The notes under the pieces: model-generated
Told to the model about the DNA's origin: nothing
The model's input: the letters and a program-made list of their open reading frames with translations, nothing else
Database searches by the model: none
From: Rhizohabitans arisaemae
Lineage (GTDB): Bacteria; Actinomycetota; Actinomycetes; Streptosporangiales; Streptosporangiaceae
Assembly (NCBI RefSeq): GCF_025996515.1
Contig: NZ_BLRH01000035.1
Span: 744,001-808,000, forward strand
Length of the DNA: 64,000 bases
Direction of reading: 5' to 3'
Part shown: positions 1 through 64,000 of the stretch, piece after piece
Numbering within the stretch: position 1 is the stretch's first letter
How the letters are laid out: each line of letters begins with the position of its first letter
Program-made: the position numbers and the translations under genes

Positions 1-3000
1 CGGGTCGGCGGCACGAACTGGTAGATCACGCCGCCGGAGTTCCTGGCGAAGACCCGGAACCTGCCGGAGTCCGCCACCGCCTTCTCTATCCGGGCCACCG
101 TGCCGGCGGGGAAGATGCCCGCGGTCTCGGTGGCGAAGCGCTGGGTCCGGTTCAGGACGAGGTAGGAGCGTGCCCCGGGCGGCACCCGCGACATCAGCCG
201 GATCAGCGCATCCGCCGGATCGGCCAGCAGCTCGGGCAGGGTGGGCACGAAGGCGGGGATGCCCTCCCGCTTGGCGGGGAGCTCGTCCAGCCAGGTCTGC
301 TCGAACCGCTCGTAGAAGTCGTACGCGCGCGGCAGGAAGAACGTCGGCGCGACGATCTGGGAGCCCTGTGGGGCGGCCTGGTGCAGCCGCCGGACCAGCT
401 GCGCCTCGGAGGTGGTGAAGTAGTTGGTCTGCTCCTTGCCGTAGTTCCCGAAGAGGAAGCCGGCGATCATGCCGACGAGTACGACGGGCAGGACGGCGAG
501 CCGGATCCAGGAGCGGCGGGAGGGCAGGAACAGGGCCGCCGCCAGGAACGCCGCCGCCGGGAGCGCGAAGAGGTAGACCCGGAAGATGATCTCTCCGCCA
601 TACCCGCCGCCCGCGAAGAACGGCAGCGGGGCCAGGCCCAGCATGAGCAGCGGAAGCATCGGCCGGCGCAACTGCCGGAGTCTGCGCAGCAGCCCGGCGA
701 CGGCCAGCAGCCAGACCCCGGCCGAGAGCGCCCGGTCGGCGAGCGCGACGATCACCTGTCCCGGGGCGACCGAACCGCCCAGCTCGATGAAGCCCTGGCC
801 CACGTTGCCCCCGGGGTCGCCGAGCTCGGCGAGAATGTCCGCGAAACGGCTCTGCAGCAGCTCAAACGCGACCCAGAGGTCCCAGCCGACCACGATCAGG
901 CCGGTGGCGACCAGGAGCCCGAGGTTCCGATGGCGCCGGAGCAGGAAGAGCGCGCCGAGCGCGGCCACCAGGATCAGCGGGGTCAGCTGATGGGTGGAGG
1001 CGATCGCGACGATCACCGGCAGCAGCACGAGGAACCAGGCGAACCGCGTCCTCCGGCCGGACGGCTCGGGCGGGACGGCCGCCAGATCCCCCTGCGGGGG
1101 TCTGCCGATCCGCCGCTCGGCCAGCCCCCGGGTGAACCGTCGGAGCACGATCCCCAGCGTGACCAGGTAGAGCAGGAGCGCGGTGGCCTGCGGCGAATAG
1201 TAGTCCTGGCCCACCCAGGAGCAGGCGTAGAAGACGAAGACCCCGCCCCAGACCAGCTGCCTGCTCCGGGTCACCGTGCGATAGATCAGCAGCAGCGGGA
1301 TCAGCATCGCCGCGTTGAAGAAGGCGGGCGCCCACTCCGCCAGGGCGAGGGTGGCGTCCTGCACCCCGGTGGCCCGGGCGATCAGCGCGGTGAACGAGAA
1401 GAAGCCGGGCCACTGGCTGTAGGCGGCGAGCGCCCCGCCGTCGGGGTCGGTCGCGCCGTGCCGCAGAAAGTAGTCGATCACCGAGACGTGTTTCCACGCC
1501 CACGAGTACCGCAGCTCCGGATAGAGGATCGCCGGGGTGGCGTGGAGTATCGCGATCAGGCCGAGCACGTACCCGGAGAGCCACACGGCGCCCGTCCGGC
1601 CCAGCGCGGTCACAAAACCCGCGGTGAGCACCACCAGGGCGGCGAAGTAGGTCACCGGGAGGACGGTCAGCAGCCCGAGGTCGGTCATCTCGCCGAGCGG
1701 CACCGACCGCAGGGAGAGCGCCCAGAGCAGCAGCGCCAGCGGGAGCGGAAGCTTGGCCGCGAGCCTGCCCGCCCGTCCCGCCCTCCGCTCCGGACGGGCC
1801 TTCGTCTCCGCCGGTACGGGCTGAGCCTGCGGTACGGGCTGAGCCTGCGGTACGGGCTGCGCCTGCGGTACGGGCTGAGCCGGGACACCGGGCGCGGGGG
1901 CCCGGCTCGGGCTCGTCCGGGGGGCGAAGGGGGAGAAGGCCGGTTCGGCGAACATCCCGGTCCCCCGCAACCGGCCGGCCAGATAGCCCAGCACGGTCGC
2001 GGTCATCCCGGTCACGGTGGCCGGAAGGCGCCGGGGGCGGATGAGGCCCTTCAGGAGGGCGACGCGGGCGACGGCGAGCTGCGGCTCCAGGACCTCGGCC
2101 CGCCCGACCCGGTTGACGACCGCGGCCTTGGTGAGGCCCTCCACATAGCAGCGGGCGCGGAAGTAGGACCTTCGCGCCTGCCGGTCGGGCACGCGGCGCC
2201 GTACCGCGGCCGTCGGATCGTAGATCAGCGAGGAGCCCGGGTGGCGTTCCAGCAGCCGGTGGCAGAGTTCGGTCAGGTTGCCGGTGAACCCGCCGCAGAG
2301 GGCGAGGGCGGTTCGGCGGAAGGAGACTCCGGCCCCGGTGAAGTCGGTGACCGAGGTACGGGTGCCGGGCATCCCCTGATAGGAGCAGTCGACCGCCCAG
2401 TCGAACTCCGGGGGGAACCACTTCGGCCGGCCGGTCGCCCAGTTCGCCCTGATCTGCCCGCCCACGCCGAGTACCCGGGGATCGGCGTACGCCGCGAGCA
2501 GGCACGCCGTCCAGTCCGGCTCCGCCGCGGAGTCCTCCGACAGCAGCGCCACCACGTCTCCGCTCGCGGCGGCCACCCCCGAGTTGGTGGAGCCGACGGC
2601 GCCGCGCTCCTCCTGGTTGTGGATGACCCGGACCCCGGAGAACGACACCCGCGCCTGCTCGTACAGCTCCGGGCAGTGGTCGATCACCACGATGACCTCG
2701 TCCGGCGGCATCTGCTGGGCCCGGACCGACTCCACCGCCGAGACCAGCCCGTACCACCGTTCCGGGTCGTCGGCGCAGATCACCACGGACAGCGTCGGCC
2801 GCGGACGCACCGGCTCCGGCGGCGCGGCGGCCCCGCCGGGGGCGTTCCAGGGCCCGGGGGCCGGATGCGGTGGCACGGGCGGATGCCCGAACCGCGGTTC
2901 CGCCGGAGCTCTGGGGGCAGGGACGATCGGAGAGGCGGGGGAGAACGCCGCGGGGAAGACGACGGCCTCGGGTTCGGCTGTGTCGAGCGGCTTGTGGCCA

Positions 3001-4199
3001 GGGTGCCGCGGGGCGATGTCCGGCGGTGCGGGGGAGGCTCCGGGCCGCGGTTCCTCGGGGGCTCCGGGCGGAGGGACGATCGGGGGCGCGGGGGAGACGG
3101 CGGCTTCGGGTTCCGGGGCGGGACGTCTTGGTGTCGGCGTCCGAGGTGCGGGGGAGGCTCCGGGCCGCGGTTCCTCCGGGGTCTCGGGGGGAGGGACGAT
3201 CGGGGGCGCGGGGGAGACGGCGGCTTCGGGTTCCGGGGTCGGCGTACTCGGCGCTGCGGGAAAGGCCCCGGACCGCGGTTCGGCCGGGACTCGGGCCGGA
3301 GGGGACCACGGAGAGGCGGTCTCGGGCCCCGGAGCCGTGGGTGACCTGGTATCCGCGTGTGTGTTCGGCGGTACGGGAGCACCGCTCGAACCGGGCCGTC
3401 GAGGGGGCGTGGTCGCGGGGGAGGCCGACGGTACGGGGACGTGGCCGATGGCGGCGACGTCCGAAGCGGGAGACGTGGGCTTGGCCGCGCCGGTGCTCGG
3501 CGGCGATGCCTTCGGCGGCGCCTTGAGGGTGGGATGCGTGGCCGCCCGGACGGGCGGTGGGGTCGGGGGAGACGTCTTGGGTTCGGGATCCGCGGCCGGA
3601 CCGGAGTCCCGCGGACGCGGGGAGGAGGTCGTCGGGGGCTTCTTCGCGGCCGGTTCCGCTCGGACGATCCGGCGGGTCACGGTGGCCGAGGCGTCCGAGC
3701 CGGGGCGGTCGGCCCCGGCGGGGGGTTTCCGGGGCGTCTGCCGGGTCGTGGTCTCGGTGCCGGCGGGTTCGGGCGGTGCGGGTGGCCTGCGGACGACCGG
3801 GAAGGACACGGTCGCCGAGGCGGGGTCCACCGGGCCGCCTGGCCGCTCCGGTCCGGCCGGGGGGTCCGCGTGCCGGGTTTCGCCGCCGGGAGGAGGTGCG
3901 CTTTCCGGCCGGGGGAACCGGCGGGGGGCGGGGGTCCAGCGGACGACGGTTTCGCCGACGCCTTCGGCCGTACCGCCCTTCGGGGGGGAGGCCGGCCGGA
4001 CCGGTTTGTGTGGGGTCGGCCGGGTCCGGTCGTTCTCCGGCTCGTCGGGGGGCTCCTCCGGGGCGGCGTCGATGCCGCCGGGCGCCTCGGCGGGGGAGGG
4101 GTGACGGGGCACGATCGGGCGGGGGCGGGTCGCCCGGACGTCCGACCCCTCGTCGCCGGGTTCGGGGGCGTGGTCGTCGCCGCGATTCTCGTCAGTCAT
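1..4199 (-). CDS. Glycosyltransferase family 2 fused to polytopic membrane module (partial, C-terminus off the window)
   Basis: The gene opens with ATG at 4199 and has no stop before the window edge, so at least 1399 residues are present. Residues 1-470 are Pro/Ala/Glu-rich and probably disordered. Residues about 470-760 form a GT-A family 2 domain: a VVICADD start, the acceptor-type segment DVVALLSEDSAAEPDW, then an FTGAGVSFRR segment. A short VPQAQP repeat linker (about 777-800) leads into many hydrophobic segments to about residue 1260, then a soluble tail. The membrane part resembles the C-terminal half of the flippase fusion at 12502-15963. The GT domain resembles the glycosyltransferase at 16788. 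It probably builds or exports a surface glycan at the membrane; the sugar is unknown. The catalytic Asp motif reads SED rather than DDD, so activity is uncertain. Confidence 0.8.
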   Translation of the reverse strand, partial: MTDENRGDDHAPEPGDEGSDVRATRPRPIVPRHPSPAEAPGGIDAAPEEPPDEPENDRTRPTPHKPVRPASPPKGGTAEGVGETVVRWTPAPRRFPRPESAPPPGGETRHADPPAGPERPGGPVDPASATVSFPVVRRPPAPPEPAGTETTTRQTPRKPPAGADRPGSDASATVTRRIVRAEPAAKKPPTTSSPRPRDSGPAADPEPKTSPPTPPPVRAATHPTLKAPPKASPPSTGAAKPTSPASDVAAIGHVPVPSASPATTPPRRPGSSGAPVPPNTHADTRSPTAPGPETASPWSPPARVPAEPRSGAFPAAPSTPTPEPEAAVSPAPPIVPPPETPEEPRPGASPAPRTPTPRRPAPEPEAAVSPAPPIVPPPGAPEEPRPGASPAPPDIAPRHPGHKPLDTAEPEAVVFPAAFSPASPIVPAPRAPAEPRFGHPPVPPHPAPGPWNAPGGAAAPPEPVRPRPTLSVVICADDPERWYGLVSAVESVRAQQMPPDEVIVVIDHCPELYEQARVSFSGVRVIHNQEERGAVGSTNSGVAAASGDVVALLSEDSAAEPDWTACLLAAYADPRVLGVGGQIRANWATGRPKWFPPEFDWAVDCSYQGMPGTRTSVTDFTGAGVSFRRTALALCGGFTGNLTELCHRLLERHPGSSLIYDPTAAVRRRVPDRQARRSYFRARCYVEGLTKAAVVNRVGRAEVLEPQLAVARVALLKGLIRPRRLPATVTGMTATVLGYLAGRLRGTGMFAEPAFSPFAPRTSPSRAPAPGVPAQPVPQAQPVPQAQPVPQAQPVPAETKARPERRAGRAGRLAAKLPLPLALLLWALSLRSVPLGEMTDLGLLTVLPVTYFAALVVLTAGFVTALGRTGAVWLSGYVLGLIAILHATPAILYPELRYSWAWKHVSVIDYFLRHGATDPDGGALAAYSQWPGFFSFTALIARATGVQDATLALAEWAPAFFNAAMLIPLLLIYRTVTRSRQLVWGGVFVFYACSWVGQDYYSPQATALLLYLVTLGIVLRRFTRGLAERRIGRPPQGDLAAVPPEPSGRRTRFAWFLVLLPVIVAIASTHQLTPLILVAALGALFLLRRHRNLGLLVATGLIVVGWDLWVAFELLQSRFADILAELGDPGGNVGQGFIELGGSVAPGQVIVALADRALSAGVWLLAVAGLLRRLRQLRRPMLPLLMLGLAPLPFFAGGGYGGEIIFRVYLFALPAAAFLAAALFLPSRRSWIRLAVLPVVLVGMIAGFLFGNYGKEQTNYFTTSEAQLVRRLHQAAPQGSQIVAPTFFLPRAYDFYERFEQTWLDELPAKREGIPAFVPTLPELLADPADALIRLMSRVPPGARSYLVLNRTQRFATETAGIFPAGTVARIEKAVADSGRFRVFARNSGGVIYQFVPPT
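1813..1881 (-). repeat. 18-bp tandem repeat coding VPQAQP linker
   Basis: Four units with period 18 bp begin at 1813, 1831, 1849 and 1867 (plus-strand unit starts ggtacgggctgagcc). In the minus-strand gene they encode repeated VPQAQP, linking the glycosyltransferase domain to the membrane module. Such an in-frame repeat can change length without a frameshift. Confidence 0.85.
3026..3238 (-). repeat. Long direct repeat, period 120 bp, in the disordered N-terminus
   Basis: Two near-identical copies begin at about 3026 and 3146. On the minus strand they encode Pro-rich units containing EPEAAVSPAPPIVPPP and EEPRPGASPAP. A weaker third unit lies at about 2880-2990 (SPASPIVPAPRAPAEPRFG). This suggests recent internal duplication of a disordered segment. 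Confidence 0.8.
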
Positions 4200-4390
4200 G
4201 GGTGCTCTTCGTCAGCCTCGCCGTCCGTCAGCCTCACTCGGGCACGCCCTGATTCTGCGCCGTTCCCGGGACACCCGAAAGAGGATCTCACCACCGGGCC
4301 GTCGGATGATTCTTTTCCGTCATATCCGGCTTGGAGGGTTCCGTGGATTCCCGAGACGGGACGGTCGGGCCGCGCCCGCCGTTTACCGGT

Positions 4391-5497
4391 TCACCGCAGC
4401 GGCTGCCGGACGTAGGGGTCCCGGCCCGCCTCCGCGTACGCCTCCAGCACCCCGTCCCCGGTGAGCGTGAAGTCGCACCCGTCGGGGTCCTTGGAGTTCC
4501 ACTGCATCACGGCCTTGATGTTCGGCAGCCGCTTCAGCACCTGCGGGATGTCCCGGTACCAGTTCGCCCGGGCGGCCGGGTCCCGCGGGTCGCTCTCCGA
4601 GCCGTACTCCGCGATCATCAGGGGCTTCTCCGCGAACCCGTTGGCCTGGAACCAGTCGTAGGTCGGCTTGACCGTCTGCTCGAAGTCCTGCCACGGGGCG
4701 TTGCGGCAGCGGGCGAAGTTGTACGGGTCGTAGCTGATCCAGTCGACGTAGTCGTGGCCCGGGTAGAGCGGCTTCCAGCGGTCCCGGTACGGGTAGTAGC
4801 CGGTGACGCCCCAGACCCAGACCGCGTTGTCGGCGCCGGCCGCGCGGAACCGGTCCACGATGCGCTTGTAGGCGGCGACGTATTGCTCGGGCGTTCCGGA
4901 CGATCCGTCGTCGTTGTCCTTCTCCCCGTCGAAGCCGACGAAGACCGGCTTGCCGTAGTCTCTGACCCGCCTGGCCTGGGCGTCGATCAGCCCGTCGAGG
5001 GCGCCGCTCGCGATCTCCCCCCACTCGATCTGGGTGTTCCGCCCCCAGACCGAGGACTCCCAGCCGAGCAGCAGGAGCCGGTCCTCGCCCAGTTCGGGTT
5101 CGTCGTCCCGCAGGAAGTTCCCGGTCGTCCCGGAAGACATGTCGTGGTAGGTGAAGAGGAGGTCGAGTTTGCGGCCGATGCGCTGTTCCATATCGAGTAC
5201 GGCGGTCCGCAGGCTTCCTCCCGCCGCGGGCGGGACGTACATTCCCCACCAGGCGCCGCAGGGCGGGACGAGTTTGGCGCTGGGCCGGCACGAGGGGTCC
5301 GCGCTCGGCAGCGGGCTTGAATGCGCTTCGGTCTGGGTGTTGCCGGGACCCAGCAGGGTGAGGAGGACCCGGTCGCGGTTGGCCGCGACGGCGTAGATCC
5401 CTCCGGCGATCACCAGTAGCCCGACGGTCGCGACGACGGTCCAAAGTAGGGCGTGTGCCCGGCGTGGCCGGGCATGCCTCCCTTCGTCCTGAGGCAT
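4391..5497 (-). CDS. Secreted or membrane-anchored GH26-like glycoside hydrolase
   Basis: The 368-residue protein begins at ATG 5497 behind GGAGGA with 4-base spacing; longer in-frame starts lack this signal. A basic N-terminus is followed by one hydrophobic segment (about residues 20-40), giving a signal anchor with the catalytic domain outside. The domain looks like a TIM barrel of the GH26/GH5 kind: YHDMSSG, FVGFDGEKD, DWISYDPYN, then MIAEYGSE, where the Glu is the likely nucleophile, and a C-terminal AVMQWNSKDPDGCDF. GH26 enzymes are typically beta-mannanases. The gene sits beside the glycan genes in the same orientation, so it may trim or process the exported polymer. Fold assignment is good; substrate is a guess. 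Confidence 0.75.
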   Translation of the reverse strand: MPQDEGRHARPRRAHALLWTVVATVGLLVIAGGIYAVAANRDRVLLTLLGPGNTQTEAHSSPLPSADPSCRPSAKLVPPCGAWWGMYVPPAAGGSLRTAVLDMEQRIGRKLDLLFTYHDMSSGTTGNFLRDDEPELGEDRLLLLGWESSVWGRNTQIEWGEIASGALDGLIDAQARRVRDYGKPVFVGFDGEKDNDDGSSGTPEQYVAAYKRIVDRFRAAGADNAVWVWGVTGYYPYRDRWKPLYPGHDYVDWISYDPYNFARCRNAPWQDFEQTVKPTYDWFQANGFAEKPLMIAEYGSESDPRDPAARANWYRDIPQVLKRLPNIKAVMQWNSKDPDGCDFTLTGDGVLEAYAEAGRDPYVRQPLR

Positions 5498-5980
5498 CTG
5501 TCCTCCATTGAGATGTAGTGACACCGCACGCGACGAGATCGGTCCGCCGATCGGGTGCGCCTTTCGTCCCCTGAGGGGCGCACGCCGGTGAAAGCCGTTG
5601 TGAGCAGCATAGGAATCGGGCTTGCAGCTCGCTTGCCGGGCCACTTAAGCACATTCCGGCGCCCACTTGAAGACTCGGGTCGGTGAACCCCCTGACCCCA
5701 TGTGAGCAGGCTATCGAGCTGCCTACTACCCCATAAATGCGGATATTTCGCAAGGTTACTGTTGTCTACCCAAACCGGGCTATTGACAATGGAAGTCATG
5801 AATAGTCAACTTCATGGGGAAATTGCGATGTGAGCCACTGCATTCTCCCGAAATCCCCCGGTCGGCGACGTCGTGGCTCCACCCCCACCCCGCGATCCGC
5901 CGCCCGGAGATCCTCCCCACCCACGGTCCCGCCGTCCCACGAAGACCGCGAGGCCGTCGCCAGCCGGAAGGAGCACACGC
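5498..5980. other. Intergenic region between divergent genes, with leader motif and weak promoter
   Basis: This 483-bp gap holds the 5' leader of the GH26-like gene (minus strand) and the upstream region of the M4 peptidase (plus strand). On the minus strand a 13-mer (plus strand ACGCCGGTGAAAG, 5582-5594) is shared with the leader of the glycosyltransferase at 17810-18628. Next to it, GTGCGCC...GGCGCAC can pair around an inner CCCC/GGGG hairpin. On the plus strand TTGACA (5783-5788) has only a poor -10 match (TCAACT, 5806-5811). No gene was seen here. Confidence 0.5.
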
Positions 5981-7564
5981 ATGAGAGGAAACACGGGCTT
6001 GGCCTTCGGGGCCGCGATCACGGGGCTCGTGCTGGCGTTGTCCGCGCTCCCCGCGGCGGCCGCCGGGCCCCGGGCCGCACTCGGCCCGGCGTCGGAACCG
6101 CCCGACGCGCTCGCCGTCCGCGCCGCCGACGCCTTCGTCCAGGCCGATCCCGCAGTCCTGTTCACCTCGTCCGAAGACGTCGTACGGCGCCTTGGCACGG
6201 TGGCGGGGATCGGCGGCCTGCGGCACGTTTTCTTCGGCCGGACCCACGCCGGGCTCCCGGTGCACGGCGGGGACTTCGTCGTCACCGTGAACGCCCGCGG
6301 GGAGGTCCTCAGCACCTCGGTCAGCCAGACCAAGGCGCTCGACGTCCCGACGGTCCCCAGACTCACGCCGATCGAGGCCACCCGGATCGCCCGAGCCCTG
6401 CTCCCCGTCGCGAACTTCAGCACGGCGCCCGAACTCACGGTCGTCGCCGTGGACGCGGGCCGCCTCGCCTACAAGGTCGTCGTGCACGGCGTCCGCGGCC
6501 ACCTCCCGAGCATCCTGCACGTCTACGTGGACGCCCTGACCGGCGCGGTCATCGACTCCGACGACCAGGTCCGGGCCGGAAACGGCAACAGCCACTACCA
6601 CGGCCCGGTCGTCTTCAACACCCGCCGAATCGTCTCGACCTACTCCATGGAGGACCTGCCGCGGACCGGGGTCCGGTGCGGCGGGCAGAACGGGGTCGTC
6701 TACAGCGGTCCCGACGACAACTGGGGCAACGGCGTCGGCACCAACCTGGAGACCGCCTGCGTCGACGCCTTGTACGCGATGGGCAAGATGTGGGACATGC
6801 TGTCGAGCTGGCTGAACCGTTTCGGGGTGGACGCCAACAACCGCGGGTTCCCGATCCGGGTGGGCTACAACGACGTCACCGGCTATTGGAACGGCAGTGA
6901 CGTCAACTTCGGCCGGAGCCTCGACCGGAACCGGCAGTTGACCTCCTTCGACCAGGTGGGCCACGAGTTCGGTCATGTGATCTTCCAGTACACCCCGGGC
7001 AGCTTCACCGGGCTGGCCGAGAACGGCCTGGCCGTCGATGAGAAGCCCGCGCTCAACGAGTCCAGCGCCGACATCTTCGGCGCCCTGACCGAGTACTACG
7101 CGAACGAGTCGGCCGCCTACGACCCGCCGGACTTCGTCGTCGGCGAGGAGGTGAACCGCCTGGGGACGGGGCCGGATCGGTACATGTACCAGCCGTCGCT
7201 CCTCGGCGACGCCGACTGCTACACCTCGTCGGTGCCGAGTATGGAGCCGCACCGGGCGGCCGGGGTGCAGAACCACTGGTTCTACCTGCTGGCGATGGGC
7301 AGCGCGCCGGGCGGCGGACTGCCGAACAGCCCGGTCTGCCAGGGCCCCGCGGTGGTCGGTCTGGGCATCCAGAAGGCCGGGAGGATCTTCATGGAGATGC
7401 TCAACCGGAAGACCACGACGTGGTCGCACGCCCGTGCCCGAGCCGCCTCCCTCAGGGGGGCGAAGGAGGTGTACGCCCCGTCCTGTGTCGAGCACGCCCG
7501 GGTCAAGGCCGCCTGGCAGGCGGTGGGCGTCGGACCCGCCCTCGGCGAACCCGCCTGCCCCTAA
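5981..7564 (+). CDS. Secreted M4 (thermolysin-like) metallopeptidase
   Basis: The 527-residue protein starts at ATG 5981, eight bases after GGAAGGAG. A typical signal peptide (hydrophobic run ending ALPAAAAG) precedes an FTP/PepSY-like propeptide (LTPIEATRIARALLP...VDALTGAVIDSDD). The catalytic domain has HEFGH at residues 328-332 and the third zinc ligand in NESSADIFG (E360), the order seen in thermolysin (HExxH then NExxSD). A C-terminal His-containing segment (HRAAGVQNHWFY) fits the M4 transition-state His. It is expected to be an extracellular, self-activating zinc endopeptidase. It stands alone, divergent from the GH26-like gene. Confidence 0.92.
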   Translation: MRGNTGLAFGAAITGLVLALSALPAAAAGPRAALGPASEPPDALAVRAADAFVQADPAVLFTSSEDVVRRLGTVAGIGGLRHVFFGRTHAGLPVHGGDFVVTVNARGEVLSTSVSQTKALDVPTVPRLTPIEATRIARALLPVANFSTAPELTVVAVDAGRLAYKVVVHGVRGHLPSILHVYVDALTGAVIDSDDQVRAGNGNSHYHGPVVFNTRRIVSTYSMEDLPRTGVRCGGQNGVVYSGPDDNWGNGVGTNLETACVDALYAMGKMWDMLSSWLNRFGVDANNRGFPIRVGYNDVTGYWNGSDVNFGRSLDRNRQLTSFDQVGHEFGHVIFQYTPGSFTGLAENGLAVDEKPALNESSADIFGALTEYYANESAAYDPPDFVVGEEVNRLGTGPDRYMYQPSLLGDADCYTSSVPSMEPHRAAGVQNHWFYLLAMGSAPGGGLPNSPVCQGPAVVGLGIQKAGRIFMEMLNRKTTTWSHARARAASLRGAKEVYAPSCVEHARVKAAWQAVGVGPALGEPACP

Positions 7565-7637
7565 CCCCACCAAACCACGACCAACCCCTTGAAGGTGGGT
7601 AACTACCCGTTCCCGCAGCAGGTCTCCTGCCTCGTCT

Positions 7638-7653
7638 ATAACATCCGTGTTAT
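7638..7653. promoter_or_regulatory. Perfect inverted repeat, candidate operator
   Basis: ATAACA-TCCG-TGTTAT is a perfect 6-bp dyad with a 4-bp spacer, AT-rich in a GC-rich setting. It lies 71 bp before the XRE-type gene at 7724 and overlaps the start of a 23-codon ORF. This is the usual size and place for autoregulation by a small HTH protein. Binding is inferred. Confidence 0.55.
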
Positions 7654-7723
7654 GAATTGGGGGTGCTTGGTGCAGGCGATGAAGCGATGGATCGCGGAAG
7701 CCCACACGGTGGATGAGGAGTGA
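7652..7723 (+). CDS. Tiny ORF directly before the XRE gene (doubtful)
   Basis: ATG at 7652 opens a 23-codon frame (MNWGCLVQAMKRWIAEAHTV...) that ends one base before the GTG at 7724. It sits where a toxin gene would lie in a HigBA-type pair but is far too short and shows no toxin motif. It may be a leader peptide, a remnant, or chance. Confidence 0.2.
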   Translation: MNWGCLVQAMKRWIAEAHTVDEE

Positions 7724-8023
7724 GTGATGGGCGAGCGAAGGGCCTGGGCGGACAAGCGAGACGAGATCATGGGTCGTCCGGGTGCCGGGGTCGCCTATGA
7801 GGCGGCTCGGATCCGGTTCGAACTGGGGGAGGCCGTACGGCTCCGCCGTGAGGAACTCGGCCTTTCCCAGACCGAGCTGGCCAGACGGGCGGGGCTGAAG
7901 CAGCCCGCGGTGGCGCGCTTCGAGGCGGGCGGGACCATGCCCACGATCCCGATGCTGGAACGGCTCGCCGGCGCGCTGGACATGCGGCTCACCGTGGAGT
8001 TCCGGCTTCAGGACGCGAACTGA
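7724..8023 (+). CDS. XRE-family helix-turn-helix protein (antitoxin-like)
   Basis: The 99-residue protein has a Cro/C1-type HTH at about residues 38-92: LRREELGLSQTELARRAGLK, then QPAVARFEAG and MPTIPMLERLAGALD. Size and layout match the antitoxin of HigBA-like systems and other small XRE regulators. No toxin gene is present upstream, only a 23-codon ORF, so it is either an orphan antitoxin or a stand-alone regulator. GTG 7724 and ATG 7727 are both possible starts. A dyad at 7638-7653 could be its own operator. Confidence 0.85.
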   Translation: MMGERRAWADKRDEIMGRPGAGVAYEAARIRFELGEAVRLRREELGLSQTELARRAGLKQPAVARFEAGGTMPTIPMLERLAGALDMRLTVEFRLQDAN

Positions 8024-8036
8024 CCCCGCCGGATCC

Positions 8037-9257
8037 TCACGAAGGGGGATCGGGCGCGGGGCGGGCGCCGATGTCCAAGAGGAGCCGGAGCGTGGGCCCG
8101 GCCCGGAGCGGGTCGACCGGGAAGACGTGCCGGGTCCACCAGCGTGCTACCTCGGGGGTCGGCCCCGGGTGCACCAGGGTCGGCCCGGCGTAGTCGTCCA
8201 GAGGCGGGTCGTAGACGAAGCCGGGGACGACGCCGAGCCGTTCCAGCGCGAAGACGACCTTGTCCCGATCGGCCACCAGCAGCGGGACCCGCAGCAGCGG
8301 CTGCGGCCGGTCCTCCCATACGGCGGCCGCGCTGAAATGGCTCTCCTGCAGCATTCGTGACCCGAACAGGCGCCGCTCCCGCTCCCGGTCGACCACGTCG
8401 AACCGGGTGCGCAGGTAGGCGAGGGTGCGGGGGCCCGGCCGTCGGCGCCAGTCGCCGGTGTCCACCGACATCCACGGCTCGAAGGCGTCCAGTTCGGACC
8501 GGTGCGCCTCACGGGTGAGCACCCGGGTGGCGAGTGCCTTCCTCAGTTCCCCGGGCCGGGGATCGCACCGGTGCCCGGTCCACTTGATCACGCCGGTCGC
8601 CTTGAGCAGGTGCCAGAGCGGCCGGACCAGCCCGGTGGCGTATACCGTCTCCCGCAGGCTCGGCCGGAGCGCGCCGAGTACGTCGCGGCGCAGGCCGCCG
8701 GGGATCAGCAGCGCGTCCCGCAGCCGGCGCAGGGCCGGGAGTTCGCGAGGGTCCTCCACCGCGAGGAACCCGCCGCCCATGGCTCGGGCGTGCTTGGACA
8801 GGCTGAACAGACCGTACGCGCCGAAGGTGCCGGCCGGCCGGTCTTCCACGGCCGTGAGCCTGGCGTGTGTGAGCATCGCGTGCGCCGCGTCGTCGATCAG
8901 GGTGAGTCCCCGCCGGTCGCATTCGGCGCGGAGCCGCGCGAGGTCGTCGGGGAGCCCGTACAGGTTGGTGGAGACCACCCCCGCCAGACCGGTCCAGTCC
9001 ACCCGGGGCACGTCGATGTTGCCGTTGCGGGGTGAGACGGGCGCCATGACCGGGGTGAGTCCGGCCACGAGCACGGTGAACAGCACGGTCTCGCAGTTGG
9101 TCGGGGCGATCAGGATCCGGTTCCCGGGGGAGAACCGGTGGCGCAGGGCGAGGTAGAGGCCGATTCTGGCCGAGGGGACGAAGAGGCATTCCCGCCGGAT
9201 CCGCTCCGCCATGATCGAGCTCAGCTGTTCCTCCGCGTCCAGGGACCGGGTGCTCAT
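8037..9257 (-). CDS. DegT/DnrJ/EryC1-like PLP-dependent enzyme
   Basis: The 406-residue protein carries the fold-type I pattern of sugar aminotransferases: an N-terminal ILIAPTNCETVLF segment, LIDDAAHAMLT with the PLP-binding Asp, and LFSLSKHARAMGGG, in which the Lys is the expected Schiff-base residue. Relatives transaminate (or dehydrate) nucleotide-linked keto-sugars for surface glycans and glycosylated metabolites. It is the last gene of the glycan operon; its ATG overlaps the stop of the upstream GNAT gene by four bases, implying translational coupling. It is somewhat divergent, so the substrate cannot be named. Confidence 0.8.
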   Translation of the reverse strand: MSTRSLDAEEQLSSIMAERIRRECLFVPSARIGLYLALRHRFSPGNRILIAPTNCETVLFTVLVAGLTPVMAPVSPRNGNIDVPRVDWTGLAGVVSTNLYGLPDDLARLRAECDRRGLTLIDDAAHAMLTHARLTAVEDRPAGTFGAYGLFSLSKHARAMGGGFLAVEDPRELPALRRLRDALLIPGGLRRDVLGALRPSLRETVYATGLVRPLWHLLKATGVIKWTGHRCDPRPGELRKALATRVLTREAHRSELDAFEPWMSVDTGDWRRRPGPRTLAYLRTRFDVVDRERERRLFGSRMLQESHFSAAAVWEDRPQPLLRVPLLVADRDKVVFALERLGVVPGFVYDPPLDDYAGPTLVHPGPTPEVARWWTRHVFPVDPLRAGPTLRLLLDIGARPAPDPPS

Positions 9258-10339
9258 CGGCGCCCCAGCTTGGCCCGGAGTCCGCTGTAGCCGCGCAGGG
9301 CCCGGTCCGCCGCGCCGTACAGCAGCGGGGTGTCCAGGATGAGGCGGCGTGCCGCGTTCGCCGGGACCCGCCGGAGCGCGTGCAGGGTGCCGCCGGGGGA
9401 GTGCCTACGGACGCAGCCTTCCCCCACGGTGACCGTGGCGGTGTGCAGCTGCCGCTTGTACAGGTAGTTCTCGCCGGGACCGAGGTCCAGCCTGCGGATA
9501 CCCGCCGCGGCTGAGGCCTCGGCCATTTTCAGGTGCTGGATCAGCCCGGGGGAGTACCGCCCGTACTCGGGGTCGTAGGCGGGAAACCAGCTGATCAGCG
9601 AGGTGGCGGTACGCAGGCCGAAGTGCCCGGCGATCGGGCGGCCGTCGGCGTGCAGCACGCACAGGGCGCCGAGCGGGCCGTGGTGCAGCCGCCGGACCAG
9701 CTCGGCGACCCAGGGCCGCTCGAACCGGTCGGCGCGGCCCATCCGCCGGTACTGGTCGGACTTCCAGCCGAGCACCCGGCGCAGCAGGCTCTCGTCGGAC
9801 ACCTCGGGGTCGAAGCCGACCGGCCCCGCGTCTCGGGCCAGGCGCCGCTCGGTGTACCGGGTGTTCTTGACGACCTTCGGCGCGGAGTTCCGGAGCGCGG
9901 CCAGGTAGGCGTCGTAGCCGTCGCCCACGTCCATCACGAAGGAGTCCATGGTCCGGGTGGTGTGCGGGGCGAACCACGGCTGTCCCCCGACGAGGAGCCC
10001 GAATTCGAAGACGTCCAGCCCGGCCTCGCGCAGCAGCACACGGAGATCGAGCTCGGGCAGGGCCTCGGGGCGGGCGACGATCCCCTGGCCGAGGGAGACC
10101 CACCCGGCGATCGCCGTACCAACTCCGAATTTGCCCCGCTCAAACGGGAAAAATCCGCAAATATCCGCTCCAGCGGAGAGCACCGCCACCCGGGCGTGCG
10201 GCAGGACCTCCCCCGCGGCGATCGTGAACTCCGGGCTGAGGAAGGGGTTGTCCAGGTGCGGCACCGCCCCCTGGATCTTCCGCCAGGCCGCGACCTCCGC
10301 CGATCCCAGCTCGGCGGGCCGGACGACCGAGACCCTCAT
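9254..10339 (-). CDS. BioF2-like GNAT family acyltransferase, copy 1
   Basis: This 361-residue protein has the double-GNAT, CelD/BcsL-like layout common in exopolysaccharide clusters: NPFLSPEFTIAAGEVLP near the N-terminus, ICGFFPFER, a central VLGWKSDQYRRMGRADRF segment, GHFGLRTATSLISWFPAYDP, YSPGLIQHLKMAEASAAAGIRRLDLGPGENYLYK. It probably transfers an acyl or aminoacyl group to a sugar. A paralogue of exactly the same length heads the operon at 18877-19962. It overlaps both neighbours by four bases (ATGA), so its translation is coupled. Confidence 0.82.
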   Translation of the reverse strand: MRVSVVRPAELGSAEVAAWRKIQGAVPHLDNPFLSPEFTIAAGEVLPHARVAVLSAGADICGFFPFERGKFGVGTAIAGWVSLGQGIVARPEALPELDLRVLLREAGLDVFEFGLLVGGQPWFAPHTTRTMDSFVMDVGDGYDAYLAALRNSAPKVVKNTRYTERRLARDAGPVGFDPEVSDESLLRRVLGWKSDQYRRMGRADRFERPWVAELVRRLHHGPLGALCVLHADGRPIAGHFGLRTATSLISWFPAYDPEYGRYSPGLIQHLKMAEASAAAGIRRLDLGPGENYLYKRQLHTATVTVGEGCVRRHSPGGTLHALRRVPANAARRLILDTPLLYGAADRALRGYSGLRAKLGRR

Positions 10340-11256
10340 ATCCCGCGGCCCATCCGGTTGAGCCGGGCCACCACGGTGTCCGCCGACACCCCGGCGGTGA
10401 CCGCGAGGGCCAGGTACACCCGCGGCTCCCAGGGCCTGCGCCGGGCGGCCCGGCCGATCCAGCGCAGCGCGGTCCGGGTGTGCCCGAGCGCCGCCTCGGC
10501 GAAGGCGATCTTCCCGGCCAGCCGGGCGTACCCGCTCGGCGCCCCGGCGAACTCCGGATAGCTCGTGAGCATCCAGCGCAGCGCAGAGGAGATCGTCTCG
10601 CTGGACTTCACGAAGTCGAAGTAGGAGCCCGAGTGCATCCGGATGCCCACCCCGAGCTGCGGCACGTTCCGGATCCGGGTGCGCCGGGACGCGCGGAGCA
10701 GCAACTCGTAGTCCTCCCCGTAGCCGCCGGGCAGCTCCTCGCTGACCAGCCCGAACCCCTCGGTCAACGCCTCCCGCCGGATCAGGTAGGTGGACGGGTG
10801 GAGCGCGGAGAGCTGACGGCGGAGCAGGTCGTCCTGGGTGACGTGGGTGAGCGGGATCGGCCGGTCGTAGCCGGTCTCGTCGTTGAACAGCCGGATGCCG
10901 CAGGTCACGAACTCGACGGCCGGATCCTCCCGGAGCGCGGCGACCTGCGCGGCGACCTTGCCGGGGAGCCAGAGGTCGGTGTCGTCGCAGAAGGCCACCA
11001 GCTCGGTGCCCGCGGCGGTGATGCCGGTGTTGCGCGCCCCGGCGATGCCCGGTCGGCGGGAGTTGGCCAGCACCCGCACCGGCCGGAGGGGATCGTCGGA
11101 GGTCAGCGACTCGTCCGGTTCGCTCTGGTCGAAGACGACCACGGTGGCCAGGAGCCCCGGATACTCCTGGGCGCGGATCGAGGCGAGCGTCTCCCCGAGC
11201 AACCCGGTGCGGTTCCGGGTCGGGATCACGACGGTGATCCCCGGCTGGTCTTTCAC
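10336..11256 (-). CDS. Glycosyltransferase family 2
   Basis: GTG at 11256 follows GAAGGGA and gives 306 residues; the longer frame to 11373 would run into the P450 gene and is composed of unlikely residues. GT-A signatures are ITVVIPTRNRTGLLGETLASI at the N-terminus, RRPGIAGARNTGI, and LVAFCDDTDLWLPGK with the DxD-like metal site, then GGYGEDYELLLR as the acceptor/catalytic Glu-Asp region. It ends in an amphipathic helical region. It likely adds one sugar to a surface glycan precursor on the cytoplasmic side. It lies between P450 and GNAT genes in the glycan operon. Confidence 0.88.
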   Translation of the reverse strand: MKDQPGITVVIPTRNRTGLLGETLASIRAQEYPGLLATVVVFDQSEPDESLTSDDPLRPVRVLANSRRPGIAGARNTGITAAGTELVAFCDDTDLWLPGKVAAQVAALREDPAVEFVTCGIRLFNDETGYDRPIPLTHVTQDDLLRRQLSALHPSTYLIRREALTEGFGLVSEELPGGYGEDYELLLRASRRTRIRNVPQLGVGIRMHSGSYFDFVKSSETISSALRWMLTSYPEFAGAPSGYARLAGKIAFAEAALGHTRTALRWIGRAARRRPWEPRVYLALAVTAGVSADTVVARLNRMGRGI

Positions 11257-11269
11257 GGTGGGCGTCCCT

Positions 11270-12505
11270 TCAGAAGGTGTACGGCAGGCGGGTGACGCCG
11301 TTGTCGAAGTTGGATTCGAGCAGGACGGGCTCGCCGGCGGACCGGATGTCCGGCAGCCGGGTGAACAGCTCACGGAACATCACGGTCATCTCCCGGCGGG
11401 CCAGGTTCGCCCCCAGGCAGAAGTGCGGTCCGGGCCCGCCGAAGCCCACATGCGGGTTCGGATCCCGGGTGACGTCGAAGACGTCCGGCTCCTTGAACAC
11501 CGTCTCGTCCCGGTTCGCGGAGACGTAGAGCAGTGCGACCTTGTCCCCGCGGGTCAGTTCCTGCCCGCCCAGCTCGCAGTCCCGGGTGACGGTCCGGCGG
11601 AACTGCATGATCGGCGTGGCGTGCCGGACGATCTCCTCGATCGCGCCCTTGATCCGGGCGTCGTAGTCGCCGAGCAGGTGTTCCCGCTGATCGGGGGAGT
11701 CGGTGAAGAGCTTCAGCCCGTACGCCAGCGCGTTGCGCGTCGTCTCGTTCCCGGCCACGAGCAGCAGGGTGAAGAACGACCCGAGCTCCCGCCAGGTCAG
11801 CCGCTCCCCGTCGTGGTCGGCGTTGACCAGCGCGGACACCAGGTCGTCCCCGGGTCTGCCCCGCCGCTCGCGGCCCAGGCGCACCACGAGCCGCTGCAGG
11901 TCGACCAGGGCGTACACGTTCCCGGCCGCCATCCGCAGGGTACGGACGAGGTCGGCGCGGACCCCGGTGTACTCGGTGGAGACGTCCACCCGGCGGTGCA
12001 CCCGGGCCCTGTCCCGCTGCGGCACGCCGACCATGTCGCAGATCACCCGGATCGGCAGCCGGGCCGCCACCTGCCGGACGAAGTCCCCGGGTCCTTCGGC
12101 CAGCACGTCGTCGACGATCTCGGCCGCGGCCCGCCGCAGGTCGTCCTCCAGCTTGGCCAGCATCTTGGGGGTGAAGGCGCGGGCCACGATCCGGCGCAGG
12201 CGGGCGTGCCGCGGGTCGTCCATGTTCACCAGCGCCTCGCCGAAGACGTGTTTCACCCAGCCCGGCGGCTCGGGGGTGGAGACCGACGGCTCGCTGCTGA
12301 ACAGCTTGGGGTTCCTGCTCGCCTCGACGACGTCGGCGTGCCGGGCCACCGCGTGGAACCCCGAGCCCTTGCGCAGCAGGGGAACCCTGCGCTCGGGGAA
12401 GAACGCCAGACCCTCCCGGGCGCGCAGCCGGGCGAAGGCGGCCTCGCGCCGGGCCGGCGGCTGCCGCCAGAAGGCCAGGTCGGCGAGGTCGATCGGGTCG
12501 GTCAC
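11270..12505 (-). CDS. Cytochrome P450
   Basis: The 411-residue protein starts at GTG 12505, overlapping the flippase stop (GTGA). All P450 landmarks are present: oxygen-binding I-helix AGNETTRN (from residue 251), K-helix EIVR (291-294), and heme-binding FGGPGPHFCLGANLARRE with the axial Cys at 363. The MDDPRHARLRRIVARAFTP segment resembles bacterial lipid and sterol hydroxylases of the CYP124/125/142 kind. No ferredoxin or reductase gene is nearby, so redox partners must come from elsewhere. Its position inside a coupled glycan operon suggests oxidation of a lipid or acyl group on the product, which is inference. Confidence 0.93.
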   Translation of the reverse strand: MTDPIDLADLAFWRQPPARREAAFARLRAREGLAFFPERRVPLLRKGSGFHAVARHADVVEASRNPKLFSSEPSVSTPEPPGWVKHVFGEALVNMDDPRHARLRRIVARAFTPKMLAKLEDDLRRAAAEIVDDVLAEGPGDFVRQVAARLPIRVICDMVGVPQRDRARVHRRVDVSTEYTGVRADLVRTLRMAAGNVYALVDLQRLVVRLGRERRGRPGDDLVSALVNADHDGERLTWRELGSFFTLLLVAGNETTRNALAYGLKLFTDSPDQREHLLGDYDARIKGAIEEIVRHATPIMQFRRTVTRDCELGGQELTRGDKVALLYVSANRDETVFKEPDVFDVTRDPNPHVGFGGPGPHFCLGANLARREMTVMFRELFTRLPDIRSAGEPVLLESNFDNGVTRLPYTF

Positions 12506-15500
12506 GGTCCGCTCCAGATCATGAGAAGCCCCGCCATCGACAGGGCGGCGACGACGAGGGTGACGAGGGGGTGCCCGAGCCGGGCCGGGGCGAGGGTCTG
12601 GCGGATGACGAAGACGACGATCAGCACGGCGACCAGGGCGATCCCGAACGGGGCCCACGGCCCGCGCTCCGGGGCGGGTACGGCCTCCGGCTCCCCCGGG
12701 GCTCGCGGGCCGGGCGTGCCCGCCTGCCGCGCGGCGGCGAACACGGCGGCGTCGCGGTTCCACAGGACGGTTCGCACCTGCGGGGATCGCGCCAGCGCGG
12801 TCCTGATCCGCATCCCCCATCCGGCGGGATAGCCCAGCTCGCTCTCCAGGTACGCGTCCTGGCCTCTCGTCGAGATCAGGAGCGCGCCGGGCCCCGCGTC
12901 CCGGAGCGCCGCGAGCAACGAGGAGACGTCCCGCGGGTCGGCCGGGAGCGCGGTCCCGGCGAAGGTCACCCGTTCGATGTCGCGGGCCCCGAGCGGGATG
13001 CCCCGGGCCTGCGGGCCCAGGTGGAGGACCCGGACCCGTCCCCGGTCGGCGGCATGCACGGCGTTCACCGCCGCGATCTCGCCGTCGGAGAACCAGGAGT
13101 ACCGCTCGTCCCCGTACCGGGCCACGAAGAAGGACCCGGCCAGCGCGGCCACGGCGGCGAACGCGAGGGTGAGGGCGAGCCAGGCCCGCCCGTCCCGACG
13201 TTCGCCCGCGGGCAGCCCGGTCAGGGCCGGGTACCGTTCGGGGGTCAGCCGGTCGCGCAGGCGGCGGGTACGGACGGTGTCGGGGACGCCGGGCAGGAAC
13301 GCGTAGGCGGCGAGCAGCGCGATCCCCGGCAGCGCGAAGAGGTAGACCTCCGCGAAATCGGCCGTGGGCAGGGCGAAGAGCGGGGCGAGGAGCAGTGCCA
13401 GCGCGGAGCGGTCGATGACGTCCCGGCGCATCCGGCGGAGCTGGCCGAGCCCGGCCAGGGCGAGCAGCGTGGCGCAGATCAGCAGCCGGAGGTCGAGCAT
13501 GAACCGGGGCACCTCCCCGGCCGGGGAGGCGGTCCCGGGGAAGGCGAACCAGGTGACGGCGAGCATCGCGAGCAGGATCGGGGGCAGCCACCCCGCCCGG
13601 TGGTGCCCTGCGGCGACCATCAGGACGCAGACCCCGAACATCGCCGCCGGTACGGTCTGCGACGAGGCGAGCGCCACGGCCAGGCAGCCGATCAGCAGGG
13701 CGGCGAGTGGGACCCGCCCGGCCGCGCGGGACGGCCACTGACCGGAGATCCCGTGATCGTCCCGGCCGAACCAGGTGACCAGGATCGCGGCGAACCCCAG
13801 GTACAGCAGGTAGGTCACCGCGCCGGGGGAGAAGAGGTCGAGTCCCGCCCACTGCGCGACGACGAAGATCCCTCCCGCGAGCCACTTGGCCCGGCGGTCC
13901 GCCCGCATCCGGCGGAACAGCAGCAGCAGCGGCACCGGGTAGAGCAGGTTGACCACGACCGGGGTCCAGGTCAGGATCGGCCCGAGGTCGCTCACGCCCG
14001 CGGTCCGCAGCGCGAAGGCGACCCCGGCCAGGACGCCGGGTGCGCCGCCGGGCGGGCTCTCACCGGTCCGCAGGATGTACTCCACGACGCCCGCGTTCCC
14101 CCACGCCGCCGCGGAACGGGCGTGCGGTTCGACCAGCGGCGCCGCGGCGTGCAGGCAGAACGCGATCGCGGCGAGCTGGATCGAGAGCAGGTACGGCCGG
14201 TGTTCCGGCCGGCCGAGGGTGATGAAGAAGGCCGTGACGATCAGCGCGAGCCCGATCAGCGCGGCCGGGGGCAGCACCGAGACGAGCCCGAGGGCGTCCG
14301 CCTGGTAGAGGTCGACCCCGGTGTAGGGCCCCGGGGTCAGCTTGAGCGCCAGGAGATAGAGGACGAGGCCCTCGACGACCAGCAGGCCGGGGAGCCAGAT
14401 CCGCACGTGGTCGACGAGCGAACGCCGTACGGCCGTCCGGGCGAGAAGGACGTCCGGCCGCACGATGGGCGTGACCACGGTGGTGGCGTGCGGATCCGCG
14501 GTGGGGTCCACGATGATCACGGTCGGCTGCTTGGCCACCAGGGTCGGGTAGCCGCCGACGATCACCATGACCAGCGTCGGGGTCTCGTCGGGGGAGGGCA
14601 TTTCCCGGCGGATCTCCAGCGGGGTGTCCCGGGGACGCTCCCGGCGGAGCAGGCCGATCAGGCCGGGGGTGACGGCGGCCGCCACGACGAGCTGGCTGCC
14701 GAACATGGTCACGCCGAGCCAGGTGAGCCCGCCGAGGAGGAAGGCCGCGGTGCCGGAGGAGATCACCAGCGCGCACAGCAGGCCCTGGATCACCAGGAGC
14801 CGCCGCGACCGGCTCTGCGCGCGGAGCACCCCGAGATAGATCTCGATCACCGCGTGCGGGAGCGTGGCCAGGGCCAGGAACCGGAGCACCGGGGCGGAGT
14901 GCTCCGCGAACTCGGGTTTGCCGACGATCGTGACCAGCCACGGTGCCAGCAGCACCGCCGCGCCGACGATGGGGGTGAGCAGGAACAGGGTGCGTTTCAG
15001 CGCGGTTCGGCAGTTGTCGGCGAGCCGGCTCGTGTCGAAGGAGCCCTCGACGGTGAGCGAGATCGCCATGTTGATCGCGAGCATGTCGAAGACGCCCGCC
15101 AGGGTCACCGCGGCGCCGAAGTACGCCGCGTCCTCGAGGGAACCCAGCCGCGACACCAGGACCGGCATGAGGTAGACGCTGGTGAGGATGAGGACCTGGC
15201 CGGGCAGGTCCCCGGCGAGGAACCGGCCGATCCGCCGGGCGGTCGGCGGGGTGCGGTATCCGGTCTCCCGGGCGTGCCGGGGCACCAGGTTCCGGAAGAT
15301 CAATATCGTGACCGGGATCACGGCCAGGGCCGCGGGCACGGTCCAGGCGAGGAAGATCCCCTGGCCGGGGAGGAGCTCGGCGAGCGCCGCGACGATGACG
15401 ATCTTGGAGACGCCGACCCCGATCCCCACCAGCGGAACCCAGGAGGCCTTGCGCAGCCCGGTCATCACCACGTCCTGCAGGGTGAACACGCACCACAGCA

Positions 15501-15963
15501 CGACGGAGAGCAGGAACCACGCCTCCTCCGGGAATCCGCCGAGCCCGTAGCGGTGGGCCTTCTCCCCCGGGTCCTGGGTGAGCAGGAAGCCGCCCGTGGC
15601 GATCGCGGCCGCCGCCCCGCCGACGAGGTAGGCGAGCCGGATCAGCCGCCCGGTGCGCACCCCGCCCTCGGGGAGGAACCGGGTCAGCGCCCCCACGAAG
15701 CCGAAAGAGGTCAGCGCGGCGAGCAGCCGCATCGCCGCGATCAGCGCGAACCCCCGGCCGTAGTCCGCCACGGAGTAGAACTTCCCCGCGATCGCCCAGT
15801 ACGCCAGGCCCAGCACCCCGGTCGCCCCGGCGTTCACCATGAGGGAGTAGGCGTTGCGCAGCAGCGGATTGTTCAGATCCTTGGGCAGGCGGTTCCAGAG
15901 CGCGGCCCAGCGGGGCGGACGCCCCGCGCCCGCCCCGACGTCATGGGTGGTCGTCTCAGTCAC
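12502..15963 (-). CDS. Wzx-like polysaccharide flippase fused to a second polytopic membrane module
   Basis: This 1153-residue protein begins at GTG 15963. Residues about 35-460 look like a MOP-superfamily flippase (Wzx/MATE-type): paired hydrophobic helices, LGLAYWAIAGKFYSVADYGRG, VSRLGSLEDAAYFGAAVTLAG. After a cytosolic linker with VMVIVGGYPTL and TVIIVDPTADPHATTVVTP, a second set of helices follows (about 530-960) and an extracytoplasmic soluble part before a final TM pair. The second half resembles the membrane module of the protein at 1-4199 (TWTPVVVNLLYPVPLLLLFR versus AEWAPAFFNAAMLIPLLLIYR). Flippases of this class are normally about 450 residues, so the fusion is unusual. It overlaps both neighbours and should move lipid-linked glycan across the membrane. 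Confidence 0.83.
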   Translation of the reverse strand: MTETTTHDVGAGAGRPPRWAALWNRLPKDLNNPLLRNAYSLMVNAGATGVLGLAYWAIAGKFYSVADYGRGFALIAAMRLLAALTSFGFVGALTRFLPEGGVRTGRLIRLAYLVGGAAAAIATGGFLLTQDPGEKAHRYGLGGFPEEAWFLLSVVLWCVFTLQDVVMTGLRKASWVPLVGIGVGVSKIVIVAALAELLPGQGIFLAWTVPAALAVIPVTILIFRNLVPRHARETGYRTPPTARRIGRFLAGDLPGQVLILTSVYLMPVLVSRLGSLEDAAYFGAAVTLAGVFDMLAINMAISLTVEGSFDTSRLADNCRTALKRTLFLLTPIVGAAVLLAPWLVTIVGKPEFAEHSAPVLRFLALATLPHAVIEIYLGVLRAQSRSRRLLVIQGLLCALVISSGTAAFLLGGLTWLGVTMFGSQLVVAAAVTPGLIGLLRRERPRDTPLEIRREMPSPDETPTLVMVIVGGYPTLVAKQPTVIIVDPTADPHATTVVTPIVRPDVLLARTAVRRSLVDHVRIWLPGLLVVEGLVLYLLALKLTPGPYTGVDLYQADALGLVSVLPPAALIGLALIVTAFFITLGRPEHRPYLLSIQLAAIAFCLHAAAPLVEPHARSAAAWGNAGVVEYILRTGESPPGGAPGVLAGVAFALRTAGVSDLGPILTWTPVVVNLLYPVPLLLLFRRMRADRRAKWLAGGIFVVAQWAGLDLFSPGAVTYLLYLGFAAILVTWFGRDDHGISGQWPSRAAGRVPLAALLIGCLAVALASSQTVPAAMFGVCVLMVAAGHHRAGWLPPILLAMLAVTWFAFPGTASPAGEVPRFMLDLRLLICATLLALAGLGQLRRMRRDVIDRSALALLLAPLFALPTADFAEVYLFALPGIALLAAYAFLPGVPDTVRTRRLRDRLTPERYPALTGLPAGERRDGRAWLALTLAFAAVAALAGSFFVARYGDERYSWFSDGEIAAVNAVHAADRGRVRVLHLGPQARGIPLGARDIERVTFAGTALPADPRDVSSLLAALRDAGPGALLISTRGQDAYLESELGYPAGWGMRIRTALARSPQVRTVLWNRDAAVFAAARQAGTPGPRAPGEPEAVPAPERGPWAPFGIALVAVLIVVFVIRQTLAPARLGHPLVTLVVAALSMAGLLMIWSGP

Positions 15964-16750
15964 GGCGCACGACCCGCCGCAGGCCGTACCGTGTCCTGCG
16001 CACCACCGCGTACCCCTTGGTGAGCACGCGCTCCCGCAGATAGATCCGGCCGACCGACCGCCCGGCGGTCGCCCGGCGGAACCGGTCGATCGAGGTGGCC
16101 GGGCCGACGGTCAGCCGGGGGAGCGCGTAGCGGTCCGGTCCGTCCCCGCCGAGCAGGTCGTTGGCGACGGCGCAGGCCGCCGTGTAGCCCGCGGCGCGGA
16201 CCTCGGCGCGGACCCGGGCGCTGGAGTAGCCGTACGGATACGCCATCGTGGTCACCGCCCGGCCCAGCCGGTCCTCCAGCAGCGCCTTGTTCCGGCGCAG
16301 CTCGTCGCGGAGCCGGGCCGTGGGCAGCTGGTCCAGCTGGGGGTGGCTGTGGCTGTGCCCGCCGATCTCCACACCGCACTCCGCGGCCTCGGCGAGCTGA
16401 CCCCAGCTGAGCATCCGGTCCAGGCGGCGCCCCGCCTCCTGGTGCCCGGCGTCCTGCACCCAGCCGCTGGTCGTGAAGACCGTGGCCGGGAAGCCGAACC
16501 GGGTCAGGATCGGCAGGGCCTCGGAGTGGAAGTCGGCGTAGCCGTCGTCGAATGTGATTACGACGGGTCGCCCGGGGAGTCCCCGTCCGGCGTCGAGCAG
16601 GCCGGAGAGGGTCAGGGGGGTGAACCCGCCCTCCCGCAGCGCCGCGAGCTGCTCGGCGAAGGCCGCCGGGGTCACCGCGAGCGGCCTGGTCGCAGCATTG
16701 GGGCGATCGGTGACGGAGTGGTACATCAGCACCGGAACCCTGACGGTCAT
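15956..16750 (-). CDS. Polysaccharide deacetylase (NodB/CE4 family)
   Basis: The 264-residue protein has the five-part CE4 pattern: TFDDGYAD at 66-73 with the catalytic and metal-binding Asp pair, HSHSHP at 132-137 giving metal His ligands, MAYPYGYSS as motif 3, and a C-terminal LPRLTVGP. No signal peptide is evident, so it acts in the cytoplasm or at its inner face, or is exported with the complex. CE4 enzymes remove N- or O-acetyl groups from GlcNAc-type polymers. Eight bases overlap the flippase gene, which couples their expression. Confidence 0.9.
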   Translation of the reverse strand: MTVRVPVLMYHSVTDRPNAATRPLAVTPAAFAEQLAALREGGFTPLTLSGLLDAGRGLPGRPVVITFDDGYADFHSEALPILTRFGFPATVFTTSGWVQDAGHQEAGRRLDRMLSWGQLAEAAECGVEIGGHSHSHPQLDQLPTARLRDELRRNKALLEDRLGRAVTTMAYPYGYSSARVRAEVRAAGYTAACAVANDLLGGDGPDRYALPRLTVGPATSIDRFRRATAGRSVGRIYLRERVLTKGYAVVRRTRYGLRRVVRRD

Positions 16751-16787
16751 CTCGCTCGCTCCGTTCCCCTCCGACCCCGATCGCCGG

Positions 16788-17813
16788 TCAGTCTCGATCC
16801 CCGCCGGTCGACGCCCGCCGGAACGAGCGGCTCAGGCGGCCGACGGCGTAGCCCGCGGTGGTGAAACCCAGGCCGAGGACGATCGCGGTCGCCCTGGACA
16901 CCCCGGACAGATCACCTCGTACGGCTTGCGCCAGCCCGCGCAGCACGCCCCGCGGCAGGGTCTTCACGACGTGCGCCCGCTCGCTGGACAGGCCGTCCGC
17001 GCTGCCCACGCTCCGGGTGACCTGCGCCTTGGAGAGCCCTTCGGCGTAGCAGCGGGTGCGGAAGTAGCCGAACCGGGAGCGTTCGCCGGGGATGCGGTGC
17101 CCGATCGCCGCGCGCGGCTCGTAGAGCAGCACCGCGCCCGGTCGCTCCTGGCTCAGCCTGATGCAGAACTCGGTCTCCTCACAGCCGAGCGGACGCTTGC
17201 CCCGGCCCCGGCCGATCCCGGTGCGAAACCCTCCGACCTGGGCGAAGACCTCCCGGCGGAACGAGGCGTTGCCGCCCATGAGGTTGCGGACGGGGGAGCG
17301 GCCGGTGGGCATGCCCCGGTAGGTGCAGCCCACCGTCCAGTCGAACTCCTCGGGAAACCAGGACGGGCGCCGCCTGGCCCACAGCGGCCGGGTCAGCCCG
17401 CCCACCCCCACGGTGGACGGGTCGTCGTACCCGGTCAGCAGGTGCGCCAGCCAGCCCGGGTCGGCCACGGCGTCGTCGTCGAGGAAGGCCACGATCTCCC
17501 CGGTCGCCGTCGCCACCCCGGTGTTCTTGCCGCCGGACAGCCCGCGCTCCTCCCGGTTCGCCACGACGATCGCGTCGGGGTGCTCCCGGCGCAGCCGCCG
17601 GTACAGGGCGGGGTTGTGGTCGACGACCACGATGAGCTCGTCCGCGGGGTGGGTCTGGACCCGGATCGAGTCCAGCGCCGCCGCGATGTCGTCCAGGCGG
17701 TCCTCGGTGTAGACGCAGACCACGACGCTGACCGTCCGCCGGGTGCGTTCCGGCGTGCCGCGCGTCGCCGTCTCGGGTCGGCGGCGGGTGGACAGCGGCG
17801 CCGGGCCGGTCAT
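16788..17813 (-). CDS. Glycosyltransferase family 2
   Basis: ATG at 17813 overlaps the upstream stop (ATGA) and yields 341 residues. A classical GT2 domain is seen: VSVVVCVYTEDRLDDIAAALDSI, EERGLSGGKNTGVA, EIVAFLDDDAVADPGW with the DDD metal site, NLMGGNASFRREVF and LGCEETEFCIRL as the catalytic ED region. The arrangement and spacing closely follow the GT domain of the fusion at 1-4199, indicating paralogy; here the DDD site is intact. A short hydrophobic C-terminal segment may attach it to the membrane. Predicted cytoplasmic sugar transfer in glycan assembly. Confidence 0.9.
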   Translation of the reverse strand: MTGPAPLSTRRRPETATRGTPERTRRTVSVVVCVYTEDRLDDIAAALDSIRVQTHPADELIVVVDHNPALYRRLRREHPDAIVVANREERGLSGGKNTGVATATGEIVAFLDDDAVADPGWLAHLLTGYDDPSTVGVGGLTRPLWARRRPSWFPEEFDWTVGCTYRGMPTGRSPVRNLMGGNASFRREVFAQVGGFRTGIGRGRGKRPLGCEETEFCIRLSQERPGAVLLYEPRAAIGHRIPGERSRFGYFRTRCYAEGLSKAQVTRSVGSADGLSSERAHVVKTLPRGVLRGLAQAVRGDLSGVSRATAIVLGLGFTTAGYAVGRLSRSFRRASTGGDRD

Positions 17814-18628
17814 CGCGGGTCCCGGGTGGGCAGCGGCGCCGGGGCCCGGCGCGTGAACGGCTTGCGCCGCTCCCGCAGGATGGTCTTGAGAACGCGCCAG
17901 CCGTCCCGCAGGACGCGCAGGTTGCTCTCGCCGTGGATCCGGTTCCGCTCGTGGCTGGGGATCTCCTGGATGCGCAGCCCCGCCCGGGCGGCCCGGATGT
18001 TCATCAACGTCTCGATCTCGAATCCGGGGCAGTCGAGGTCGAGGGTGTCCAGGTGCCGGGCCCAGAAGGCGTTGTACCCGTAACACAAGTCGGTGTAGCG
18101 GGTGCCGTAGAGCCAGTTCACCAGTCCGCCCAGCATCCGGTTGCCGACCCGCCGGCCCAAGGTGATGTCGTCGCTCCCGCCACCGTTGGCGAAGCGTGAC
18201 CCCTTGGCGAAGTCGGCCCCGGTGACCAGGGCGCCCACAAACTTGATGATCTCGCGTCCGTCCGTCGAGCCGTCGGCGTCGATCATGACGATGATGTCGC
18301 CGGTGCACGCGCGGAAGCCGGAGGTGAGGGCGTCGCCCTTGCCTTTGCCCTTCTGCTGGACGATCCGGAGCCCGGGGCGGAGCCGGCGGGCCACGGCGAC
18401 GGTGTCGTCGGAGGACCGGCCGTCGACCAGGACCACCTCGTAGATCCAGTGCGGAAGGGTGGCGAAAACATGCGGGAGATTCTCGGCCTCGTTGAGCGCC
18501 GGGATGACCACACTGACAGTGGGAGAAATTGCTAGACTCGCTGTCAGAGGGATATAGGGGGTCAAATTTACACTAGGCTTTACATTTGGTAAGGACGGAA
18601 CAAAGGATTTGGTGCTCTCGGGGGTCAT
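17810..18628 (-). CDS. Glycosyltransferase family 2, dolichol/polyprenyl-phosphate mannose synthase-like
   Basis: Start is ATG 18628, about ten bases after AAAGGA; the longer frame to 19000 would cover the neighbouring gene. The 272 residues show VSVVIPALNEAENLPHVFATL, VVLVDGRSSDDTVAVARRLRPG, KGKGDALTSGFRACTGD, IIVMIDADGSTDG, and YGYNAFW, the pattern of DPM1/polyprenyl-phosphate hexose synthases. Such enzymes load a sugar on a polyprenyl phosphate to feed GT-C enzymes outside the membrane. A 248-bp leader upstream contains a 13-mer shared with the GH26-like gene's leader. Confidence 0.88.
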   Translation of the reverse strand: MTPESTKSFVPSLPNVKPSVNLTPYIPLTASLAISPTVSVVIPALNEAENLPHVFATLPHWIYEVVLVDGRSSDDTVAVARRLRPGLRIVQQKGKGKGDALTSGFRACTGDIIVMIDADGSTDGREIIKFVGALVTGADFAKGSRFANGGGSDDITLGRRVGNRMLGGLVNWLYGTRYTDLCYGYNAFWARHLDTLDLDCPGFEIETLMNIRAARAGLRIQEIPSHERNRIHGESNLRVLRDGWRVLKTILRERRKPFTRRAPAPLPTRDPR

Positions 18629-18805
18629 GGTGCTGGGTCCTTTCGGACGGTCTGTCTCTCGTAACGGGAGCCAAACTGACCGGCGCGACTGAACGGGCGC
18701 GCAAGCTTTCCGTCCCGGTCCGAATGGGGATCGTGTGGAGAGTCTCCTACGGGGTGCTTGCGATCTGCTTAATCGGGGCTTTAAGCCAGGGGACCTCCTG
18801 AACGG

Positions 18806-18818
18806 ACGCCGGTGAAAG
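18806..18818 (-). other. Leader motif shared with 5582-5594
   Basis: The plus-strand 13-mer ACGCCGGTGAAAG occurs here, 178 bases before the glycosyltransferase start, and at 5582-5594, 85 bases before the GH26-like gene. In both cases the gene is on the minus strand and CCTGA lies a few bases to the left on the plus strand. It may be part of a common RNA element or binding site. Confidence 0.35.
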
Positions 18819-18876
18819 GTGTCACCGCCGGATGACACAGCTGGGGAACACGGGTGACCGCTCCTGACGACGCACT

Positions 18877-19962
18877 TCAGGGACGGTTTGGCGCACGTAG
18901 CCGGGCGAAGCCCTTCAGCACCCGATCGGCTCGCCGGTAGAGGCCGGGGTGGCTGAGCACCAGGGCTCGGGTCCGGACGAACGGAACCCGGCCCAGCCAA
19001 TGCGCCGAGGCGGCGAGTGAAGGCCGGGAAATCCGGCCCTCCGCGACCGATGATTGGCCGCTTTTAAGCCAGCCTTTGTATTCTTTGCCGCCTTTGCCCA
19101 TATCGATGGAATGCAGTCCGGCCTGTGCCGCTGCTTCGGCAAGCCGGAGATGGTGCACCATTCCGGGGGAATAGCCGGAGTAGGCGTCATCGTACGCCGG
19201 GAACCACCCAACAAGTGTGTGTTTTGTGCGCAAACCGAAGTGTCCTGCGATAGGAGTGTCGCCTGCGTAGAGCATCGTGAGGCATCCGGCGAAATCCTCG
19301 CTCCGGTGCCGGTGCGTCTCCTTCAGGAGCGCGACGATCCACGGCCGGGCGAACCGGTCCACCCGGCCGGTCCTGCGGTACTGGTCCGACTTCCAGCGCA
19401 TCAGCCGATCGAGGAGGGCGGGGTCCGCCGCGGCCCAGACGAATCGGAGCTCGCCGTGCTCCCGGCCGAGCTTGCGCTCCTTGTAGCGGATGGTCTTGAA
19501 ATTCTTGGGCGACGCGGCCCGCACCGTCTCGGCCCAGGTCTCGAAACCGGAGGTGAGGTCCATCACCGGCACCGGGTGCACACCGGACTGGTACGGGGCG
19601 AACGCCCGCTGCCCGGGGACCAGGTGGTCGAACTCGAAGACGTTCAATCCACATCCGCGGAGCAGCTCCCGGCCGTCCAGCTCCAGGTCCCGATCGCTGA
19701 TGACCGCGTGGCAGGTGGTGAGGAACCCGCCGAGGGGGCGGCCGATGCCAAATGGATGTCGCTCATACGGGAAAAATCCGACTATGTCGGGACCGTCGTT
19801 GATCACGGCCACCCGGACGTGGTCGCGCAGGGCTCCCATCGCCAGGGTGAACTCCACCGACAGAAAGGCGTTGTCGAGTGACGGAGTGGACCCCTGGAGC
19901 TCCCGCCACCGCCTCCTCTCGCGCTCACCTAGGTCGTTCGGGTGAGTGACGGTGATCTGCAC
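18877..19962 (-). CDS. BioF2-like GNAT family acyltransferase, copy 2
   Basis: The 361-residue protein begins at GTG 19962 behind a strong GGAGG with nine-base spacing. It aligns along its length with the protein at 9254-10339: NAFLSVEFTLAMGALRD, IVGFFPYERHPFGIGRP, LMRWKSDQYRRTGRVDRF, GHFGLRTKHTLVGWFPAYDD, YSPGMVHHLRLAEAAAQAGLHSIDMGKGGKEYKGW. The pair probably acylates different positions or precursors of the same glycan. It is the first clear gene of the minus-strand glycan run; 248 bp separate it from the next gene, so it may have its own transcript. Confidence 0.82.
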   Translation of the reverse strand: MQITVTHPNDLGERERRRWRELQGSTPSLDNAFLSVEFTLAMGALRDHVRVAVINDGPDIVGFFPYERHPFGIGRPLGGFLTTCHAVISDRDLELDGRELLRGCGLNVFEFDHLVPGQRAFAPYQSGVHPVPVMDLTSGFETWAETVRAASPKNFKTIRYKERKLGREHGELRFVWAAADPALLDRLMRWKSDQYRRTGRVDRFARPWIVALLKETHRHRSEDFAGCLTMLYAGDTPIAGHFGLRTKHTLVGWFPAYDDAYSGYSPGMVHHLRLAEAAAQAGLHSIDMGKGGKEYKGWLKSGQSSVAEGRISRPSLAASAHWLGRVPFVRTRALVLSHPGLYRRADRVLKGFARLRAPNRP

Positions 19963-20049
19963 CGGTCGATGCCTCCTTGTGGAAATCCTCGGCGTTGGCC
20001 CGGGGGTTGGGTCTCCGTCAGGCCGGTCTCCGCCGGAAGCGGATCTCGG

Positions 20050-20466
20050 TCAGCGGCTCTCGACGTCCGCGGTCGCGGTCCGGGCCTTGACGGACGGCGA
20101 GAGCGCGCCCATGGCCCAGAGGAAGCCGCTGACGGCGGCGACGACGATCACTCCGACCTGGGGGGACCACGCGTCGAAGGCGAGCATGCCCGCCGCCGTC
20201 GCGGTGTTCACGACGACGCTCGTGGCCGTACCGATCACCAGGGCGGACTGGAGGTCCCGGCCGCGCGCCGCTCCGGCGGCCGCGAGTCCCGGGAGGACGA
20301 GCAGGAAGACGAGGGCGCACGCCGCCCTGATCGGGCTCGCCACGTCGGCGAGCACCAGGGCGGCTCCGGCTGCGGAGGCGACCAGGGCGACCCCCACGGC
20401 GAACCACCGCAATCGGCGAACGATGCCTTGCACTCCCGCACTCCGTAGTGAGCATTGCGAAACCAT
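20050..20466 (-). CDS. Small four-helix membrane protein of unknown function
   Basis: The 138-residue protein has about four hydrophobic segments (WFAVGVALVASAAGAALVLA; ACALVFLLVLPGLAAAG; a Gly/Thr/Val-rich third; VGVIVVAAVSGFLWAMGAL) and a short charged C-terminus. I recognise no family. An alternative GTG start at 20433, preceded by CGGAG, would give 127 residues. It may be a remnant or small partner of the glycan machinery that follows on the same strand. Confidence 0.55.
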   Translation of the reverse strand: MVSQCSLRSAGVQGIVRRLRWFAVGVALVASAAGAALVLADVASPIRAACALVFLLVLPGLAAAGAARGRDLQSALVIGTATSVVVNTATAAGMLAFDAWSPQVGVIVVAAVSGFLWAMGALSPSVKARTATADVESR

Positions 20467-20584
20467 ATCCGTGGACGCTCGCCGCTCCTATGGGAACAAC
20501 GTTGTCGGTCATCCCCAATGGGGATGCTTATTGACTCATTATGGTTTACCGGATCACAGATAAAACCTGTAGCTGGTGCACGAT

Positions 20585-22102
20585 TTAATGTGAATTTTCG
20601 TCCTCTGTCGGGTCTGTTCCGGACGGGAGGGGGGCCGGGGATTCCCCGTGCCAGGCGAGCTCACAGTGGGAGTCACCGCCGTCGGAGAAGATCGTGATCG
20701 TCGCGGCGCCCGGGGCCGAAAGATCCGTCACGGTGATCGAGAGCGTGACGTCCGCACCGCGGCCGAGCCGTCCCCCGCCCGGGGAGACCACGGCGTCGCC
20801 GCGGACCACGGCGCTCCACGAGACGGCCGCGTGCCTCGCGGTGAGCGTCATCGTGCCGAGGCCCAGCTCGTCGACCGGGTCCGGGCAGTCCACGGCGAGT
20901 ACGGCGCGGCGTGGCGGCCTGGGCGAGGCGGTGGGCCTGGGCGCCGGGGTCCTGGACGGGCGCAGGATCGGACGCCGGGTCGCCCGGGACGTCGGAGCCG
21001 GCGGCCGGGGGGCCGCCTGCACCCGGGTCGGACCGGGGTCGGGACGGAGTGCGTCCTTCGGGCCGGGAGCCGGGCGGTCGGCCGACGGGGTGCCGGCGGG
21101 CGGGTACGGCGCCGCCGGGGGCTTGGCCGCCTGGACGGAGCCGGGTGGGTTCTGCTGGGCGGCGCCCACCGCCGCGACCCCGAACATCACCGCGAACAGC
21201 CCGGCGACCGAGACCGCGATCGGGCCGGGGCGGCGGCCCGCCGGCCGTACGGAATGATCGCGGACGACGGGGAAGCCGTTCGCGGCGAACCCGCCGGCCC
21301 GCCCGCCGGCGGGGCGCGTCCGCGGGGGTCGCGGTGCGTCCGCGGCGTCGGCGACCTTCCGCCCCAGCGACAGCGGCGGCCGGCGCGGCGGCACCGCCGC
21401 CAGCAAGGCGGCCGCCGAGACGTGCCGGCGCCGGGCCAGGTCGCACACCGCGCATCGGACCACGTGGCGGGTGACCCGCTTGCGGCGCAGCGGTCGCAGC
21501 CCTCTGGTCTCGGCGGCCATCGCCTCCATCAGGACGGCCAGGTCGGGGCACCTGGTCATGCCCGGGCCGGTCAGCACGTCGGCGGCGGCCGCCCGCTCCA
21601 GCCGCTCCCCGGCCCGGGCGAGGATCAGGCCCGTCCGCTTCGAACTCGTCCCGAGCACCGCGGCGGCCTCGGCGACGCCGAGGCCGTGCCGCGCCACCAG
21701 GATCAAGACCTCCCGCTCCTGCGGCGCCATCGCCCGCAGCGTCTCGGAAACCGTCCGGGCCGGTTCCGCGACGGGTGCCTCCTCCGCGACCGGGCTCCGG
21801 CCGTTCGACGTCCCCGAGGGAGGGAGGGGCCGCCCGAGCAGCCGGGCCCGGGTCATCGCGTAGAGCCAGGGCCGGAACCGCCCGAGGTCGGTGAGCCGGT
21901 GGATGTGCCCCGCGACGCCGGCCAACGTGTGCCGGACCGCCTCCGCCGCGCCCGCGTCGTCGTAGAGGATCGCGTGGCAGTAGTCGTAGAGGCGTTCGCC
22001 GTAGGCGTCGTAGAGCTCCGCGGTTGCCTGCGGCTCGCCCCGCCGCAGCGACTCGGCGAGCTCACGTTCCTCGGCATGTCCGACAACTCGCCAACCAGGC
22101 AC
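20585..22102 (-). CDS. ECF-type sigma factor fused to zinc-finger, transmembrane and extracytoplasmic domains
   Basis: GTG 22102 follows GGGGGAGGA and gives 505 residues. Residues about 10-90 resemble sigma region 2 (ELAESLRRGEPQATAELYDAYGERLYDYCHAIL; RPWLYAMTRARLLG). Residues 120-185 resemble region 4 (MAPQEREVLILVARHGLGVAEAAAVLGTSSKRTGLILARAGERL). A RHVVRCAVCDLARRR segment resembles the HXXXCXXC anti-sigma zinc motif. A hydrophobic helix (IAVSVAGLFAVMFGVAAVGA) and a Pro/Thr-rich stalk lead to a C-terminal domain about 100 residues long. A sigma factor and its anti-sigma function thus sit on one membrane-tethered chain. No separate anti-sigma gene is adjacent. Confidence 0.8.
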   Translation of the reverse strand: MPGWRVVGHAEERELAESLRRGEPQATAELYDAYGERLYDYCHAILYDDAGAAEAVRHTLAGVAGHIHRLTDLGRFRPWLYAMTRARLLGRPLPPSGTSNGRSPVAEEAPVAEPARTVSETLRAMAPQEREVLILVARHGLGVAEAAAVLGTSSKRTGLILARAGERLERAAAADVLTGPGMTRCPDLAVLMEAMAAETRGLRPLRRKRVTRHVVRCAVCDLARRRHVSAAALLAAVPPRRPPLSLGRKVADAADAPRPPRTRPAGGRAGGFAANGFPVVRDHSVRPAGRRPGPIAVSVAGLFAVMFGVAAVGAAQQNPPGSVQAAKPPAAPYPPAGTPSADRPAPGPKDALRPDPGPTRVQAAPRPPAPTSRATRRPILRPSRTPAPRPTASPRPPRRAVLAVDCPDPVDELGLGTMTLTARHAAVSWSAVVRGDAVVSPGGGRLGRGADVTLSITVTDLSAPGAATITIFSDGGDSHCELAWHGESPAPLPSGTDPTEDENSH

Positions 22103-22548
22103 AGGTCCTCCCCCAGGCTAGGGGCCGGCCACCACGGAATCAGCTGGGGTTCACCTGGCCCACACCGCTATGACGCCCGGTTTACTCAGTGGGTTGACTT
22201 CGACCCTAATGACATGACTTATGAGGGCAATGTGACTGATGGGAAAAATAGCGAGGTATAACCAATCAGCCTGAGATCTCGCCGGACATTAAGGGAATTA
22301 TCAAATAATTGATGGATCGTTCCTACCTGGGCGGATTTCGGAGACAAGCGCTGGAGAAGGCGCCGGCCGGTCCCGGCTCCACCGCGGCACGTCGCCGGGC
22401 CTTGACCGTGACAGCCCCGTCGAGACGCGTTCGGGTGACCCGGATGGTTTTCACGCTTCAGGTCTGGTCCGCGCCGAGTGTCGCCGTACGGCGTCCGATC
22501 GCATGCCGGGGCGGGTCGCGCGATCGGCCGGGCGACGCCCGGCCGGGA
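22103..22548. other. Non-coding gap
   Basis: This 446-bp gap lies between the sigma-like gene start and the VWA gene stop. It includes a comparatively AT-rich stretch (about 22190-22320). TTGACT near 22195 on the plus strand lacks a convincing -10 and no gene follows. I see no structured RNA or gene here. Confidence 0.5.
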
Positions 22549-25200
22549 TCACTGGTTCGTCGACGCGGGGGTGGTCGTGGAGGGCTTGGGGCAGTTGGGG
22601 GCGCAAAGCCGGCGGGAGATGCCCTCCAGGAAGAACTGCGCGACCTGCTTGATGTCGGTGGCCACGTAGGCGTCGCCGTTCGTGGCCTGGGCGATCGCCG
22701 CCATCCGCTCCTTGCCGGCCACGGCGTCCTGGCCGAAGGCGATGATCAGGATGCTGACGGGGCGGCTCTTGTCGAACTGCGCCTTGAGCTTCTTCAGCAG
22801 CTGCTCGTCGGTGAGGCCGCCGCCGGGGTCGTCGTTGCCCTGGCCGTCGGTGAGGACGAGGATGGTGTTGATCTTATCGGGCTGGTAGCCCGCCACCATC
22901 TCCTCGTACGCCGCGGCGAGCGTGTCGTTCAGCCCGGTGTCCCCGTTCTGCTTGGCCTGGATCTGCCCGAGCCGCTGGTTGATGAACTCCCGGCGGGTCA
23001 TCCCCTCCACCTTGCCGCCGAGCGGTCCCACCTTGACGAACTCCCGGTGGTCCACCCCCTGGCCGTCCAGATGCGTGGAGAACTCCCAGACGCCGATCTC
23101 GGACTTGTCGTTGAACCGCTTCATCCCCTCGACGGCGGTCCCGGCGATCGCCTGCATCCGGGTCAGGTTCGTGCCGGGTACGGGCAGCGCCATCGTGCCC
23201 GAGACGTCGAGCAGCGCCAGCATCCGGGTGCCGAGGTTGAGCCTGCTCCACGCCTGAGCGATCTTGTTGACGGTGCCCGCGCTCGGCTTGCCGATGGCGC
23301 CCAGCGGCTTGGTGTCGATCCCGGCGCTCTTGGCGACCGCCTCACCCGCCTTGCCGTCGGCCGTACGGAACCCGGCCTTCTGCAGGATCCCCCGGCCCTC
23401 GGCGCCGACGAGCTTGGCGCGGAACGCCTCCGCGGCCTTCTTCTTGGCCGGGTCCTCGGCGGCGACCACGTAGGGGTAGTCCAGGCTGAGGGTGCCGTCC
23501 GAGGGGTAGAGCGCGACCGCGGGGTCGGCCGGCTTGGACTGGTTGAACGCCCACACGTCCCGCTCGGACACCAGGCCGAGCGGAGCGCGCTTGGACGGCT
23601 TGCCGAACGTCGAGAAGAGTTTCTCCGCGCTCTGCACCGAGGACTGCGAGAGCTGCTTGAGCACCCCGGCCAGCTGCTCCTGGGCGCCCGGGGTGTCCCC
23701 CAGGGCACCGGCGCCGGCGACGATCGCGCCGAGGCCGGCCGCGTTCCGGGCCGGGTCGGGGGTGAGGAGCCGGATCTGCGTGGACTCGGTGGCGCCGAAG
23801 GAGTGGACCAGCTCCATCAGTTTGGCCCAGCCGGGCTCGGGAAGCCGCTCGGCCAGCGCGTCCGCCGCGGACTTGGCGGTGGCCATGACGATCGGCGAAC
23901 TGGCGATCGAGGGGGAGGAGGCGATGACCGACGAGATCGCCTTGCTCTTGGCGCTCGCCGCCAGCCGCGCCGCCCAGAGGCTCGAATCGGGGATCCAGAC
24001 GTCCGCGGTGAGCGTCTCGCTCGCCCCCGCGAGCCCGCTCACCACCCGGGAGGAGTCGACCTTGCCCACGGTGACGGCGTAGCAGCCGGGCTTGTTGAAC
24101 TTCTCCGCGATCTCGGCCACCGCGGGGCGGATGTCGGGGGAGGTGGTGACCTTGAGCGCGATCGGGGAACCCTCGGGGCACCCGGTCTCATCGGCCACGA
24201 GGACGTACGCGGCGACCGCCAGGAGAACGGCGAGCGCCACGGCGCTGGTGAGGGCCACCAGGATCTTGGCGCCTCCGCCGGAGCGTTTCGTCCGGCGGGA
24301 ACGCCCGCGGTCGCCCGGGTCGGTGTCGCCGTCTGCCCGCCGGCCGCGGGACCGGCCGGACCTGGGCTCGTCCTCGTAGTCGTCCCCGCCCCGGGGGCCG
24401 TCCTCGCGCTCGCCGAGGAAGGCGTAGCGCCGTTCCGGCTCCTCGCCCGCGGGTTCGGTACGGCCGACGGGCGGGTGCTCGCCCGTGCGGTCGCGGACGG
24501 GGGCCGGCTCGTATCCCCGGGCGGGGTCGGGTCCCTGACCGGTCTCGATCGGGACGCGGTAGGCGGGGTGGATCGTCGGCTCGTCGTATCGCTCGTCGGG
24601 GGAGGCGATCCGGTACTCGCCGGTGCTCTCGTTGAACCCCGCGTCGTACTGCGGACGGTCCTGTTGCGGCGTGCCGTACTCGCGGCTGAACTGGTCGTCG
24701 TAGTACGCGCCGCCCGCGGGTCCGGAGGGTTCCGAGCCGTGGGGCCGCTCTGAGCCGTACGCCTGATCTGAGCCGTAGGGCTGATTGGAGCCGTAAGGCT
24801 GGTCCGTGCCGTAGGGCTGGTTCGTGCCGTAAGGCTGATGCGCTCCATACGGACCCTGGTGATCCGAGCCGTAGGGTTGACTTGATCCGTAAGTCTGACC
24901 TGAGCCGTAGGTGTTGTCAGAGCCATAGGCCGGATCCGTACCGCCATAGGCAGGATCCGCACCATAGGAGCGATCTAAGCCGTAATTGCCGTCTGCCCCA
25001 TAAGGCTGGTTTGAGCCGTAGGTGCCGTCGGAGCCGTAGGCCGGATCTCCGGTGTAGGGACGGCCGGAACCATAGGGCTGGTCCGCCTGGATCGGGCCCG
25101 TGTTCGGGCCCGTGTAGTCGAGGTCGGGGTGCTGGCGACCCGAGTTCGGCTGATCGGGGTATGGATAACCTTGATCATCGTTTCGGTGGCGTCCGCCCAC
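22549..25200 (-). CDS. Membrane-anchored protein with binding-protein-like domain and C-terminal VWA domain
   Basis: GTG 25200 follows GAGGA and opens an 883-residue protein. Residues 1-160 are Tyr/Gly-rich repeats (PYGSDQ, PYGTNQ). Charged linkers lead to one TM helix near residues 316-340 (ILVALTSAVALAVLLAVAAYVLV). Outside, about 345-655 resembles an ABC-type solute-binding domain (IALKVTTSPDIRPAVAEIAEKFN; TADVWIPDSSLWAARLA). Residues about 655-870 form a von Willebrand A domain with the MIDAS start MLALLDVSGTM and TILVLTDGQGND. Similar proteins occur in Actinobacteria, but their role is poorly defined. It may sense or gather a ligand at the cell surface and make metal-dependent contacts. 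Confidence 0.82.
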   Translation of the reverse strand: MGGRHRNDDQGYPYPDQPNSGRQHPDLDYTGPNTGPIQADQPYGSGRPYTGDPAYGSDGTYGSNQPYGADGNYGLDRSYGADPAYGGTDPAYGSDNTYGSGQTYGSSQPYGSDHQGPYGAHQPYGTNQPYGTDQPYGSNQPYGSDQAYGSERPHGSEPSGPAGGAYYDDQFSREYGTPQQDRPQYDAGFNESTGEYRIASPDERYDEPTIHPAYRVPIETGQGPDPARGYEPAPVRDRTGEHPPVGRTEPAGEEPERRYAFLGEREDGPRGGDDYEDEPRSGRSRGRRADGDTDPGDRGRSRRTKRSGGGAKILVALTSAVALAVLLAVAAYVLVADETGCPEGSPIALKVTTSPDIRPAVAEIAEKFNKPGCYAVTVGKVDSSRVVSGLAGASETLTADVWIPDSSLWAARLAASAKSKAISSVIASSPSIASSPIVMATAKSAADALAERLPEPGWAKLMELVHSFGATESTQIRLLTPDPARNAAGLGAIVAGAGALGDTPGAQEQLAGVLKQLSQSSVQSAEKLFSTFGKPSKRAPLGLVSERDVWAFNQSKPADPAVALYPSDGTLSLDYPYVVAAEDPAKKKAAEAFRAKLVGAEGRGILQKAGFRTADGKAGEAVAKSAGIDTKPLGAIGKPSAGTVNKIAQAWSRLNLGTRMLALLDVSGTMALPVPGTNLTRMQAIAGTAVEGMKRFNDKSEIGVWEFSTHLDGQGVDHREFVKVGPLGGKVEGMTRREFINQRLGQIQAKQNGDTGLNDTLAAAYEEMVAGYQPDKINTILVLTDGQGNDDPGGGLTDEQLLKKLKAQFDKSRPVSILIIAFGQDAVAGKERMAAIAQATNGDAYVATDIKQVAQFFLEGISRRLCAPNCPKPSTTTPASTNQ
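24735..25090 (-). repeat. Degenerate 18-bp repeats coding PYGS(D/N)Q
   Basis: Around twenty imperfect units with a core like gagccgtagggctg run across the 5' part of the VWA gene. They encode alternating PYGSDQ, AYGSDN and PYGTNQ motifs. The cytoplasmic position before the TM helix suggests a flexible, possibly phase-separating or binding tail. Confidence 0.8.
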
Positions 25201-25378
25201 GAGTGTCCTCTTCGTTCTACCGTTCCCTCAGCGGAGAGACCTTTAGGAAGCTTATGGCGTAATGCTTACGGAACCATACTGTCATCCAATAGGTCGGCAA
25301 AATGGCCATCCTACTGCGACGACTACGCTACGCGTTCGTAATCGTACTCAGGGTGTCCGGCTCCGAACGCGATACATC

Positions 25379-25406
25379 TTGACACTCACCCCGGTACCGA
25401 TACGCT
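25379..25406 (+). promoter_or_regulatory. Sigma70-like promoter for the ABC ATPase gene
   Basis: TTGACA (25379-25384) and TACGCT (25401-25406) are separated by 16 bp and lie 40 bp before the ATG at 25446. GGAG at 25434-25437 gives a ribosome site eight bases from the start. Confidence 0.6.
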
Positions 25407-25445
25407 GAGGGGACGCGATATGTCGTGTTACGGGAGTACGGGGCG

Positions 25446-26384
25446 ATGTCCGCCATAGAGGCACGAGAGCTGGTCAAGACCTACGGTACGCGTGTCCAAG
25501 CCCTGGCGGGCGTCACATTCACCGCGGCCGCCGGATCGGTCTGCGCGCTGCTCGGCCGCGGCGGCGCCGGGAAATCCACCACAGTCAAGATCTTGACCAC
25601 GTTGATCAGCCCGGACTCCGGGGAGGCGTCCGTCGCCGGATTCGACATCCGCCGCGCCCCCGACCAGGTCCGCCATGTCATCGGCGTCGTCCGCCAAGCC
25701 GTCGGGGACGGGCGGCGGACCGCCCGCGAGAACCTGCTCAAGCAAGGCGCGGGGTACGGCTTGCGCGGCGCGCTCCTGACCGCCCGGGTGGACGAGCTCC
25801 TGGAGCGGTTCAGCCTGACCGAGGAGGCCAACCGCCCCGTCCGGGGTTACTCCCGGGCCCTGCGCTGCCGCCTGGACATCGCGATGCAGCTGGTGCATCG
25901 GCCGGACGTGCTCTTCCTCGACGAGCCCTCCGCCGGGCTGGACAGAGCCGCCCGGTACGGACTCTGGGCCGAGCTCACCGGCCTCACCCGGGACCACGGC
26001 CTCACCATCCTCTTCGCCACCGGCGAGCGCGAGGAAGCCGAGCTCAACGCCCACCGCGTGGTCATCGTGGACCGCGGGAGGATCGTCGCTTCCGGCGCGC
26101 TGCAGGAGCTCACCGGGAGCCTTCGCGGCGACGCGATCCACATCAGGCTCACCCAGCCCGCCAGGAACGGGGAGATCCGCCGCGCTCTGGAGGAGCTGAG
26201 CGAGGTCGCCGAGGTCGTCGTCAACGGCCGCGTGCTCTACGCCCACGTCGACGACGGCGTCCGCGACGCGCCCGTGGTGGCGAGCGCCCTGGAGGCCGAG
26301 GGCCTCACCGTCGCGGCCATCACCGTCGGCCGCCCCTCCCTGGACGACGTCCACTTCCGCCGCACCGGCCGCCAGCTGTACTGA
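25446..26384 (+). CDS. Lone ABC transporter ATPase of the DrrA type with degenerate motifs
   Basis: The 312-residue protein has an intact Walker A Lys (GRGGAGKST, 37-45), Q-loop (Q84), Walker B VLFLDEP (155-161) and D-loop (SAGLD). The signature motif, YSGGMRRRLD in drug-exporter ATPases, reads YSRALRCRLD (135-144), losing both glycines. The H-loop His, often Gln in DrrA-type proteins, is Gly193 (FATGEREEAE). The C-terminal DrrA-type regulatory region is present. No permease gene is near. It may bind ATP without normal dimer-driven hydrolysis, and could act as a regulator or be decaying. A good promoter suggests it is expressed. Confidence 0.88.
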   Translation: MSAIEARELVKTYGTRVQALAGVTFTAAAGSVCALLGRGGAGKSTTVKILTTLISPDSGEASVAGFDIRRAPDQVRHVIGVVRQAVGDGRRTARENLLKQGAGYGLRGALLTARVDELLERFSLTEEANRPVRGYSRALRCRLDIAMQLVHRPDVLFLDEPSAGLDRAARYGLWAELTGLTRDHGLTILFATGEREEAELNAHRVVIVDRGRIVASGALQELTGSLRGDAIHIRLTQPARNGEIRRALEELSEVAEVVVNGRVLYAHVDDGVRDAPVVASALEAEGLTVAAITVGRPSLDDVHFRRTGRQLY

Positions 26385-26419
26385 GCCCCCGCCCGTACGG
26401 GCCGTACGGGCGGGGGCTC
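26383..26419. terminator. Bidirectional hairpin terminator
   Basis: A perfect 17-bp stem (26383-26399 with 26403-26419) closes a 3-base loop. It begins inside the ABC ATPase stop codon and lies 15 bp from the stop of the convergent DD-carboxypeptidase gene. There is no long T-run, as is usual in high-GC Actinobacteria. Confidence 0.8.
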
Positions 26420-26434
26420 GTCGATCCTTTTCGG

Positions 26435-27457
26435 TCAGGCGCTGTACGCCCAGTCGAGGAGATGGGCGGCGTCGTGGTACCGGGAGGCGGAGCTGTACTC
26501 GTCCAGGACGGCGCCGACGATGAGCCAGCCGTCCCGGTCGGCGGCGAACAGCAGGCAGAACCCGGCGGCGTTGGTGAACCCGGTCTTCACCCCGAGGGCG
26601 TCGGGGTAGGTGCGGAGCATGGCGTTGGTGTTCCGCCAGCTGTGCGCGTCACGGCCCGGCCCGGTGGGAAGGGTGTACCGCGACGTGTTCACGATCGAGG
26701 AGAAGACGGGGTCCAGGAGGGCGAGCCGCGCCAGCCGTACCTGGTCGGCGGCGGTGGACAGGCCCAGGCGGCCGTTGCGGTCGGGGTCCGGAAGCCCGTC
26801 GGGGTTCGCGTAGAAGGTCTGGTCCATCCCGAGTTCGGCGGCGTACCGGTTCATCTTGGCGACGAAGGCCTCCTGGCCGGGGCCGTAGGTACGGGCGAGG
26901 GCCTCGGCGGCGTCGCTCGCCGACTCCAGCATGAGCGCGTACAGCAGTTCCCGGGCCGTCAGGACTTCGCCGGCGCGCAGACCGGCGTGGGTGGCCCCGT
27001 TGGCCAGGGCGTGCCGGACGTCGGCCTGCGTGATCCGGATCTTGGTGTCCAGCCTGCCTTCCTGCAGCACGACGTAGGCGGTCATGACTTTGGTGAGGCT
27101 GGCCACGGGACGCTCTTCCCGGGCGTTCTTGGCGTAGACGGTCCGCCCGGTCTGGGCGTCGTACAGCAGGGCCGACCGGGCGTCGAGCGCGGGACGTCCC
27201 GGCGCCACATCCTCCTCGATCGGGATTTCGTCCGTGGGTACGGCGCCGAGCGCGGCTTCGAGGCCGGCGAGGGTGTCGGCGAACCCGTCGGGCCGTTCGC
27301 CGGGGAACCCGTCCTCGGGCCCGGCGGGGGGCCGGGGGTCGAGCGTGGTTCCGGGGTTGGCGGACGGCGACGCCAACGCGGGCGCGGCCGATACGCCGAT
27401 CAGCAGACCCATGAGCAAAACGATGACGATGTGTGCGATCCACACGGTACGTCGCAA
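26435..27457 (-). CDS. D-alanyl-D-alanine carboxypeptidase (S11 family), copy 1
   Basis: The most likely start is TTG 27457, placed right after GGGAGGA; it gives 340 residues with a typical signal peptide (RRTVWIAHIVIVLLMGLLIGVSAAPALA). The penicillin-binding fold shows SLTK (120-123, nucleophilic Ser120), SAS (179-181, in place of the usual SxN) and KTG (VKTGFTNAAGF). It should trim the terminal D-Ala of peptidoglycan stem peptides outside the cell. A second copy with long Gly-rich repeats lies at 46071-47696. The promoter lies about 130 bp upstream and is flanked by an inverted repeat. Confidence 0.9.
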   Translation of the reverse strand: MRRTVWIAHIVIVLLMGLLIGVSAAPALASPSANPGTTLDPRPPAGPEDGFPGERPDGFADTLAGLEAALGAVPTDEIPIEEDVAPGRPALDARSALLYDAQTGRTVYAKNAREERPVASLTKVMTAYVVLQEGRLDTKIRITQADVRHALANGATHAGLRAGEVLTARELLYALMLESASDAAEALARTYGPGQEAFVAKMNRYAAELGMDQTFYANPDGLPDPDRNGRLGLSTAADQVRLARLALLDPVFSSIVNTSRYTLPTGPGRDAHSWRNTNAMLRTYPDALGVKTGFTNAAGFCLLFAADRDGWLIVGAVLDEYSSASRYHDAAHLLDWAYSA

Positions 27458-27578
27458 GGTTCCTCCCGAAAGAGATCGAGGCTCGGGAAGTGTGACGGTC
27501 CGATCGCGGGGAGACGCCGATCGACGGCGTGGTTCACTCTCCCGGGTGATGAGGCGATCGCCCAAGCCCCTTGGGTGG

Positions 27579-27645
27579 TTCATCAATCTTTGGGGGTGTA
27601 TCTAGAAGAATATGCGGTTTGTCAAATTTTGTGAAGATTGATGAA
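27579..27645 (-). promoter_or_regulatory. Promoter of the DD-carboxypeptidase flanked by a 12-bp inverted repeat
   Basis: On the minus strand TTGACA (27625-27620) and GATACA (27602-27597) are 17 bp apart. TTCATCAATCTT at 27579-27590 and its exact complement AAGATTGATGAA at 27634-27645 sit on either side, with centres 55 bp apart. The repeats could be two sites for one repressor that loops the promoter, or could pair in a cruciform. They are AT-rich compared with their surroundings. The remaining gap up to 27948 shows no gene. Confidence 0.6.
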
Positions 27646-27948
27646 AAGGATCTGTCATGGGCGACGGGGGAAAGCGTGGTTCGGTTAACGGTACGGCCCG
27701 GGGCTGTGGGAGAACCGTGTCCCGTCGAGCGGCGGACATCGGCCCTGAAAGCCATCGATCCAGGTCATGGCCGGGAGATCGGCCAACCGAAACGGCCGCG
27801 GTGCCGTAATCGACCGGCGATCGGGAACATATCCAGATAGGCCATCCGGAGACCGGACCCGCACGGTACTCACCTGCTATGTCCGGACATTCACGAATCC
27901 CGACATCGCCGACCGGGCCGCGACGGCCGGTCGATCCGGCTACCTCTC

Positions 27949-28524
27949 TCAGCCGGAGTCGCGGGCGGGCTCGGGGGTGGGTGAGGTCTCGGTCTCCGCG
28001 AGGGCCGCGGCGGACCTGCGCCTGCGCCTGCGTCGCCAGCCGAAGAACCCCAGCAGCCCCGCGACGACCACGGCCATGATCAGCCCGGCCGCCAGCGGGG
28101 ACCGGGTGAGATCCAGCAGCCAGCCCCAGAAGACCCCGGCCCCGATGATCCACGGAGGGGTCCAGAGCAGCGCGCCGAACGCGCTCGCCACGACGTACCA
28201 GGGATAGGAGATCCGGAGCACCCCGGCGACGCTGGGCAGGGTGTGCCGGAGCACCGGAACCCAGAAGCACCCGAACACCGCGAGCGCGCCCCGCTTGCGC
28301 ACCAGGTTCTCGATGGTCTGGATCCGCTGCCGGCCGATCCTGGTGCCCAGCTTGGAGGCGTAGAGCTTCTCACCGACGAAATGCCCGAACCAGTAGTACC
28401 CCTGGAACAGGGCGAACATGATGAGCACGCAGATCGCGGCCCAGAGCCAGAGCGGCATGCCGAGCCAGCCGGTCTCGGTGACGACGGATGGGGAGAGCGG
28501 GGAGAGCGACTTCATCCGGATCAC
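27949..28524 (-). CDS. DedA-family membrane protein
   Basis: The 191-residue protein has the DedA core FGCFWVPVLRHTLPSVAGVLRISYPWY followed by ASAFGALLWTPPWIIGAGVFWGW, with the conserved Arg and Pro residues and about four hydrophobic segments. DedA proteins recycle undecaprenyl phosphate or phospholipids across the membrane, which would serve the nearby cell-wall and glycan genes. GTG 28524 or ATG 28515 could be the start; neither has a strong ribosome site. A basic R-rich stretch and acidic tail close the protein. Confidence 0.82.
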   Translation of the reverse strand: MIRMKSLSPLSPSVVTETGWLGMPLWLWAAICVLIMFALFQGYYWFGHFVGEKLYASKLGTRIGRQRIQTIENLVRKRGALAVFGCFWVPVLRHTLPSVAGVLRISYPWYVVASAFGALLWTPPWIIGAGVFWGWLLDLTRSPLAAGLIMAVVVAGLLGFFGWRRRRRRRSAAALAETETSPTPEPARDSG

Positions 28525-28679
28525 CGCCGTCGTCTCGAGAGCTGATTGGTCGCGATATTAGGAGAGCCTAACCTCACCGGCTGCTTTCGGCCACGCCGGG
28601 AAGGCGGTCGCGCCGTACCGGCCAGCTTACGGACGCCACTCGACGCTCGCTGGAGCGCCTGCCCCGCGGCGTGCCCCGA

Positions 28680-29153
28680 TCAGTCCCACAACCCGGTCAG
28701 CTCCAGCGCCTCCTCCGGTGAGACGGCGTGCCGCACCCCCGGCACCGGATGCCCGAACGGGTCGAGCAGCCGCCAGCCGCCGAGCTGCACCACCGGCGCC
28801 CGGCCGCCGCGCATGGCGAGGGCCAGCTCCGACAGCGTCCCCCACGATCCGCCCACCACGATCACCGCGTCGCCCGATTTGACGATCACACTGTTCCGCG
28901 CCTCGCCGATCCCGGTCGGGATCACGATGCTCAGATCCGGGTTCGCCTGCGTGCGGTCGGCCCCGGACAGGATCCCCACCACCGTCCCGCCCGCGCCGCG
29001 GGCACCCGCCGAGACCGCGGCCATCACCCCGCCGTAGCCCCCGCAGATCACCACGGCTCCACGCCGTGCCAGCAGGCGCCCGACCTCCCGGGCGTGCGCC
29101 TCCTCCGCCTCGGTGCAGTCCTGCGGCCCGCAAACCGCCACCTGAATCCCCAC
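28680..29153 (-). CDS. LOG/TIGR00725-type Rossmann-fold protein
   Basis: GTG 29153, behind GGGGAAGA, gives 157 residues and the expected IQVAVCGP start. CGGYGGVMAAVSAGARGAGG and VVGGSWGTLSELALAM match the two loops of lysine-decarboxylase-like (LOG) proteins. Known LOG enzymes release cytokinin-type bases from nucleotides, but many bacterial members, including the TIGR00725 group, have no proven substrate. The PGGxGTxxE motif is present as GGSWGTLSE. It stands alone on the minus strand. Confidence 0.82.
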   Translation of the reverse strand: MGIQVAVCGPQDCTEAEEAHAREVGRLLARRGAVVICGGYGGVMAAVSAGARGAGGTVVGILSGADRTQANPDLSIVIPTGIGEARNSVIVKSGDAVIVVGGSWGTLSELALAMRGGRAPVVQLGGWRLLDPFGHPVPGVRHAVSPEEALELTGLWD

Positions 29154-29254
29154 AATCCCATCTTCCCCACCCCGTACCGGCTTAAGAACTCCCAACATGA
29201 TGATCTTTGTTGAGGTTTCATCTCTTGCTGTAGCGGGCGGTGAGAGAAGCACGG

Positions 29255-29524
29255 GTGGTGCGGGCAAACCCTAAGAAGTCGGCGCCGAACCGCGCGGACC
29301 TCGGCTACCGCTAGGACCACGTCCATGGATCGGCTGCTCTGACCGAGCGGCTCACCGGCTGCGAATACGTCCACGAGACCAGGGAACTCACGGCGGACGG
29401 CTCCCGCCTCACCGACCATTCGGGACTCACCGTACGCCTGGCGCTCACCGCCACCAGCGCGCTGCTAACGTCGGACCCCACCAGGGCGGCCACGCCTGCC
29501 GAGCCGGAGCTCACCTTGTTCTGA
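29255..29524 (+). pseudogene. Remnant of an endonuclease/exonuclease/phosphatase-like gene
   Basis: One frame reads KKSAPNRADLGYR, a TAG stop at 29312-29314, then DHVHGSAALTERLTGCEYVH and LTDHSGLTVRLALTATSALL up to TGA at 29522. The DHSGLTV segment and spacing recall the C-terminal end of the endonuclease/exonuclease/phosphatase fold (SDHxPV). The TAG sits where a Tyr codon would fit. No N-terminal domain is found upstream. It ends 70 bp before the NUDIX gene. Confidence 0.45.
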
Positions 29525-29594
29525 ACACCACCGGCCGGTTCGCGGTCGGCTGTCCGGGCCACGCCCCGTCAGCCGAGACAGGACCAGCCGCAGG

Positions 29595-30107
29595 ATGACC
29601 GCCTCGACCAGCACCGCCTCGACCAGCACCGTCACGCCCCGCGTCGGCGCCCGTGTCCTCCTGTTGGACCCCGCCGACCGCGTACTGCTCATCCACGCCC
29701 TCGACCCCGCCGACCCCGCACATCACTGGTGGGAACTGCCCGGCGGCGGCCTAGACGACGGCGAAGATCTCCAGACCGCGGCCCGCCGCGAAGTCGCCGA
29801 GGAGACCGGGATCATGCTCCCCGCCCTCGGCCGCACGCTGTGGGTGCGGGAATCCCGGTTCCGGTACAAGGGCCGCGACCACCACCGCATCGAGCACGTG
29901 TTCCTTGGGCGCACCCCCAGTACCGCGCCGCAGGCCGCGCTCCGGCCCACCGAGAACGAGAAGGCCGGGCTGATCGAACGCCGCTGGTGGCCGGCGGACG
30001 AACTGCGGCAGTGCCGCGACAAGCTCCTGCCCGCCGAACGGCCCGCCCTGCTCGACGACCTGCTCTCCGAACGGTTCAGCCCTACACCGCTCACCCTTGT
30101 CGGCTGA
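29595..30107 (+). CDS. NUDIX hydrolase
   Basis: The 170-residue protein holds the full NUDIX box GGGLDDGEDLQTAARREVAEETGI, matching GX5EX7REUXEEXGU. An N-terminal STAST-rich extension (about 14 residues) precedes VGARVLLLDPADRVLLIHAL. These enzymes hydrolyse nucleoside diphosphates linked to another group; the RFRYKGRDHHRIEHVFLGR stretch occurs in ADP-ribose/NTP-type members, but the substrate is unknown. It follows the endonuclease-like remnant and may be a survivor of a small rearranged region. Confidence 0.9.
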   Translation: MTASTSTASTSTVTPRVGARVLLLDPADRVLLIHALDPADPAHHWWELPGGGLDDGEDLQTAARREVAEETGIMLPALGRTLWVRESRFRYKGRDHHRIEHVFLGRTPSTAPQAALRPTENEKAGLIERRWWPADELRQCRDKLLPAERPALLDDLLSERFSPTPLTLVG

Positions 30108-30277
30108 CCGTCCTCGGCGTGCGGGCTGCTCGACGGTACGGCCGGAGCGGGCGCCCGAGGCGCCGACCGCGGGCGCATGCGGTGACCGGGCCTCGTGGGT
30201 GCCTTCCACGATGAGCTCGCGGATGAACTCGGCCGACGCGGCGAAGACGTGGGACGGCCGTGAGCGGGGCCGACTCC

Positions 30278-30469
30278 TCAGGAGGCGTTTCCGGTCGCCA
30301 GGGCGGCGCGGCCGCCGGCGAGCTCGGGGATGTGCATGTACAGGGTCGACCTGCTGACTCCGAGTAGGCGGGCGATGGAGGCCACCGAGTTGTCGGAACG
30401 GGTGGGCAGGTCGCGGGCACGGCGGGTCACGGAGGAACTCGTCAACGCCTTCAGGCGAGTGTCGAGCAA
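30278..30469 (-). pseudogene. C-terminal fragment of a serine recombinase/resolvase
   Basis: Only the DNA-binding tail remains: SVASIARLLGVSRSTLYMHI resembles the Hin/resolvase C-terminal helix-turn-helix. The catalytic N-terminal domain is absent. It lies back to back with a transposase-like fragment at 30487, the divergent order seen in several Tn3-family elements. Confidence 0.45.
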
Positions 30470-30486
30470 GGAGAACGTCCTGTTTT

Positions 30487-30597
30487 AGTGGCCGACGCCG
30501 CGCCGACCGCCCCGGACGGGAGGGTGCGGCAGGTGTTCCCGGCGGTCCGCGGCGGGGAGCGGACTCTGCGCGACCTGGTGCATGAGTGCATCTTCTG
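30487..30597 (+). pseudogene. Possible Tn3-family transposase fragment
   Basis: A 36-codon frame (GTG 30487 to TGA 30597) contains VFPAVRGGERTLRDLVHE, which resembles a stretch seen in actinobacterial Tn3-type transposases, from memory of the family. It begins 17 bp from the divergent recombinase fragment. No terminal inverted repeats were recognised. Confidence 0.3.
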
Positions 30598-30644
30598 ACA
30601 TGGGCGTCGACTTTCCGGCGGGCTGATGTCCGTCTCGCGCGACG

Positions 30645-31400
30645 TCAGCCGATCGACGTACGGGGAAGGTCGGCGAAGCGGTCGAGCAGACGGGTGAACT
30701 CGGCTACGAGGTGGTCGAGCAGGCGCCGCCCCGTTTCCGGGGTGGCCGGGTCCACGGGGTCCGTCGTGCCGTTGATGCGGGCGATCCAGTCGTGCTCGGC
30801 GACGAAGGCGCCGGGAAGGGCCGGCGGGGTGCCGCCGGGAAGCGAGGGCGTCCGTGCGGACTCCTCGCGCACGGGGAGGCCGAGGCCGAGCAGGAGGGCG
30901 GCCTCGAAGGCCCCGGCGTGCCCGGGGACGTGCGCGATGCCGGCCTGGCGGGCGAGTTCCACCAGGCGGTCGCCGCCGAGGGTCCAATAGGAGGCGGCGG
31001 CCACCGTCACCTCGTGGTCCAGGACCGCGTCCCGGGCGGCCTGGCGGACCAGGTCGTCGTTGCCGCCGTGGCCGTTGAAGACGACGACCTTGCGGAAGCC
31101 GGTGCGCGCCGCGCTCTCGATCAGGTCGCCTAGTACGGCGAGCAGCGTGCGGCCGCGCAGGGAGAGGGTGCCCGGGTAGGGCAGGTGGTGGTGGGAGGAG
31201 CCGTAGGCGAGGGCGGGCGCGACGAGCACCGCCGCGCGTGCGCCCGCGGCGGCCCGCAGCGCCACCTGCTCGCTCACGACGGTGTCGGTGCCGACCGGCA
31301 GCCGGGCGCCGTGCTGTTCGGTGGCGCCGATCGGGACGACCAGGACCGCCTCGGGTGACAGCCGGGTGAGTTCGGAGCTGGTGAGCTCGCCAAGGATCAT
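30645..31400 (-). CDS. Creatininase-family amidohydrolase
   Basis: The 251-residue protein has the family's metal and active-site motifs in order: VVPIGATEQHGARLPVGTD, SSHHHLPYPGTLSL, VVVFNGHGGNDD and HVPGHAGAFEAALLL. Members include creatinine amidohydrolase, mycofactocin MftE and hydrolases acting on cyclic keto-polyols. No creatinine pathway gene is near; the gene is divergent from a local regulator and opens a sugar-acid island, so a ring-opening step on a sugar-derived compound is more likely. A repeat operator (31444-31464) lies 44 bp before its start. Confidence 0.9.
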   Translation of the reverse strand: MILGELTSSELTRLSPEAVLVVPIGATEQHGARLPVGTDTVVSEQVALRAAAGARAAVLVAPALAYGSSHHHLPYPGTLSLRGRTLLAVLGDLIESAARTGFRKVVVFNGHGGNDDLVRQAARDAVLDHEVTVAAASYWTLGGDRLVELARQAGIAHVPGHAGAFEAALLLGLGLPVREESARTPSLPGGTPPALPGAFVAEHDWIARINGTTDPVDPATPETGRRLLDHLVAEFTRLLDRFADLPRTSIG

Positions 31401-31443
31401 GTCGCGGACTCCTGACGTTCGGGTGCGGTCGACGGCAACCTAC

Positions 31444-31464
31444 TACGAACCATTTACGCACATG
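31444..31464. promoter_or_regulatory. Candidate operator, copy 1
   Basis: TACGAACCATTTACG followed by CACATG matches 20 of 21 bases of the site at 32984-33004. It lies in the divergent region between the creatininase-like gene and the regulator. A weaker copy, TACAAACTATTTTGG (31535-31549, 11 of 15 matches), lies just before the regulator start. Confidence 0.7.
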
Positions 31465-31562
31465 ACGCCCGACCCTGTCACGGCCTCGGGTTTCGACCCG
31501 TGGGTTGGCGGAAAGGCCCCCGACCAGGGGTTCTTACAAACTATTTTGGTACTGTGACCGAA

Positions 31563-32921
31563 ATGAAGTCCATCTCCACCCGTCCGCAGATCCGGATCCG
31601 CCTCGGCATCGTCGTTCCCACGGCGAGCGAGAGCGTTTTCCAGGACGCCCTGGTCCATCTCCAGGGTGTCGACGCCCGATGGGTGCGTTATCAGGACGAA
31701 GACGAGATACGGTCCGCGGTGCGCGAGGTGCTCCCCGAGGTCGACGCCTTGTTCTTCGCCGGGCCGATGCCGCTGGACCGGTGCCGGGACCTGCTCCCCG
31801 AGGAGCTCCCCGTCGCGGTCGCCCGCCAGGGGCCCATCGACCTGGCCCTGGCGCTGCTGCGCGCCCGCGAGCAGGGGCTCGCCCTCGCCCCCGCCAGCGT
31901 GGACACCTTCGACGAGCAGGTCGTGGAGGAACTCGCCGGCGAGCTCGGCCTGCCGGTGCGGGCGATGCGCGTGCTGCCGTACGCCCCGGGTCAGGAGGTC
32001 GAGGACGTCGTCGGCTTCCATCTCCGGATGCGGCGGCGGCACCAGACCCACTACGCGGTGACGGGACGCAGCCTGGTCTACGCGCGCCTGCTGGAGAGCA
32101 TCGACGTCCCGGTGCTGCGGTCGGTTCCGGTGGTCGCCTCCATCCGGTCGGCGATGAACGAGGTGGTCCTGCGCGCGGTTTCCGCCCGGCACTCCAACCT
32201 GCGCTTCGCGGCCGCCGTCTACCGGTTGCTGGAGGACTCCGGCCTGTACGAGGCGGGCGTGGAGCGGGTCAACACCCTGCGCATGTTCTTCGACGCGCCG
32301 GAGTTCGCGGAGACCTGGGTCGAGCCCCGCGGCGATCAGTCCGTGCTGGTCTTCGCACACAAGGGCCTGCTTGAGGAGATCACCAAGTCCTGGACCGCGG
32401 TGCCGTTGATCGAGGATGTCCGGTCGCGGCTCGGCGTGCGCATGGCGGTGGGCTTCGGGGTGGGCGAGTCGGTGCGCGACTCCGTGCGCCACGCCGAGAT
32501 GGCGGTGCGCCGGGCGATAGCCGAAGGCGGTGACACCGGCTACCTGATGACCGAGGGTGGCCTGGTCATCGGGCCGATGGGGACGGCGACGGGGTTGTCG
32601 CGCTATGCGTACAAGACCGACGACCGGACCGACGGCGGCGGGTTGCGCGAGCTGTCGCAGGCGGTGGGCCTCGGCGTCTCCACCCTCTCCCGGCTGGCGG
32701 ACCTGGAGCGACGGCTGGACGGCGCGGGCGCGAGCGCCGAGGAGATCGGGCAGGCGCTGCGGGTGAGCGTGCCGAGCGGCCGGCGCATCCTCCGCGTCCT
32801 GCGCGAGAACGGGCTCGCGTCCCTGGCCGGGCTCTCCCAGCCGAGTAAGCGCGGGCGTCCCAAGGGGCTGTACCGGCTGGACATCGGCAGTCGGCTGAGC
32901 GATACGGGACAGACCATCTGA
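31563..32921 (+). CDS. Transcriptional regulator with effector, GGDEF-like and HTH domains
   Basis: ATG 31563 gives 452 residues; GTG 31554 is also possible and neither has a clear ribosome site, so the mRNA may be leaderless. Residues about 10-230 look like an effector-binding region. The middle segment RLGVRMAVGFGVGESVRDSVRHAEMAVRRAIA resembles the degenerate GGDEF-like domain of CdaR/PucR-type regulators. The C-terminus has two helical HTH-like parts: VGLGVSTLSRLADLER and AEEIGQALRVSVPSGRRILRVLREN. It should control the adjoining catabolic island, with the repeated site at 31444 and 32984 as its operator; the effector is unknown. Confidence 0.75.
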   Translation: MKSISTRPQIRIRLGIVVPTASESVFQDALVHLQGVDARWVRYQDEDEIRSAVREVLPEVDALFFAGPMPLDRCRDLLPEELPVAVARQGPIDLALALLRAREQGLALAPASVDTFDEQVVEELAGELGLPVRAMRVLPYAPGQEVEDVVGFHLRMRRRHQTHYAVTGRSLVYARLLESIDVPVLRSVPVVASIRSAMNEVVLRAVSARHSNLRFAAAVYRLLEDSGLYEAGVERVNTLRMFFDAPEFAETWVEPRGDQSVLVFAHKGLLEEITKSWTAVPLIEDVRSRLGVRMAVGFGVGESVRDSVRHAEMAVRRAIAEGGDTGYLMTEGGLVIGPMGTATGLSRYAYKTDDRTDGGGLRELSQAVGLGVSTLSRLADLERRLDGAGASAEEIGQALRVSVPSGRRILRVLRENGLASLAGLSQPSKRGRPKGLYRLDIGSRLSDTGQTI

Positions 32922-32983
32922 TTTCGCTCAGAGACGCGGGGTCTTGACGCGACTTACCGTTCCCTGCACACTTAGGGCCATTA

Positions 32984-33013
32984 TACGAACCATTTACGAA
33001 CATGGTCGTAAAT
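32984..33013. promoter_or_regulatory. Candidate operator, copy 2, with dyad
   Basis: The copy of TACGAACCATTTACG here extends into an inverted repeat, ATTTACGA (32992-32999) and TCGTAAAT (33006-33013). A TTGACG at 32944-32949 with a weak -10 (CACACT, 32967-32972) would place the transcription start at about 32979, so the site lies at or just downstream of it, a position typical for repression. It precedes the transporter-catabolic genes. Confidence 0.7.
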
Positions 33014-33019
33014 TTGTGC

Positions 33020-33044
33020 TTCTCCCCGGAGGCTTCGGGGAGAA
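33020..33044 (+). promoter_or_regulatory. Hairpin in the leader abutting the ribosome site
   Basis: A perfect 9-bp stem (TTCTCCCCG, 33020-33028; CGGGGAGAA, 33036-33044) with a 7-base loop ends at the first bases of AAAGGAG (33043-33049). It may stabilise the mRNA end or tune translation of the binding-protein gene. Confidence 0.55.
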
Positions 33045-33055
33045 AGGAGCAAAGC

Positions 33056-34363
33056 GTGAAGCCCATCCAGCGTCGACGCCTCTTAGAAGGGGGTGTTCTC
33101 CTGCTCGCCGCGGGCCTGGTCAGCGCCTGCGGCGTCTTCGGGGGTACGACGGGAGAGACCGCCACGTCCCCCGATTCGGGTCCGGTTGCCCTGGAGTTCT
33201 GGACGATCAACCTGAAAGAGGGCTACACGCCGTACATCGAGGGTGCCATCCGCCGCTACGAGCAGGAGCGCAAAGGCGTCACGGTGAAGTGGGTGGACAT
33301 CCCCGACTTCGAGCAGACCCAGAGCAAGCTGCTGGCCGCCATCAGCGGCGGCGCCACCCCGGACGTGGTGAACATGACCCCGTTCATCCTGCCGAAGTTC
33401 GCCGCCACGGGAACGATCCACGCGCTTGACGACCTGGTCCCCGACATCCAGGCCGTCGCCGGGGAGTACGCCCCCGGGTTCTGGGACGCCGGGGTGATCG
33501 GCGGCAAGTCGTACGCGATTCCGTTCTACGGCAGCGTCTCGGCGCTCATCTACAACACCGAGCTGTTCGAGAAGGCCGGGCTCGACCCGGGCAAGCCGCC
33601 GGCCGACTGGAACCAGGTGTTCGACGCCGCGAAGAAGATCCGCGAGAAGACCGGCGTCTCCGGGTTCGTGCAGACCCTCGACGACTTCAACGACGCCGGA
33701 AACCCCTCCGACATCCTGGCCGGGCAGGCGGGCGTCCCGCTGCTCTCCGCCGACGGCAAGAAGGCGGCGTTCGCGACCCCGGAGGCCGTCGCCCACCTGG
33801 AGCGGTACGCCGCGGGCGTCAAGGAGGGCTGGATCGACCGGACCTCGGTGAACGGCGGCGTGATGGACGGCGCCAAGGTCCTCGCCCAGGGCAAGACCGG
33901 GATGGTCTTCCTCGGGCCGTGGATCCTGCGCTGGCTGAAGGACAACACCGACGCGGAGACCTTCAAGAGGTTCAAGGTCGCCGCGCACCCGGCGGGCGCG
34001 GGCGGGGCGGCCAACGGCTTCCTCCAGCAGTTCGCCGTCCCCAAGTCGAGCAAGAACCCCAAGCAGGCCCTGGACTTCGCCCGGTACTTCAGCTCCACGG
34101 TGCTGGAGCTGGCCAAGCAGGCGCCGGTGCTCCCCGGGATGGTCTCGGTCGCCAAGGACCCCCACTTCCAGTCCACCCCCGAGATGAAGGTGCTCGTCGA
34201 CCAGCAGATGAAGTTCTACTGGCCGAAGCACCCCGCCGTCGGGGAGCTGTTCGCCTCGCTGCGCACCCGCTTCCAGTCGGCGTACCTGGGTGACAAGACG
34301 CCGCGGCAGGCGCTCGACGAGGCGGCGGCCGACTGGGACCGGATCCTCGCGGCGGGGCAGTGA
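33056..34363 (+). CDS. Extracellular sugar-binding lipoprotein of an ABC importer
   Basis: GTG 33056 follows AAAGGAG by six bases and gives 435 residues. RRRLLEGGVLLLAAGLVSAC carries a basic n-region and a lipobox ending at Cys25. The rest has family 1 binding-protein features: VALEFWTINLKEGYTPYIEGA, GGATPDVVNMTPFIL, YAIPFYGSVSALIYNTELFEKAGL, GKTGMVFLGPWIL. It delivers a sugar or oligosaccharide to the two permeases that follow in a coupled operon. The ligand should be the product of the secreted hydrolase encoded further on. Confidence 0.93.
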   Translation: MKPIQRRRLLEGGVLLLAAGLVSACGVFGGTTGETATSPDSGPVALEFWTINLKEGYTPYIEGAIRRYEQERKGVTVKWVDIPDFEQTQSKLLAAISGGATPDVVNMTPFILPKFAATGTIHALDDLVPDIQAVAGEYAPGFWDAGVIGGKSYAIPFYGSVSALIYNTELFEKAGLDPGKPPADWNQVFDAAKKIREKTGVSGFVQTLDDFNDAGNPSDILAGQAGVPLLSADGKKAAFATPEAVAHLERYAAGVKEGWIDRTSVNGGVMDGAKVLAQGKTGMVFLGPWILRWLKDNTDAETFKRFKVAAHPAGAGGAANGFLQQFAVPKSSKNPKQALDFARYFSSTVLELAKQAPVLPGMVSVAKDPHFQSTPEMKVLVDQQMKFYWPKHPAVGELFASLRTRFQSAYLGDKTPRQALDEAAADWDRILAAGQ

Positions 34364-35268
34364 GCGAGCCGGTCGGCCGGACCGCGGAACGCGGGCGCTC
34401 CTGGCGCCGGGTCAGGGACTCGCGGTGGGGATGGCTCTTCGCCGTCCCCGCCGTGGGGCTGATCGGCGGCTTCGTCCTCTATCCCGCGGTGAACACCCTG
34501 CTCTTCAGCTTCACCGATTTCAACGGCCTGACCCCGGCGTCCTTAGTCGGCCTGGGGCAGTACGCGGCGCTCGGCGCCGACGGGGTGTTCCATCGCACCC
34601 TGCTGAACTCCCTGCTCATCACCGGGGCGGTGACGGTGCTGCTGGTCTGCCTGCCGCTCCCGGTGGCCTACTGGATCCACCGCGGCATCCCGCTGCGGCG
34701 CTTCTTCCGCACGATGCTGTACCTGCCCGTGGTGGTGCCCGTCATCGTCTCGTCGGTGGCCTGGAAGTGGCTGCTCGACGACAACGGGCTGATCAACTAC
34801 CTGCTGGTGGCGGCGGGCGTGACCGAGCGCCCGATCTCGTGGCTCTCCGACCCGGGATGGGCGGTCTGGTCGGTGATCGGCGTCATCGTGTGGCGGGCTT
34901 TCGGGATCTACCTGCTGATCTATCTGGCGGGGCTGGCGACCATGCCGGAGGAGCACTTCGAGGCGGCGGCCATCGACGGCGCCGGGCATGTGCGGACGTT
35001 CGCGAGCATCGTGGTGCCCCGGCTGCGCGGTTCGATCGTGCTGAGTTCCGTCATCGCCTTCGTGGCGGCGATGCGCACCTTCGACGAGATCTACGTGCTG
35101 ACGGAGGGCGGCCCGGTGAACGCGAGCAAGAACACCGCGTACTACATCTGGGAGTCGGCCTTCTCGTTCTTCAAGTTCGGATACGGCAGCGCCATGGCGG
35201 TCGTGCTGCTCCTGGCCGTTCTGGCGATGGTGCTGATCGGTCTGCGACTGGCGAGGAGATCGTCGTGA
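34360..35268 (+). CDS. ABC sugar permease, MalF type
   Basis: GTG 34360 overlaps the stop of the binding-protein gene (GTGA). The 302 residues form six membrane segments, and the EAA loop is seen as EEHFEAAAIDGAGHVRTFASIVVPRLRG, which docks the ATPase. It pairs with the next gene to form the membrane pore. No ATPase gene is present in the cluster, so a shared ATPase of the MsiK type encoded elsewhere is expected. Confidence 0.93.
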   Translation: MSEPVGRTAERGRSWRRVRDSRWGWLFAVPAVGLIGGFVLYPAVNTLLFSFTDFNGLTPASLVGLGQYAALGADGVFHRTLLNSLLITGAVTVLLVCLPLPVAYWIHRGIPLRRFFRTMLYLPVVVPVIVSSVAWKWLLDDNGLINYLLVAAGVTERPISWLSDPGWAVWSVIGVIVWRAFGIYLLIYLAGLATMPEEHFEAAAIDGAGHVRTFASIVVPRLRGSIVLSSVIAFVAAMRTFDEIYVLTEGGPVNASKNTAYYIWESAFSFFKFGYGSAMAVVLLLAVLAMVLIGLRLARRSS

Positions 35269-36113
35269 GGGGACGGACCAAGCAGGCGTTCCGGCCTGTC
35301 CCGCGTATCGTGATCATGGTTGTCCTGGGGATCTCCTCCCTGGTGGCGATCGGCCCGCTGGTGTGGCTGGTGTCAACCTCGTTCAAGAGCCGCGGGGATG
35401 TGTTCGCGGTGCCTCCGGAGCTCATTCCGGCCGACCCCACCTTGGACAACTACTCCCACGTATGGACCCAGGCCGACGTCCAGCAGTACCTGGCCAACAG
35501 CCTGCTGGTGTCGGTGGGCACCGTGCTGCTCAACGTGTCGACGGCGGCTCTGCTGGGATTCGCCTTGGGCAGGTTCCGTTTCAAGGGGCGGCGGCTGCTG
35601 TTCCTGCTGGGGCTGAGCACCATGATCATCCCCTTTCCGGCGATCATGCTGCCGCTGTTCGTCACCGTGAAACAGCTGGGACTCACCGACAACCTGCTCG
35701 GGATCATCATCCCGACCGGGGCGATGACCCTGTGGCTGTCGGTCTACATCCTCCGGGAGGCGTTCCTGGGGCTGCCGGACGAGCTGGAGGAGGCCGCCGT
35801 GATCGACGGCTGCTCACCGCTCCGGCTGCTCTTCCAGGTGATGCTGCCCCTGGTGAAGGCACCGCTGGCCACGTCGGCGATCCTGGTGTTCACCCTGACC
35901 TGGAGCGAGTTCCTCTGGCCGCTGGTGATCATGCGGGACCACTCCCGGTTCACCATCTCGGTCGGCCTGCAGTACTTCATGTCGACACTGACCTCCAACT
36001 GGCACCACATCGCCGCCGTCGCCGTGATCGCCTCACTGCCGGTCGTGGTCGTCTACCTGGTGCTCCAGCGCTACTTCTTCTCCGACGTGCTGGCCGGATC
36101 GAGCAAGGGATGA
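35265..36113 (+). CDS. ABC sugar permease, MalG type
   Basis: GTG 35265 overlaps the upstream stop and has AGGAG six bases before it. The 282-residue protein has six hydrophobic segments and the EAA motif DELEEAAVIDGCSPLRLLFQVMLPLVK. WLVSTSFKSRGDVF near the N-terminus is typical of MalG-like subunits. With the preceding permease and lipoprotein it forms a sugar importer. Confidence 0.93.
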   Translation: MRGRTKQAFRPVPRIVIMVVLGISSLVAIGPLVWLVSTSFKSRGDVFAVPPELIPADPTLDNYSHVWTQADVQQYLANSLLVSVGTVLLNVSTAALLGFALGRFRFKGRRLLFLLGLSTMIIPFPAIMLPLFVTVKQLGLTDNLLGIIIPTGAMTLWLSVYILREAFLGLPDELEEAAVIDGCSPLRLLFQVMLPLVKAPLATSAILVFTLTWSEFLWPLVIMRDHSRFTISVGLQYFMSTLTSNWHHIAAVAVIASLPVVVVYLVLQRYFFSDVLAGSSKG

Positions 36114-36118
36114 GCGTC

Positions 36119-37246
<1,128 letters not shown>

Positions 37247-37262
37247 AAGGGCGAGGATAGTT

Positions 37263-38078
37263 TTGCGTTATCTCGACTGCAACACCTTCATCGGCCGCCC
37301 CGCCGGGCACCGGCCGTACCTCACCCGGGCGGTGACGGCGGCGGATCTGGTCGGCGAGATGGACCGGGTGGGCGTCCACGAGGCGGCGGCCTACCACGTG
37401 CTCGCCCACGAATACGCCCCCGAAACCGGCAACGACCTGCTGCTGAGCACCCTGGCCCGGGAACCCGGGCACGTCCGCGCCCGGATACACCCCGTCGGCG
37501 TGGTGCTTCCGCCGCACACCGGGGAGATGCCGGAACCGGACCGGCTGCTGGCCGGCCTGCTGGCCGCCGGGGTCCGCATGGCGCGGGTCTTCCCCTCCTC
37601 GGCCATGGCCGGGCACCGGTTCTCCCTCGCCTCCTGGTGCTCCGGCGAGCTGCTGACCGAGCTGCAACGGGTGCGCATGCCGCTCGCCGTCGACTTCACC
37701 CTGTTCCGGCGCGGCGAGCCGCCGTGGCATGAGATCCACGACCTCGCCGAGGGGTATCCCGGGCTGCCGGTGATCCTCATGGACGTTCAGGGCCGCAACA
37801 ACCGCACCCTGTATCCCCTGCTCAAACGGTACGGCAACCTGCACGTTCAATCGGCCGGGTTCAACGTGCACCGGGGGCTGGAAGACCTGTGCGCCCGGTT
37901 CGGCGCGCACCGGGTGGTCTTCGGCTCCGGCTTCCCGCTGCGGACCATGGGCGGGGCCCGGCTCCAGCTCGACCGCGCCGACCTGACCGAAGCCGAGCGC
38001 GAACTGATCGCCTCGGGCACCCTCACCCGGCTCCTGGCCGACGTCGAGACGAAGGAGACGGTCACCGATGCCCGTTGA
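37263..38078 (+). CDS. Amidohydrolase-fold protein with degenerate metal site
   Basis: TTG 37263 with GAGGA upstream gives 271 residues. The overall plan matches the amidohydrolase_2 family and the next gene, but the metal motifs are eroded: DCNTFIGR replaces DxHxH, LAVDFTLFR replaces the SHS region, and FGSGFPLRT replaces the GSDxP motif that carries the catalytic Asp. It overlaps the intact paralogue by 11 bases, so the two are made together. It may be a non-catalytic partner, a metal-independent enzyme or a lyase; the function is unproven. Confidence 0.75.
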   Translation: MRYLDCNTFIGRPAGHRPYLTRAVTAADLVGEMDRVGVHEAAAYHVLAHEYAPETGNDLLLSTLAREPGHVRARIHPVGVVLPPHTGEMPEPDRLLAGLLAAGVRMARVFPSSAMAGHRFSLASWCSGELLTELQRVRMPLAVDFTLFRRGEPPWHEIHDLAEGYPGLPVILMDVQGRNNRTLYPLLKRYGNLHVQSAGFNVHRGLEDLCARFGAHRVVFGSGFPLRTMGGARLQLDRADLTEAERELIASGTLTRLLADVETKETVTDAR

Positions 38079-38877
38079 CACCGGCACCGCGCACCGGGAC
38101 AAGTCGGCGCCGACGGACTGGCCGCTGGTCGTGGACGCGCACTGCCACCTGGGCGCGTTCCGCAACTTTCACATCCCGGGCCACCACGCCGACGCCATGG
38201 TGGAGGTGATGGACCTGCTCGGGATCGACGTGGCCGTGGTGGCCGCGCACGCCGGGATCCACGCCGACTACCGGTTCGGCAACGACCAGGTGCTGGCCGC
38301 CGCGCGGCGCCACCCCGGCCGGGTGCTCGGCTACTGCTGCATCAACCCCAACTACGCGGCCGAGGTCCGCGACGAGCTGGAGCGCTGCTTCGCCGAGCCC
38401 GCCTTCCGCGGCATCAAGCTCCATCCGGAGCTGCACGGCGACTACCCGCTCGACGGGCCCGCCTACCGGCCGGTGTGGGAGTTCGCCGCCGAACGGGGCA
38501 TCCCGGTGCTGTCGCACAGCTACTTCGCCGGAGACCCGCTCGCGGTCTTCGCGGCCCTGGCCGACGAGTACCCCTCCCTCCCGCTCCTGCTCGGGCACGC
38601 CGGACTGGACTACGGCCTGGACCGGGTCGTGGACGTGGTCGGCGCCCGGCCGGGCATCCACCTCGATCTCACCGGGCCGCTCTCCTGGGACGGCGTGGTC
38701 GAGTTTCTGGTCCGCGAACTCGGCGCGGAACGCCTGGTATACGGGAGCGACATGCCCTTCATGAACGCCGCGCTGCAACTCGGCGGCTGCGTCTACGCGC
38801 GGGTGGACCGCGCCGCCAAGGAGCGGATCCTCGGCGGCAACGCGGCCGCGCTCTTCGGACTGGAGGTGGGGCCATGA
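38068..38877 (+). CDS. Amidohydrolase_2 family hydrolase (lactonase-like)
   Basis: The 269-residue protein has the full amidohydrolase set: VVDAHCHLG (metal His pair), GIKLHPE (bridging region), VLSHSYFAG, LLLGHAGLDYG and VYGSDMPFMN with the terminal Asp. Family members include sugar lactonases and decarboxylases. In this island it probably opens a sugar lactone made by the SDR enzyme so that the enolase-type enzyme can act. It overlaps its degenerate paralogue upstream and the SDR downstream (ATGA). Confidence 0.87.
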   Translation: MPVDTGTAHRDKSAPTDWPLVVDAHCHLGAFRNFHIPGHHADAMVEVMDLLGIDVAVVAAHAGIHADYRFGNDQVLAAARRHPGRVLGYCCINPNYAAEVRDELERCFAEPAFRGIKLHPELHGDYPLDGPAYRPVWEFAAERGIPVLSHSYFAGDPLAVFAALADEYPSLPLLLGHAGLDYGLDRVVDVVGARPGIHLDLTGPLSWDGVVEFLVRELGAERLVYGSDMPFMNAALQLGGCVYARVDRAAKERILGGNAAALFGLEVGP

Positions 38878-39605
38878 CCCGGCTCGCCGGACGTACGGCG
38901 CTGGTCACCGGGGCGGCGCGGGGCATCGGCCGGGCGATCGCCGCGCGACTGGCCGCCGAGGGGGCCCGGGTGACCGCCTGCGACATCCTCGCCGACCGGC
39001 TGGCGGCCACGGCCGCGGAGCTGGGGGTGGAGCCGCTGGTGGCCGACGTCGGCGACCACGAGGCCATGGAGCGTCGGCTGGAATCGCGGGCGGAGCCGTA
39101 CGACGTGGTGGTGAACAACGCGGCGATCGCGCCGCGCATCCCCCTGGCGGACCTGCGCCCCCAGGACCTGCGCGAGGTGCTGCGGATCAACGTGGAGGCG
39201 GCGGTCTTCCTCAGCCGGGCGGCGGCACGCACGATGCGGGCGGCGGGGCGGGGATCGATCGTCAACGTGGCCTCGGTCAACGCGATGCGCGGTTCGCCCG
39301 ACATGCTCCATTACAACGCGTCCAAGGCGGCGCTGGTGTCGCTCACCCAGACCCTCGCGCTGGAGTACGCGGGGTACGGCGTGCGGGTGAACGCCGTCTG
39401 CCCCGGGTCGACCTGGACCGAGATCTGGGAGGAGGGCGGCTGGACTGAGGCGGACCGCGCCGGGTTCGCCGCCCGCATCCCGCTGGGCAGGTTCGCGGCC
39501 CCCGAGGAGATCGCGGCGGTCGTGGCGTTCCTCGCCGGGGACGACGCCTCCTACGTCACGGGCCACGCCCTGGTCGTCGACGGCGGCCTCACCGTGGGCA
39601 TGTAG
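38874..39605 (+). CDS. Short-chain dehydrogenase/reductase
   Basis: ATG 38874, five bases after GGAGGTGGGG, gives 243 residues. The classical SDR set is seen: nucleotide-binding TGAARGIGR, VNNAAIAPR, catalytic Ser in NVASVNAMRGSPD, YNASK with Tyr and Lys, and VCPGSTWTEIW, ending VVDGGLTVGM. A CDIL segment after beta-2 suggests NAD preference. It likely oxidises the imported sugar or a derivative to a lactone or keto compound. Confidence 0.93.
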   Translation: MTRLAGRTALVTGAARGIGRAIAARLAAEGARVTACDILADRLAATAAELGVEPLVADVGDHEAMERRLESRAEPYDVVVNNAAIAPRIPLADLRPQDLREVLRINVEAAVFLSRAAARTMRAAGRGSIVNVASVNAMRGSPDMLHYNASKAALVSLTQTLALEYAGYGVRVNAVCPGSTWTEIWEEGGWTEADRAGFAARIPLGRFAAPEEIAAVVAFLAGDDASYVTGHALVVDGGLTVGM

Positions 39606-40862
39606 GTGGGGGCGCTCTTCTGCGGTCCCCTGGATCTGGTCGGCGAGGGCGTCGACACGGTGCTGCGCAATGTGGGCGAGCGCGCCGGCGTCGAGCGCGT
39701 CGCCCCGGCCGTCGCCTATCACGCCGTTCGCGACCTGCTGCCGCACAACCCGCTCCACCGGGTGGCGACCGGCGGGGCGGGCGTGTGTTTCGCCCCCGAC
39801 CGGGGCCGCTATCCCGACCCCGCCCTCCGCCCGGCGGTGAGCCCGTTCGCCCAGGGGAGGGATCTGCTCGGCGAGCTCTGCGACCGCTCCGCGAGCGCCG
39901 GGGTGGGCGTGGACGCGTGGGCCGTGTACCTGCACGACGACGGGCACGACCCGGCTCGGCCCGGCATCGTGCGCAACCTGTACGGCGACCCCTATCCCGA
40001 GCTGCTCTGCCCGGCCGACCCCCGGGTCCGGGCCTACGCGACGGCGCTCACGGAGGACCTGTGCAGCTACCCGATCGGGTCGGTGCTGGCGGAAGCCCCG
40101 CACTGGCTTCCTTTCGGGCACGGGTACGGCCACGAGCGGCGTTCGGTGGAGCTGGACCCGACCGCCGAACTCCTCCTCGGCCTGTGCTTCTGCCCGTACT
40201 GCCGCGCGGCGGCCGAGGCGCGCGGGGTGCGTGTGCCGGACCTCCTGGCCGCCGCGAAGGCGCACGTCGGCGCCTGCCTCACCGGTGGTCCGCCCGGATC
40301 GGCCCGGCCGGTCCGCGACGCCGGGCTGGGCGAGTACCTCGACGCCCGGTGCGGGCGGGTGACGGCGCTGATCACCGAGCTGGCGGCGACGGCGGCCCGG
40401 GCCGGGGTCGGCTTCCGGCTGCTCGACCTGTCCGCCGGTCTGCTCGGCTGGGCGGACGGGCGGCCCGCCGGCGCCTGCGGCGCCGCCACGGCGAAGAACC
40501 TGGGCGTGGATCCGGCCGGGGTCGCCGCCGTCTGCCCGATCAGCCTCACCCCCTACGCCCGGGATCCGGAGCGGGTACGGGCGGAAACGCTCGCCTACCG
40601 CGCGGAGGCCGGGGCCGGCGCCCGGCTCGGCGCCGTACTGCGTCCGATGAACCTCGACTGCGACTCCGTGGAGAACCTCGCCGACAAACTGGTCATCGCC
40701 CGCGATCTCGGCCTGGATCGCATGGACTTCTATCACTACGGCCTGAGCCCGCTCACGGCTCTGGACCGTATCCGCACAGCTCGCGCCATCGCCGCCGACC
40801 GACCCCCAGCCGAGGAGGAACCAGGATGGCCCAACGCAGGCGCATCCTCTTGTCCGGACTGA
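39606..40862 (+). CDS. Unrecognised protein, possible TIM-barrel glycosidase-like
   Basis: GTG 39606 follows the SDR stop with no gap, giving 418 residues without a signal peptide. I recognise no named family. The alternating strand/helix pattern (VDAWAVYLHDD, GSVLAEAPHWLPFGHGYGHER, GVGFRLLDLS, ARLGAVLRPMNLDCDS) suggests a TIM barrel, and LLGLCFCPYCRAAAEARG recalls a Cys motif in some uncharacterised glycoside-hydrolase-like families. It overlaps the secreted hydrolase by 37 bases. Being cytoplasmic and inside the island, it may act on the imported sugar before the SDR. Assignment is speculative. Confidence 0.6.
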   Translation: MGALFCGPLDLVGEGVDTVLRNVGERAGVERVAPAVAYHAVRDLLPHNPLHRVATGGAGVCFAPDRGRYPDPALRPAVSPFAQGRDLLGELCDRSASAGVGVDAWAVYLHDDGHDPARPGIVRNLYGDPYPELLCPADPRVRAYATALTEDLCSYPIGSVLAEAPHWLPFGHGYGHERRSVELDPTAELLLGLCFCPYCRAAAEARGVRVPDLLAAAKAHVGACLTGGPPGSARPVRDAGLGEYLDARCGRVTALITELAATAARAGVGFRLLDLSAGLLGWADGRPAGACGAATAKNLGVDPAGVAAVCPISLTPYARDPERVRAETLAYRAEAGAGARLGAVLRPMNLDCDSVENLADKLVIARDLGLDRMDFYHYGLSPLTALDRIRTARAIAADRPPAEEEPGWPNAGASSCPD

Positions 40863-43309
40863 TCGCGGCGACGACGATCGCGGGCTCTCTCCCCGCCCAC
40901 GCGGCGCAGCCCCCACTCCCACCCCCGCCCCTGGCCGGACAGCAGGTCTGGCCGACCCTGACCGACTCCTACATCCAGGGCGTGCGCCAGGCCCTGCGAT
41001 CCGGGACCGACCTGTGGGGCGAACACCTGATCGCCCAGCCGGAGGGCCCGACCTTCGAGAACATCAAGGACTACCTGGTGCCCATCGCCACGGGAGGCGT
41101 CGCGACCGGCGAGCCGAACACCGGGGCCACCGGCATCACCGACACCGCCTACCACTACCTGCCGCTCACCCTGCCCCCGGGCGACACGGCGGACACCCAG
41201 TCCCCGCCCGAGCCCACCGAGAACCACTACGCCCTGCACACCGCGGACGGCAGCGGGATCACCGCGGACTGGCACACCCCGTGCGACTCCGCCCCTTGGA
41301 CGAAGGACTACTCCGAGGCGTTCACGGCCCGCTGCGGTAACTTCTGGCAGGCCCAGTTCTTCGTCGGCGGCGAACGGTACGGCTCCGACCTCGGCCGCCT
41401 GAGCGGCCAGCGGCTGCTCGACGGCTACCTCCCGGTCCTGCGGACGAACTACCGGGACGCGGCCGGGGTGAACTACACGCAGGAGTCCTTCGCCGCACGC
41501 GTGCCCGAGACCTCCTCCCTGGTCAGCTTTGTGAAGATCACCGCAACCGGTGGCCCGAACGCCCGCGGCACCCGGGTGCGCGTGCACATCAGGGACCCGA
41601 AGAACCCCGGCCTCGTCCTGGACGGGCCCAAGGTCAAGGCGGACCGGGGGGTGTACCTGCTGGCCGACGGCAGTCCCACGCTCACCGGCAAGGACCTCAC
41701 CTACGAGCTGGACCTGTCCCGCGGGCCCCGTACGGTCACCTTCGCCGTGGTCAACAACCCCGCCCAGATCCGGGGCGGCGGCACGTCGGCGCTGCGCAGG
41801 TACGACTCGGCCCGTGAGGAGGTGGCGCGCTACTGGCGGAAGAAGCTGTCCGCCGGTGCGAAGATCTCGATCCCCGAGCGGTACCCGGCCGACGCCCTGC
41901 GCAACCTGCTGATCCAGAACCTGACCATGGGCTGGCGCTACAGCATCGGCAACTTCTACGAGCAGCAGTACGTGCCGGAGATGGTCGACACGGTCTCCTC
42001 GCTCGGCGAGTTCGGTTTCACCGAGGACTACCGGCGGAACCTGCAGACCCTGATGGATCTGACGAAGGAGGGCGGCCCCGCCTACCCGGTGATGTACCGC
42101 AACTGGGAGCAGGGGTCCAAGCTGCTGGCCACGGCCCGCTACCACCGGCTGACCGGCGACCGGGCCTTCGTCGAGCGCAACGTCGGCAAGCTCCGCGGCT
42201 ACCTCGACGACTACCTGCGGCAGGCCGCAGCCGACCCCCACGGCATCCTGGAGAAGCAGCGCTGCTGCGAGGACAACTGGACCGCGGGGTACTGGACCCA
42301 CGCCCAGCTGGTCTCCTGGTGGGGCTGGCGGGACATGCTCCAGGTGTTCCGGAGCATCGGCCGCCAGGACCTGGTGGACGCCTACTCCGGGCCGTTCCAG
42401 ACCTTCGACGCGAAGCTGCGCGCCGCCGTGGCCGCCTCCAAGGTCGAGTTGCCGGACGGCTCCCTGTTCGTGCCCCGGGAACTCTTCTCGGGCACGGCCC
42501 CGTACGAGTCGATCACCGAGAGCCGGGACTCCAGCTATTGGAACCTGCTCGCCCACTACGGCTACGCCTCGGGGTTCTTCACCGAGGAGGAGAACACCAA
42601 ACTCCTCAAGTACCTGCACACCCGCGGCGCCACGTTCCTCGGGATGATCCGCTTCAACTACACCGGGCAGGCCATCGGCGACTGTCGGCCCGACGGGCTC
42701 GCGGGCTACGAGGGCACCGGCGTCGACCAGGTGTACGGCTACCAGTACAACCGGTTCCTGGCGGCGGGTGACCAGCCCGACCGCCAGGTGCTCTCGCTGT
42801 ACGGGCAGCTCGCCCACGGGTTCGCCCGCAACACCTTCACGGTGGGTGAAGGGGCGAACGTCGACCCCTGCCCCGGCAGGTTTCACCGGGGGACCTGGCT
42901 GTCGCCGTTGAGCGCCAACAACGCGTCCTACCTCAAGAACCTCCGGGAGATGCTGGTCCACGAGGAAGGCGACGAACTCGGGGCGCCCACCGGTCTGCGG
43001 CTGGCCTCGGCCACACCGCGCGGCTGGCTCGCCGACGGCAAGCGGGTGGGCGTGGCCGACCTGCCGACCGTGTACGGCCCGCTGAGCTACCGGCTGACCT
43101 CCCGGCTGGCCAAGGGCGTCGTCCACGCCGACGTCCGCATGCCCGCCCGGCTCGGCGGGGCGGGCGTCACGCTGCGCCTGCGCGTGCCCGCCGGCCACAC
43201 CCTGGTGGCGGCCTCGGCGGGCGGACGCCCGCTGCGGGTGAACGGCGACACCGTCGACCTGACCGGGCTCCGCGGCCAGGTCGCCGTGACCGCGAGGTTC
43301 ACCCGCTGA
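40826..43309 (+). CDS. Secreted six-hairpin glycosidase-like hydrolase
   Basis: ATG 40826 is seven bases after GGAGGA and inside the previous frame; it gives 827 residues. MAQRRRILLSGLIAATTIAG with an Ala-rich cleavage region is a signal peptide, perhaps Tat-dependent. An N-terminal beta domain (about 130-330) leads to an (alpha/alpha)6-type region (about 360-740: GWRYSIGNFYEQQYVPEMVD, NWEQGSKLLATARYHRLTGD, QRCCEDNWTAGYWTHAQL, YEGTGVDQVYGYQYNRFL) and a C-terminal beta domain. The layout matches six-hairpin glycosidases such as rhamnosidase-like enzymes, but the exact family is unclear. It probably releases the sugar that the importer takes up. Confidence 0.8.
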   Translation: MAQRRRILLSGLIAATTIAGSLPAHAAQPPLPPPPLAGQQVWPTLTDSYIQGVRQALRSGTDLWGEHLIAQPEGPTFENIKDYLVPIATGGVATGEPNTGATGITDTAYHYLPLTLPPGDTADTQSPPEPTENHYALHTADGSGITADWHTPCDSAPWTKDYSEAFTARCGNFWQAQFFVGGERYGSDLGRLSGQRLLDGYLPVLRTNYRDAAGVNYTQESFAARVPETSSLVSFVKITATGGPNARGTRVRVHIRDPKNPGLVLDGPKVKADRGVYLLADGSPTLTGKDLTYELDLSRGPRTVTFAVVNNPAQIRGGGTSALRRYDSAREEVARYWRKKLSAGAKISIPERYPADALRNLLIQNLTMGWRYSIGNFYEQQYVPEMVDTVSSLGEFGFTEDYRRNLQTLMDLTKEGGPAYPVMYRNWEQGSKLLATARYHRLTGDRAFVERNVGKLRGYLDDYLRQAAADPHGILEKQRCCEDNWTAGYWTHAQLVSWWGWRDMLQVFRSIGRQDLVDAYSGPFQTFDAKLRAAVAASKVELPDGSLFVPRELFSGTAPYESITESRDSSYWNLLAHYGYASGFFTEEENTKLLKYLHTRGATFLGMIRFNYTGQAIGDCRPDGLAGYEGTGVDQVYGYQYNRFLAAGDQPDRQVLSLYGQLAHGFARNTFTVGEGANVDPCPGRFHRGTWLSPLSANNASYLKNLREMLVHEEGDELGAPTGLRLASATPRGWLADGKRVGVADLPTVYGPLSYRLTSRLAKGVVHADVRMPARLGGAGVTLRLRVPAGHTLVAASAGGRPLRVNGDTVDLTGLRGQVAVTARFTR

Positions 43310-43315
43310 CCGGCC

Positions 43316-43401
43316 CTGCCGGGGGCGGTTGACCTGGCGATGGCGCGCCGCCCCCGGCAGCGGGCGGGCGGGGTCCGGGTTAGGCTCCGGACCCCGCCCG
43401 C
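43316..43401 (+). terminator. Two tandem hairpins after the secreted hydrolase
   Basis: A 13-bp stem (43316-43328 with 43348-43360) is followed by a 15-bp stem (43364-43378 with 43387-43401, 8-base loop), both perfect and GC-rich. They lie in the 128-bp gap before the FAH-fold gene. They may terminate the main operon partly or fully. Confidence 0.65.
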
Positions 43402-43437
43402 CACCCTCTCCCCGTTCTCTGTGAAAGGCACACCATC

Positions 43438-44289
43438 ATGCACCTGGTTCACGGCTTCCCGGCCGACGGCCCCGCGCGCTGGGCGGTGCGTGACGGGGAC
43501 GGCGATCGCCTGCTCCCCGCGGAGTTCTCGCTCGGCGCGGCACTCGCCGCGGACCTCGATCATTTCCGTCGTGCCCTGGAGGCCGTCGGCCGTCCCGGGA
43601 GGCTGAGCCGGCTCCGCGCCCCGGTCGACCCCTGGACCGAGGTCTGGGCGGCCGGGGTCACCTACCGGATCTCCCGGGAGGCCCGGACCGAGGAAAGCCG
43701 CGACCCCGACATCTACCAGCGGGTCTACGACGCGCCACGTCCCGAGCTGTTCTTCAAGTCGCTCGGCTGGCGGGTGCGCGGCCCCGGCCAGGCCGTCACC
43801 GTCCGGCCGGACTCGGACTGGAACGTGCCCGAGCCCGAACTCGCGCTGGTCGTCTGCGCGAGCGGGGAGATCGCCGGGTACACCGTCTGCGACGACGTCA
43901 GCTCCCGGTCGATCGAGGGGGAGAACCCGCTCTACCTTCCCCAGGCCAAGATGTACTTCGGCGCGACCGCGCTCGGCCCCGGCATCCGCCCGGCCTGGGA
44001 GGTCCCCGACCCGTACGACCTGGGCATCCGGATGGCAGTCTCCCGCGACTCCCGGCAGGAGTGGGCGGGCTCGACCGGCACGTCCCGGCTTCACCGGCGC
44101 CTGGACGACCTGGTGGCGCACCTGCTGCGCGCCGACCGCTACCCCCACGGAGTGATCCTCTCCACCGGTACCTGCCTGGTCCCCGGCGGGGACTTCACCC
44201 TGCTTCCCGGGGACGAGGTCCGCATCGAGATCGACGAGATCGGCGAACTCGTCACCCCCGTCCGGCGCATCGACCAGGTCGAACCCTGA
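43438..44289 (+). CDS. FAH-family 2-keto-3-deoxy-sugar-acid dehydratase
   Basis: The 283-residue protein shows the metal-binding EPE (132-134 in VPEPELALVV) of the fumarylacetoacetate hydrolase fold. Segments RPELFFKSLG, VCDDVSSRSIEGENPLYLPQ and STGTCLVPGGDFTLLPGDEV closely follow the subgroup that contains 2-keto-3-deoxy-D-arabinonate dehydratase. Such enzymes turn 2-keto-3-deoxy-pentonates into 2-oxoglutarate semialdehyde in the non-phosphorylative (Weimberg-type) route. It follows two hairpins and has AAAGG nine bases before ATG. The final semialdehyde dehydrogenase is not in the window. Confidence 0.87.
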   Translation: MHLVHGFPADGPARWAVRDGDGDRLLPAEFSLGAALAADLDHFRRALEAVGRPGRLSRLRAPVDPWTEVWAAGVTYRISREARTEESRDPDIYQRVYDAPRPELFFKSLGWRVRGPGQAVTVRPDSDWNVPEPELALVVCASGEIAGYTVCDDVSSRSIEGENPLYLPQAKMYFGATALGPGIRPAWEVPDPYDLGIRMAVSRDSRQEWAGSTGTSRLHRRLDDLVAHLLRADRYPHGVILSTGTCLVPGGDFTLLPGDEVRIEIDEIGELVTPVRRIDQVEP

Positions 44290-44317
44290 GCCGCACCGGA
44301 CCCCGGCCGGCCGTGCG

Positions 44318-45154
44318 CTAGCGGGTGACGAGGGAGTGGCAGGCGATCGCGGCGGCGGCGACCACGTTGAGGGAGTCGACGCCGCGTTCCATCGCGACGG
44401 CGCTCATCGGGATGCAGACCGGGAGGTCGGCCTCGGCGAGCCAGCGGGAGGAGAGCCCGTCCCCCTCGGAGCCGAGGAGCAGCGCCGTACGTTCCCCCAT
44501 CTCGACGTCTCCGATGGGGACGGCCCGCTGGTCGGGGGTGAGGGCCAGGGTCCGGAAACCGGCGGCCCGGAGCTCGCCGAGCCCGGCGTGCCAGTCGGTC
44601 ATCCGCGCGTACGGCACCGCGAACACCGCGCCCATCGACACCTTGACCGCCCTGCGGTAGAGCGGGTCGGCGCAGCGCGGGGAGAGGATCACCGCGTCCA
44701 CGCCGAGCGCCGCCGCGCAGCGGAAGATCGAGCCGACGTTGCCGTGGTCGACCAGGTCCTCCAGCACCAGGATTCGCCGTGTGCAGACGAGTCCGGTACG
44801 GCCTGCGGTCGGCTCTCCGGAAGCCGAAGGCGCCGGGCCGAGCAGGTCGCCGACCGAGGGGAGCGGAAGCCGGTCCATGGAGGCGAGCGCACCCCGGTGC
44901 ACCTCGAAGCCGGTGATCTCCTCGATCTCCGAGTCGTCCAGGACGTGCACCGGGGCGTCGATCGTGTCGAGCAGGTCCGCGAGTGGCTCCAGCCACCGCC
45001 TGGCCAGCAGCACCGATCGGACCGGGTACCCGGCGCCCACCGCCCGGCGGATCACCTTCTCCCCTTCGGCGATGAACAGCCCGTGCTCGGCTTCGAGGCT
45101 TTTACGCAGCTGCACGTCGCGCAGCCGGGCGAAATCACTGAGGCCCTCGGTCAC
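44318..45154 (-). CDS. SpoU/TrmH-family RNA 2'-O-methyltransferase
   Basis: GTG 45154 after GGAGG gives 278 residues. An N-terminal RNA-binding substrate domain is followed by the SPOUT knot: VDHGNVGSIFRCAAALG (motif 1), LLLGSEGDGLSS (motif 2) and MERGVDSLNVVAAAAIA (motif 3). It is expected to methylate a ribose in rRNA or tRNA with S-adenosylmethionine. It faces the catabolic island end-to-end and belongs to housekeeping. Confidence 0.92.
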   Translation of the reverse strand: MTEGLSDFARLRDVQLRKSLEAEHGLFIAEGEKVIRRAVGAGYPVRSVLLARRWLEPLADLLDTIDAPVHVLDDSEIEEITGFEVHRGALASMDRLPLPSVGDLLGPAPSASGEPTAGRTGLVCTRRILVLEDLVDHGNVGSIFRCAAALGVDAVILSPRCADPLYRRAVKVSMGAVFAVPYARMTDWHAGLGELRAAGFRTLALTPDQRAVPIGDVEMGERTALLLGSEGDGLSSRWLAEADLPVCIPMSAVAMERGVDSLNVVAAAAIACHSLVTR

Positions 45155-45257
45155 CGGGACCTCCGGCTCGGCGTGTAACGCACACCCTCTCCTTCGGTAA
45201 TGGCTACATTACTCTTCGCTGTCGTCCGGTTGGGATACACGCTGAGCGGAGGCGACG

Positions 45258-45887
45258 ATGTCGGACCAGCATGTGTGCGCACGCCCGGACAGCTGGTTGC
45301 GGGACGCGCGGACCGCACGTCTATTGTCCTGGCTGACGCTGGGCTGGCTGACCCTGGAGAGCGGGATCGGCCTGTCGGCCGGTCTGGCCGCGCACTCGGC
45401 GTCGCTGATCGGGTGGTCCCTCTCCTCGCTGGTGGAGGCCCTCGCCGGGATCGTGGTGATCTGGCGTTTCACCGGCAGCCGCACCCTGTCGGCCACCGCC
45501 GAGCTCAGGGCCCGGCGGGTGGTGGCGGTGAGCTTCTGGGTCCTCGGACCGTACCTGGTCGTCCACGTGCTCCACGACCTGGGCTCGGGGCACCGGGCCG
45601 AGGAGTCCGCGCTCGGTGTCGCCGTCACCGCGGTGAGCCTGGTGACGATGCCGTTTCTGGGCGCGGCCAAGCGGCGGCTCGGCACGCGGCTGGAGTCCGC
45701 GTCGACGGCGGGGGAGGGTACGCAGAACCTGCTCTGTGCCTGGGCGGCGGGCGGGGTCCTGGCCGGGCTGGCGCTCAACGCGGTCGCCGGGATCTGGTGG
45801 GTGGACCCGCTGGTCGCCTTGATCCTCGCCGGGGTCGCGGTGTACGAGGGCAACCGCACCTGGCACGGCGTGACCTGCTGCCCGTGA
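45258..45887 (+). CDS. CDF-like cation transporter domain, short
   Basis: The 209-residue membrane protein has about six hydrophobic segments and resembles the TM part of cation diffusion facilitators (LTLESGIGLSAGLAAHSASLIGWSLSSLVEAL; GIWWVDPLVALILAGVAVYEG). The cytoplasmic metal-binding domain is missing. In the first metal-site helix the usual Asp position reads Ser (GWSLSSLVE rather than GFGLDSLVE); the second helix keeps WWVDP. It may transport another ion or be non-functional. GGAGG lies five bases before ATG. Confidence 0.7.
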   Translation: MSDQHVCARPDSWLRDARTARLLSWLTLGWLTLESGIGLSAGLAAHSASLIGWSLSSLVEALAGIVVIWRFTGSRTLSATAELRARRVVAVSFWVLGPYLVVHVLHDLGSGHRAEESALGVAVTAVSLVTMPFLGAAKRRLGTRLESASTAGEGTQNLLCAWAAGGVLAGLALNAVAGIWWVDPLVALILAGVAVYEGNRTWHGVTCCP

Positions 45888-46070
45888 CCTCCCGGACATT
45901 GCGCCGGTCGCGACGGCGCTGACAGGCTTTTCCGCCTGGACATCCGGGTTTGCGGCGGCGGGCTTCCGGATCGGCTCATCACTCGGCAGGGTGAGTGACG
46001 TGTCGAATGACGTACTCCCCGCAATTGGAATGCGAGGCTTTCCGGGCTTGACACCTTTCGGGGAGGAACC

Positions 46071-47696
46071 ATGCGACGCACCGCGCGAACCGCACAGATC
46101 ACCGCTCTGACCACGGGTCTACTGATCGGACTGGCGTCGACGCCCACCTGGGCGTCACCTCCCGCGGACGGCATGGCCGTCCCCGATCCCCGGCCCACCA
46201 ACGAGACGTCCGTCACCTACCACACAGTGCCGCCGGGTGGGTACATGTCCCATGAGGACGCGGTGAAGGTCGTCATGGAAGCAATGAAGGACAAGGTCAG
46301 GGGAGGCGGGTCCGAGTCCGGGCGGGGCCGTCCCAAGCCGGGTTACGGTCGTCCCGGGATGGGGTACCCGATGTCGGGCCACGGCCGTCCTGGGATGGGT
46401 TACCCAAGGTCGGGCCACGGCCGTCCCGGTATGGGCTTCTCCCGGCCGGATCGTGGACGTCCCGGGATGGGTTACTCCCGCCCGGGTTATCGGCCCGGGA
46501 TGGGCTACGGGCCGGGTCAGGGCCGCCCCGGGATGGGCTATCCCCGCCCGGGCCAAGGTCGTCCTGAGACGGGCTATCCGGGGTCCGGACAGGGTCGTCC
46601 CGGGACGGGCTACTACGGGCCCGGCCAGAATCGTCCGGGGATGGGTTACTCCCGCCCGGGTTATCGGCCCGGGATGGGCTACGAGCCGGGTCAGGGCCGC
46701 CCCGGATCGGGCTACTCCAGGCCGGGTCAGGGTGGTCGTCCGGGGATGGGCTACTCCAGGCCGGAAGGTCGTCCAGGGACGGGGTACACCAGGCCGGAGC
46801 AGAGCCGTCCCATGGCGGGCCCCTCCCGGCCGGGCGGCAGCCGTTCGTTCGCGGGCCACGCCGATCCGGGCCGGGCGCGCCCCGCGGTGAGCGCCCGCTC
46901 GGCGATGCTGTACGACGCGCAGGCCGGGCGGGTCCTGCTCGCCAAGGACGCCCAGCGGGTACGTCCGGTGGCGAGCCTCACCAAGGTCATGACCGCCTAC
47001 ATCGTGCTGAAGGAGGGCAGGCTGGACGACAGGATCCGGATCACGGAGGCAGACGTCCGGCACGCCCGGACGAGCGGGGCCACCCACGCCGCGCTGCGAC
47101 CGGGGGAGGTCTTGACCACGCGGGAACTGCTGTACGCCCTCATGCTCTCGTCGGCGAGCGACGCCTCCGAGGCGCTCGCCCGCACCTACGGCCCGGGTGT
47201 CCCGCGATTCGTCGACAAGATGAACCGGTACGCGTCCAGGCTCGGGATGCGGCAGACCCGCTACGTGAACCCGGACGGGCTTCCGGAGACCGACCGCTCC
47301 GGACGCGGCGGCTTCTCCACCGCCTCGGATCAGGTGCGGCTGGCGCGGCTCGCCCTGCTCGACCCCGCGTTCACCTCGATCGCGAGCGCGCCCCGCTACA
47401 CCCTCGCCGCCGCCCAGGGACGGCCGGCCCGTACCTGGCGTAACACCAACAGCCTGCTCACCTCCTACCGGGACGCCGTCGGGGTGAAGACCGGCTTCAC
47501 CTCCCCGGCCGGCTTCTGCCTGTCGTTCGCGGCCCGCCGGGACGGCCGGCTGCTGATCGGGGTTCTCCTGGACGCGACGAAGAACAGCTCGGCCAGCCGC
47601 TTCCGGGACGCCGCCCGCCTGCTGGACTGGGCTTACAGCGCGGACCGGACTCCGCTCGTCGCCACGGGCGAGTCCGCCGCCGGCGCGACGGGCTAG
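46071..47696 (+). CDS. D-alanyl-D-alanine carboxypeptidase with Gly/Pro-rich repeat domain, copy 2
   Basis: GGGGAGGA precedes ATG 46071; the protein has 541 residues. A signal peptide (TTGLLIGLASTPTWA) is followed by about 160 residues of RPGMGYSRPGYG-like repeats, then an S11 peptidase domain with SLTKVM, SSASDASEAL and VKTGFTSPAGF. The catalytic part closely follows copy 1 at 26435-27457. The positively charged repeats probably hold the enzyme in the wall or bind anionic polymers. A MSHEDAVKVVMEAMKDKV segment before the repeats resembles no domain I know. Confidence 0.9.
   Translation: MRRTARTAQITALTTGLLIGLASTPTWASPPADGMAVPDPRPTNETSVTYHTVPPGGYMSHEDAVKVVMEAMKDKVRGGGSESGRGRPKPGYGRPGMGYPMSGHGRPGMGYPRSGHGRPGMGFSRPDRGRPGMGYSRPGYRPGMGYGPGQGRPGMGYPRPGQGRPETGYPGSGQGRPGTGYYGPGQNRPGMGYSRPGYRPGMGYEPGQGRPGSGYSRPGQGGRPGMGYSRPEGRPGTGYTRPEQSRPMAGPSRPGGSRSFAGHADPGRARPAVSARSAMLYDAQAGRVLLAKDAQRVRPVASLTKVMTAYIVLKEGRLDDRIRITEADVRHARTSGATHAALRPGEVLTTRELLYALMLSSASDASEALARTYGPGVPRFVDKMNRYASRLGMRQTRYVNPDGLPETDRSGRGGFSTASDQVRLARLALLDPAFTSIASAPRYTLAAAQGRPARTWRNTNSLLTSYRDAVGVKTGFTSPAGFCLSFAARRDGRLLIGVLLDATKNSSASRFRDAARLLDWAYSADRTPLVATGESAAGATG
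46325..46815 (+). repeat. Repeats coding RPGMGYxRPGxG
   Basis: About fourteen imperfect units, mostly 30-42 bp, encode GRPGMGYSRPG, GRPGMGYPRPG and YRPGMGYGPGQ. A longer stretch (about 46460-46520) recurs almost unchanged at about 46630-46695, so some copies are recent. Confidence 0.85.
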
Positions 47697-47719
47697 CCCC
47701 GGGCGACCGCTGTGCAGCC

Positions 47720-47754
47720 GGGGCCGGCCGGGCGACTCTCGCCCGGCCGGCCCC
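47720..47754. terminator. Bidirectional hairpin terminator
   Basis: A perfect 16-bp GC stem (47720-47735 with 47739-47754) and 3-base loop lies between the convergent DD-carboxypeptidase gene and the RiPP operon. Confidence 0.8.
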
Positions 47755-47798
47755 GTCGTGTGCCGCGGGGTGTGCGGTACGGCGGCTCGGACGCGGTG

Positions 47799-48323
47799 TC
47801 AGGCGAGCCAGCCGGGTGGGAGGGCGGGAGAGCAGCGGGCGCGGGCGGCGGGGGAGAGGAACGGGGTCAGGGAGCGCAGGGTGGGCCGGGCGTCCGCCAG
47901 GTGCGCGAGACCGAGGCGGGGAAGCTGCTCCAGGAGGTTGGCGGCGTAGACGTCCGCGAGGGCGTGCCGCAGCGGAGCGTCCACGGTCAGGGTGGAGCCG
48001 TCGCCCAGCCGGAGTTCCGGCGAGTCCGGGACGGGGAACGCGCCGGGGGCGCGGTGGGCGAAGGCGTAGGCGAGGGTCTCCGCGGAGGGGCCGACGACCG
48101 AGCGGACGACCGGGCGGGCTCCGGGGGTCAGCAGGGGGCGGCCTCCGGCGGGTGATCCGTACACCGAGTGCAGGAGGCCGCCGTGGACCACCCAGTCGGG
48201 TTCCGCCCAGGAGTCGAGGATGCGGGCGGTTCCGGTGAGGTGGTCCAGGAGCGTGCGGCCGCTGTGCGGAACCCGGTCGGCTCCACAGGTCCGCAGCAGG
48301 GCGACCGCGATCTCGGAGATCAC
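47799..48323 (-). CDS. HD-like DUF6817-type protein of the RiPP operon
   Basis: GTG 48323 overlaps the radical SAM stop (GTGA), giving 174 residues. RVPHSGRTLLDHLTGTARIL, WVVHGGLLHSVYGS and RHALADVYAANLLEQLPRLG follow the pattern of DUF6817, a His-rich domain related to HD hydrolases (His in HSGRTLLDHL, then LLHSVYG). Its role is not established. As the last gene of a tightly coupled operon it may finish, transport or hydrolyse part of the modified peptide. Confidence 0.75.
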   Translation of the reverse strand: MISEIAVALLRTCGADRVPHSGRTLLDHLTGTARILDSWAEPDWVVHGGLLHSVYGSPAGGRPLLTPGARPVVRSVVGPSAETLAYAFAHRAPGAFPVPDSPELRLGDGSTLTVDAPLRHALADVYAANLLEQLPRLGLAHLADARPTLRSLTPFLSPAARARCSPALPPGWLA

Positions 48324-50353
48324 GCGGGGGCCTTGGCGGTCCGGGCCGGCGAAGGCCTGAGGAGATACCTCTTGATCGGCACGGTGGAGACCTCCTCCTC
48401 CGACGCCGAGACCCCCCGGACGCAGTCGATCAGCGCGGTCAACGCCGCGTGGTTCGGCTGATAGACCGCCAGGTCGGTGGCGAGCGCGAGGTGGAGCCCC
48501 CGATCCCGGTAGATCAGGCCGTGCTCGGCGAGCAGGGCGAGCGCGGCCGCCACGTCGTCGTCGGTGACGCCGGGGTGCTCGGCGCGGGCCGCGGCCGTCA
48601 GCGCCGGCGAGCCGGTGAAGCGGTCGCATGCCAGGTAGAGGGTGCGGGCGAGGCCGTCGAGCACGGTGAGCGGGGCGCCGGCGCAGGGCCGGGTGTCCCA
48701 GAGCAGCAGGTAGGGCGGTCGGTCCATCATGACGAAGACCGAGGAGTCGTGGACCCGGAACCACTCCTCGACGGCCTGGCCCAGCGCCTCGGTGTAGGCG
48801 GTGACGTCTCTGCCGTCGGCGTACCGGAAGGTGAAGAAGTAGGCGAGGTTGGCGAGTGCCTCGTCGTCCAGCCGGTAGACGTACCGGTAGGAGGGGTAGG
48901 GCCGTACGTCGGTCAGGCCGTACTCCGCGGCTTTGCTGTGGTTCGGGCTGAAGCGGTCGAGCCGGATGGCGGAGGCGCCGCCCGGCGGGGGAAGGTGCGC
49001 GAGCAGCGGGAGCGCCCGGGCCATGCGCGCGTACTCCTCGGGTGGCTCTCCGGGGAATCCCCAGAGCAGGTTCCACTCGGGTTTCACCCCGAGCTCCAGG
49101 CACCATTTGAGCAGCTGGACGTTTTGGATGCCGCGGACGCCCTTCCGCATCAACGCCAGCACCGGGTCGCTCAGGCTCTCGATTCCCGGCTGGATGTTGT
49201 CCACCCCGGCGGCCTTGAGCAGCCGGATCTGGTCCTTGCGCAGATTCGCCTTCGTCTCGTAGAAGACCTGCAGGTCGAGTTTCCGCTCCGCCAGCCACGG
49301 CAGGTATTCCCCGAAGTACCGCATGTCCAGGATGTTGTCCACCATGGAGACCTGGTGGACGTCGTACCGCTCCGTCAGGGTCTCCAGCTCCCGCATCGCC
49401 GTGCGCTGGGACTTGCGGCGGAAGGTGAGGCCGGTGCCGTTGAGCCCGCAGAAGGTGCAGTGGTGTTTCTCGCCCCACCAGCAGCCCCGCGAGGTCTCCA
49501 GCACGAGTCTCGGGCTGAGCCCCCAGGCGGCCGCGACCGCGGACGCCTCGGCGAAGTACTCGTCGTAGTCGGGGGCGGGCAGGCTGTCCAGGTCGGTCAC
49601 GGCCGGTCGCACCGGCAGGCCGACGCCAACGCCTGCGCCCCGGGTGCGCAGGCCGCGGACGCGACGTACGGGACGTCCCCGCTGGAATGCGGTGACCAGC
49701 TCGCGGAAGGCGTCCTCGCCTTCGCCCGACACGACGGCGTCGAGCGCGGGGAAGTGTTTCAGCAGTTCGATCCCCATGGGGTCTTCGCAGTTGGCCCCGC
49801 CCATGACCGTGTAGACGTCCGGTCGGCGCCGCTTGATCTCCCGGGCGATCGCCAGCGAGGACATGTTCTGCTGGAAGACGCTGGTGAACCCGACGAGGTC
49901 CGGTTCGCGGCCGAGGATCTCCTCGGCGGCGGCTCGGACGAAGTCCGCCGCGCTCGCCCGGGCGCGGATCAGGTTCTCCGTGAACAGCGGGAGGGCTTCG
50001 GGCTCGCAGCGCCTGGTCTTGCGGTGCGCGACGTCGCCGCCGTGGATGATCCGCGACAGGTAGGCGTCGTCGTCCTCACCGGGGGAACCGGTCGCCGCCG
50101 GCGCGAAGACCCACTCCCCGGCGAGGTCGTGGGTGGCGGGTGCGCCCGCGGCCAGTTTCCCGTAGGCCGTCTCGCCGATGATCCGGGCGAAGGCGAAGCC
50201 CTGATAGAACACCTTCACCTCGGCGCCGAGTGCGGATCCGAGCGATTTGAGCAGCCCGAGGGCGAGTGAAGGGGTGTCGAGCGGGCCGAACGGGGCGGAG
50301 ACCAGGGAGATCCGGAGCGGTGTGGAACGTTCCATGTTTCCGGCGGGGCTCAT
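48320..50353 (-). CDS. B12-binding radical SAM enzyme of RiPP maturation (C-methyltransferase-like)
   Basis: ATG 50353 overlaps the HExxH gene stop (ATGA) and has GGAG upstream; it gives 677 residues. A cobalamin-binding Rossmann domain (about 1-230: LVGFTSVFQQNMSSLAIAR, VMGGANCEDPMG, VVSGEGEDAF) precedes the radical SAM core with Cys291, Cys299 and Cys302 in CWWGEKHHCTFC. This CX7CX2C spacing is the mark of the RiPP maturation radical SAM 1 group (TIGR03975). NIQPGIESLSDPVLALMRKG and WNLLWGFPGEPPEEY support it. Such enzymes methylate unactivated carbons of peptide residues. A C-terminal helical region (about 500-677) likely binds the peptide. Confidence 0.9.
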   Translation of the reverse strand: MSPAGNMERSTPLRISLVSAPFGPLDTPSLALGLLKSLGSALGAEVKVFYQGFAFARIIGETAYGKLAAGAPATHDLAGEWVFAPAATGSPGEDDDAYLSRIIHGGDVAHRKTRRCEPEALPLFTENLIRARASAADFVRAAAEEILGREPDLVGFTSVFQQNMSSLAIAREIKRRRPDVYTVMGGANCEDPMGIELLKHFPALDAVVSGEGEDAFRELVTAFQRGRPVRRVRGLRTRGAGVGVGLPVRPAVTDLDSLPAPDYDEYFAEASAVAAAWGLSPRLVLETSRGCWWGEKHHCTFCGLNGTGLTFRRKSQRTAMRELETLTERYDVHQVSMVDNILDMRYFGEYLPWLAERKLDLQVFYETKANLRKDQIRLLKAAGVDNIQPGIESLSDPVLALMRKGVRGIQNVQLLKWCLELGVKPEWNLLWGFPGEPPEEYARMARALPLLAHLPPPGGASAIRLDRFSPNHSKAAEYGLTDVRPYPSYRYVYRLDDEALANLAYFFTFRYADGRDVTAYTEALGQAVEEWFRVHDSSVFVMMDRPPYLLLWDTRPCAGAPLTVLDGLARTLYLACDRFTGSPALTAAARAEHPGVTDDDVAAALALLAEHGLIYRDRGLHLALATDLAVYQPNHAALTALIDCVRGVSASEEEVSTVPIKRYLLRPSPARTAKAPA

Positions 50354-51414
50354 CTGTCGCTCCATGATCTGCCGAACTCCAGGATCTCCCGCAGGGCCGG
50401 GTCGCCGGGTGTCTGAGAGCCCAGCCCTTCGCCGAGCCGACGCGCCGCCTCGCCCAGTTCCGCGGCGCGTCGTCCGTAGGCCTCGGGGTCGTCGCCGGAT
50501 CGGCGATCGGCGAGCCAGGCGTTGAACCTGGCGGCCTCAAGGTAGATCAGGTAGGCGTGGGTCATCACGTCCCTGCCCAGCAGCCGGCCGGTGAGCGGGG
50601 AACGGACGGGGGCGCCCGGCGCCGGGACGGCGGCCTCGGGACGGAACTCCCACAGGCGCCAGAGCTCCTGGTGGGCGTACTCGTGCAGCAGTCCCTCGGC
50701 CACCAGGCCGACGTCCTCCTCCGACGCGTCCACGAAGATCCCGCCGAAGTAGGTCAGCCGGCAGCTGTAGCTCCGCCGGGGGAGCGTGGCGAGGCTCGGT
50801 GTGATCACGATGGTCCGCACCACCTCGGCGAAATCGGCCGCCAGGACGGGGGAGAAAGCGCGGATCAGCCGGAGCGCTTCGGTCACCCGCGCGACGCGGG
50901 GGTCGGTGGGACCCGGTGCGTCACCGGCCGGGTAGAGGTCGGCCGGGATGAGGTCCGCGAACAGCCCGGTCCTCGGGTACATCGCCACCAGGTCCTCGGT
51001 CAGCCGTACCGCCGTGGTGGGGAACACGTCCTCCAGGCGGTTTTGGCGGAGGGTGAGGACGGCGTCGTGGGAGTGGCAGAGCCGCCAGTAGCCGCCGGGT
51101 GGCCGGCCCGGCGCCGACCGGGGGGACAGGCCCAGATGCAGGGCGAGTCTGCGCAGGCACTCGTCGATCTCCACCGGGGTCCGGTCGTGGTCGCGGAGCG
51201 CGTGCAGAAACGGATAGATCTCCGGGTTTCCCCGGCTCTTCCCGTTCGGCCGGGCGAGGTATTCCTCAAACGCCTCCAGGACGTCCCGTCGGCCGGAGAG
51301 GTGCTCCCGCTCTTTCAGCGAGCGCAGCAGACGGATTGCCAGGGAGAACGGTTCACGTATTCGGCGGTTTTCCCCGCCGGATTGGTGCGTCACCAGGTCA
51401 CCGATGAGATGCAT
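50350..51414 (-). CDS. HExxH-type peptide-modifying protein (aKG-HExxH beta-hydroxylase-like)
   Basis: ATG 51414 is preceded by GGGAAAG and gives 354 residues; a TTG eight codons earlier is less likely. HEYAH at 244-248 (LVAEGLLHEYAHQELW) lies after a ILI-type strand (RTIVITPSL), and RLTYFGGIFVDASE precedes it. The layout matches the HExxH RiPP-associated family TIGR04267, for which 2-oxoglutarate-dependent beta-hydroxylation of peptide residues has been described. Its place between precursor and radical SAM genes fits a tailoring role. Metal and co-substrate are inferred. Confidence 0.83.
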   Translation of the reverse strand: MHLIGDLVTHQSGGENRRIREPFSLAIRLLRSLKEREHLSGRRDVLEAFEEYLARPNGKSRGNPEIYPFLHALRDHDRTPVEIDECLRRLALHLGLSPRSAPGRPPGGYWRLCHSHDAVLTLRQNRLEDVFPTTAVRLTEDLVAMYPRTGLFADLIPADLYPAGDAPGPTDPRVARVTEALRLIRAFSPVLAADFAEVVRTIVITPSLATLPRRSYSCRLTYFGGIFVDASEEDVGLVAEGLLHEYAHQELWRLWEFRPEAAVPAPGAPVRSPLTGRLLGRDVMTHAYLIYLEAARFNAWLADRRSGDDPEAYGRRAAELGEAARRLGEGLGSQTPGDPALREILEFGRSWSDR

Positions 51415-51597
51415 TGGCACTTTCCCATAGGAAAACAAGCCGGCGGGGGACGGCGTCCGGGCCTCGGGTTTTTGTCTTTGCGGATGTCGTCCGGCGGAAT
51501 ATCGGCCGAAGTCCGACCTCCGTTGCCGAGATGCCCGGCGCCGTCGGCGGGTGAATTCTGTTTCAGGGTGTTTCGCGGATTTCGGCGGATGGGTGGC

Positions 51598-51795
51598 TCA
51601 GAAATCCACACCCACACTGACGTGTACGTTGTTGACGACGGGGTCGGTCCGGCCGATCGGAATATTCGACTTCAGGATCTCGGCGAGCTCCTGATTCTTG
51701 ATGACCAGATTTCCGTCTCGGTCGACCGAGAAATGCTCCCTGGTGAGCGATTCGTTGACGGGTAGATCGAGTTCTGTCGAGGTTCTCTTCGTCAT
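51598..51795 (-). CDS. RiPP precursor peptide
   Basis: The 65-residue peptide starts at ATG 51795, seven bases after a strong AAGGAG. Residues 1-45 look like a leader: hydrophilic, Glu-rich, then DGNLVIKNQELAEILKSN, an amphipathic helix of the kind recognised by RiPP enzymes. The C-terminal part reads IPIGRTDPVVNNVHVSVGVDF-like; the last 15 residues DPVVNNVHVSVGVDF hold five Val, two Asn and one His, good targets for C-methylation and beta-hydroxylation, and no Cys, Ser-rich or Thr-rich core. It has its own promoter and opens the operon. Leader/core boundary is a guess near residue 45-51. Confidence 0.82.
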   Translation of the reverse strand: MTKRTSTELDLPVNESLTREHFSVDRDGNLVIKNQELAEILKSNIPIGRTDPVVNNVHVSVGVDF

Positions 51796-51837
51796 GACCG
51801 ATCTCCTTGGGTCGTCGAAATTGCGGCTCCCAAGGGG

Positions 51838-51866
51838 AACCTACGTCCCGGGATTGGTCACGTCAA
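51838..51866 (-). promoter_or_regulatory. Promoter of the RiPP operon, with dyad near the start site
   Basis: TTGACG (51866-51861) and TAGGTT (51843-51838) are separated by 17 bp, one of the clearest promoters in the window. Transcription should start near 51831. A 7-bp dyad CCTTGGG/CCCAAGG (51829-51835 and 51805-51811) covers the predicted start and the ribosome site (51803-51808). The gap to the sulfotransferase stop at 52056 shows no gene. Confidence 0.7.
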
Positions 51867-52055
51867 CGTCTCATCCAGGTCTTGCGAAAATGATTTTCCT
51901 GACGGCCTGGCCTTGCAGTGGCTTTTCTCGGCTGACATTTATGAATCATTTGGTCAATGATTGTCAATCGCCGTCATCCGACAAATGCCTAAAAACCCGG
52001 GTGAGGAGAAGCCCGGATCGCCCACCTTGACCGGATGCCGGGCGTGACCCGCCGC

Positions 52056-52883
52056 TCAGCCGGTGATCGGGTAGTCCCAGCTCCGGCAGATCTCGTGCAG
52101 GCCTTCGGGGGTGTGGTCGGGGAAGGGCGCGGCCTGCTGGATCCGGCCGGAACTGATCTTCTCCTTCCAGTCGCCGAGGCCCCGCTTGAAGGAGGTGCCG
52201 CTCTTGCCGTACTCCAGCATCCCCGGCTCCCAGGCGAGGCCGAGGAAGTCGCACAACCCCCGGCCGACCCGTTCCGGTTCCGCGGTGAGCTCCTCGTACC
52301 GCACGGTGATCCCGGGGAGCTCGGTGCGCGCCTCGTTCAGCGCGTTCATGTAGCCGAGCACGTTCTCGACGGTCTCCTCGACGGTCCACTTGGGGCGGGC
52401 CTGATGCCAGGAGCGGGCGATCGAGGCGGGGTGCCGGAGGAGGAAGACGTGCGCGGCGCCGGGCCAGCACTGGGCGATCCGGCGCCACATGAAGACGTGG
52501 TTGGGGGTCTTCACCACGATCCGGGTCTTGCCGCTCTTGGCCAGTTCGGTGTCGAGGATGCGGTCCCAGAGGAGGTGCTCCAGGTCGCGCGCCGACATCC
52601 CCAGCTCCTTCATCGCCTTCTGCACGTAGGAGGAGCCGAGCTCGACGTGCATGTGCCGCAGATGCAGCTCATGCGGGGCGTGCAGTGTGGAGTGGCTGCC
52701 GAGGACGGACTTGAGCAGGGTGGAGCCGGAGCGTACCGAGCAGTGGATGAACACCGGGTCGGGAACCAGCCGGTCGTCGTCTGAGCGGCCGCCGCGCGTG
52801 CTGGGGCTCGCCGGGCCGACTCGGGTGAGCTGGTATCCGGTCAACCGTTGCAGGGCATCGTTGACCCGTCGTTTGATGTCCAT
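52056..52883 (-). CDS. Sulfotransferase (PAPS-dependent)
   Basis: ATG 52883 gives 275 residues. The 5'-PSB loop HCSVRSGSTLLKSVLGSH and 3'-PB segment HVFLLRHPASIARSWHQ match sulfotransferases of the Stf0/NodH-like kind, and VKTPNHVFMWRR lies between. It moves a sulfate from PAPS to a sugar, lipid or peptide. It lies directly upstream of the RiPP operon in the same direction but is separated from it by the operon's own promoter. It could modify the peptide or belong to the glycan genes. Confidence 0.87.
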   Translation of the reverse strand: MDIKRRVNDALQRLTGYQLTRVGPASPSTRGGRSDDDRLVPDPVFIHCSVRSGSTLLKSVLGSHSTLHAPHELHLRHMHVELGSSYVQKAMKELGMSARDLEHLLWDRILDTELAKSGKTRIVVKTPNHVFMWRRIAQCWPGAAHVFLLRHPASIARSWHQARPKWTVEETVENVLGYMNALNEARTELPGITVRYEELTAEPERVGRGLCDFLGLAWEPGMLEYGKSGTSFKRGLGDWKEKISSGRIQQAAPFPDHTPEGLHEICRSWDYPITG

Positions 52884-52961
52884 TGAGGCAAGTCTCCCGA
52901 CTTGTCCTGAAAAAAGCCTCAAAGAAGCCTGATGGGAACCTGGCATTCCACTCGGAGTGCC

Positions 52962-53714
52962 CTAGAGCGCGGGAAGGCAGGCGATGCCATCCCCGTCCTC
53001 GTCGGGATACCAGGCGAACTCGGGGTCGAGGTCCTTGATGTAGGGGCCGTACCCCGCGTCGTTCGCCTCCTTGCAGCTGTCGAATCTGGGATCGGATGCC
53101 GCCGTGTTGGTCGGCGAGGCCGTCGGCGACGGCGAGGCCGAGGGGCTCCCGGTCGGGCTCGGGCTGGCCGAGGGTGTCGCGGTCGGGGTGGGACTCGGCG
53201 GGGCGGCGGCCGGCGACTGGCTGGGCGACGGGATGGCCGACGGGATCGCGGGCAGCGAGAACGAGGGCGCCGGCGGGCTCGGCGGGGCGGTCACCGTGGT
53301 CACCGTGGTGACGGTCTCGGTCACGGTGGTCGTGGGCGGCGGCGGGGCCGGCGTGGGCGTCGGTTCCGGCTCGGTTACGGTCGGGCTGGTCTCCGAGACC
53401 GGCGCGGTCCGCGAGAGGGAGTCGTCCCCGGCGAGGAACCCGCCGGAACCCCCGGTGATCGCGGCCGCCACCAGGGCGAACGTGCTGAGGGTGATGATGC
53501 CCGAGCGGAGCAGCTTGCGCGCGGGGGAGTTGTACTCGGGACCGACCATCATCCGGGCCAGGGCCCGCCCGGGGTCCATGCTCCGGTCGTCGATCCAGAG
53601 CGGCCAGCCCGGCGGTGGCGGAGGGAGCCACCACGGGGGCTGCCACCCAGGGGGTGGTATCCAGCCCTTGGGCGGCTGCGGCCAGTACGGCGGGGGGTTG
53701 AATCGCAAAGTCAT
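52962..53714 (-). CDS. Membrane-anchored Excalibur calcium-binding domain protein
   Basis: ATG 53714 gives 250 residues. A Pro/Trp-rich cytoplasmic N-terminus (PPPYWPQPPKGWIPPPGW) precedes one TM helix (GIITLSTFALVAAAITGG), then a long Pro/Ser/Thr stalk and a C-terminal Excalibur domain, DPRFDSCKEANDAGYGPYIK ending FAWYPDEDGDGIAC, with the conserved Cys pair and DxDxDG calcium loop. Excalibur domains occur on surface proteins of Actinobacteria and Bacilli. The ligand is unknown. Confidence 0.85.
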   Translation of the reverse strand: MTLRFNPPPYWPQPPKGWIPPPGWQPPWWLPPPPPGWPLWIDDRSMDPGRALARMMVGPEYNSPARKLLRSGIITLSTFALVAAAITGGSGGFLAGDDSLSRTAPVSETSPTVTEPEPTPTPAPPPPTTTVTETVTTVTTVTAPPSPPAPSFSLPAIPSAIPSPSQSPAAAPPSPTPTATPSASPSPTGSPSASPSPTASPTNTAASDPRFDSCKEANDAGYGPYIKDLDPEFAWYPDEDGDGIACLPAL

Positions 53715-53935
53715 GAGGATCCGGCATCCTTGTACAGATCGACTTGACGAAGTTATCAAGGATTGGGGGCACTCTGTCCAGAGTTGATCCCTAAACCTGG
53801 GCCGCGGGGGAGATTTGTTGGGGCTGGATCGCTCCCGGTGGGGTGGGACACCTGAACGGGCCGGCCCCCGGCTCCCGGCGATCATTTCAAGCGGGCGGTA
53901 AGCGGCGTACAAGGTCTTGGCCATACAAACATGGC

Positions 53936-54511
53936 ATGACCTCGCGAATCGCCCCCGTACTCCTGCCGGTCCTCGCCGGTGCCGTCGGGTCCGCCGTCAA
54001 GCTGACGGTCGCCGTGATCGCCTTCACCGGCGCCTACATGGGGGCGCCCGGGTCCGGGGTCACCACCACCGCCGCAGGCCCGATGGACGGGCAGTCGATC
54101 ACGCTCTCCGCGCGGGAGGAGGCGACGGCCTCCTACACCGCGACCCGCCCCGAGCCGCTTCCCTGCCGGGAGGAGGCCTGCGGGCGGCGGCCCGTCGTGG
54201 TGGAACTGCCCGAGTCGGAGCCCTGCTCCGCCGCGTTCGCCGTACGGAGCGTCCTCACCGCCAAGGCCGGCGTCGCCGACGTCCGCTACTCCTGGCACCT
54301 CATGCGCAGGGATCCGGCGACGGGGAGCTGGGAGCCGCACGCGGCGAGCGGGCGGCACGGCTTCACGGTGGGCCCCGGCGGCGAGACACGTCCCGTCGAG
54401 TGGCGGGCGCGGGTCGCCGACAACCCCGGCCGGTACCGCGCCGAGCTCGTGGTCCTGTCCCCCGGCGGAATCAAGGTCCCGGTGAGCGCCGAGTTCCGGG
54501 TCGGCTGCTGA
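53936..54511 (+). CDS. Secreted protein of unknown function
   Basis: ATG 53936 gives 191 residues; no ribosome site is seen. A hydrophobic N-terminus (LLPVLAGAVGSAVKLTVAVIAFTGAYMG) may be a signal or anchor. The mature part is probably beta-rich, with Cys pair in LPCREEACGRRP and a C-terminal VRYSWHLMRRDPATGSWEPH ... AELVVLSPGGIKVPVSAEF pattern suggesting an Ig-like or Fn3-like fold. No family is recognised. It is convergent with the SARP regulator gene. Confidence 0.7.
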   Translation: MTSRIAPVLLPVLAGAVGSAVKLTVAVIAFTGAYMGAPGSGVTTTAAGPMDGQSITLSAREEATASYTATRPEPLPCREEACGRRPVVVELPESEPCSAAFAVRSVLTAKAGVADVRYSWHLMRRDPATGSWEPHAASGRHGFTVGPGGETRPVEWRARVADNPGRYRAELVVLSPGGIKVPVSAEFRVGC

Positions 54512-54541
54512 ACCCGCGCCCACCGCAGGGGACGTCGGCCG

Positions 54542-57500
54542 TCAGCTCGCGGTGATGCGCTCCAGGGACCGCTGCGCCGCCTCGATCCACCGGGGGACCC
54601 CGACCCGCTGCGCCACCGCGAGGGCCTTGGTGTAGTGCTCGTGCGCGGCCTCCGCGTCGGACAGGTGGGTGGCGAGGTCGCCCAGCGTCTGCGCGACCGG
54701 CCAGAGGGCCACCACCCCCGTCCCCGCCCCGGCGATGCGGTCGGAGAACGGGTTCAGCGTCTCGTAGGCCTCACGCATCCGCTCGACGTCCCCCAGCAGC
54801 ATGCCCGCCAGGGCCCGCCAGGTCATGACCAGCTCGTACAGGAAGTCCGGGCGGACCGGCGGCCGCTCCTCGGCGGTCCGGCGGGCGTCCTCGACGTGGC
54901 CCGACGCCGCCAGGGAGAGGGCGTAGGCGTCCAGCGTCCACTTGGCCCCGCGCCGGTGCGCCTGCTCCAGCGCCGTGACCATCTCGGCGGTGCGGCTCTC
55001 CACCAGCAGCAGGCAGAACGAGGCGATGAGCGGGAGATCCTGCCGCCCCTCCAGCATCCCCGACTTGGCGGTCGCCTTCGCGGCCTCGCCGTAGGCGCGG
55101 GACGCCTCCCCGTACCGTCCCGCGATCATCAGCCGCTGCCCGCGATACCAGGCGACGACGGAGGCGGGCGCCGACAGGTCGTACTGGGCCGCCAGGCGCT
55201 CGGCCATCGCCACGGCGGCGTCGGCCGAGGCGAAGTCGCCCCGGGCGGCGGCGCACTCCATCAGCACCAGGTGGGCCAGGGCCTCCACCTCGACCTTGCC
55301 GGACTGGGCGCCGACCGAGAGCAGCTCCTTGCCGATCGCCTCGCGTTCCCCGACCGCGGGAATCCCGTACGACTGCCGGAGTCGGCCGCTGAGCGCGGCG
55401 GCGAGCAGATGCGGGTCCCCGCTGCGCCGGGCGAGCTCCTCGGCCTCCAGGGACGCCTGGTGCCCCCGCCCGGTCGCCGAGCCCTCCAGCTCCAGCGCGA
55501 GGGTGGTGAGCAGCGAGGCCCGCAGGGTCTGCTCGGCCTGGGGGAGCTCCTCCAGGGCGCGTTCGGTGACGTCGACGATCTCCCACGCGGTCCGGCTGAA
55601 GTCCCGGGCCATCCCCTTGTGCGGTACGGCGAGCGCGGCGATCACCCGGGCGGTGAGCTGCATGTCGCCCAGCGGCAGGGCCGCGTCCATCGCCTCCCGC
55701 CGGTAGGAGCGGGCCGCCGACATGTCACCGGCGAGCGCGAGCGCGCGGATCAGGTTCAGGGTCAGGGTGAGGCGCCCCTTGATCACCTCTGCGGGGGTGC
55801 TGCCGGGGACCGGGGCGCAGCGGTCGTAGGCCTCGATGGCCCGGCCCCACAGGGCGGCGGCCTCGCGGTAGGCGAACCGCCGCTCGGCCTGCTCGGCGGC
55901 GAGACCCGCGTAGTGGACGGCCTTGCGGGCGGTCTCCACCGTGCCCGCCGCGTCGTAGTGGTGGGCGAGCGCGGCCACGTCCTCCGGGCGCAGCCGTTCG
56001 ATCGCCTCCGCCACGTGCGCGTGCAGGCGGGAGCGGCGGAGCCGGGACGCGTCGGCGTACAGCGTGTCGCGGACCAGCCCGTGGTCGAACCGGAGGATGC
56101 CCGGCCCCGGCTCGGCGATGAGCCCGGCGAGCAGCCCGGCCTCCACCGCGTCGACCACGGCGTCCTCGTCGTCGGTCACCGCCACCAGGACGTCCACGTC
56201 CACGTCCCGGCCGATCACCGCCGCCTGCAGCAGCACGTACTGGGCGCTCTGCGGCAGCCGCGCGATCCGGCGCCGGAGCACGTCGCGCACCCCGGTCGGC
56301 ACCTTGGCGATGTCGTTCTCGGTGTCGAGCAGCCGGGCGGTCTCCCGTACGAAGAACGGGTTGCCGCCGGTGCGCTCGGCGATGGCGCCGAGCGCGTCCT
56401 CGTCGACCTCCCTGGTGCAGGTCGCCCGGACCAGCTCGGCCACGGCCGCGGAGGACAGACCCCCCAGGTTCACCCGTACCGGGCCGAGGCGGGCCAGCGC
56501 GGCCAGCACCTCGGCCTGCTGCTCGCTCAGCTCGCTCTCCCGGCAGGTGACCAGCAGCAGCACCCGGCTCGGCGCGAGCAGGCTGGGCAGCGCCCGCAGC
56601 TGGGCGAGGGTCTGGTCGTCGGCCCAGTGCAGGTCTTCCAAGGTGATCAGGAGCGGCGCCTCCTTGGCGACGACGGCGAGATAGCCGCCGACCGCGCGGT
56701 GCAGGCGGAACCCGCCGGAGACCTCGTCCTCCTCGGAGACGACGGCGTTGTCGTCCAGCAGCGGGGCGAGCAGCCTGCCGTACTCCCCGGTGCCCCGGAC
56801 CTCGGTGAGCGTGCGCAGGACCTCCACCCAGGCCCAGCCGGGCGGGGTCGCGTTGCTGTCGGGGCAGCTGCCCGAGGTGCAGATCCAGCCGGAGGAGGCC
56901 AGCCGGTCGGCGAGCCGCCGGACCAGCGTGGACTTGCCCGCCCCGGCGTCCCCGCTCACCAGGGCCACGTTCAGCCTGCTGCCGAGCGCGCGCGAAGCCG
57001 AGTCGAGCAGGCGGGAGAGCTCGGTGTCCCGGCCGACGAACGGCTCGGCGGGCGGCGCCGGTTCGAGCAGGACCGGTACGGCCTGCGGCGGATCGAAGAC
57101 GTGGACGGCGCGCCGGGCCGGGCGGTCGGCGAGGTCGAGCCCGGGATCCTGGTTGAGGATGTCGGACTCCAGCTTGCGCAGCGCGGGACCGGGGTCGATG
57201 CCGAGCTCGTCGGCGAGGGTGTTCCTCGCCCGGCGCAGCGCCGCGAGCGCGTCCCCCTGGCGTCCGCATCGGTAGAGGCCGAGGGAGAGGAGCCGCCAAC
57301 CCTCCTCGCGCAGCGGATGCTCGGTGGTGTGCGCCTCCAGGTCGGGGACCGTCTCGGCGTGCAGCCCGAGGCGCAGGCCCGTGTCGGCCTGCCGTTCGCG
57401 GGCGACCAGCCGCAGTTCGGTGAGGCGGGAGACCTCGGCCTCGGCCCACATCTGGTCCGCGAAGCCGCCGTACGGGGTGCCCCGCCACAGCCCGAGCGCG

Positions 57501-57904
57501 GTCCCCAGGGACGCGCGGGCCGATTCGGGGTCGCCGGCCTCCAGCCGTTCGCCCGCGAGGCGGGTCAGCGCCTCGAAGTTGAGCGCGTCCACCCGGTCGG
57601 TCATGGTGCGCAGGGCGTACCCGGACGTCACCGTGACCAGCAGCCGGCTCTGGGCGCCCTTGGGCCGGCCGGGCTCCAGGACCCGGCGCAGCCGGGAGAT
57701 GTAGACCTGCAGGCCGGACAGTGCGTTGGGGGAGGCGTCGTCGGTCCACAGGTCGTAGATGAGGGTGTCGACGGGGACGACCTGGCCTCGGGCGACCAGC
57801 AGCCGGGCGAGGACGGCACGCTGACGGAGCCCGCCCAGGTCGAGCTCGTCCTCCCCCGCGTACGCCTCGACGGGTCCAAGGACGCGAAACTGTACGGCCG
57901 TCAT
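54542..57904 (-). CDS. SARP/AfsR-type transcriptional regulator with ATPase domain
   Basis: The 1120-residue protein has an N-terminal winged-helix domain (about 1-95: VQFRVLGPVEAYAGEDELDL, NALSGLQVYISRLRRVLEP), a bacterial transcription activation domain (100-250), then a nucleotide-binding AAA-type part with GDAGAGKST (Walker A) and LLITLEDLHWADDQ (Walker B), and a C-terminal TPR-like helical region to 1120. This is the AfsR/LuxR-type STAND layout that turns on secondary metabolism in Actinobacteria. It may drive the RiPP operon or other local genes. It is convergent with the secreted-protein gene and starts with ATG 57904. Confidence 0.9.
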   Translation of the reverse strand: MTAVQFRVLGPVEAYAGEDELDLGGLRQRAVLARLLVARGQVVPVDTLIYDLWTDDASPNALSGLQVYISRLRRVLEPGRPKGAQSRLLVTVTSGYALRTMTDRVDALNFEALTRLAGERLEAGDPESARASLGTALGLWRGTPYGGFADQMWAEAEVSRLTELRLVARERQADTGLRLGLHAETVPDLEAHTTEHPLREEGWRLLSLGLYRCGRQGDALAALRRARNTLADELGIDPGPALRKLESDILNQDPGLDLADRPARRAVHVFDPPQAVPVLLEPAPPAEPFVGRDTELSRLLDSASRALGSRLNVALVSGDAGAGKSTLVRRLADRLASSGWICTSGSCPDSNATPPGWAWVEVLRTLTEVRGTGEYGRLLAPLLDDNAVVSEEDEVSGGFRLHRAVGGYLAVVAKEAPLLITLEDLHWADDQTLAQLRALPSLLAPSRVLLLVTCRESELSEQQAEVLAALARLGPVRVNLGGLSSAAVAELVRATCTREVDEDALGAIAERTGGNPFFVRETARLLDTENDIAKVPTGVRDVLRRRIARLPQSAQYVLLQAAVIGRDVDVDVLVAVTDDEDAVVDAVEAGLLAGLIAEPGPGILRFDHGLVRDTLYADASRLRRSRLHAHVAEAIERLRPEDVAALAHHYDAAGTVETARKAVHYAGLAAEQAERRFAYREAAALWGRAIEAYDRCAPVPGSTPAEVIKGRLTLTLNLIRALALAGDMSAARSYRREAMDAALPLGDMQLTARVIAALAVPHKGMARDFSRTAWEIVDVTERALEELPQAEQTLRASLLTTLALELEGSATGRGHQASLEAEELARRSGDPHLLAAALSGRLRQSYGIPAVGEREAIGKELLSVGAQSGKVEVEALAHLVLMECAAARGDFASADAAVAMAERLAAQYDLSAPASVVAWYRGQRLMIAGRYGEASRAYGEAAKATAKSGMLEGRQDLPLIASFCLLLVESRTAEMVTALEQAHRRGAKWTLDAYALSLAASGHVEDARRTAEERPPVRPDFLYELVMTWRALAGMLLGDVERMREAYETLNPFSDRIAGAGTGVVALWPVAQTLGDLATHLSDAEAAHEHYTKALAVAQRVGVPRWIEAAQRSLERITAS

Positions 57905-58101
57905 GTCAGCCGCAACCGAACGCGGAGCCGCCAGGCCGCACCAGGTGATTGGTCACTCGCCGCTTCTCCCTCCTTGGGAACGCGCTGCGGCCCCCACCGC
58001 TTCGACGCTCATGAGATCTCAATTATCCGCATACTCCGGGCATGCGGTCACCAGGTGAGTTGCTGTGAACCGGCTCGTCCGCCCGGCGGCGGGGTGTGAG
58101 C

Positions 58102-59190
58102 CTACCGCTGACCTGCCCCGGCCGACTCCGGGGTGGGGTCACCGGAGCCGTTGCGCCGCTTCAGCAGCGCCCACCCGCCAAGGGCCAGCCCGCCCCAGGG
58201 AATCTCGATCACGTAGGTGTAGAACCAGAACAGCAGGACCGCGGCCGTCGCGGCGCTCGGGGGCGCCCCCATGGCCACCAGGGCGGTGGCCGTACCGATC
58301 TCGGTGAACCCCGAACCGCTCGGCGAGACCACCGCGGTGGTGAGGACCCGGTTCAGCGCGAAGGCGGCGACCGTCTCCGCCGCCCCCGGGTAGGCGCCGG
58401 TCGCGTGCAGGCAGGCGAACAGGAGCGCCAGCTGAAGTCCGAGGAAGGCGGCCATGCCGAGGGTGAGGCCGAGCCAGCGGGCGTGCACCACGTCGGTGAT
58501 GTTGCCCCGGAGCCTCTCCAGCCCGGTCGAGGCCCGGCCCGGTTCCCCGCGTAACCTGGGCGGCAGCAGCCCGTTGAGCCGGTCCAGGATCCGGCCGAGC
58601 CGCGCGGCCGCGGCGTCCCAGTAGAGGGCGGCCCCCGCCGTCACCACGATGGTCGCGATCATCAGCGCGCCCACCACGGCGGCCGAGGTCACCGAGTCGC
58701 TCGGGGAGCGTCCCGCGATGAGCAGGGCCACGATGCCCACGGCGGGGAGCAGGAACCGGAAGAGCGTGTTCCACACCCCGGTCACCACAGTCATCACCAC
58801 GACGGGACGGTTCGGATGGCCCCATCCCCGCGTCATCGTGAACGTCAGCGCCACCCCGGCGGCCCCGCCGAAGGGCAGCAGGTTGCTCACCGCGCTGCCG
58901 GCCGCGTTCAGGCTGAGCGCCTGCAGATGGGTGAGCCCCGGCAGGGCGGAGGTGAGGACGAAGGTGTAGGCCCACAGGCTCGCCAGCCAGAGCGCGGTCA
59001 GCAGGGCGATCGTGGCGGGGGCGAGCCGGCCCAGCTCGGTGAGGACGTGCGTCCACTCGGTCCCGATCAGCCGGGGCAGGAACACGATGAGGGCCGCGGC
59101 GAGTGCCAGGGAGATCACCGACAACCCCGCCCGTACCCACGTGTTCTTCACGATGCCCCAATCACCCCGCTCGGTCTTGACCCGGGCCAT
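58102..59190 (-). CDS. Lysylphosphatidylglycerol-synthase-like flippase-domain membrane protein
   Basis: The 362-residue protein has about eight hydrophobic segments and features of the UPF0104/TIGR00374 family: SLNAAGSAVSNLLPFGGAAGVALTF and FALNRVLTTAVVSPSGSGFTEIGTATALV. Relatives include the flippase half of MprF and undecaprenyl-linked transport proteins. It could move a lipid or lipid-linked sugar. It lies on the same strand as the PIG-L deacetylase 65 bp upstream, which suggests one transcript. Confidence 0.82.
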   Translation of the reverse strand: MARVKTERGDWGIVKNTWVRAGLSVISLALAAALIVFLPRLIGTEWTHVLTELGRLAPATIALLTALWLASLWAYTFVLTSALPGLTHLQALSLNAAGSAVSNLLPFGGAAGVALTFTMTRGWGHPNRPVVVMTVVTGVWNTLFRFLLPAVGIVALLIAGRSPSDSVTSAAVVGALMIATIVVTAGAALYWDAAAARLGRILDRLNGLLPPRLRGEPGRASTGLERLRGNITDVVHARWLGLTLGMAAFLGLQLALLFACLHATGAYPGAAETVAAFALNRVLTTAVVSPSGSGFTEIGTATALVAMGAPPSAATAAVLLFWFYTYVIEIPWGGLALGGWALLKRRNGSGDPTPESAGAGQR

Positions 59191-59255
59191 GCTAAGTCGT
59201 CACGGCCCGCGGCGCGTCGATCGCCGGAAAGAGCGTCGCCACCGGGCCGGGAAGG

Positions 59256-60071
59256 TCACCGGGGGGCGGGTTCGTCGAACGGGTGACGGAGCCGGGTGCC
59301 CGGGGGGAGATCGCGCCGTACGTACCATTCGGTGCCGAAGACCACCCGGAACAGGGGCCGCGGCAGCCGCAGGAAGACCGAGAGGGTCCGCTCGCCGTCC
59401 CCGCCGGTGGTCTGGGTGGTGTGCGCCGCCATGCTGGCCCGTTTGGCGGCGGAGTACCGGCCGACCTTGACCCGGTGGGTGATCGTCTCCGACGGGGAGT
59501 AGGCCCGCTCGAAGCTGCGCAGGTCGAACTCCGGAGGAAGCCGGTAGATCCGGGAGACCAGGCGCAGCGCCCGCATCAGCAGGCCGCGGTCGACCGTCGC
59601 CTCCAGCACGATCCGGGTCCCGGCGATCTCCGCCGCGCGCACCCCGACCCGGTGGACCTGCACATGGTCCGGGTGGCCGTACCCGCCCGCCGGATCGTAG
59701 ATCGTGACCAGGTCGGCGCTCTCCTCCTTCAGGATCGTCGCCAGGCGCTGCGCGGCCTCCTCCACGTCGGCGTCGATGAAGGAGTCCCGCGGACGGTCCA
59801 CCGGCGCGCCACCCTCACCGGCGAGCCCCGAGTCGGTGTAGCCGAGGAGCTCGACCCGGGCGCAGCCGAGCGCCTTCGCCGACCGGTCGAGCTCCTCAAG
59901 ACGGGTCTCGCCGAGGGCGCGGTCCGTCGGCGCGGCCAGGCCACGCTCACCCGCGGTGGCGACGACCAGGACGACCCGATGGCCCTGCGCGGCGAGCATG
60001 GCCATGGTCCCGGCGGTGAGCAGGGCCTCGTCGTCGGGGTGGGCGTGGAAGAATACAGCGGTACGTGGCAC
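59256..60071 (-). CDS. PIG-L family deacetylase (GlcNAc de-N-acetylase-like)
   Basis: GTG 60071 gives 271 residues. FHAHPDDEALLTAGTMAML has the zinc-binding HPDDE motif and GGYGHPDHVQVHRVG the third His. Family members remove acetyl groups from GlcNAc-linked substrates, including the mycothiol intermediate (MshB) and glycan lipids. It is 42 bp from a divergent GT4 gene, so the pair may act in turn on one amino-sugar substrate, as MshA and MshB do, though I cannot tell whether this is the mycothiol route. Confidence 0.9.
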   Translation of the reverse strand: MPRTAVFFHAHPDDEALLTAGTMAMLAAQGHRVVLVVATAGERGLAAPTDRALGETRLEELDRSAKALGCARVELLGYTDSGLAGEGGAPVDRPRDSFIDADVEEAAQRLATILKEESADLVTIYDPAGGYGHPDHVQVHRVGVRAAEIAGTRIVLEATVDRGLLMRALRLVSRIYRLPPEFDLRSFERAYSPSETITHRVKVGRYSAAKRASMAAHTTQTTGGDGERTLSVFLRLPRPLFRVVFGTEWYVRRDLPPGTRLRHPFDEPAPR

Positions 60072-60113
60072 TCAGACATGATCCCACGCCGCGTTTGAGG
60101 AGGGCATGGCGGT

Positions 60114-61247
60114 TTGAGGATTCTGCACGTCAGCGACTGCTTCCTCCCCCGTCTCGGCGGTATCGAGGTCCAGGTGGGAGATCTGGTCCGCGCGCAGCGG
60201 GAGGCCGGCCACCACGTCGAAGTCGCCACCGCCACCCCCGGCGACTCCGGTCACGGGGTGCATCGGATCACCGCGCGGATCCCGTTCGACCTGCCGCTCC
60301 ACCCCCGCGGCGGGCACCACCTGCGCCGGCTCTACGCCGCGCGGCGGCCCGACGTGGTCCACGTCCACCTCGGCGCGGTCTCGCCGTTCTCCTGGACCGC
60401 GGTGCGCACCGCCGTACGGGCGGGGCTGCCCACGGTGGTCACGGTGCACAGCATGTGGGATCCGGTCACCCGGGCCGTCTACCGCCTCCTGGACCTGCTG
60501 ACCGGGTGGACCCGCTGGCCGCTGCTGGTCACCACGGTGAGTGAGGCGGCGTCCCGGCCGATCCGCGCCGTGGCCGGCCCGCGCATCCCGGTGCGCGTCG
60601 TCTCCAACGGCCTGGACGTCGACGCCTGGCGTCCGGTACGGGCGACGACGCCCCCCGCGGCCTCGGCGGCGTCCCCGGTGCACATCGTGGCCGTCGGCAG
60701 ACTCGCCCCGCGCAAGCAGCCGGTACGGCTGCTCAAGCTGATGCGGACCGCGCGGAGCCGGGTCCCCGGGGAGACCCCGCTCCGCGTCACCGTCGTCGGG
60801 GACGGCCCCGCCAAAGGCGCGATGGAGCGTTACCTTCGCGCCAACGCGATGTCGGACTGGGTGGCGCTGCCCGGCCGGTTCACCCGGGAGCAGATCAAAG
60901 AGCTGCTGGCCTCCGCCGACGTCTTCGTCGCGCCCGCCCCCCGGGAGTCCTTCGGACTGGCCGCGCTGGAGGCCCGCACCGCCGGCCTCCCGGTCGTCGC
61001 CCGGACCCAGAGCGGTGTCGCCGACTTCGTCGAGTCCGGCCAGGAGGGCCTCCTCGGCGGCAGCTTCGAGCAGCTGGCCGCCGCGATCGCCCGCCTTGCC
61101 CGCGACCCCGCCCTCAGGCGGCGCATCCAAGCCCACAACCGTGAGACCGCCCCCGTCGACTGCACCTGGCCGGCCGTCATAGAAGCCTTCGACGACACCT
61201 ATGTCCAGGCCACAACCCGCACCAAATCCCACCGCTCAAACCGATGA
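60114..61247 (+). CDS. Glycosyltransferase family 4
   Basis: TTG 60114 with GAGGAGG ten bases upstream gives 377 residues; an ATG at 60106 runs straight into a stop. The GT-B fold is clear: LHVSDCFLPRLGGIEVQVGD at the N-terminus, VVHVHLGAVSPFSW, IVAVGRLAPRKQPVRLLKLM, and APAPRESFGLAALEARTAGLPVVA with the EX7E nucleotide-sugar site. It is likely an alpha-glycosyltransferase. Divergent to the PIG-L gene; see that entry for a possible joint pathway. Confidence 0.92.
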   Translation: MRILHVSDCFLPRLGGIEVQVGDLVRAQREAGHHVEVATATPGDSGHGVHRITARIPFDLPLHPRGGHHLRRLYAARRPDVVHVHLGAVSPFSWTAVRTAVRAGLPTVVTVHSMWDPVTRAVYRLLDLLTGWTRWPLLVTTVSEAASRPIRAVAGPRIPVRVVSNGLDVDAWRPVRATTPPAASAASPVHIVAVGRLAPRKQPVRLLKLMRTARSRVPGETPLRVTVVGDGPAKGAMERYLRANAMSDWVALPGRFTREQIKELLASADVFVAPAPRESFGLAALEARTAGLPVVARTQSGVADFVESGQEGLLGGSFEQLAAAIARLARDPALRRRIQAHNRETAPVDCTWPAVIEAFDDTYVQATTRTKSHRSNR

Positions 61248-61317
61248 CCCCAAGGGCCCTACCTGGTGGCAAGTATGGCTGGACCTTAGGTGCTGGTCGC
61301 GCTACGTCCGCACTTCT

Positions 61318-61396
61318 CGCGCCGCGTACTTTGCGGCGCGGGAATGCGCGCGGCGGATCGTGCCGCGCTGCCTTTTGCGCGGCACGATCCGCCGCG
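61318..61396. terminator. Two hairpins in the convergent gap
   Basis: An 8-bp stem (CGCGCCGC, 61318-61325; 61333-61340) is followed by a perfect 20-bp stem (61349-61368 with 61377-61396, 8-base loop). They lie between the convergent GT4 and DUF2079 genes and should stop transcription both ways. The remaining 246-bp gap shows no gene. Confidence 0.75.
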
Positions 61397-61492
61397 GTCA
61401 ATGTTTGAAAATACTGTTCTTGTAAGCCTGAACTCACCCAACGGGGTATCGCACGTCCGTGGTTTTGGTCCGGCCCGCTCTCCCGCAGGTTG

Positions 61493-63037
61493 TCAGCCGC
61501 GGTTGAGGACCAGGAAGCCGTCGCGGTCATAGACGATCTTGTAGCCGCTCTGCAGGAGGGTGTCGATCTGTTCGCGCTGCCGGTCGGCTGAGGCGAACGG
61601 GTAGGCCCATTGGAGGGTGTCGGCGACGACCCAGGGGGCGTTTCTGGGGGTGTTGTCCCAGAGGAGGACGGTGGTCCGCGCGCTGAGGGCGGGACCGAGG
61701 TGGTTGACGGCTTCGACGGTGACGCCGTCGGGAACCTTGGAGATCGCCTCCTCGGCGGCGGCCGTACGGGGGGTGCTCCGGTAGAAGGCGGGGTCGACCA
61801 GCTGCTTGAAGGCGAAGTTGGGGAGGAGGGTGACGGAGACGGTGAGGACGCAGGCGGCCCATGAGGTCCCGATGACGCGGGCGCGGACCTGGTCGCGGGG
61901 ATCGGGGGCCGGGGCCGGGCCGTCGGGGGTGTCCTCGGCGGGGTCGTCCGCTTCGGGTTCGCGGTGCGTGGCGAGGGCGATCCAGCGGGTGATCCGGGTG
62001 ACGCCGTCGACGGCGGCGAGCATGACGATGACGATGACGAAGGCGTTGTACTGGAAGTCGGCCTGCCACCACAGGACGCGGTCGCTCAGCAGGCGTTCGA
62101 GGACGAGCGGGATCGCGGGAACGATCAGGGGCGAGGCGAGGCAGGCGAAGAGGACCGGCCAGAGCAGCAGGCCGATGGTGCCGATCTTGGCGCCGTGGCT
62201 GAACAGCAGGGCGAGGGTGCCGATGGGGTCGCCGAGCACGTGGAGCGCGGCCGAGGCCACGTCGGGGCCGAGGTGGTTGTAGGCCCAGAAGTAGGCGGAG
62301 TCTCCGCCGGCGGCGGGGATGAGCACGTTCCGGGTGAGGGCCATGGCGGAGAGCCCGCCGGCGACGAAGGCCGCGCCGACCGCCCAGCGCCGGGTGACCA
62401 GGAGGTAGAGGCCGAATCCGGAGACGAGCAGGCCCATGTCCTCTTTGACGAGGAGCAGGCCGAACGCGGCGAGCGATCCGGGCAGGATCCGTCCCGCGTC
62501 GAACCGCTCGATCATGATCGCGGTCAGCACCGGGACGAACGCCACCTCGTGGAAGTCGAAGTTGACGGCTTGGGCGACCGGCCAGGAGATCAGGTAGGCG
62601 ACGGAGACCAGGTAGGCGGGGGCCGTGCCCATCCGGCGGCGGGTGTACCGCCAGATCCAGGGGACGGCCAGGGTGAACAGGACGGCTTGGGCCACCAGGA
62701 GGGTGGCGGGCCCGTCGTGGATCCAGTACAGCGGGGCGAGCAGGGCGAGGATCGGGCTGAAGTGGTCGGCGAGCTGCAGGAAGTCGACGACGCCGAACTT
62801 GTTCACGCCGACGGCGGGGCTGTAGGGGAGCCCGAATCCGGACCAGCCGCGTACCGCCTGGTCGAAGATGACCAGATCGAAGACCGACGCCCGGTGGAGC
62901 CCGAACTTGACCAGGCTGAGCAGGGCGTAACAGGACGCGGCCACGGTACAGATCACGGCGAGGGCGATGACGTGCCGCCGGTGGCCGCCGGGTCGTACGC
63001 CGATGCTCGCGGGGGGTTGCAGGGCGCTGACTGTCAC
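61493..63037 (-). CDS. DUF2079 polytopic membrane protein
   Basis: GTG 63037 gives 514 residues with about eleven hydrophobic segments. FDLVIFDQAVRGWSGFGLPY, FLQLADHFSPILALLAPLYW and FDFHEVAFVPVLTA are the DUF2079 hallmarks. The family is related to GT-C glycosyltransferases, with charged loops outside that may bind lipid-linked sugars, but no activity has been shown. A soluble C-terminal part (VTVEAVNHLGPALSARTTV ... YDRDGFLVLNRG) faces outward. It may add sugars to a surface product. Confidence 0.85.
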   Translation of the reverse strand: MTVSALQPPASIGVRPGGHRRHVIALAVICTVAASCYALLSLVKFGLHRASVFDLVIFDQAVRGWSGFGLPYSPAVGVNKFGVVDFLQLADHFSPILALLAPLYWIHDGPATLLVAQAVLFTLAVPWIWRYTRRRMGTAPAYLVSVAYLISWPVAQAVNFDFHEVAFVPVLTAIMIERFDAGRILPGSLAAFGLLLVKEDMGLLVSGFGLYLLVTRRWAVGAAFVAGGLSAMALTRNVLIPAAGGDSAYFWAYNHLGPDVASAALHVLGDPIGTLALLFSHGAKIGTIGLLLWPVLFACLASPLIVPAIPLVLERLLSDRVLWWQADFQYNAFVIVIVMLAAVDGVTRITRWIALATHREPEADDPAEDTPDGPAPAPDPRDQVRARVIGTSWAACVLTVSVTLLPNFAFKQLVDPAFYRSTPRTAAAEEAISKVPDGVTVEAVNHLGPALSARTTVLLWDNTPRNAPWVVADTLQWAYPFASADRQREQIDTLLQSGYKIVYDRDGFLVLNRG

Positions 63038-63099
63038 GGCGGAAGCCTACTGTTTCCCCATCGGTCCGATGCGGGCCGCCCTGGCCTGCGGGCCCGTCG

Positions 63100-63774
63100 T
63101 CAGTCGAGCGCGATCCGGTGCCACTCCTCGATCCTGGTGATGTGGACGGTCGCCCACGACCTGGCCACCTCGGCCTGGCGGTTCGCGATCGCCGCGCAGA
63201 TCGCCTCGTGGTGCCGGCGGAGTTCCTCGACGGCGGCGGGCCGGGTGAGCCCGCGGCAGGTCTCCGCGCGGATCGTGGGCCCGGACAGGCTCTCGATGAG
63301 GGAGCAGAGCACCTGGTTTCCCGAGCCGAGGGCGATCCGCCGGTGGAACTTCAAATCGTGTGCGACGAGCTGCTCGGCGGTGGGGTCCCCGGGCAGCGCG
63401 GCGATCATGTCCCGCAGTTCGCCGACGTCGTCGTCGGTCATGCGCTGGCTGGCGAGGGCGGTGGCGGCCGGTTCGAGGACCCGGCGCACCTCGAAGAACT
63501 GCAGCGCGGTGGTCTCGTCGTGCAGGTCGACGACGAAGGACAGGACGTCGAACAGGAGTGAGGGGTGCAGGCTGGTGACGTAGGTCCCGTCGCCTTGCCG
63601 GACGTCCAGCACGTTGATGAGCGCCAGGGCGCGGACCGCCTCGCGGAGCGAGTTGCGGGAAAGGCCCAGTCGATCGGCGAGGTCGGCTTCCCGGGGGAGC
63701 CGATCACCCGGGCTCAGCTTCCCGGAGAGGATCATTCCCTTGATCTGGTTTATCGCCTCGTCCGTGACTGCCAC
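63100..63774 (-). CDS. GntR/FadR-family transcriptional regulator
   Basis: GTG 63774 has GGGAGG just before it and gives 224 residues. A GntR winged helix (about 1-70: LPREADLADRLGLSRNSLREAV, GDGTYVT) is followed by an FCD effector domain with likely metal ligands in EVRRVLEP, HDLKFHRRI and HHEAICAAI. FCD regulators respond to organic acids such as sugar acids or fatty acids. It is divergent from a membrane-anchored protein gene, 81 bp apart; its target is unknown. Confidence 0.9.
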   Translation of the reverse strand: MAVTDEAINQIKGMILSGKLSPGDRLPREADLADRLGLSRNSLREAVRALALINVLDVRQGDGTYVTSLHPSLLFDVLSFVVDLHDETTALQFFEVRRVLEPAATALASQRMTDDDVGELRDMIAALPGDPTAEQLVAHDLKFHRRIALGSGNQVLCSLIESLSGPTIRAETCRGLTRPAAVEELRRHHEAICAAIANRQAEVARSWATVHITRIEEWHRIALD

Positions 63775-63855
63775 ATGCCCTCCCAGGCATTGGGTGCCTC
63801 CTAGCGTAGGTGAAATTTCGCGCACGTGGTGGGGAAGAGGCGGCATCCTGATCTC

Positions 63856-64000
63856 ATGGGGCACCCGCTTATCCGAAAGATCGTGTTAGTTCAGGGCATC
63901 CTGCTGGCAGGCCTCCTCACGATCGTCGTCGCGGCGCTGGGCCCGTGGACCGCGGTGCCGAAACCCGATCGGGCCCCGCCCGATCCGGTGCCGCCGGTGA
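63856..64000 (+). CDS. Start of a membrane-anchored or secreted protein (partial)
   Basis: ATG 63856 opens a frame to the window end, 48 codons. IVLVQGILLAGLLTIVVAALG is a signal or anchor helix, followed by Pro-rich residues. The ORF is incomplete and the family is unknown. It may be controlled by the divergent GntR gene. Confidence 0.55.
   Translation, partial: MGHPLIRKIVLVQGILLAGLLTIVVAALGPWTAVPKPDRAPPDPVPPV

Follow-up and report, generated by a model that had tools for sequence, protein, structure and literature searches.

A putative RiPP operon of Rhizohabitans arisaemae combining an HExxH protein, a B12-dependent radical SAM enzyme and a DUF6817 protein

The precursor of polytheonamide (poy) carries a long NHLP leader, and the poy hydroxylase is of the canonical alpha-KG type. 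Val and Ile residues of polytheonamide are methylated at the C-beta position, and according to PMC11285071 the enzyme PoyC, a B12-dependent radical SAM (B12-rSAM) protein with a CX7CX2C motif, methylates Ile3 and Val 5, 10 and 21. In the biphenomycin clusters bip and bpm, to which pbs is related, an alpha-KG-HExxH hydroxylase and a B12-rSAM occur within one RiPP cluster together with an MNIO and an arginase, and the ortho-tyrosines of an FRF core are crosslinked. The HExxH motif is also common to ChlB/FxsB-type rSAM-HExxH fusions, PflC/PosC and PesO. Residues known to be hydroxylated by alpha-KG-HExxH enzymes are His, Asp, Phe, Gln and Pro (PMC13060819).

The window analysed here (the whole stretch of 64,000 nucleotides of R. 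arisaemae DNA) contained the four ORFs of the locus, all on the minus strand, in the order peptide, HExxH protein, CX7CX2C radical SAM, DUF6817 protein (Table 1), which confirmed the gene content given in a preliminary description of this DNA. The 4-base overlaps that it had placed between the last three genes were seen as ATGA (HExxH/rSAM) and GTGA (rSAM/DUF6817). An alternative in-frame ATG of the rSAM gene lies at 50365, 12 nt upstream, and would give a protein of 681 aa and a longer overlap with the HExxH gene. As had been stated, no protease or exporter gene was found among the four. Unlike poy, the locus combines an HExxH protein with a DUF6817 protein, and its leader is short and belongs to a different family. 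An HExxH protein and a B12-rSAM in one RiPP cluster are already known from biphenomycins, and this combination is not new in itself. The earlier reading as a RiPP operon is well supported. The biphenomycin clusters differ from the window operon by their MNIO, arginase and crosslinked FRF core; no MNIO was found among the four operon proteins and the product of the upstream gene, and the peptide is without FRF. In one open-access library, no paper was found on RiPPs with an HExxH protein, a C-methyltransferase and a radical SAM enzyme, HEXXH plus cobalamin RiPPs returned only the biphenomycin work, and nothing evidently related was found for SjiH or SjiB.

Table 1. Positions of the operon features in the window
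Feature	Coordinates	Strand	Evidence
Putative precursor peptide gene	51598..51795	-	65 aa ORF; profile relatives in 9 other of 162 rSAM loci
Ribosome-binding site AAGGAG	51803..51808	-	Sequence; 7 nt 5' of the peptide ATG
Leader motif, residues 17-41 (LTREHFSVDRDGNLVIKNQELAEIL)	51673..51747	-	Seven aligned peptides all have L17, G28 and I32
Proposed core, residues 50-65 (TDPVVNNVHVSVGVDF)	51601..51648	-	Val/Ile i,i+2 alternation; putative core start
HExxH gene, 354 aa	50350..51414	-	Proposed alpha-KG-dependent peptide beta-hydroxylase; TIGR04267 below cut-off, profile and model matches
HEYAH metal-binding motif, residues 244-248 of the HExxH protein	50671..50685	-	H244, E245 and H248 invariant in six
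B12-dependent rSAM gene, 677 aa	48320..50353	-	TIGR03975, PF02310, PF04055; overlaps HExxH gene
CX7CX2C iron-sulfur motif of rSAM	49448..49483	-	C291, C299 and C302 invariant in alignment A1
DUF6817 gene, GTG start, 174 aa	47799..48323	-	PF20680; predicted HD (small alarmone hydrolase-like) fold, HD aspartate replaced

The 65-residue peptide is a well-supported candidate for a RiPP precursor of a small leader family, because its relatives adjoin radical SAM genes. It matched no Pfam or NCBIfam family and had no recognisable NHLP or Nif11 (proteusin) leader. When the peptide was used as the sole query against 80 rSAM loci, five small ORFs were retrieved at E <= 0.5; none was further than 0.5 kb from the rSAM match, whose strand they all shared. 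With the final profile and a limit of E <= 0.01, 11 peptides were detected in 10 loci (window included; some on short contigs) out of 162 sampled around rSAM genes, a set in which a few regions occur twice; each peptide has the strand of its rSAM gene. In each of the nine other loci a peptide was 0.25 kb or less from the rSAM match; the distance of 1.24 kb in the window is due to the HExxH gene lying between. These relatives came from several phyla and shared the conserved leader and similar tails. Among the last 15 residues of the 11 family members, 25 Val/Ile i,i+2 pairs were counted against 11.6 in shuffles, a count reached in none of 2000 shuffles of members that are related and so not independent. 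Peptides distant from rSAM genes were sampled in 105 other loci and in a precursor-first search of 394 genomes of the class. Apart from the window region itself, the former yielded just two peptides, both from a Streptomyces plasmid, where they adjoin a radical SAM gene with SPASM peptide maturases as best NCBIfam matches, under the cut-offs. The latter returned the window peptide, two copies in genome G058, which adjoin a radical SAM-like ORF bearing CX3CX2C, and a 324-aa ORF that adjoins no radical SAM gene and was taken as a false positive. Direct searching gave no close relatives in genome contigs and one weak plasmid match (E 0.2), which adjoins a radical SAM gene.

The radical SAM protein scored 634.2 bits over its full length against TIGR03975 (RiPP maturation radical SAM C-methyltransferase; cut-off 281.85), in agreement with the earlier assignment. 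The B12-binding domain PF02310 (38.3 bits, cut-off 32.1) and PF04055 were also matched. The enzyme carries the CX7CX2C motif (CWWGEKHHCTFC). All but one of the 146 distinct rSAM rows, the window among them, share CX7CX2C, which is therefore characteristic of the whole family and on its own does not predict Val methylation. In the rSAM tree, the window protein grouped with those of loci L214, L200 and L230 (95/64, not starred). By analogy with PoyC, the enzyme probably methylates Val residues of the core at C-beta, converting Val to tert-leucine. Val methylation is the best guess because the enzyme is a clear TIGR03975 member and shares its motif with PoyC, which methylates Val at C-beta. Formation of a carbon-carbon crosslink, or another oxidation, in place of methylation appears unlikely. 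Such a reaction would have precedent in BipD and PbsB, which crosslink aromatic residues (BipD: PMC12707348), the bip and bpm clusters also contain an alpha-KG-HExxH gene, and the window enzyme matched ApyD at 1.1e-22. However, its match to TIGR03975 was far stronger (2e-190), and the proposed core contains six Val, whereas Phe and His occur once each and Tyr and Trp are absent.

The HExxH protein had been assigned to the TIGR04267 type. Its relatedness was borne out, and the HExxH motif and a distal SP...H segment are present, whereas its score (32.8 bits, 35.4 in a six-frame search) stayed under the cut-off of 40 and the Arg of the SPxR motif was missing. H244, E245, H248, S272, P273 and H286 were invariant in six aligned HExxH proteins. 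The SPxR Arg (SPWR in ChlH) was replaced by Thr in the window, L214 and L247 proteins, with an Arg two residues further on; most relatives have Arg at the position of this Thr. Profile searching matched ChlH (8s5f, E 1.7e-15) and 22nu (E 1.6e-9). A low-confidence model (pLDDT 54.8) was closest to 8s5f (Z 11.2, top of the list), with 22ob at Z 10.0, and Foldseek with this model gave three matches at E <= 0.001, all chains of an entry titled alpha-KG dependent oxygenase. A fold like that of the HExxH domain in ChlB is suggested by this weak model; ChlB/FxsB fusions, PflC/PosC and PesO differ from the window protein, which stands alone, scores under the cut-off, has SP-x-T-x-R for SP-x-R and is partnered by a B12-rSAM. 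Judged by its sequence, the protein is a remote relative of the alpha-KG-HExxH peptide beta-hydroxylases, and it may well beta-hydroxylate Asn, His or Asp of the core. A role as leader or follower protease (zincin), or as an oxidative backbone cleaver, is distinctly improbable. HExxH is the zincin motif, the operon holds no protease gene, the SPxR Arg is changed to Thr, and PflC, an alpha-KG-HExxH enzyme, performs oxidative backbone cleavage and is also proteolytic when the leader is absent (PMC12636437). Nevertheless, both the model and the profile search point first to the two HExxH-domain enzymes of solved structure, of which one is titled as an alpha-KG dependent oxygenase.

The HExxH gene was seen with the precursor in 2 of 10 loci, some of them short contigs, and with rSAM in 4 of 162 (L247 only at E 0.023); it accompanies the precursor occasionally and is not conserved with it. 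The earlier expectation that precursor homologues lie beside the enzymes was borne out for the radical SAM gene, but for the HExxH gene only in these two precursor loci. Three weak HExxH matches were obtained in 296 other genomes of the family and six in 393 other genomes of the class, and none in plasmids or viral contigs. No TIGR04267 match lay within 15 kb of an rSAM match, by eye comparison of coordinates, in the 65 other family genomes matched by the window rSAM at E of about 1e-11 or better, where short contigs limit this distance; the 20 and 60 regions fetched were all from these genomes and the genome of the window. The gene order HExxH-rSAM-DUF6817 recurred in L214, a MAG of the unrelated bacterium Rhodoferax, with identities to the window of 29-31% (HExxH), 43% (rSAM) and 35-37% (DUF6817). 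The L214 contig is missing the 5' end and stops short of where a precursor would be expected.

The last protein matched DUF6817 (PF20680) with 69.5 bits (gathering score 25.2; 2.7e-19). Its AF2 model (pLDDT 79) aligned with MESH1 at Z 13.4 over 146 residues, which predicts the HD fold of the small alarmone hydrolases MESH1, SAH and RelH. H28, H52 and N129 were invariant in seven aligned DUF6817 proteins, whereas the HD aspartate of the hydrolases, expected after H52, was Ser in the window protein and Ser or Ala in all seven. The prediction is an HD fold of the alarmone-hydrolase type in which the aspartate of the motif is missing, and HD (p)ppGpp hydrolase activity is not expected. A reading as an HD-oxygenase (TmpB, PhnZ) was weaker (Z 5.4-6.0 versus 13.4) and was rejected. 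No papers on DUF6817 or PF20680, and no role as a third catalyst or oxygenase partner, were found in one open-access library. A steady partnership with 2-oxoglutarate oxygenases was likewise considered and set aside. Six of 14 plasmid records were inspected and four had usable annotation; the DUF6817 gene lay directly 3' of a 2OG-Fe(II) oxygenase gene in Caballeronia and Polaromonas, but not in Leptospira and Streptomyces NBC_00158. In Nonomuraea (L072), a TauD ORF lay some 5 kb away. Chromosomal loci yielded a DUF ORF in 15 of 20 cases and none in 5; when 28 of 56 picked neighbours from the 15 were scanned, the Pfam listing covered 25 of 55 families, and in it HalD alone could be an oxygenase of this kind. 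A general partnership is not claimed because the chromosomal loci speak against it.

The preliminary description had put the genes behind one promoter; a scan of the minus strand from 51400 to 52100 revealed no sigma-70-like promoter. The peptide and HExxH genes are separated by 183 bp, the fold of this spacer was not significant (z -1.24), and an Rfam search gave no match. Co-transcription of peptide and enzymes is assumed. GC3 was 0.73 for the peptide, 0.87 for HExxH, 0.92 for rSAM and 0.91 for DUF6817. It is highly improbable that the peptide is an unmodified regulatory or structural small protein and that the enzymes act on another substrate, a reading in keeping with the spacer, the missing promoter evidence and the lower GC3 of the peptide but opposed by the rSAM-adjoining relatives described above. 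The upstream sulfotransferase gene (52056-52946) was rejected as a tailoring gene and is treated as ordinary, because matches (many of 50-58% identity, some weak) occurred in 97 of the 150 genomes of the family, that of the window counted.

As a whole, and going beyond the sequence, we favor with reasonable confidence a RiPP operon in which a valine-rich peptide is C-methylated by the rSAM and hydroxylated by the HExxH protein, with DUF6817 perhaps assisting or acting third. The leader (about residues 1-49) would dock the enzymes. The PoyC-like rSAM would add methyl groups to Val beta-carbons in NNVHVSVGVDF, the HExxH protein would beta-hydroxylate Asn, His or Asp in the same core, and DUF6817 might assist or act as third enzyme. 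The leader would then be cut off by a host protease encoded outside the operon. That the locus represents a new RiPP class, defined by the short leader family, Val-alternating cores, a PoyC-like C-methylase, a divergent SPxTxR HExxH oxygenase and DUF6817 as third catalyst or obligate partner, is a tentative and rather doubtful proposal. The compact set of four genes would join C-methylation to beta-hydroxylation and would be amenable to reconstruction in E. coli. The locus also gives some of the TIGR03975 enzymes a precursor family that can be used in searches, and it places a DUF6817 protein in a testable biochemical setting. The calculated [M+H]+ of the unmodified C-terminal tryptic peptide, TDPVVNNVHVSVGVDF, is 1697.85.

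Four genes make up the operon: a 65-aa peptide (the proposed precursor), an HExxH protein, a B12-dependent radical SAM enzyme (rSAM) and a DUF6817 protein. As first described, all four ORFs were found on one strand, the last three joined by 4-base overlaps (HExxH/rSAM, ATGA; rSAM/DUF6817, GTGA), and a family scan found no protease or exporter among them. The single promoter of the preliminary description was not confirmed because a promoter scan of the minus strand from 51400 to 52100 found no sigma-70-like site. The upstream neighbour was a Sulfotransfer_3 gene (family scan); a BTAD-domain regulator lay farther away. By eye, a translated ORF on the opposite strand (46071-47696) resembled D-Ala-D-Ala carboxypeptidases and carried at its N-terminus a long repeat made of RPGMGY-type units.

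Genes of the operon, in window positions
Feature	Position	Strand	Remark
65-aa peptide gene	51598-51795	minus	AAGGAG 7 nt before ATG
HExxH protein gene	50350-51414	minus	ORF
rSAM gene	48320-50353	minus	ORF
DUF6817 gene	47799-48323	minus	ORF

No close relatives of the 65-aa peptide were obtained by direct search. A weak match (E 0.2) on the Streptomyces plasmid L058 fell in an ORF (7938-8192) whose end meets the start of an annotated radical SAM gene (8189-9259); the top NCBIfam matches of that gene were SPASM peptide maturases, under their cut-offs. An rSAM alignment used as query gave 561 confirmed loci, of which the best 80, covering many phyla, were taken. The window peptide alone matched five ORFs in these 80 at E <= 0.5, all encoded on the strand of the rSAM match and no more than 0.5 kb from it. 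Leu17, Gly28 and Ile32 were invariant in seven aligned peptides. The profile of these seven was iterated, new matches being retained only if near the rSAM and on its strand; at E <= 0.01 the final profile found 11 peptides, five of them absent from the seed, in 10 of 162 rSAM loci (a set including the window and a few duplicated regions, e.g. L039 and L227), with no match elsewhere in those loci. In 105 other loci (0.79 Mb) used as a control, it found only the window region again and two plasmid peptides. A precursor-first search of 394 class genomes, with 16 candidates scored per genome listed, yielded the window, two tandem peptides in genome G058 directly preceding a radical SAM-like ORF with CX3CX2C (called from the motif), and a 324-aa ORF in genome G412 (E 0.0045; 5.5e-6 in a small set). 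The ORFs listed around this last one had no radical SAM motif, and it was taken as a false match. Homologues of the peptide thus adjoin radical SAM or radical SAM-like genes in the nine precursor loci besides the window, in L058 and in G058; the preliminary description would have been refuted by homologues not conserved next to the enzymes.

Val/Ile made up 30% of the C-terminal 15 residues in the 11 peptides versus 10% of the preceding part, which takes in some residues read from upstream of the start codon. Val/Ile pairs at i,i+2 numbered 25 in these tails versus 11.6 in shuffles (0 of 2000 as high; the members are related). No fitting NCBIfam or Pfam model was found for ten precursor peptides, three of which had weak matches to unrelated families. 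At L058:7417-8189 and L307:6785-7329, pairs of peptides with this leader and Cys-rich cores precede radical SAM genes of another type (best matches to SPASM maturases in L058; a CX3CX2C ORF in L307). Maturases of different types thus seem to share one kind of leader.

With 634 bits against the TIGR03975 cut-off of 282, the rSAM belongs to that family over its full length and has both B12-binding and radical SAM domains (family scan). A review (PMC11285071) calls Cx7Cx2C a unique motif of PoyC, an enzyme that methylates polytheonamide at Ile3 and at Val 5, 10 and 21. Cx7Cx2C was present in 145 of 146 distinct rSAM rows and so is a marker of the family, not of one reaction. In a tree of 40 rSAMs, that of the window clustered with those of L214, L200 and L230 (95/64, branch not starred); in L200 and L230 the precursor lies upstream of the rSAM, as in the window. 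The host genus was represented in the comparison set only by the host's own genome, in which a second, distant TIGR03975-like rSAM (G000:C33:78102-79964, locus L038; 32% identical) had no precursor-profile match nearby.

A Rhodoferax MAG locus (L214) carries HExxH, rSAM and DUF6817 genes in the order and strand of the window; its contig stops within the HExxH gene, so that the upstream precursor region is absent from the sequence. Lysinibacillus xylanilyticus (L232) has rSAM, precursor, M16 peptidase, winged-helix protein, HExxH and MFS genes, and in Mangrovihabitans (L247) an HExxH ORF (E 0.023 to the window protein) directly follows the rSAM. In these searches HExxH genes occurred in at least 4 of the 162 rSAM loci. 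Two of the 10 loci with a precursor had one; the HExxH protein is an occasional, not a fixed, companion of the precursor. No TIGR04267 match lay within 15 kb of an rSAM match in 65 other family genomes. DUF6817 occurred in at least 5 of the 162 loci (window, L214, L072, L090 and L094), about 7 kb from the rSAM in the last three, whose proteins are near-identical or close. The L072 stretch (Nonomuraea gerenzanensis) contains a TIGR03975-type rSAM, asparagine synthase, TauD, P450, a 44-aa ORF, DUF6817 and, by eye, a PqqD-like ORF.

The HExxH protein had been described as hydroxylase-like. The metal motif, distal SP and His are retained in the alignment, and a profile of four relatives matched the solved HExxH domain ChlH (8s5f, E 1.7e-15) and 22nu (E 1.6e-9). 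Its AF2 model (poor, pLDDT 54.8) best fitted 8s5f (Z 11.2) and 22ob, titled SjiH-Ni (Z 10.0), the next row having Z 6.9. The score against TIGR04267 was 32.8 bits, under the cut-off of 40, and the position two residues after SP, otherwise Arg, is Thr in the proteins of the window, L214 and L247. For these two reasons the protein was not filed under TIGR04267, though it probably works like those enzymes; the variant is a divergence inside a known family. Published accounts describe alpha-KG-HExxH enzymes as alpha-KG dependent and hydroxylating His, Asp, Phe, Gln and Pro (PMC13060819), and PflC and PosC as performing oxidative backbone cleavage as well (PMC12636437). At L187:1355-12960 (genome G301) two HExxH proteins stand in tandem in a row with other genes, two of which looked by eye like an M16-type and an MFS-like gene, and with a 40-aa ORF.

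The AF2 model of the DUF6817 protein (pLDDT 79, two sequences) matched small alarmone hydrolases/MESH1 with Z 11.8-13.4 over 146-149 residues, values that mostly helical models often reach according to the tool's warning; Rel/SpoT-type enzymes reached Z 10.6 and other HD proteins at most 8.2. With Foldseek alone, every match of this model had an E above 0.1 (best 0.13). A weak profile match (E 0.019) aligned its AGLLHS with AGLLHD of Lmo0812. His28, His52 and Asn129 were invariant in seven DUF6817 proteins, whereas the HD aspartate was Ser or Ala; the modeled HD alarmone-hydrolase fold is therefore likely, but hydrolase chemistry is not. DUF6817 was linked to 2-oxoglutarate oxygenases at some loci and not at others.

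Beside the demonstrated gene content, gene order, families and peptide family, we infer all chemical steps. By binding the leader, the enzymes would gain access to the core at the C-terminus; Val beta-carbons would then probably be methylated by the rSAM, and a polar residue between the Val residues hydroxylated by the HExxH protein. A protease encoded elsewhere would remove the leader and release the product. Polytheonamides undergo hydroxylation by a hydroxylase in addition to methylation, so this pairing is already known. Biphenomycin clusters (PMC12707348, PMC12257519) also combine alpha-KG-HExxH and B12-rSAM proteins, but there the B12-rSAM is a crosslinking enzyme and an MNIO is present. 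Neither a model nor a publication was found for the precursor family (NCBIfam, Pfam, one open-access library), nor did that library yield a publication on a RiPP operon containing a DUF6817 gene.

Six Acidobacteriota/Gemmatimonadota loci with TIGR03975-type rSAMs (L195, L198, L203, L205, L213 and L223) showed a tiny Lys-rich peptide directly after the rSAM gene, and several of these rSAMs ended in a tail like the precursor leader, e.g. LTPAHFSWNARGELVVR. With the leader-tail pattern and Lys threshold chosen with the first cases in view, the peptide was found in 6 of 80 loci (best 80 of 561) versus 0 of 593 control windows, and the strict leader pattern in 3 of 80 rSAM tails (same best 80) versus 0 of 732 internal windows. 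The precursor profile scored the leader-like tails as non-significant. Those rSAMs look like maturases with their own built-in leader and a leaderless substrate.
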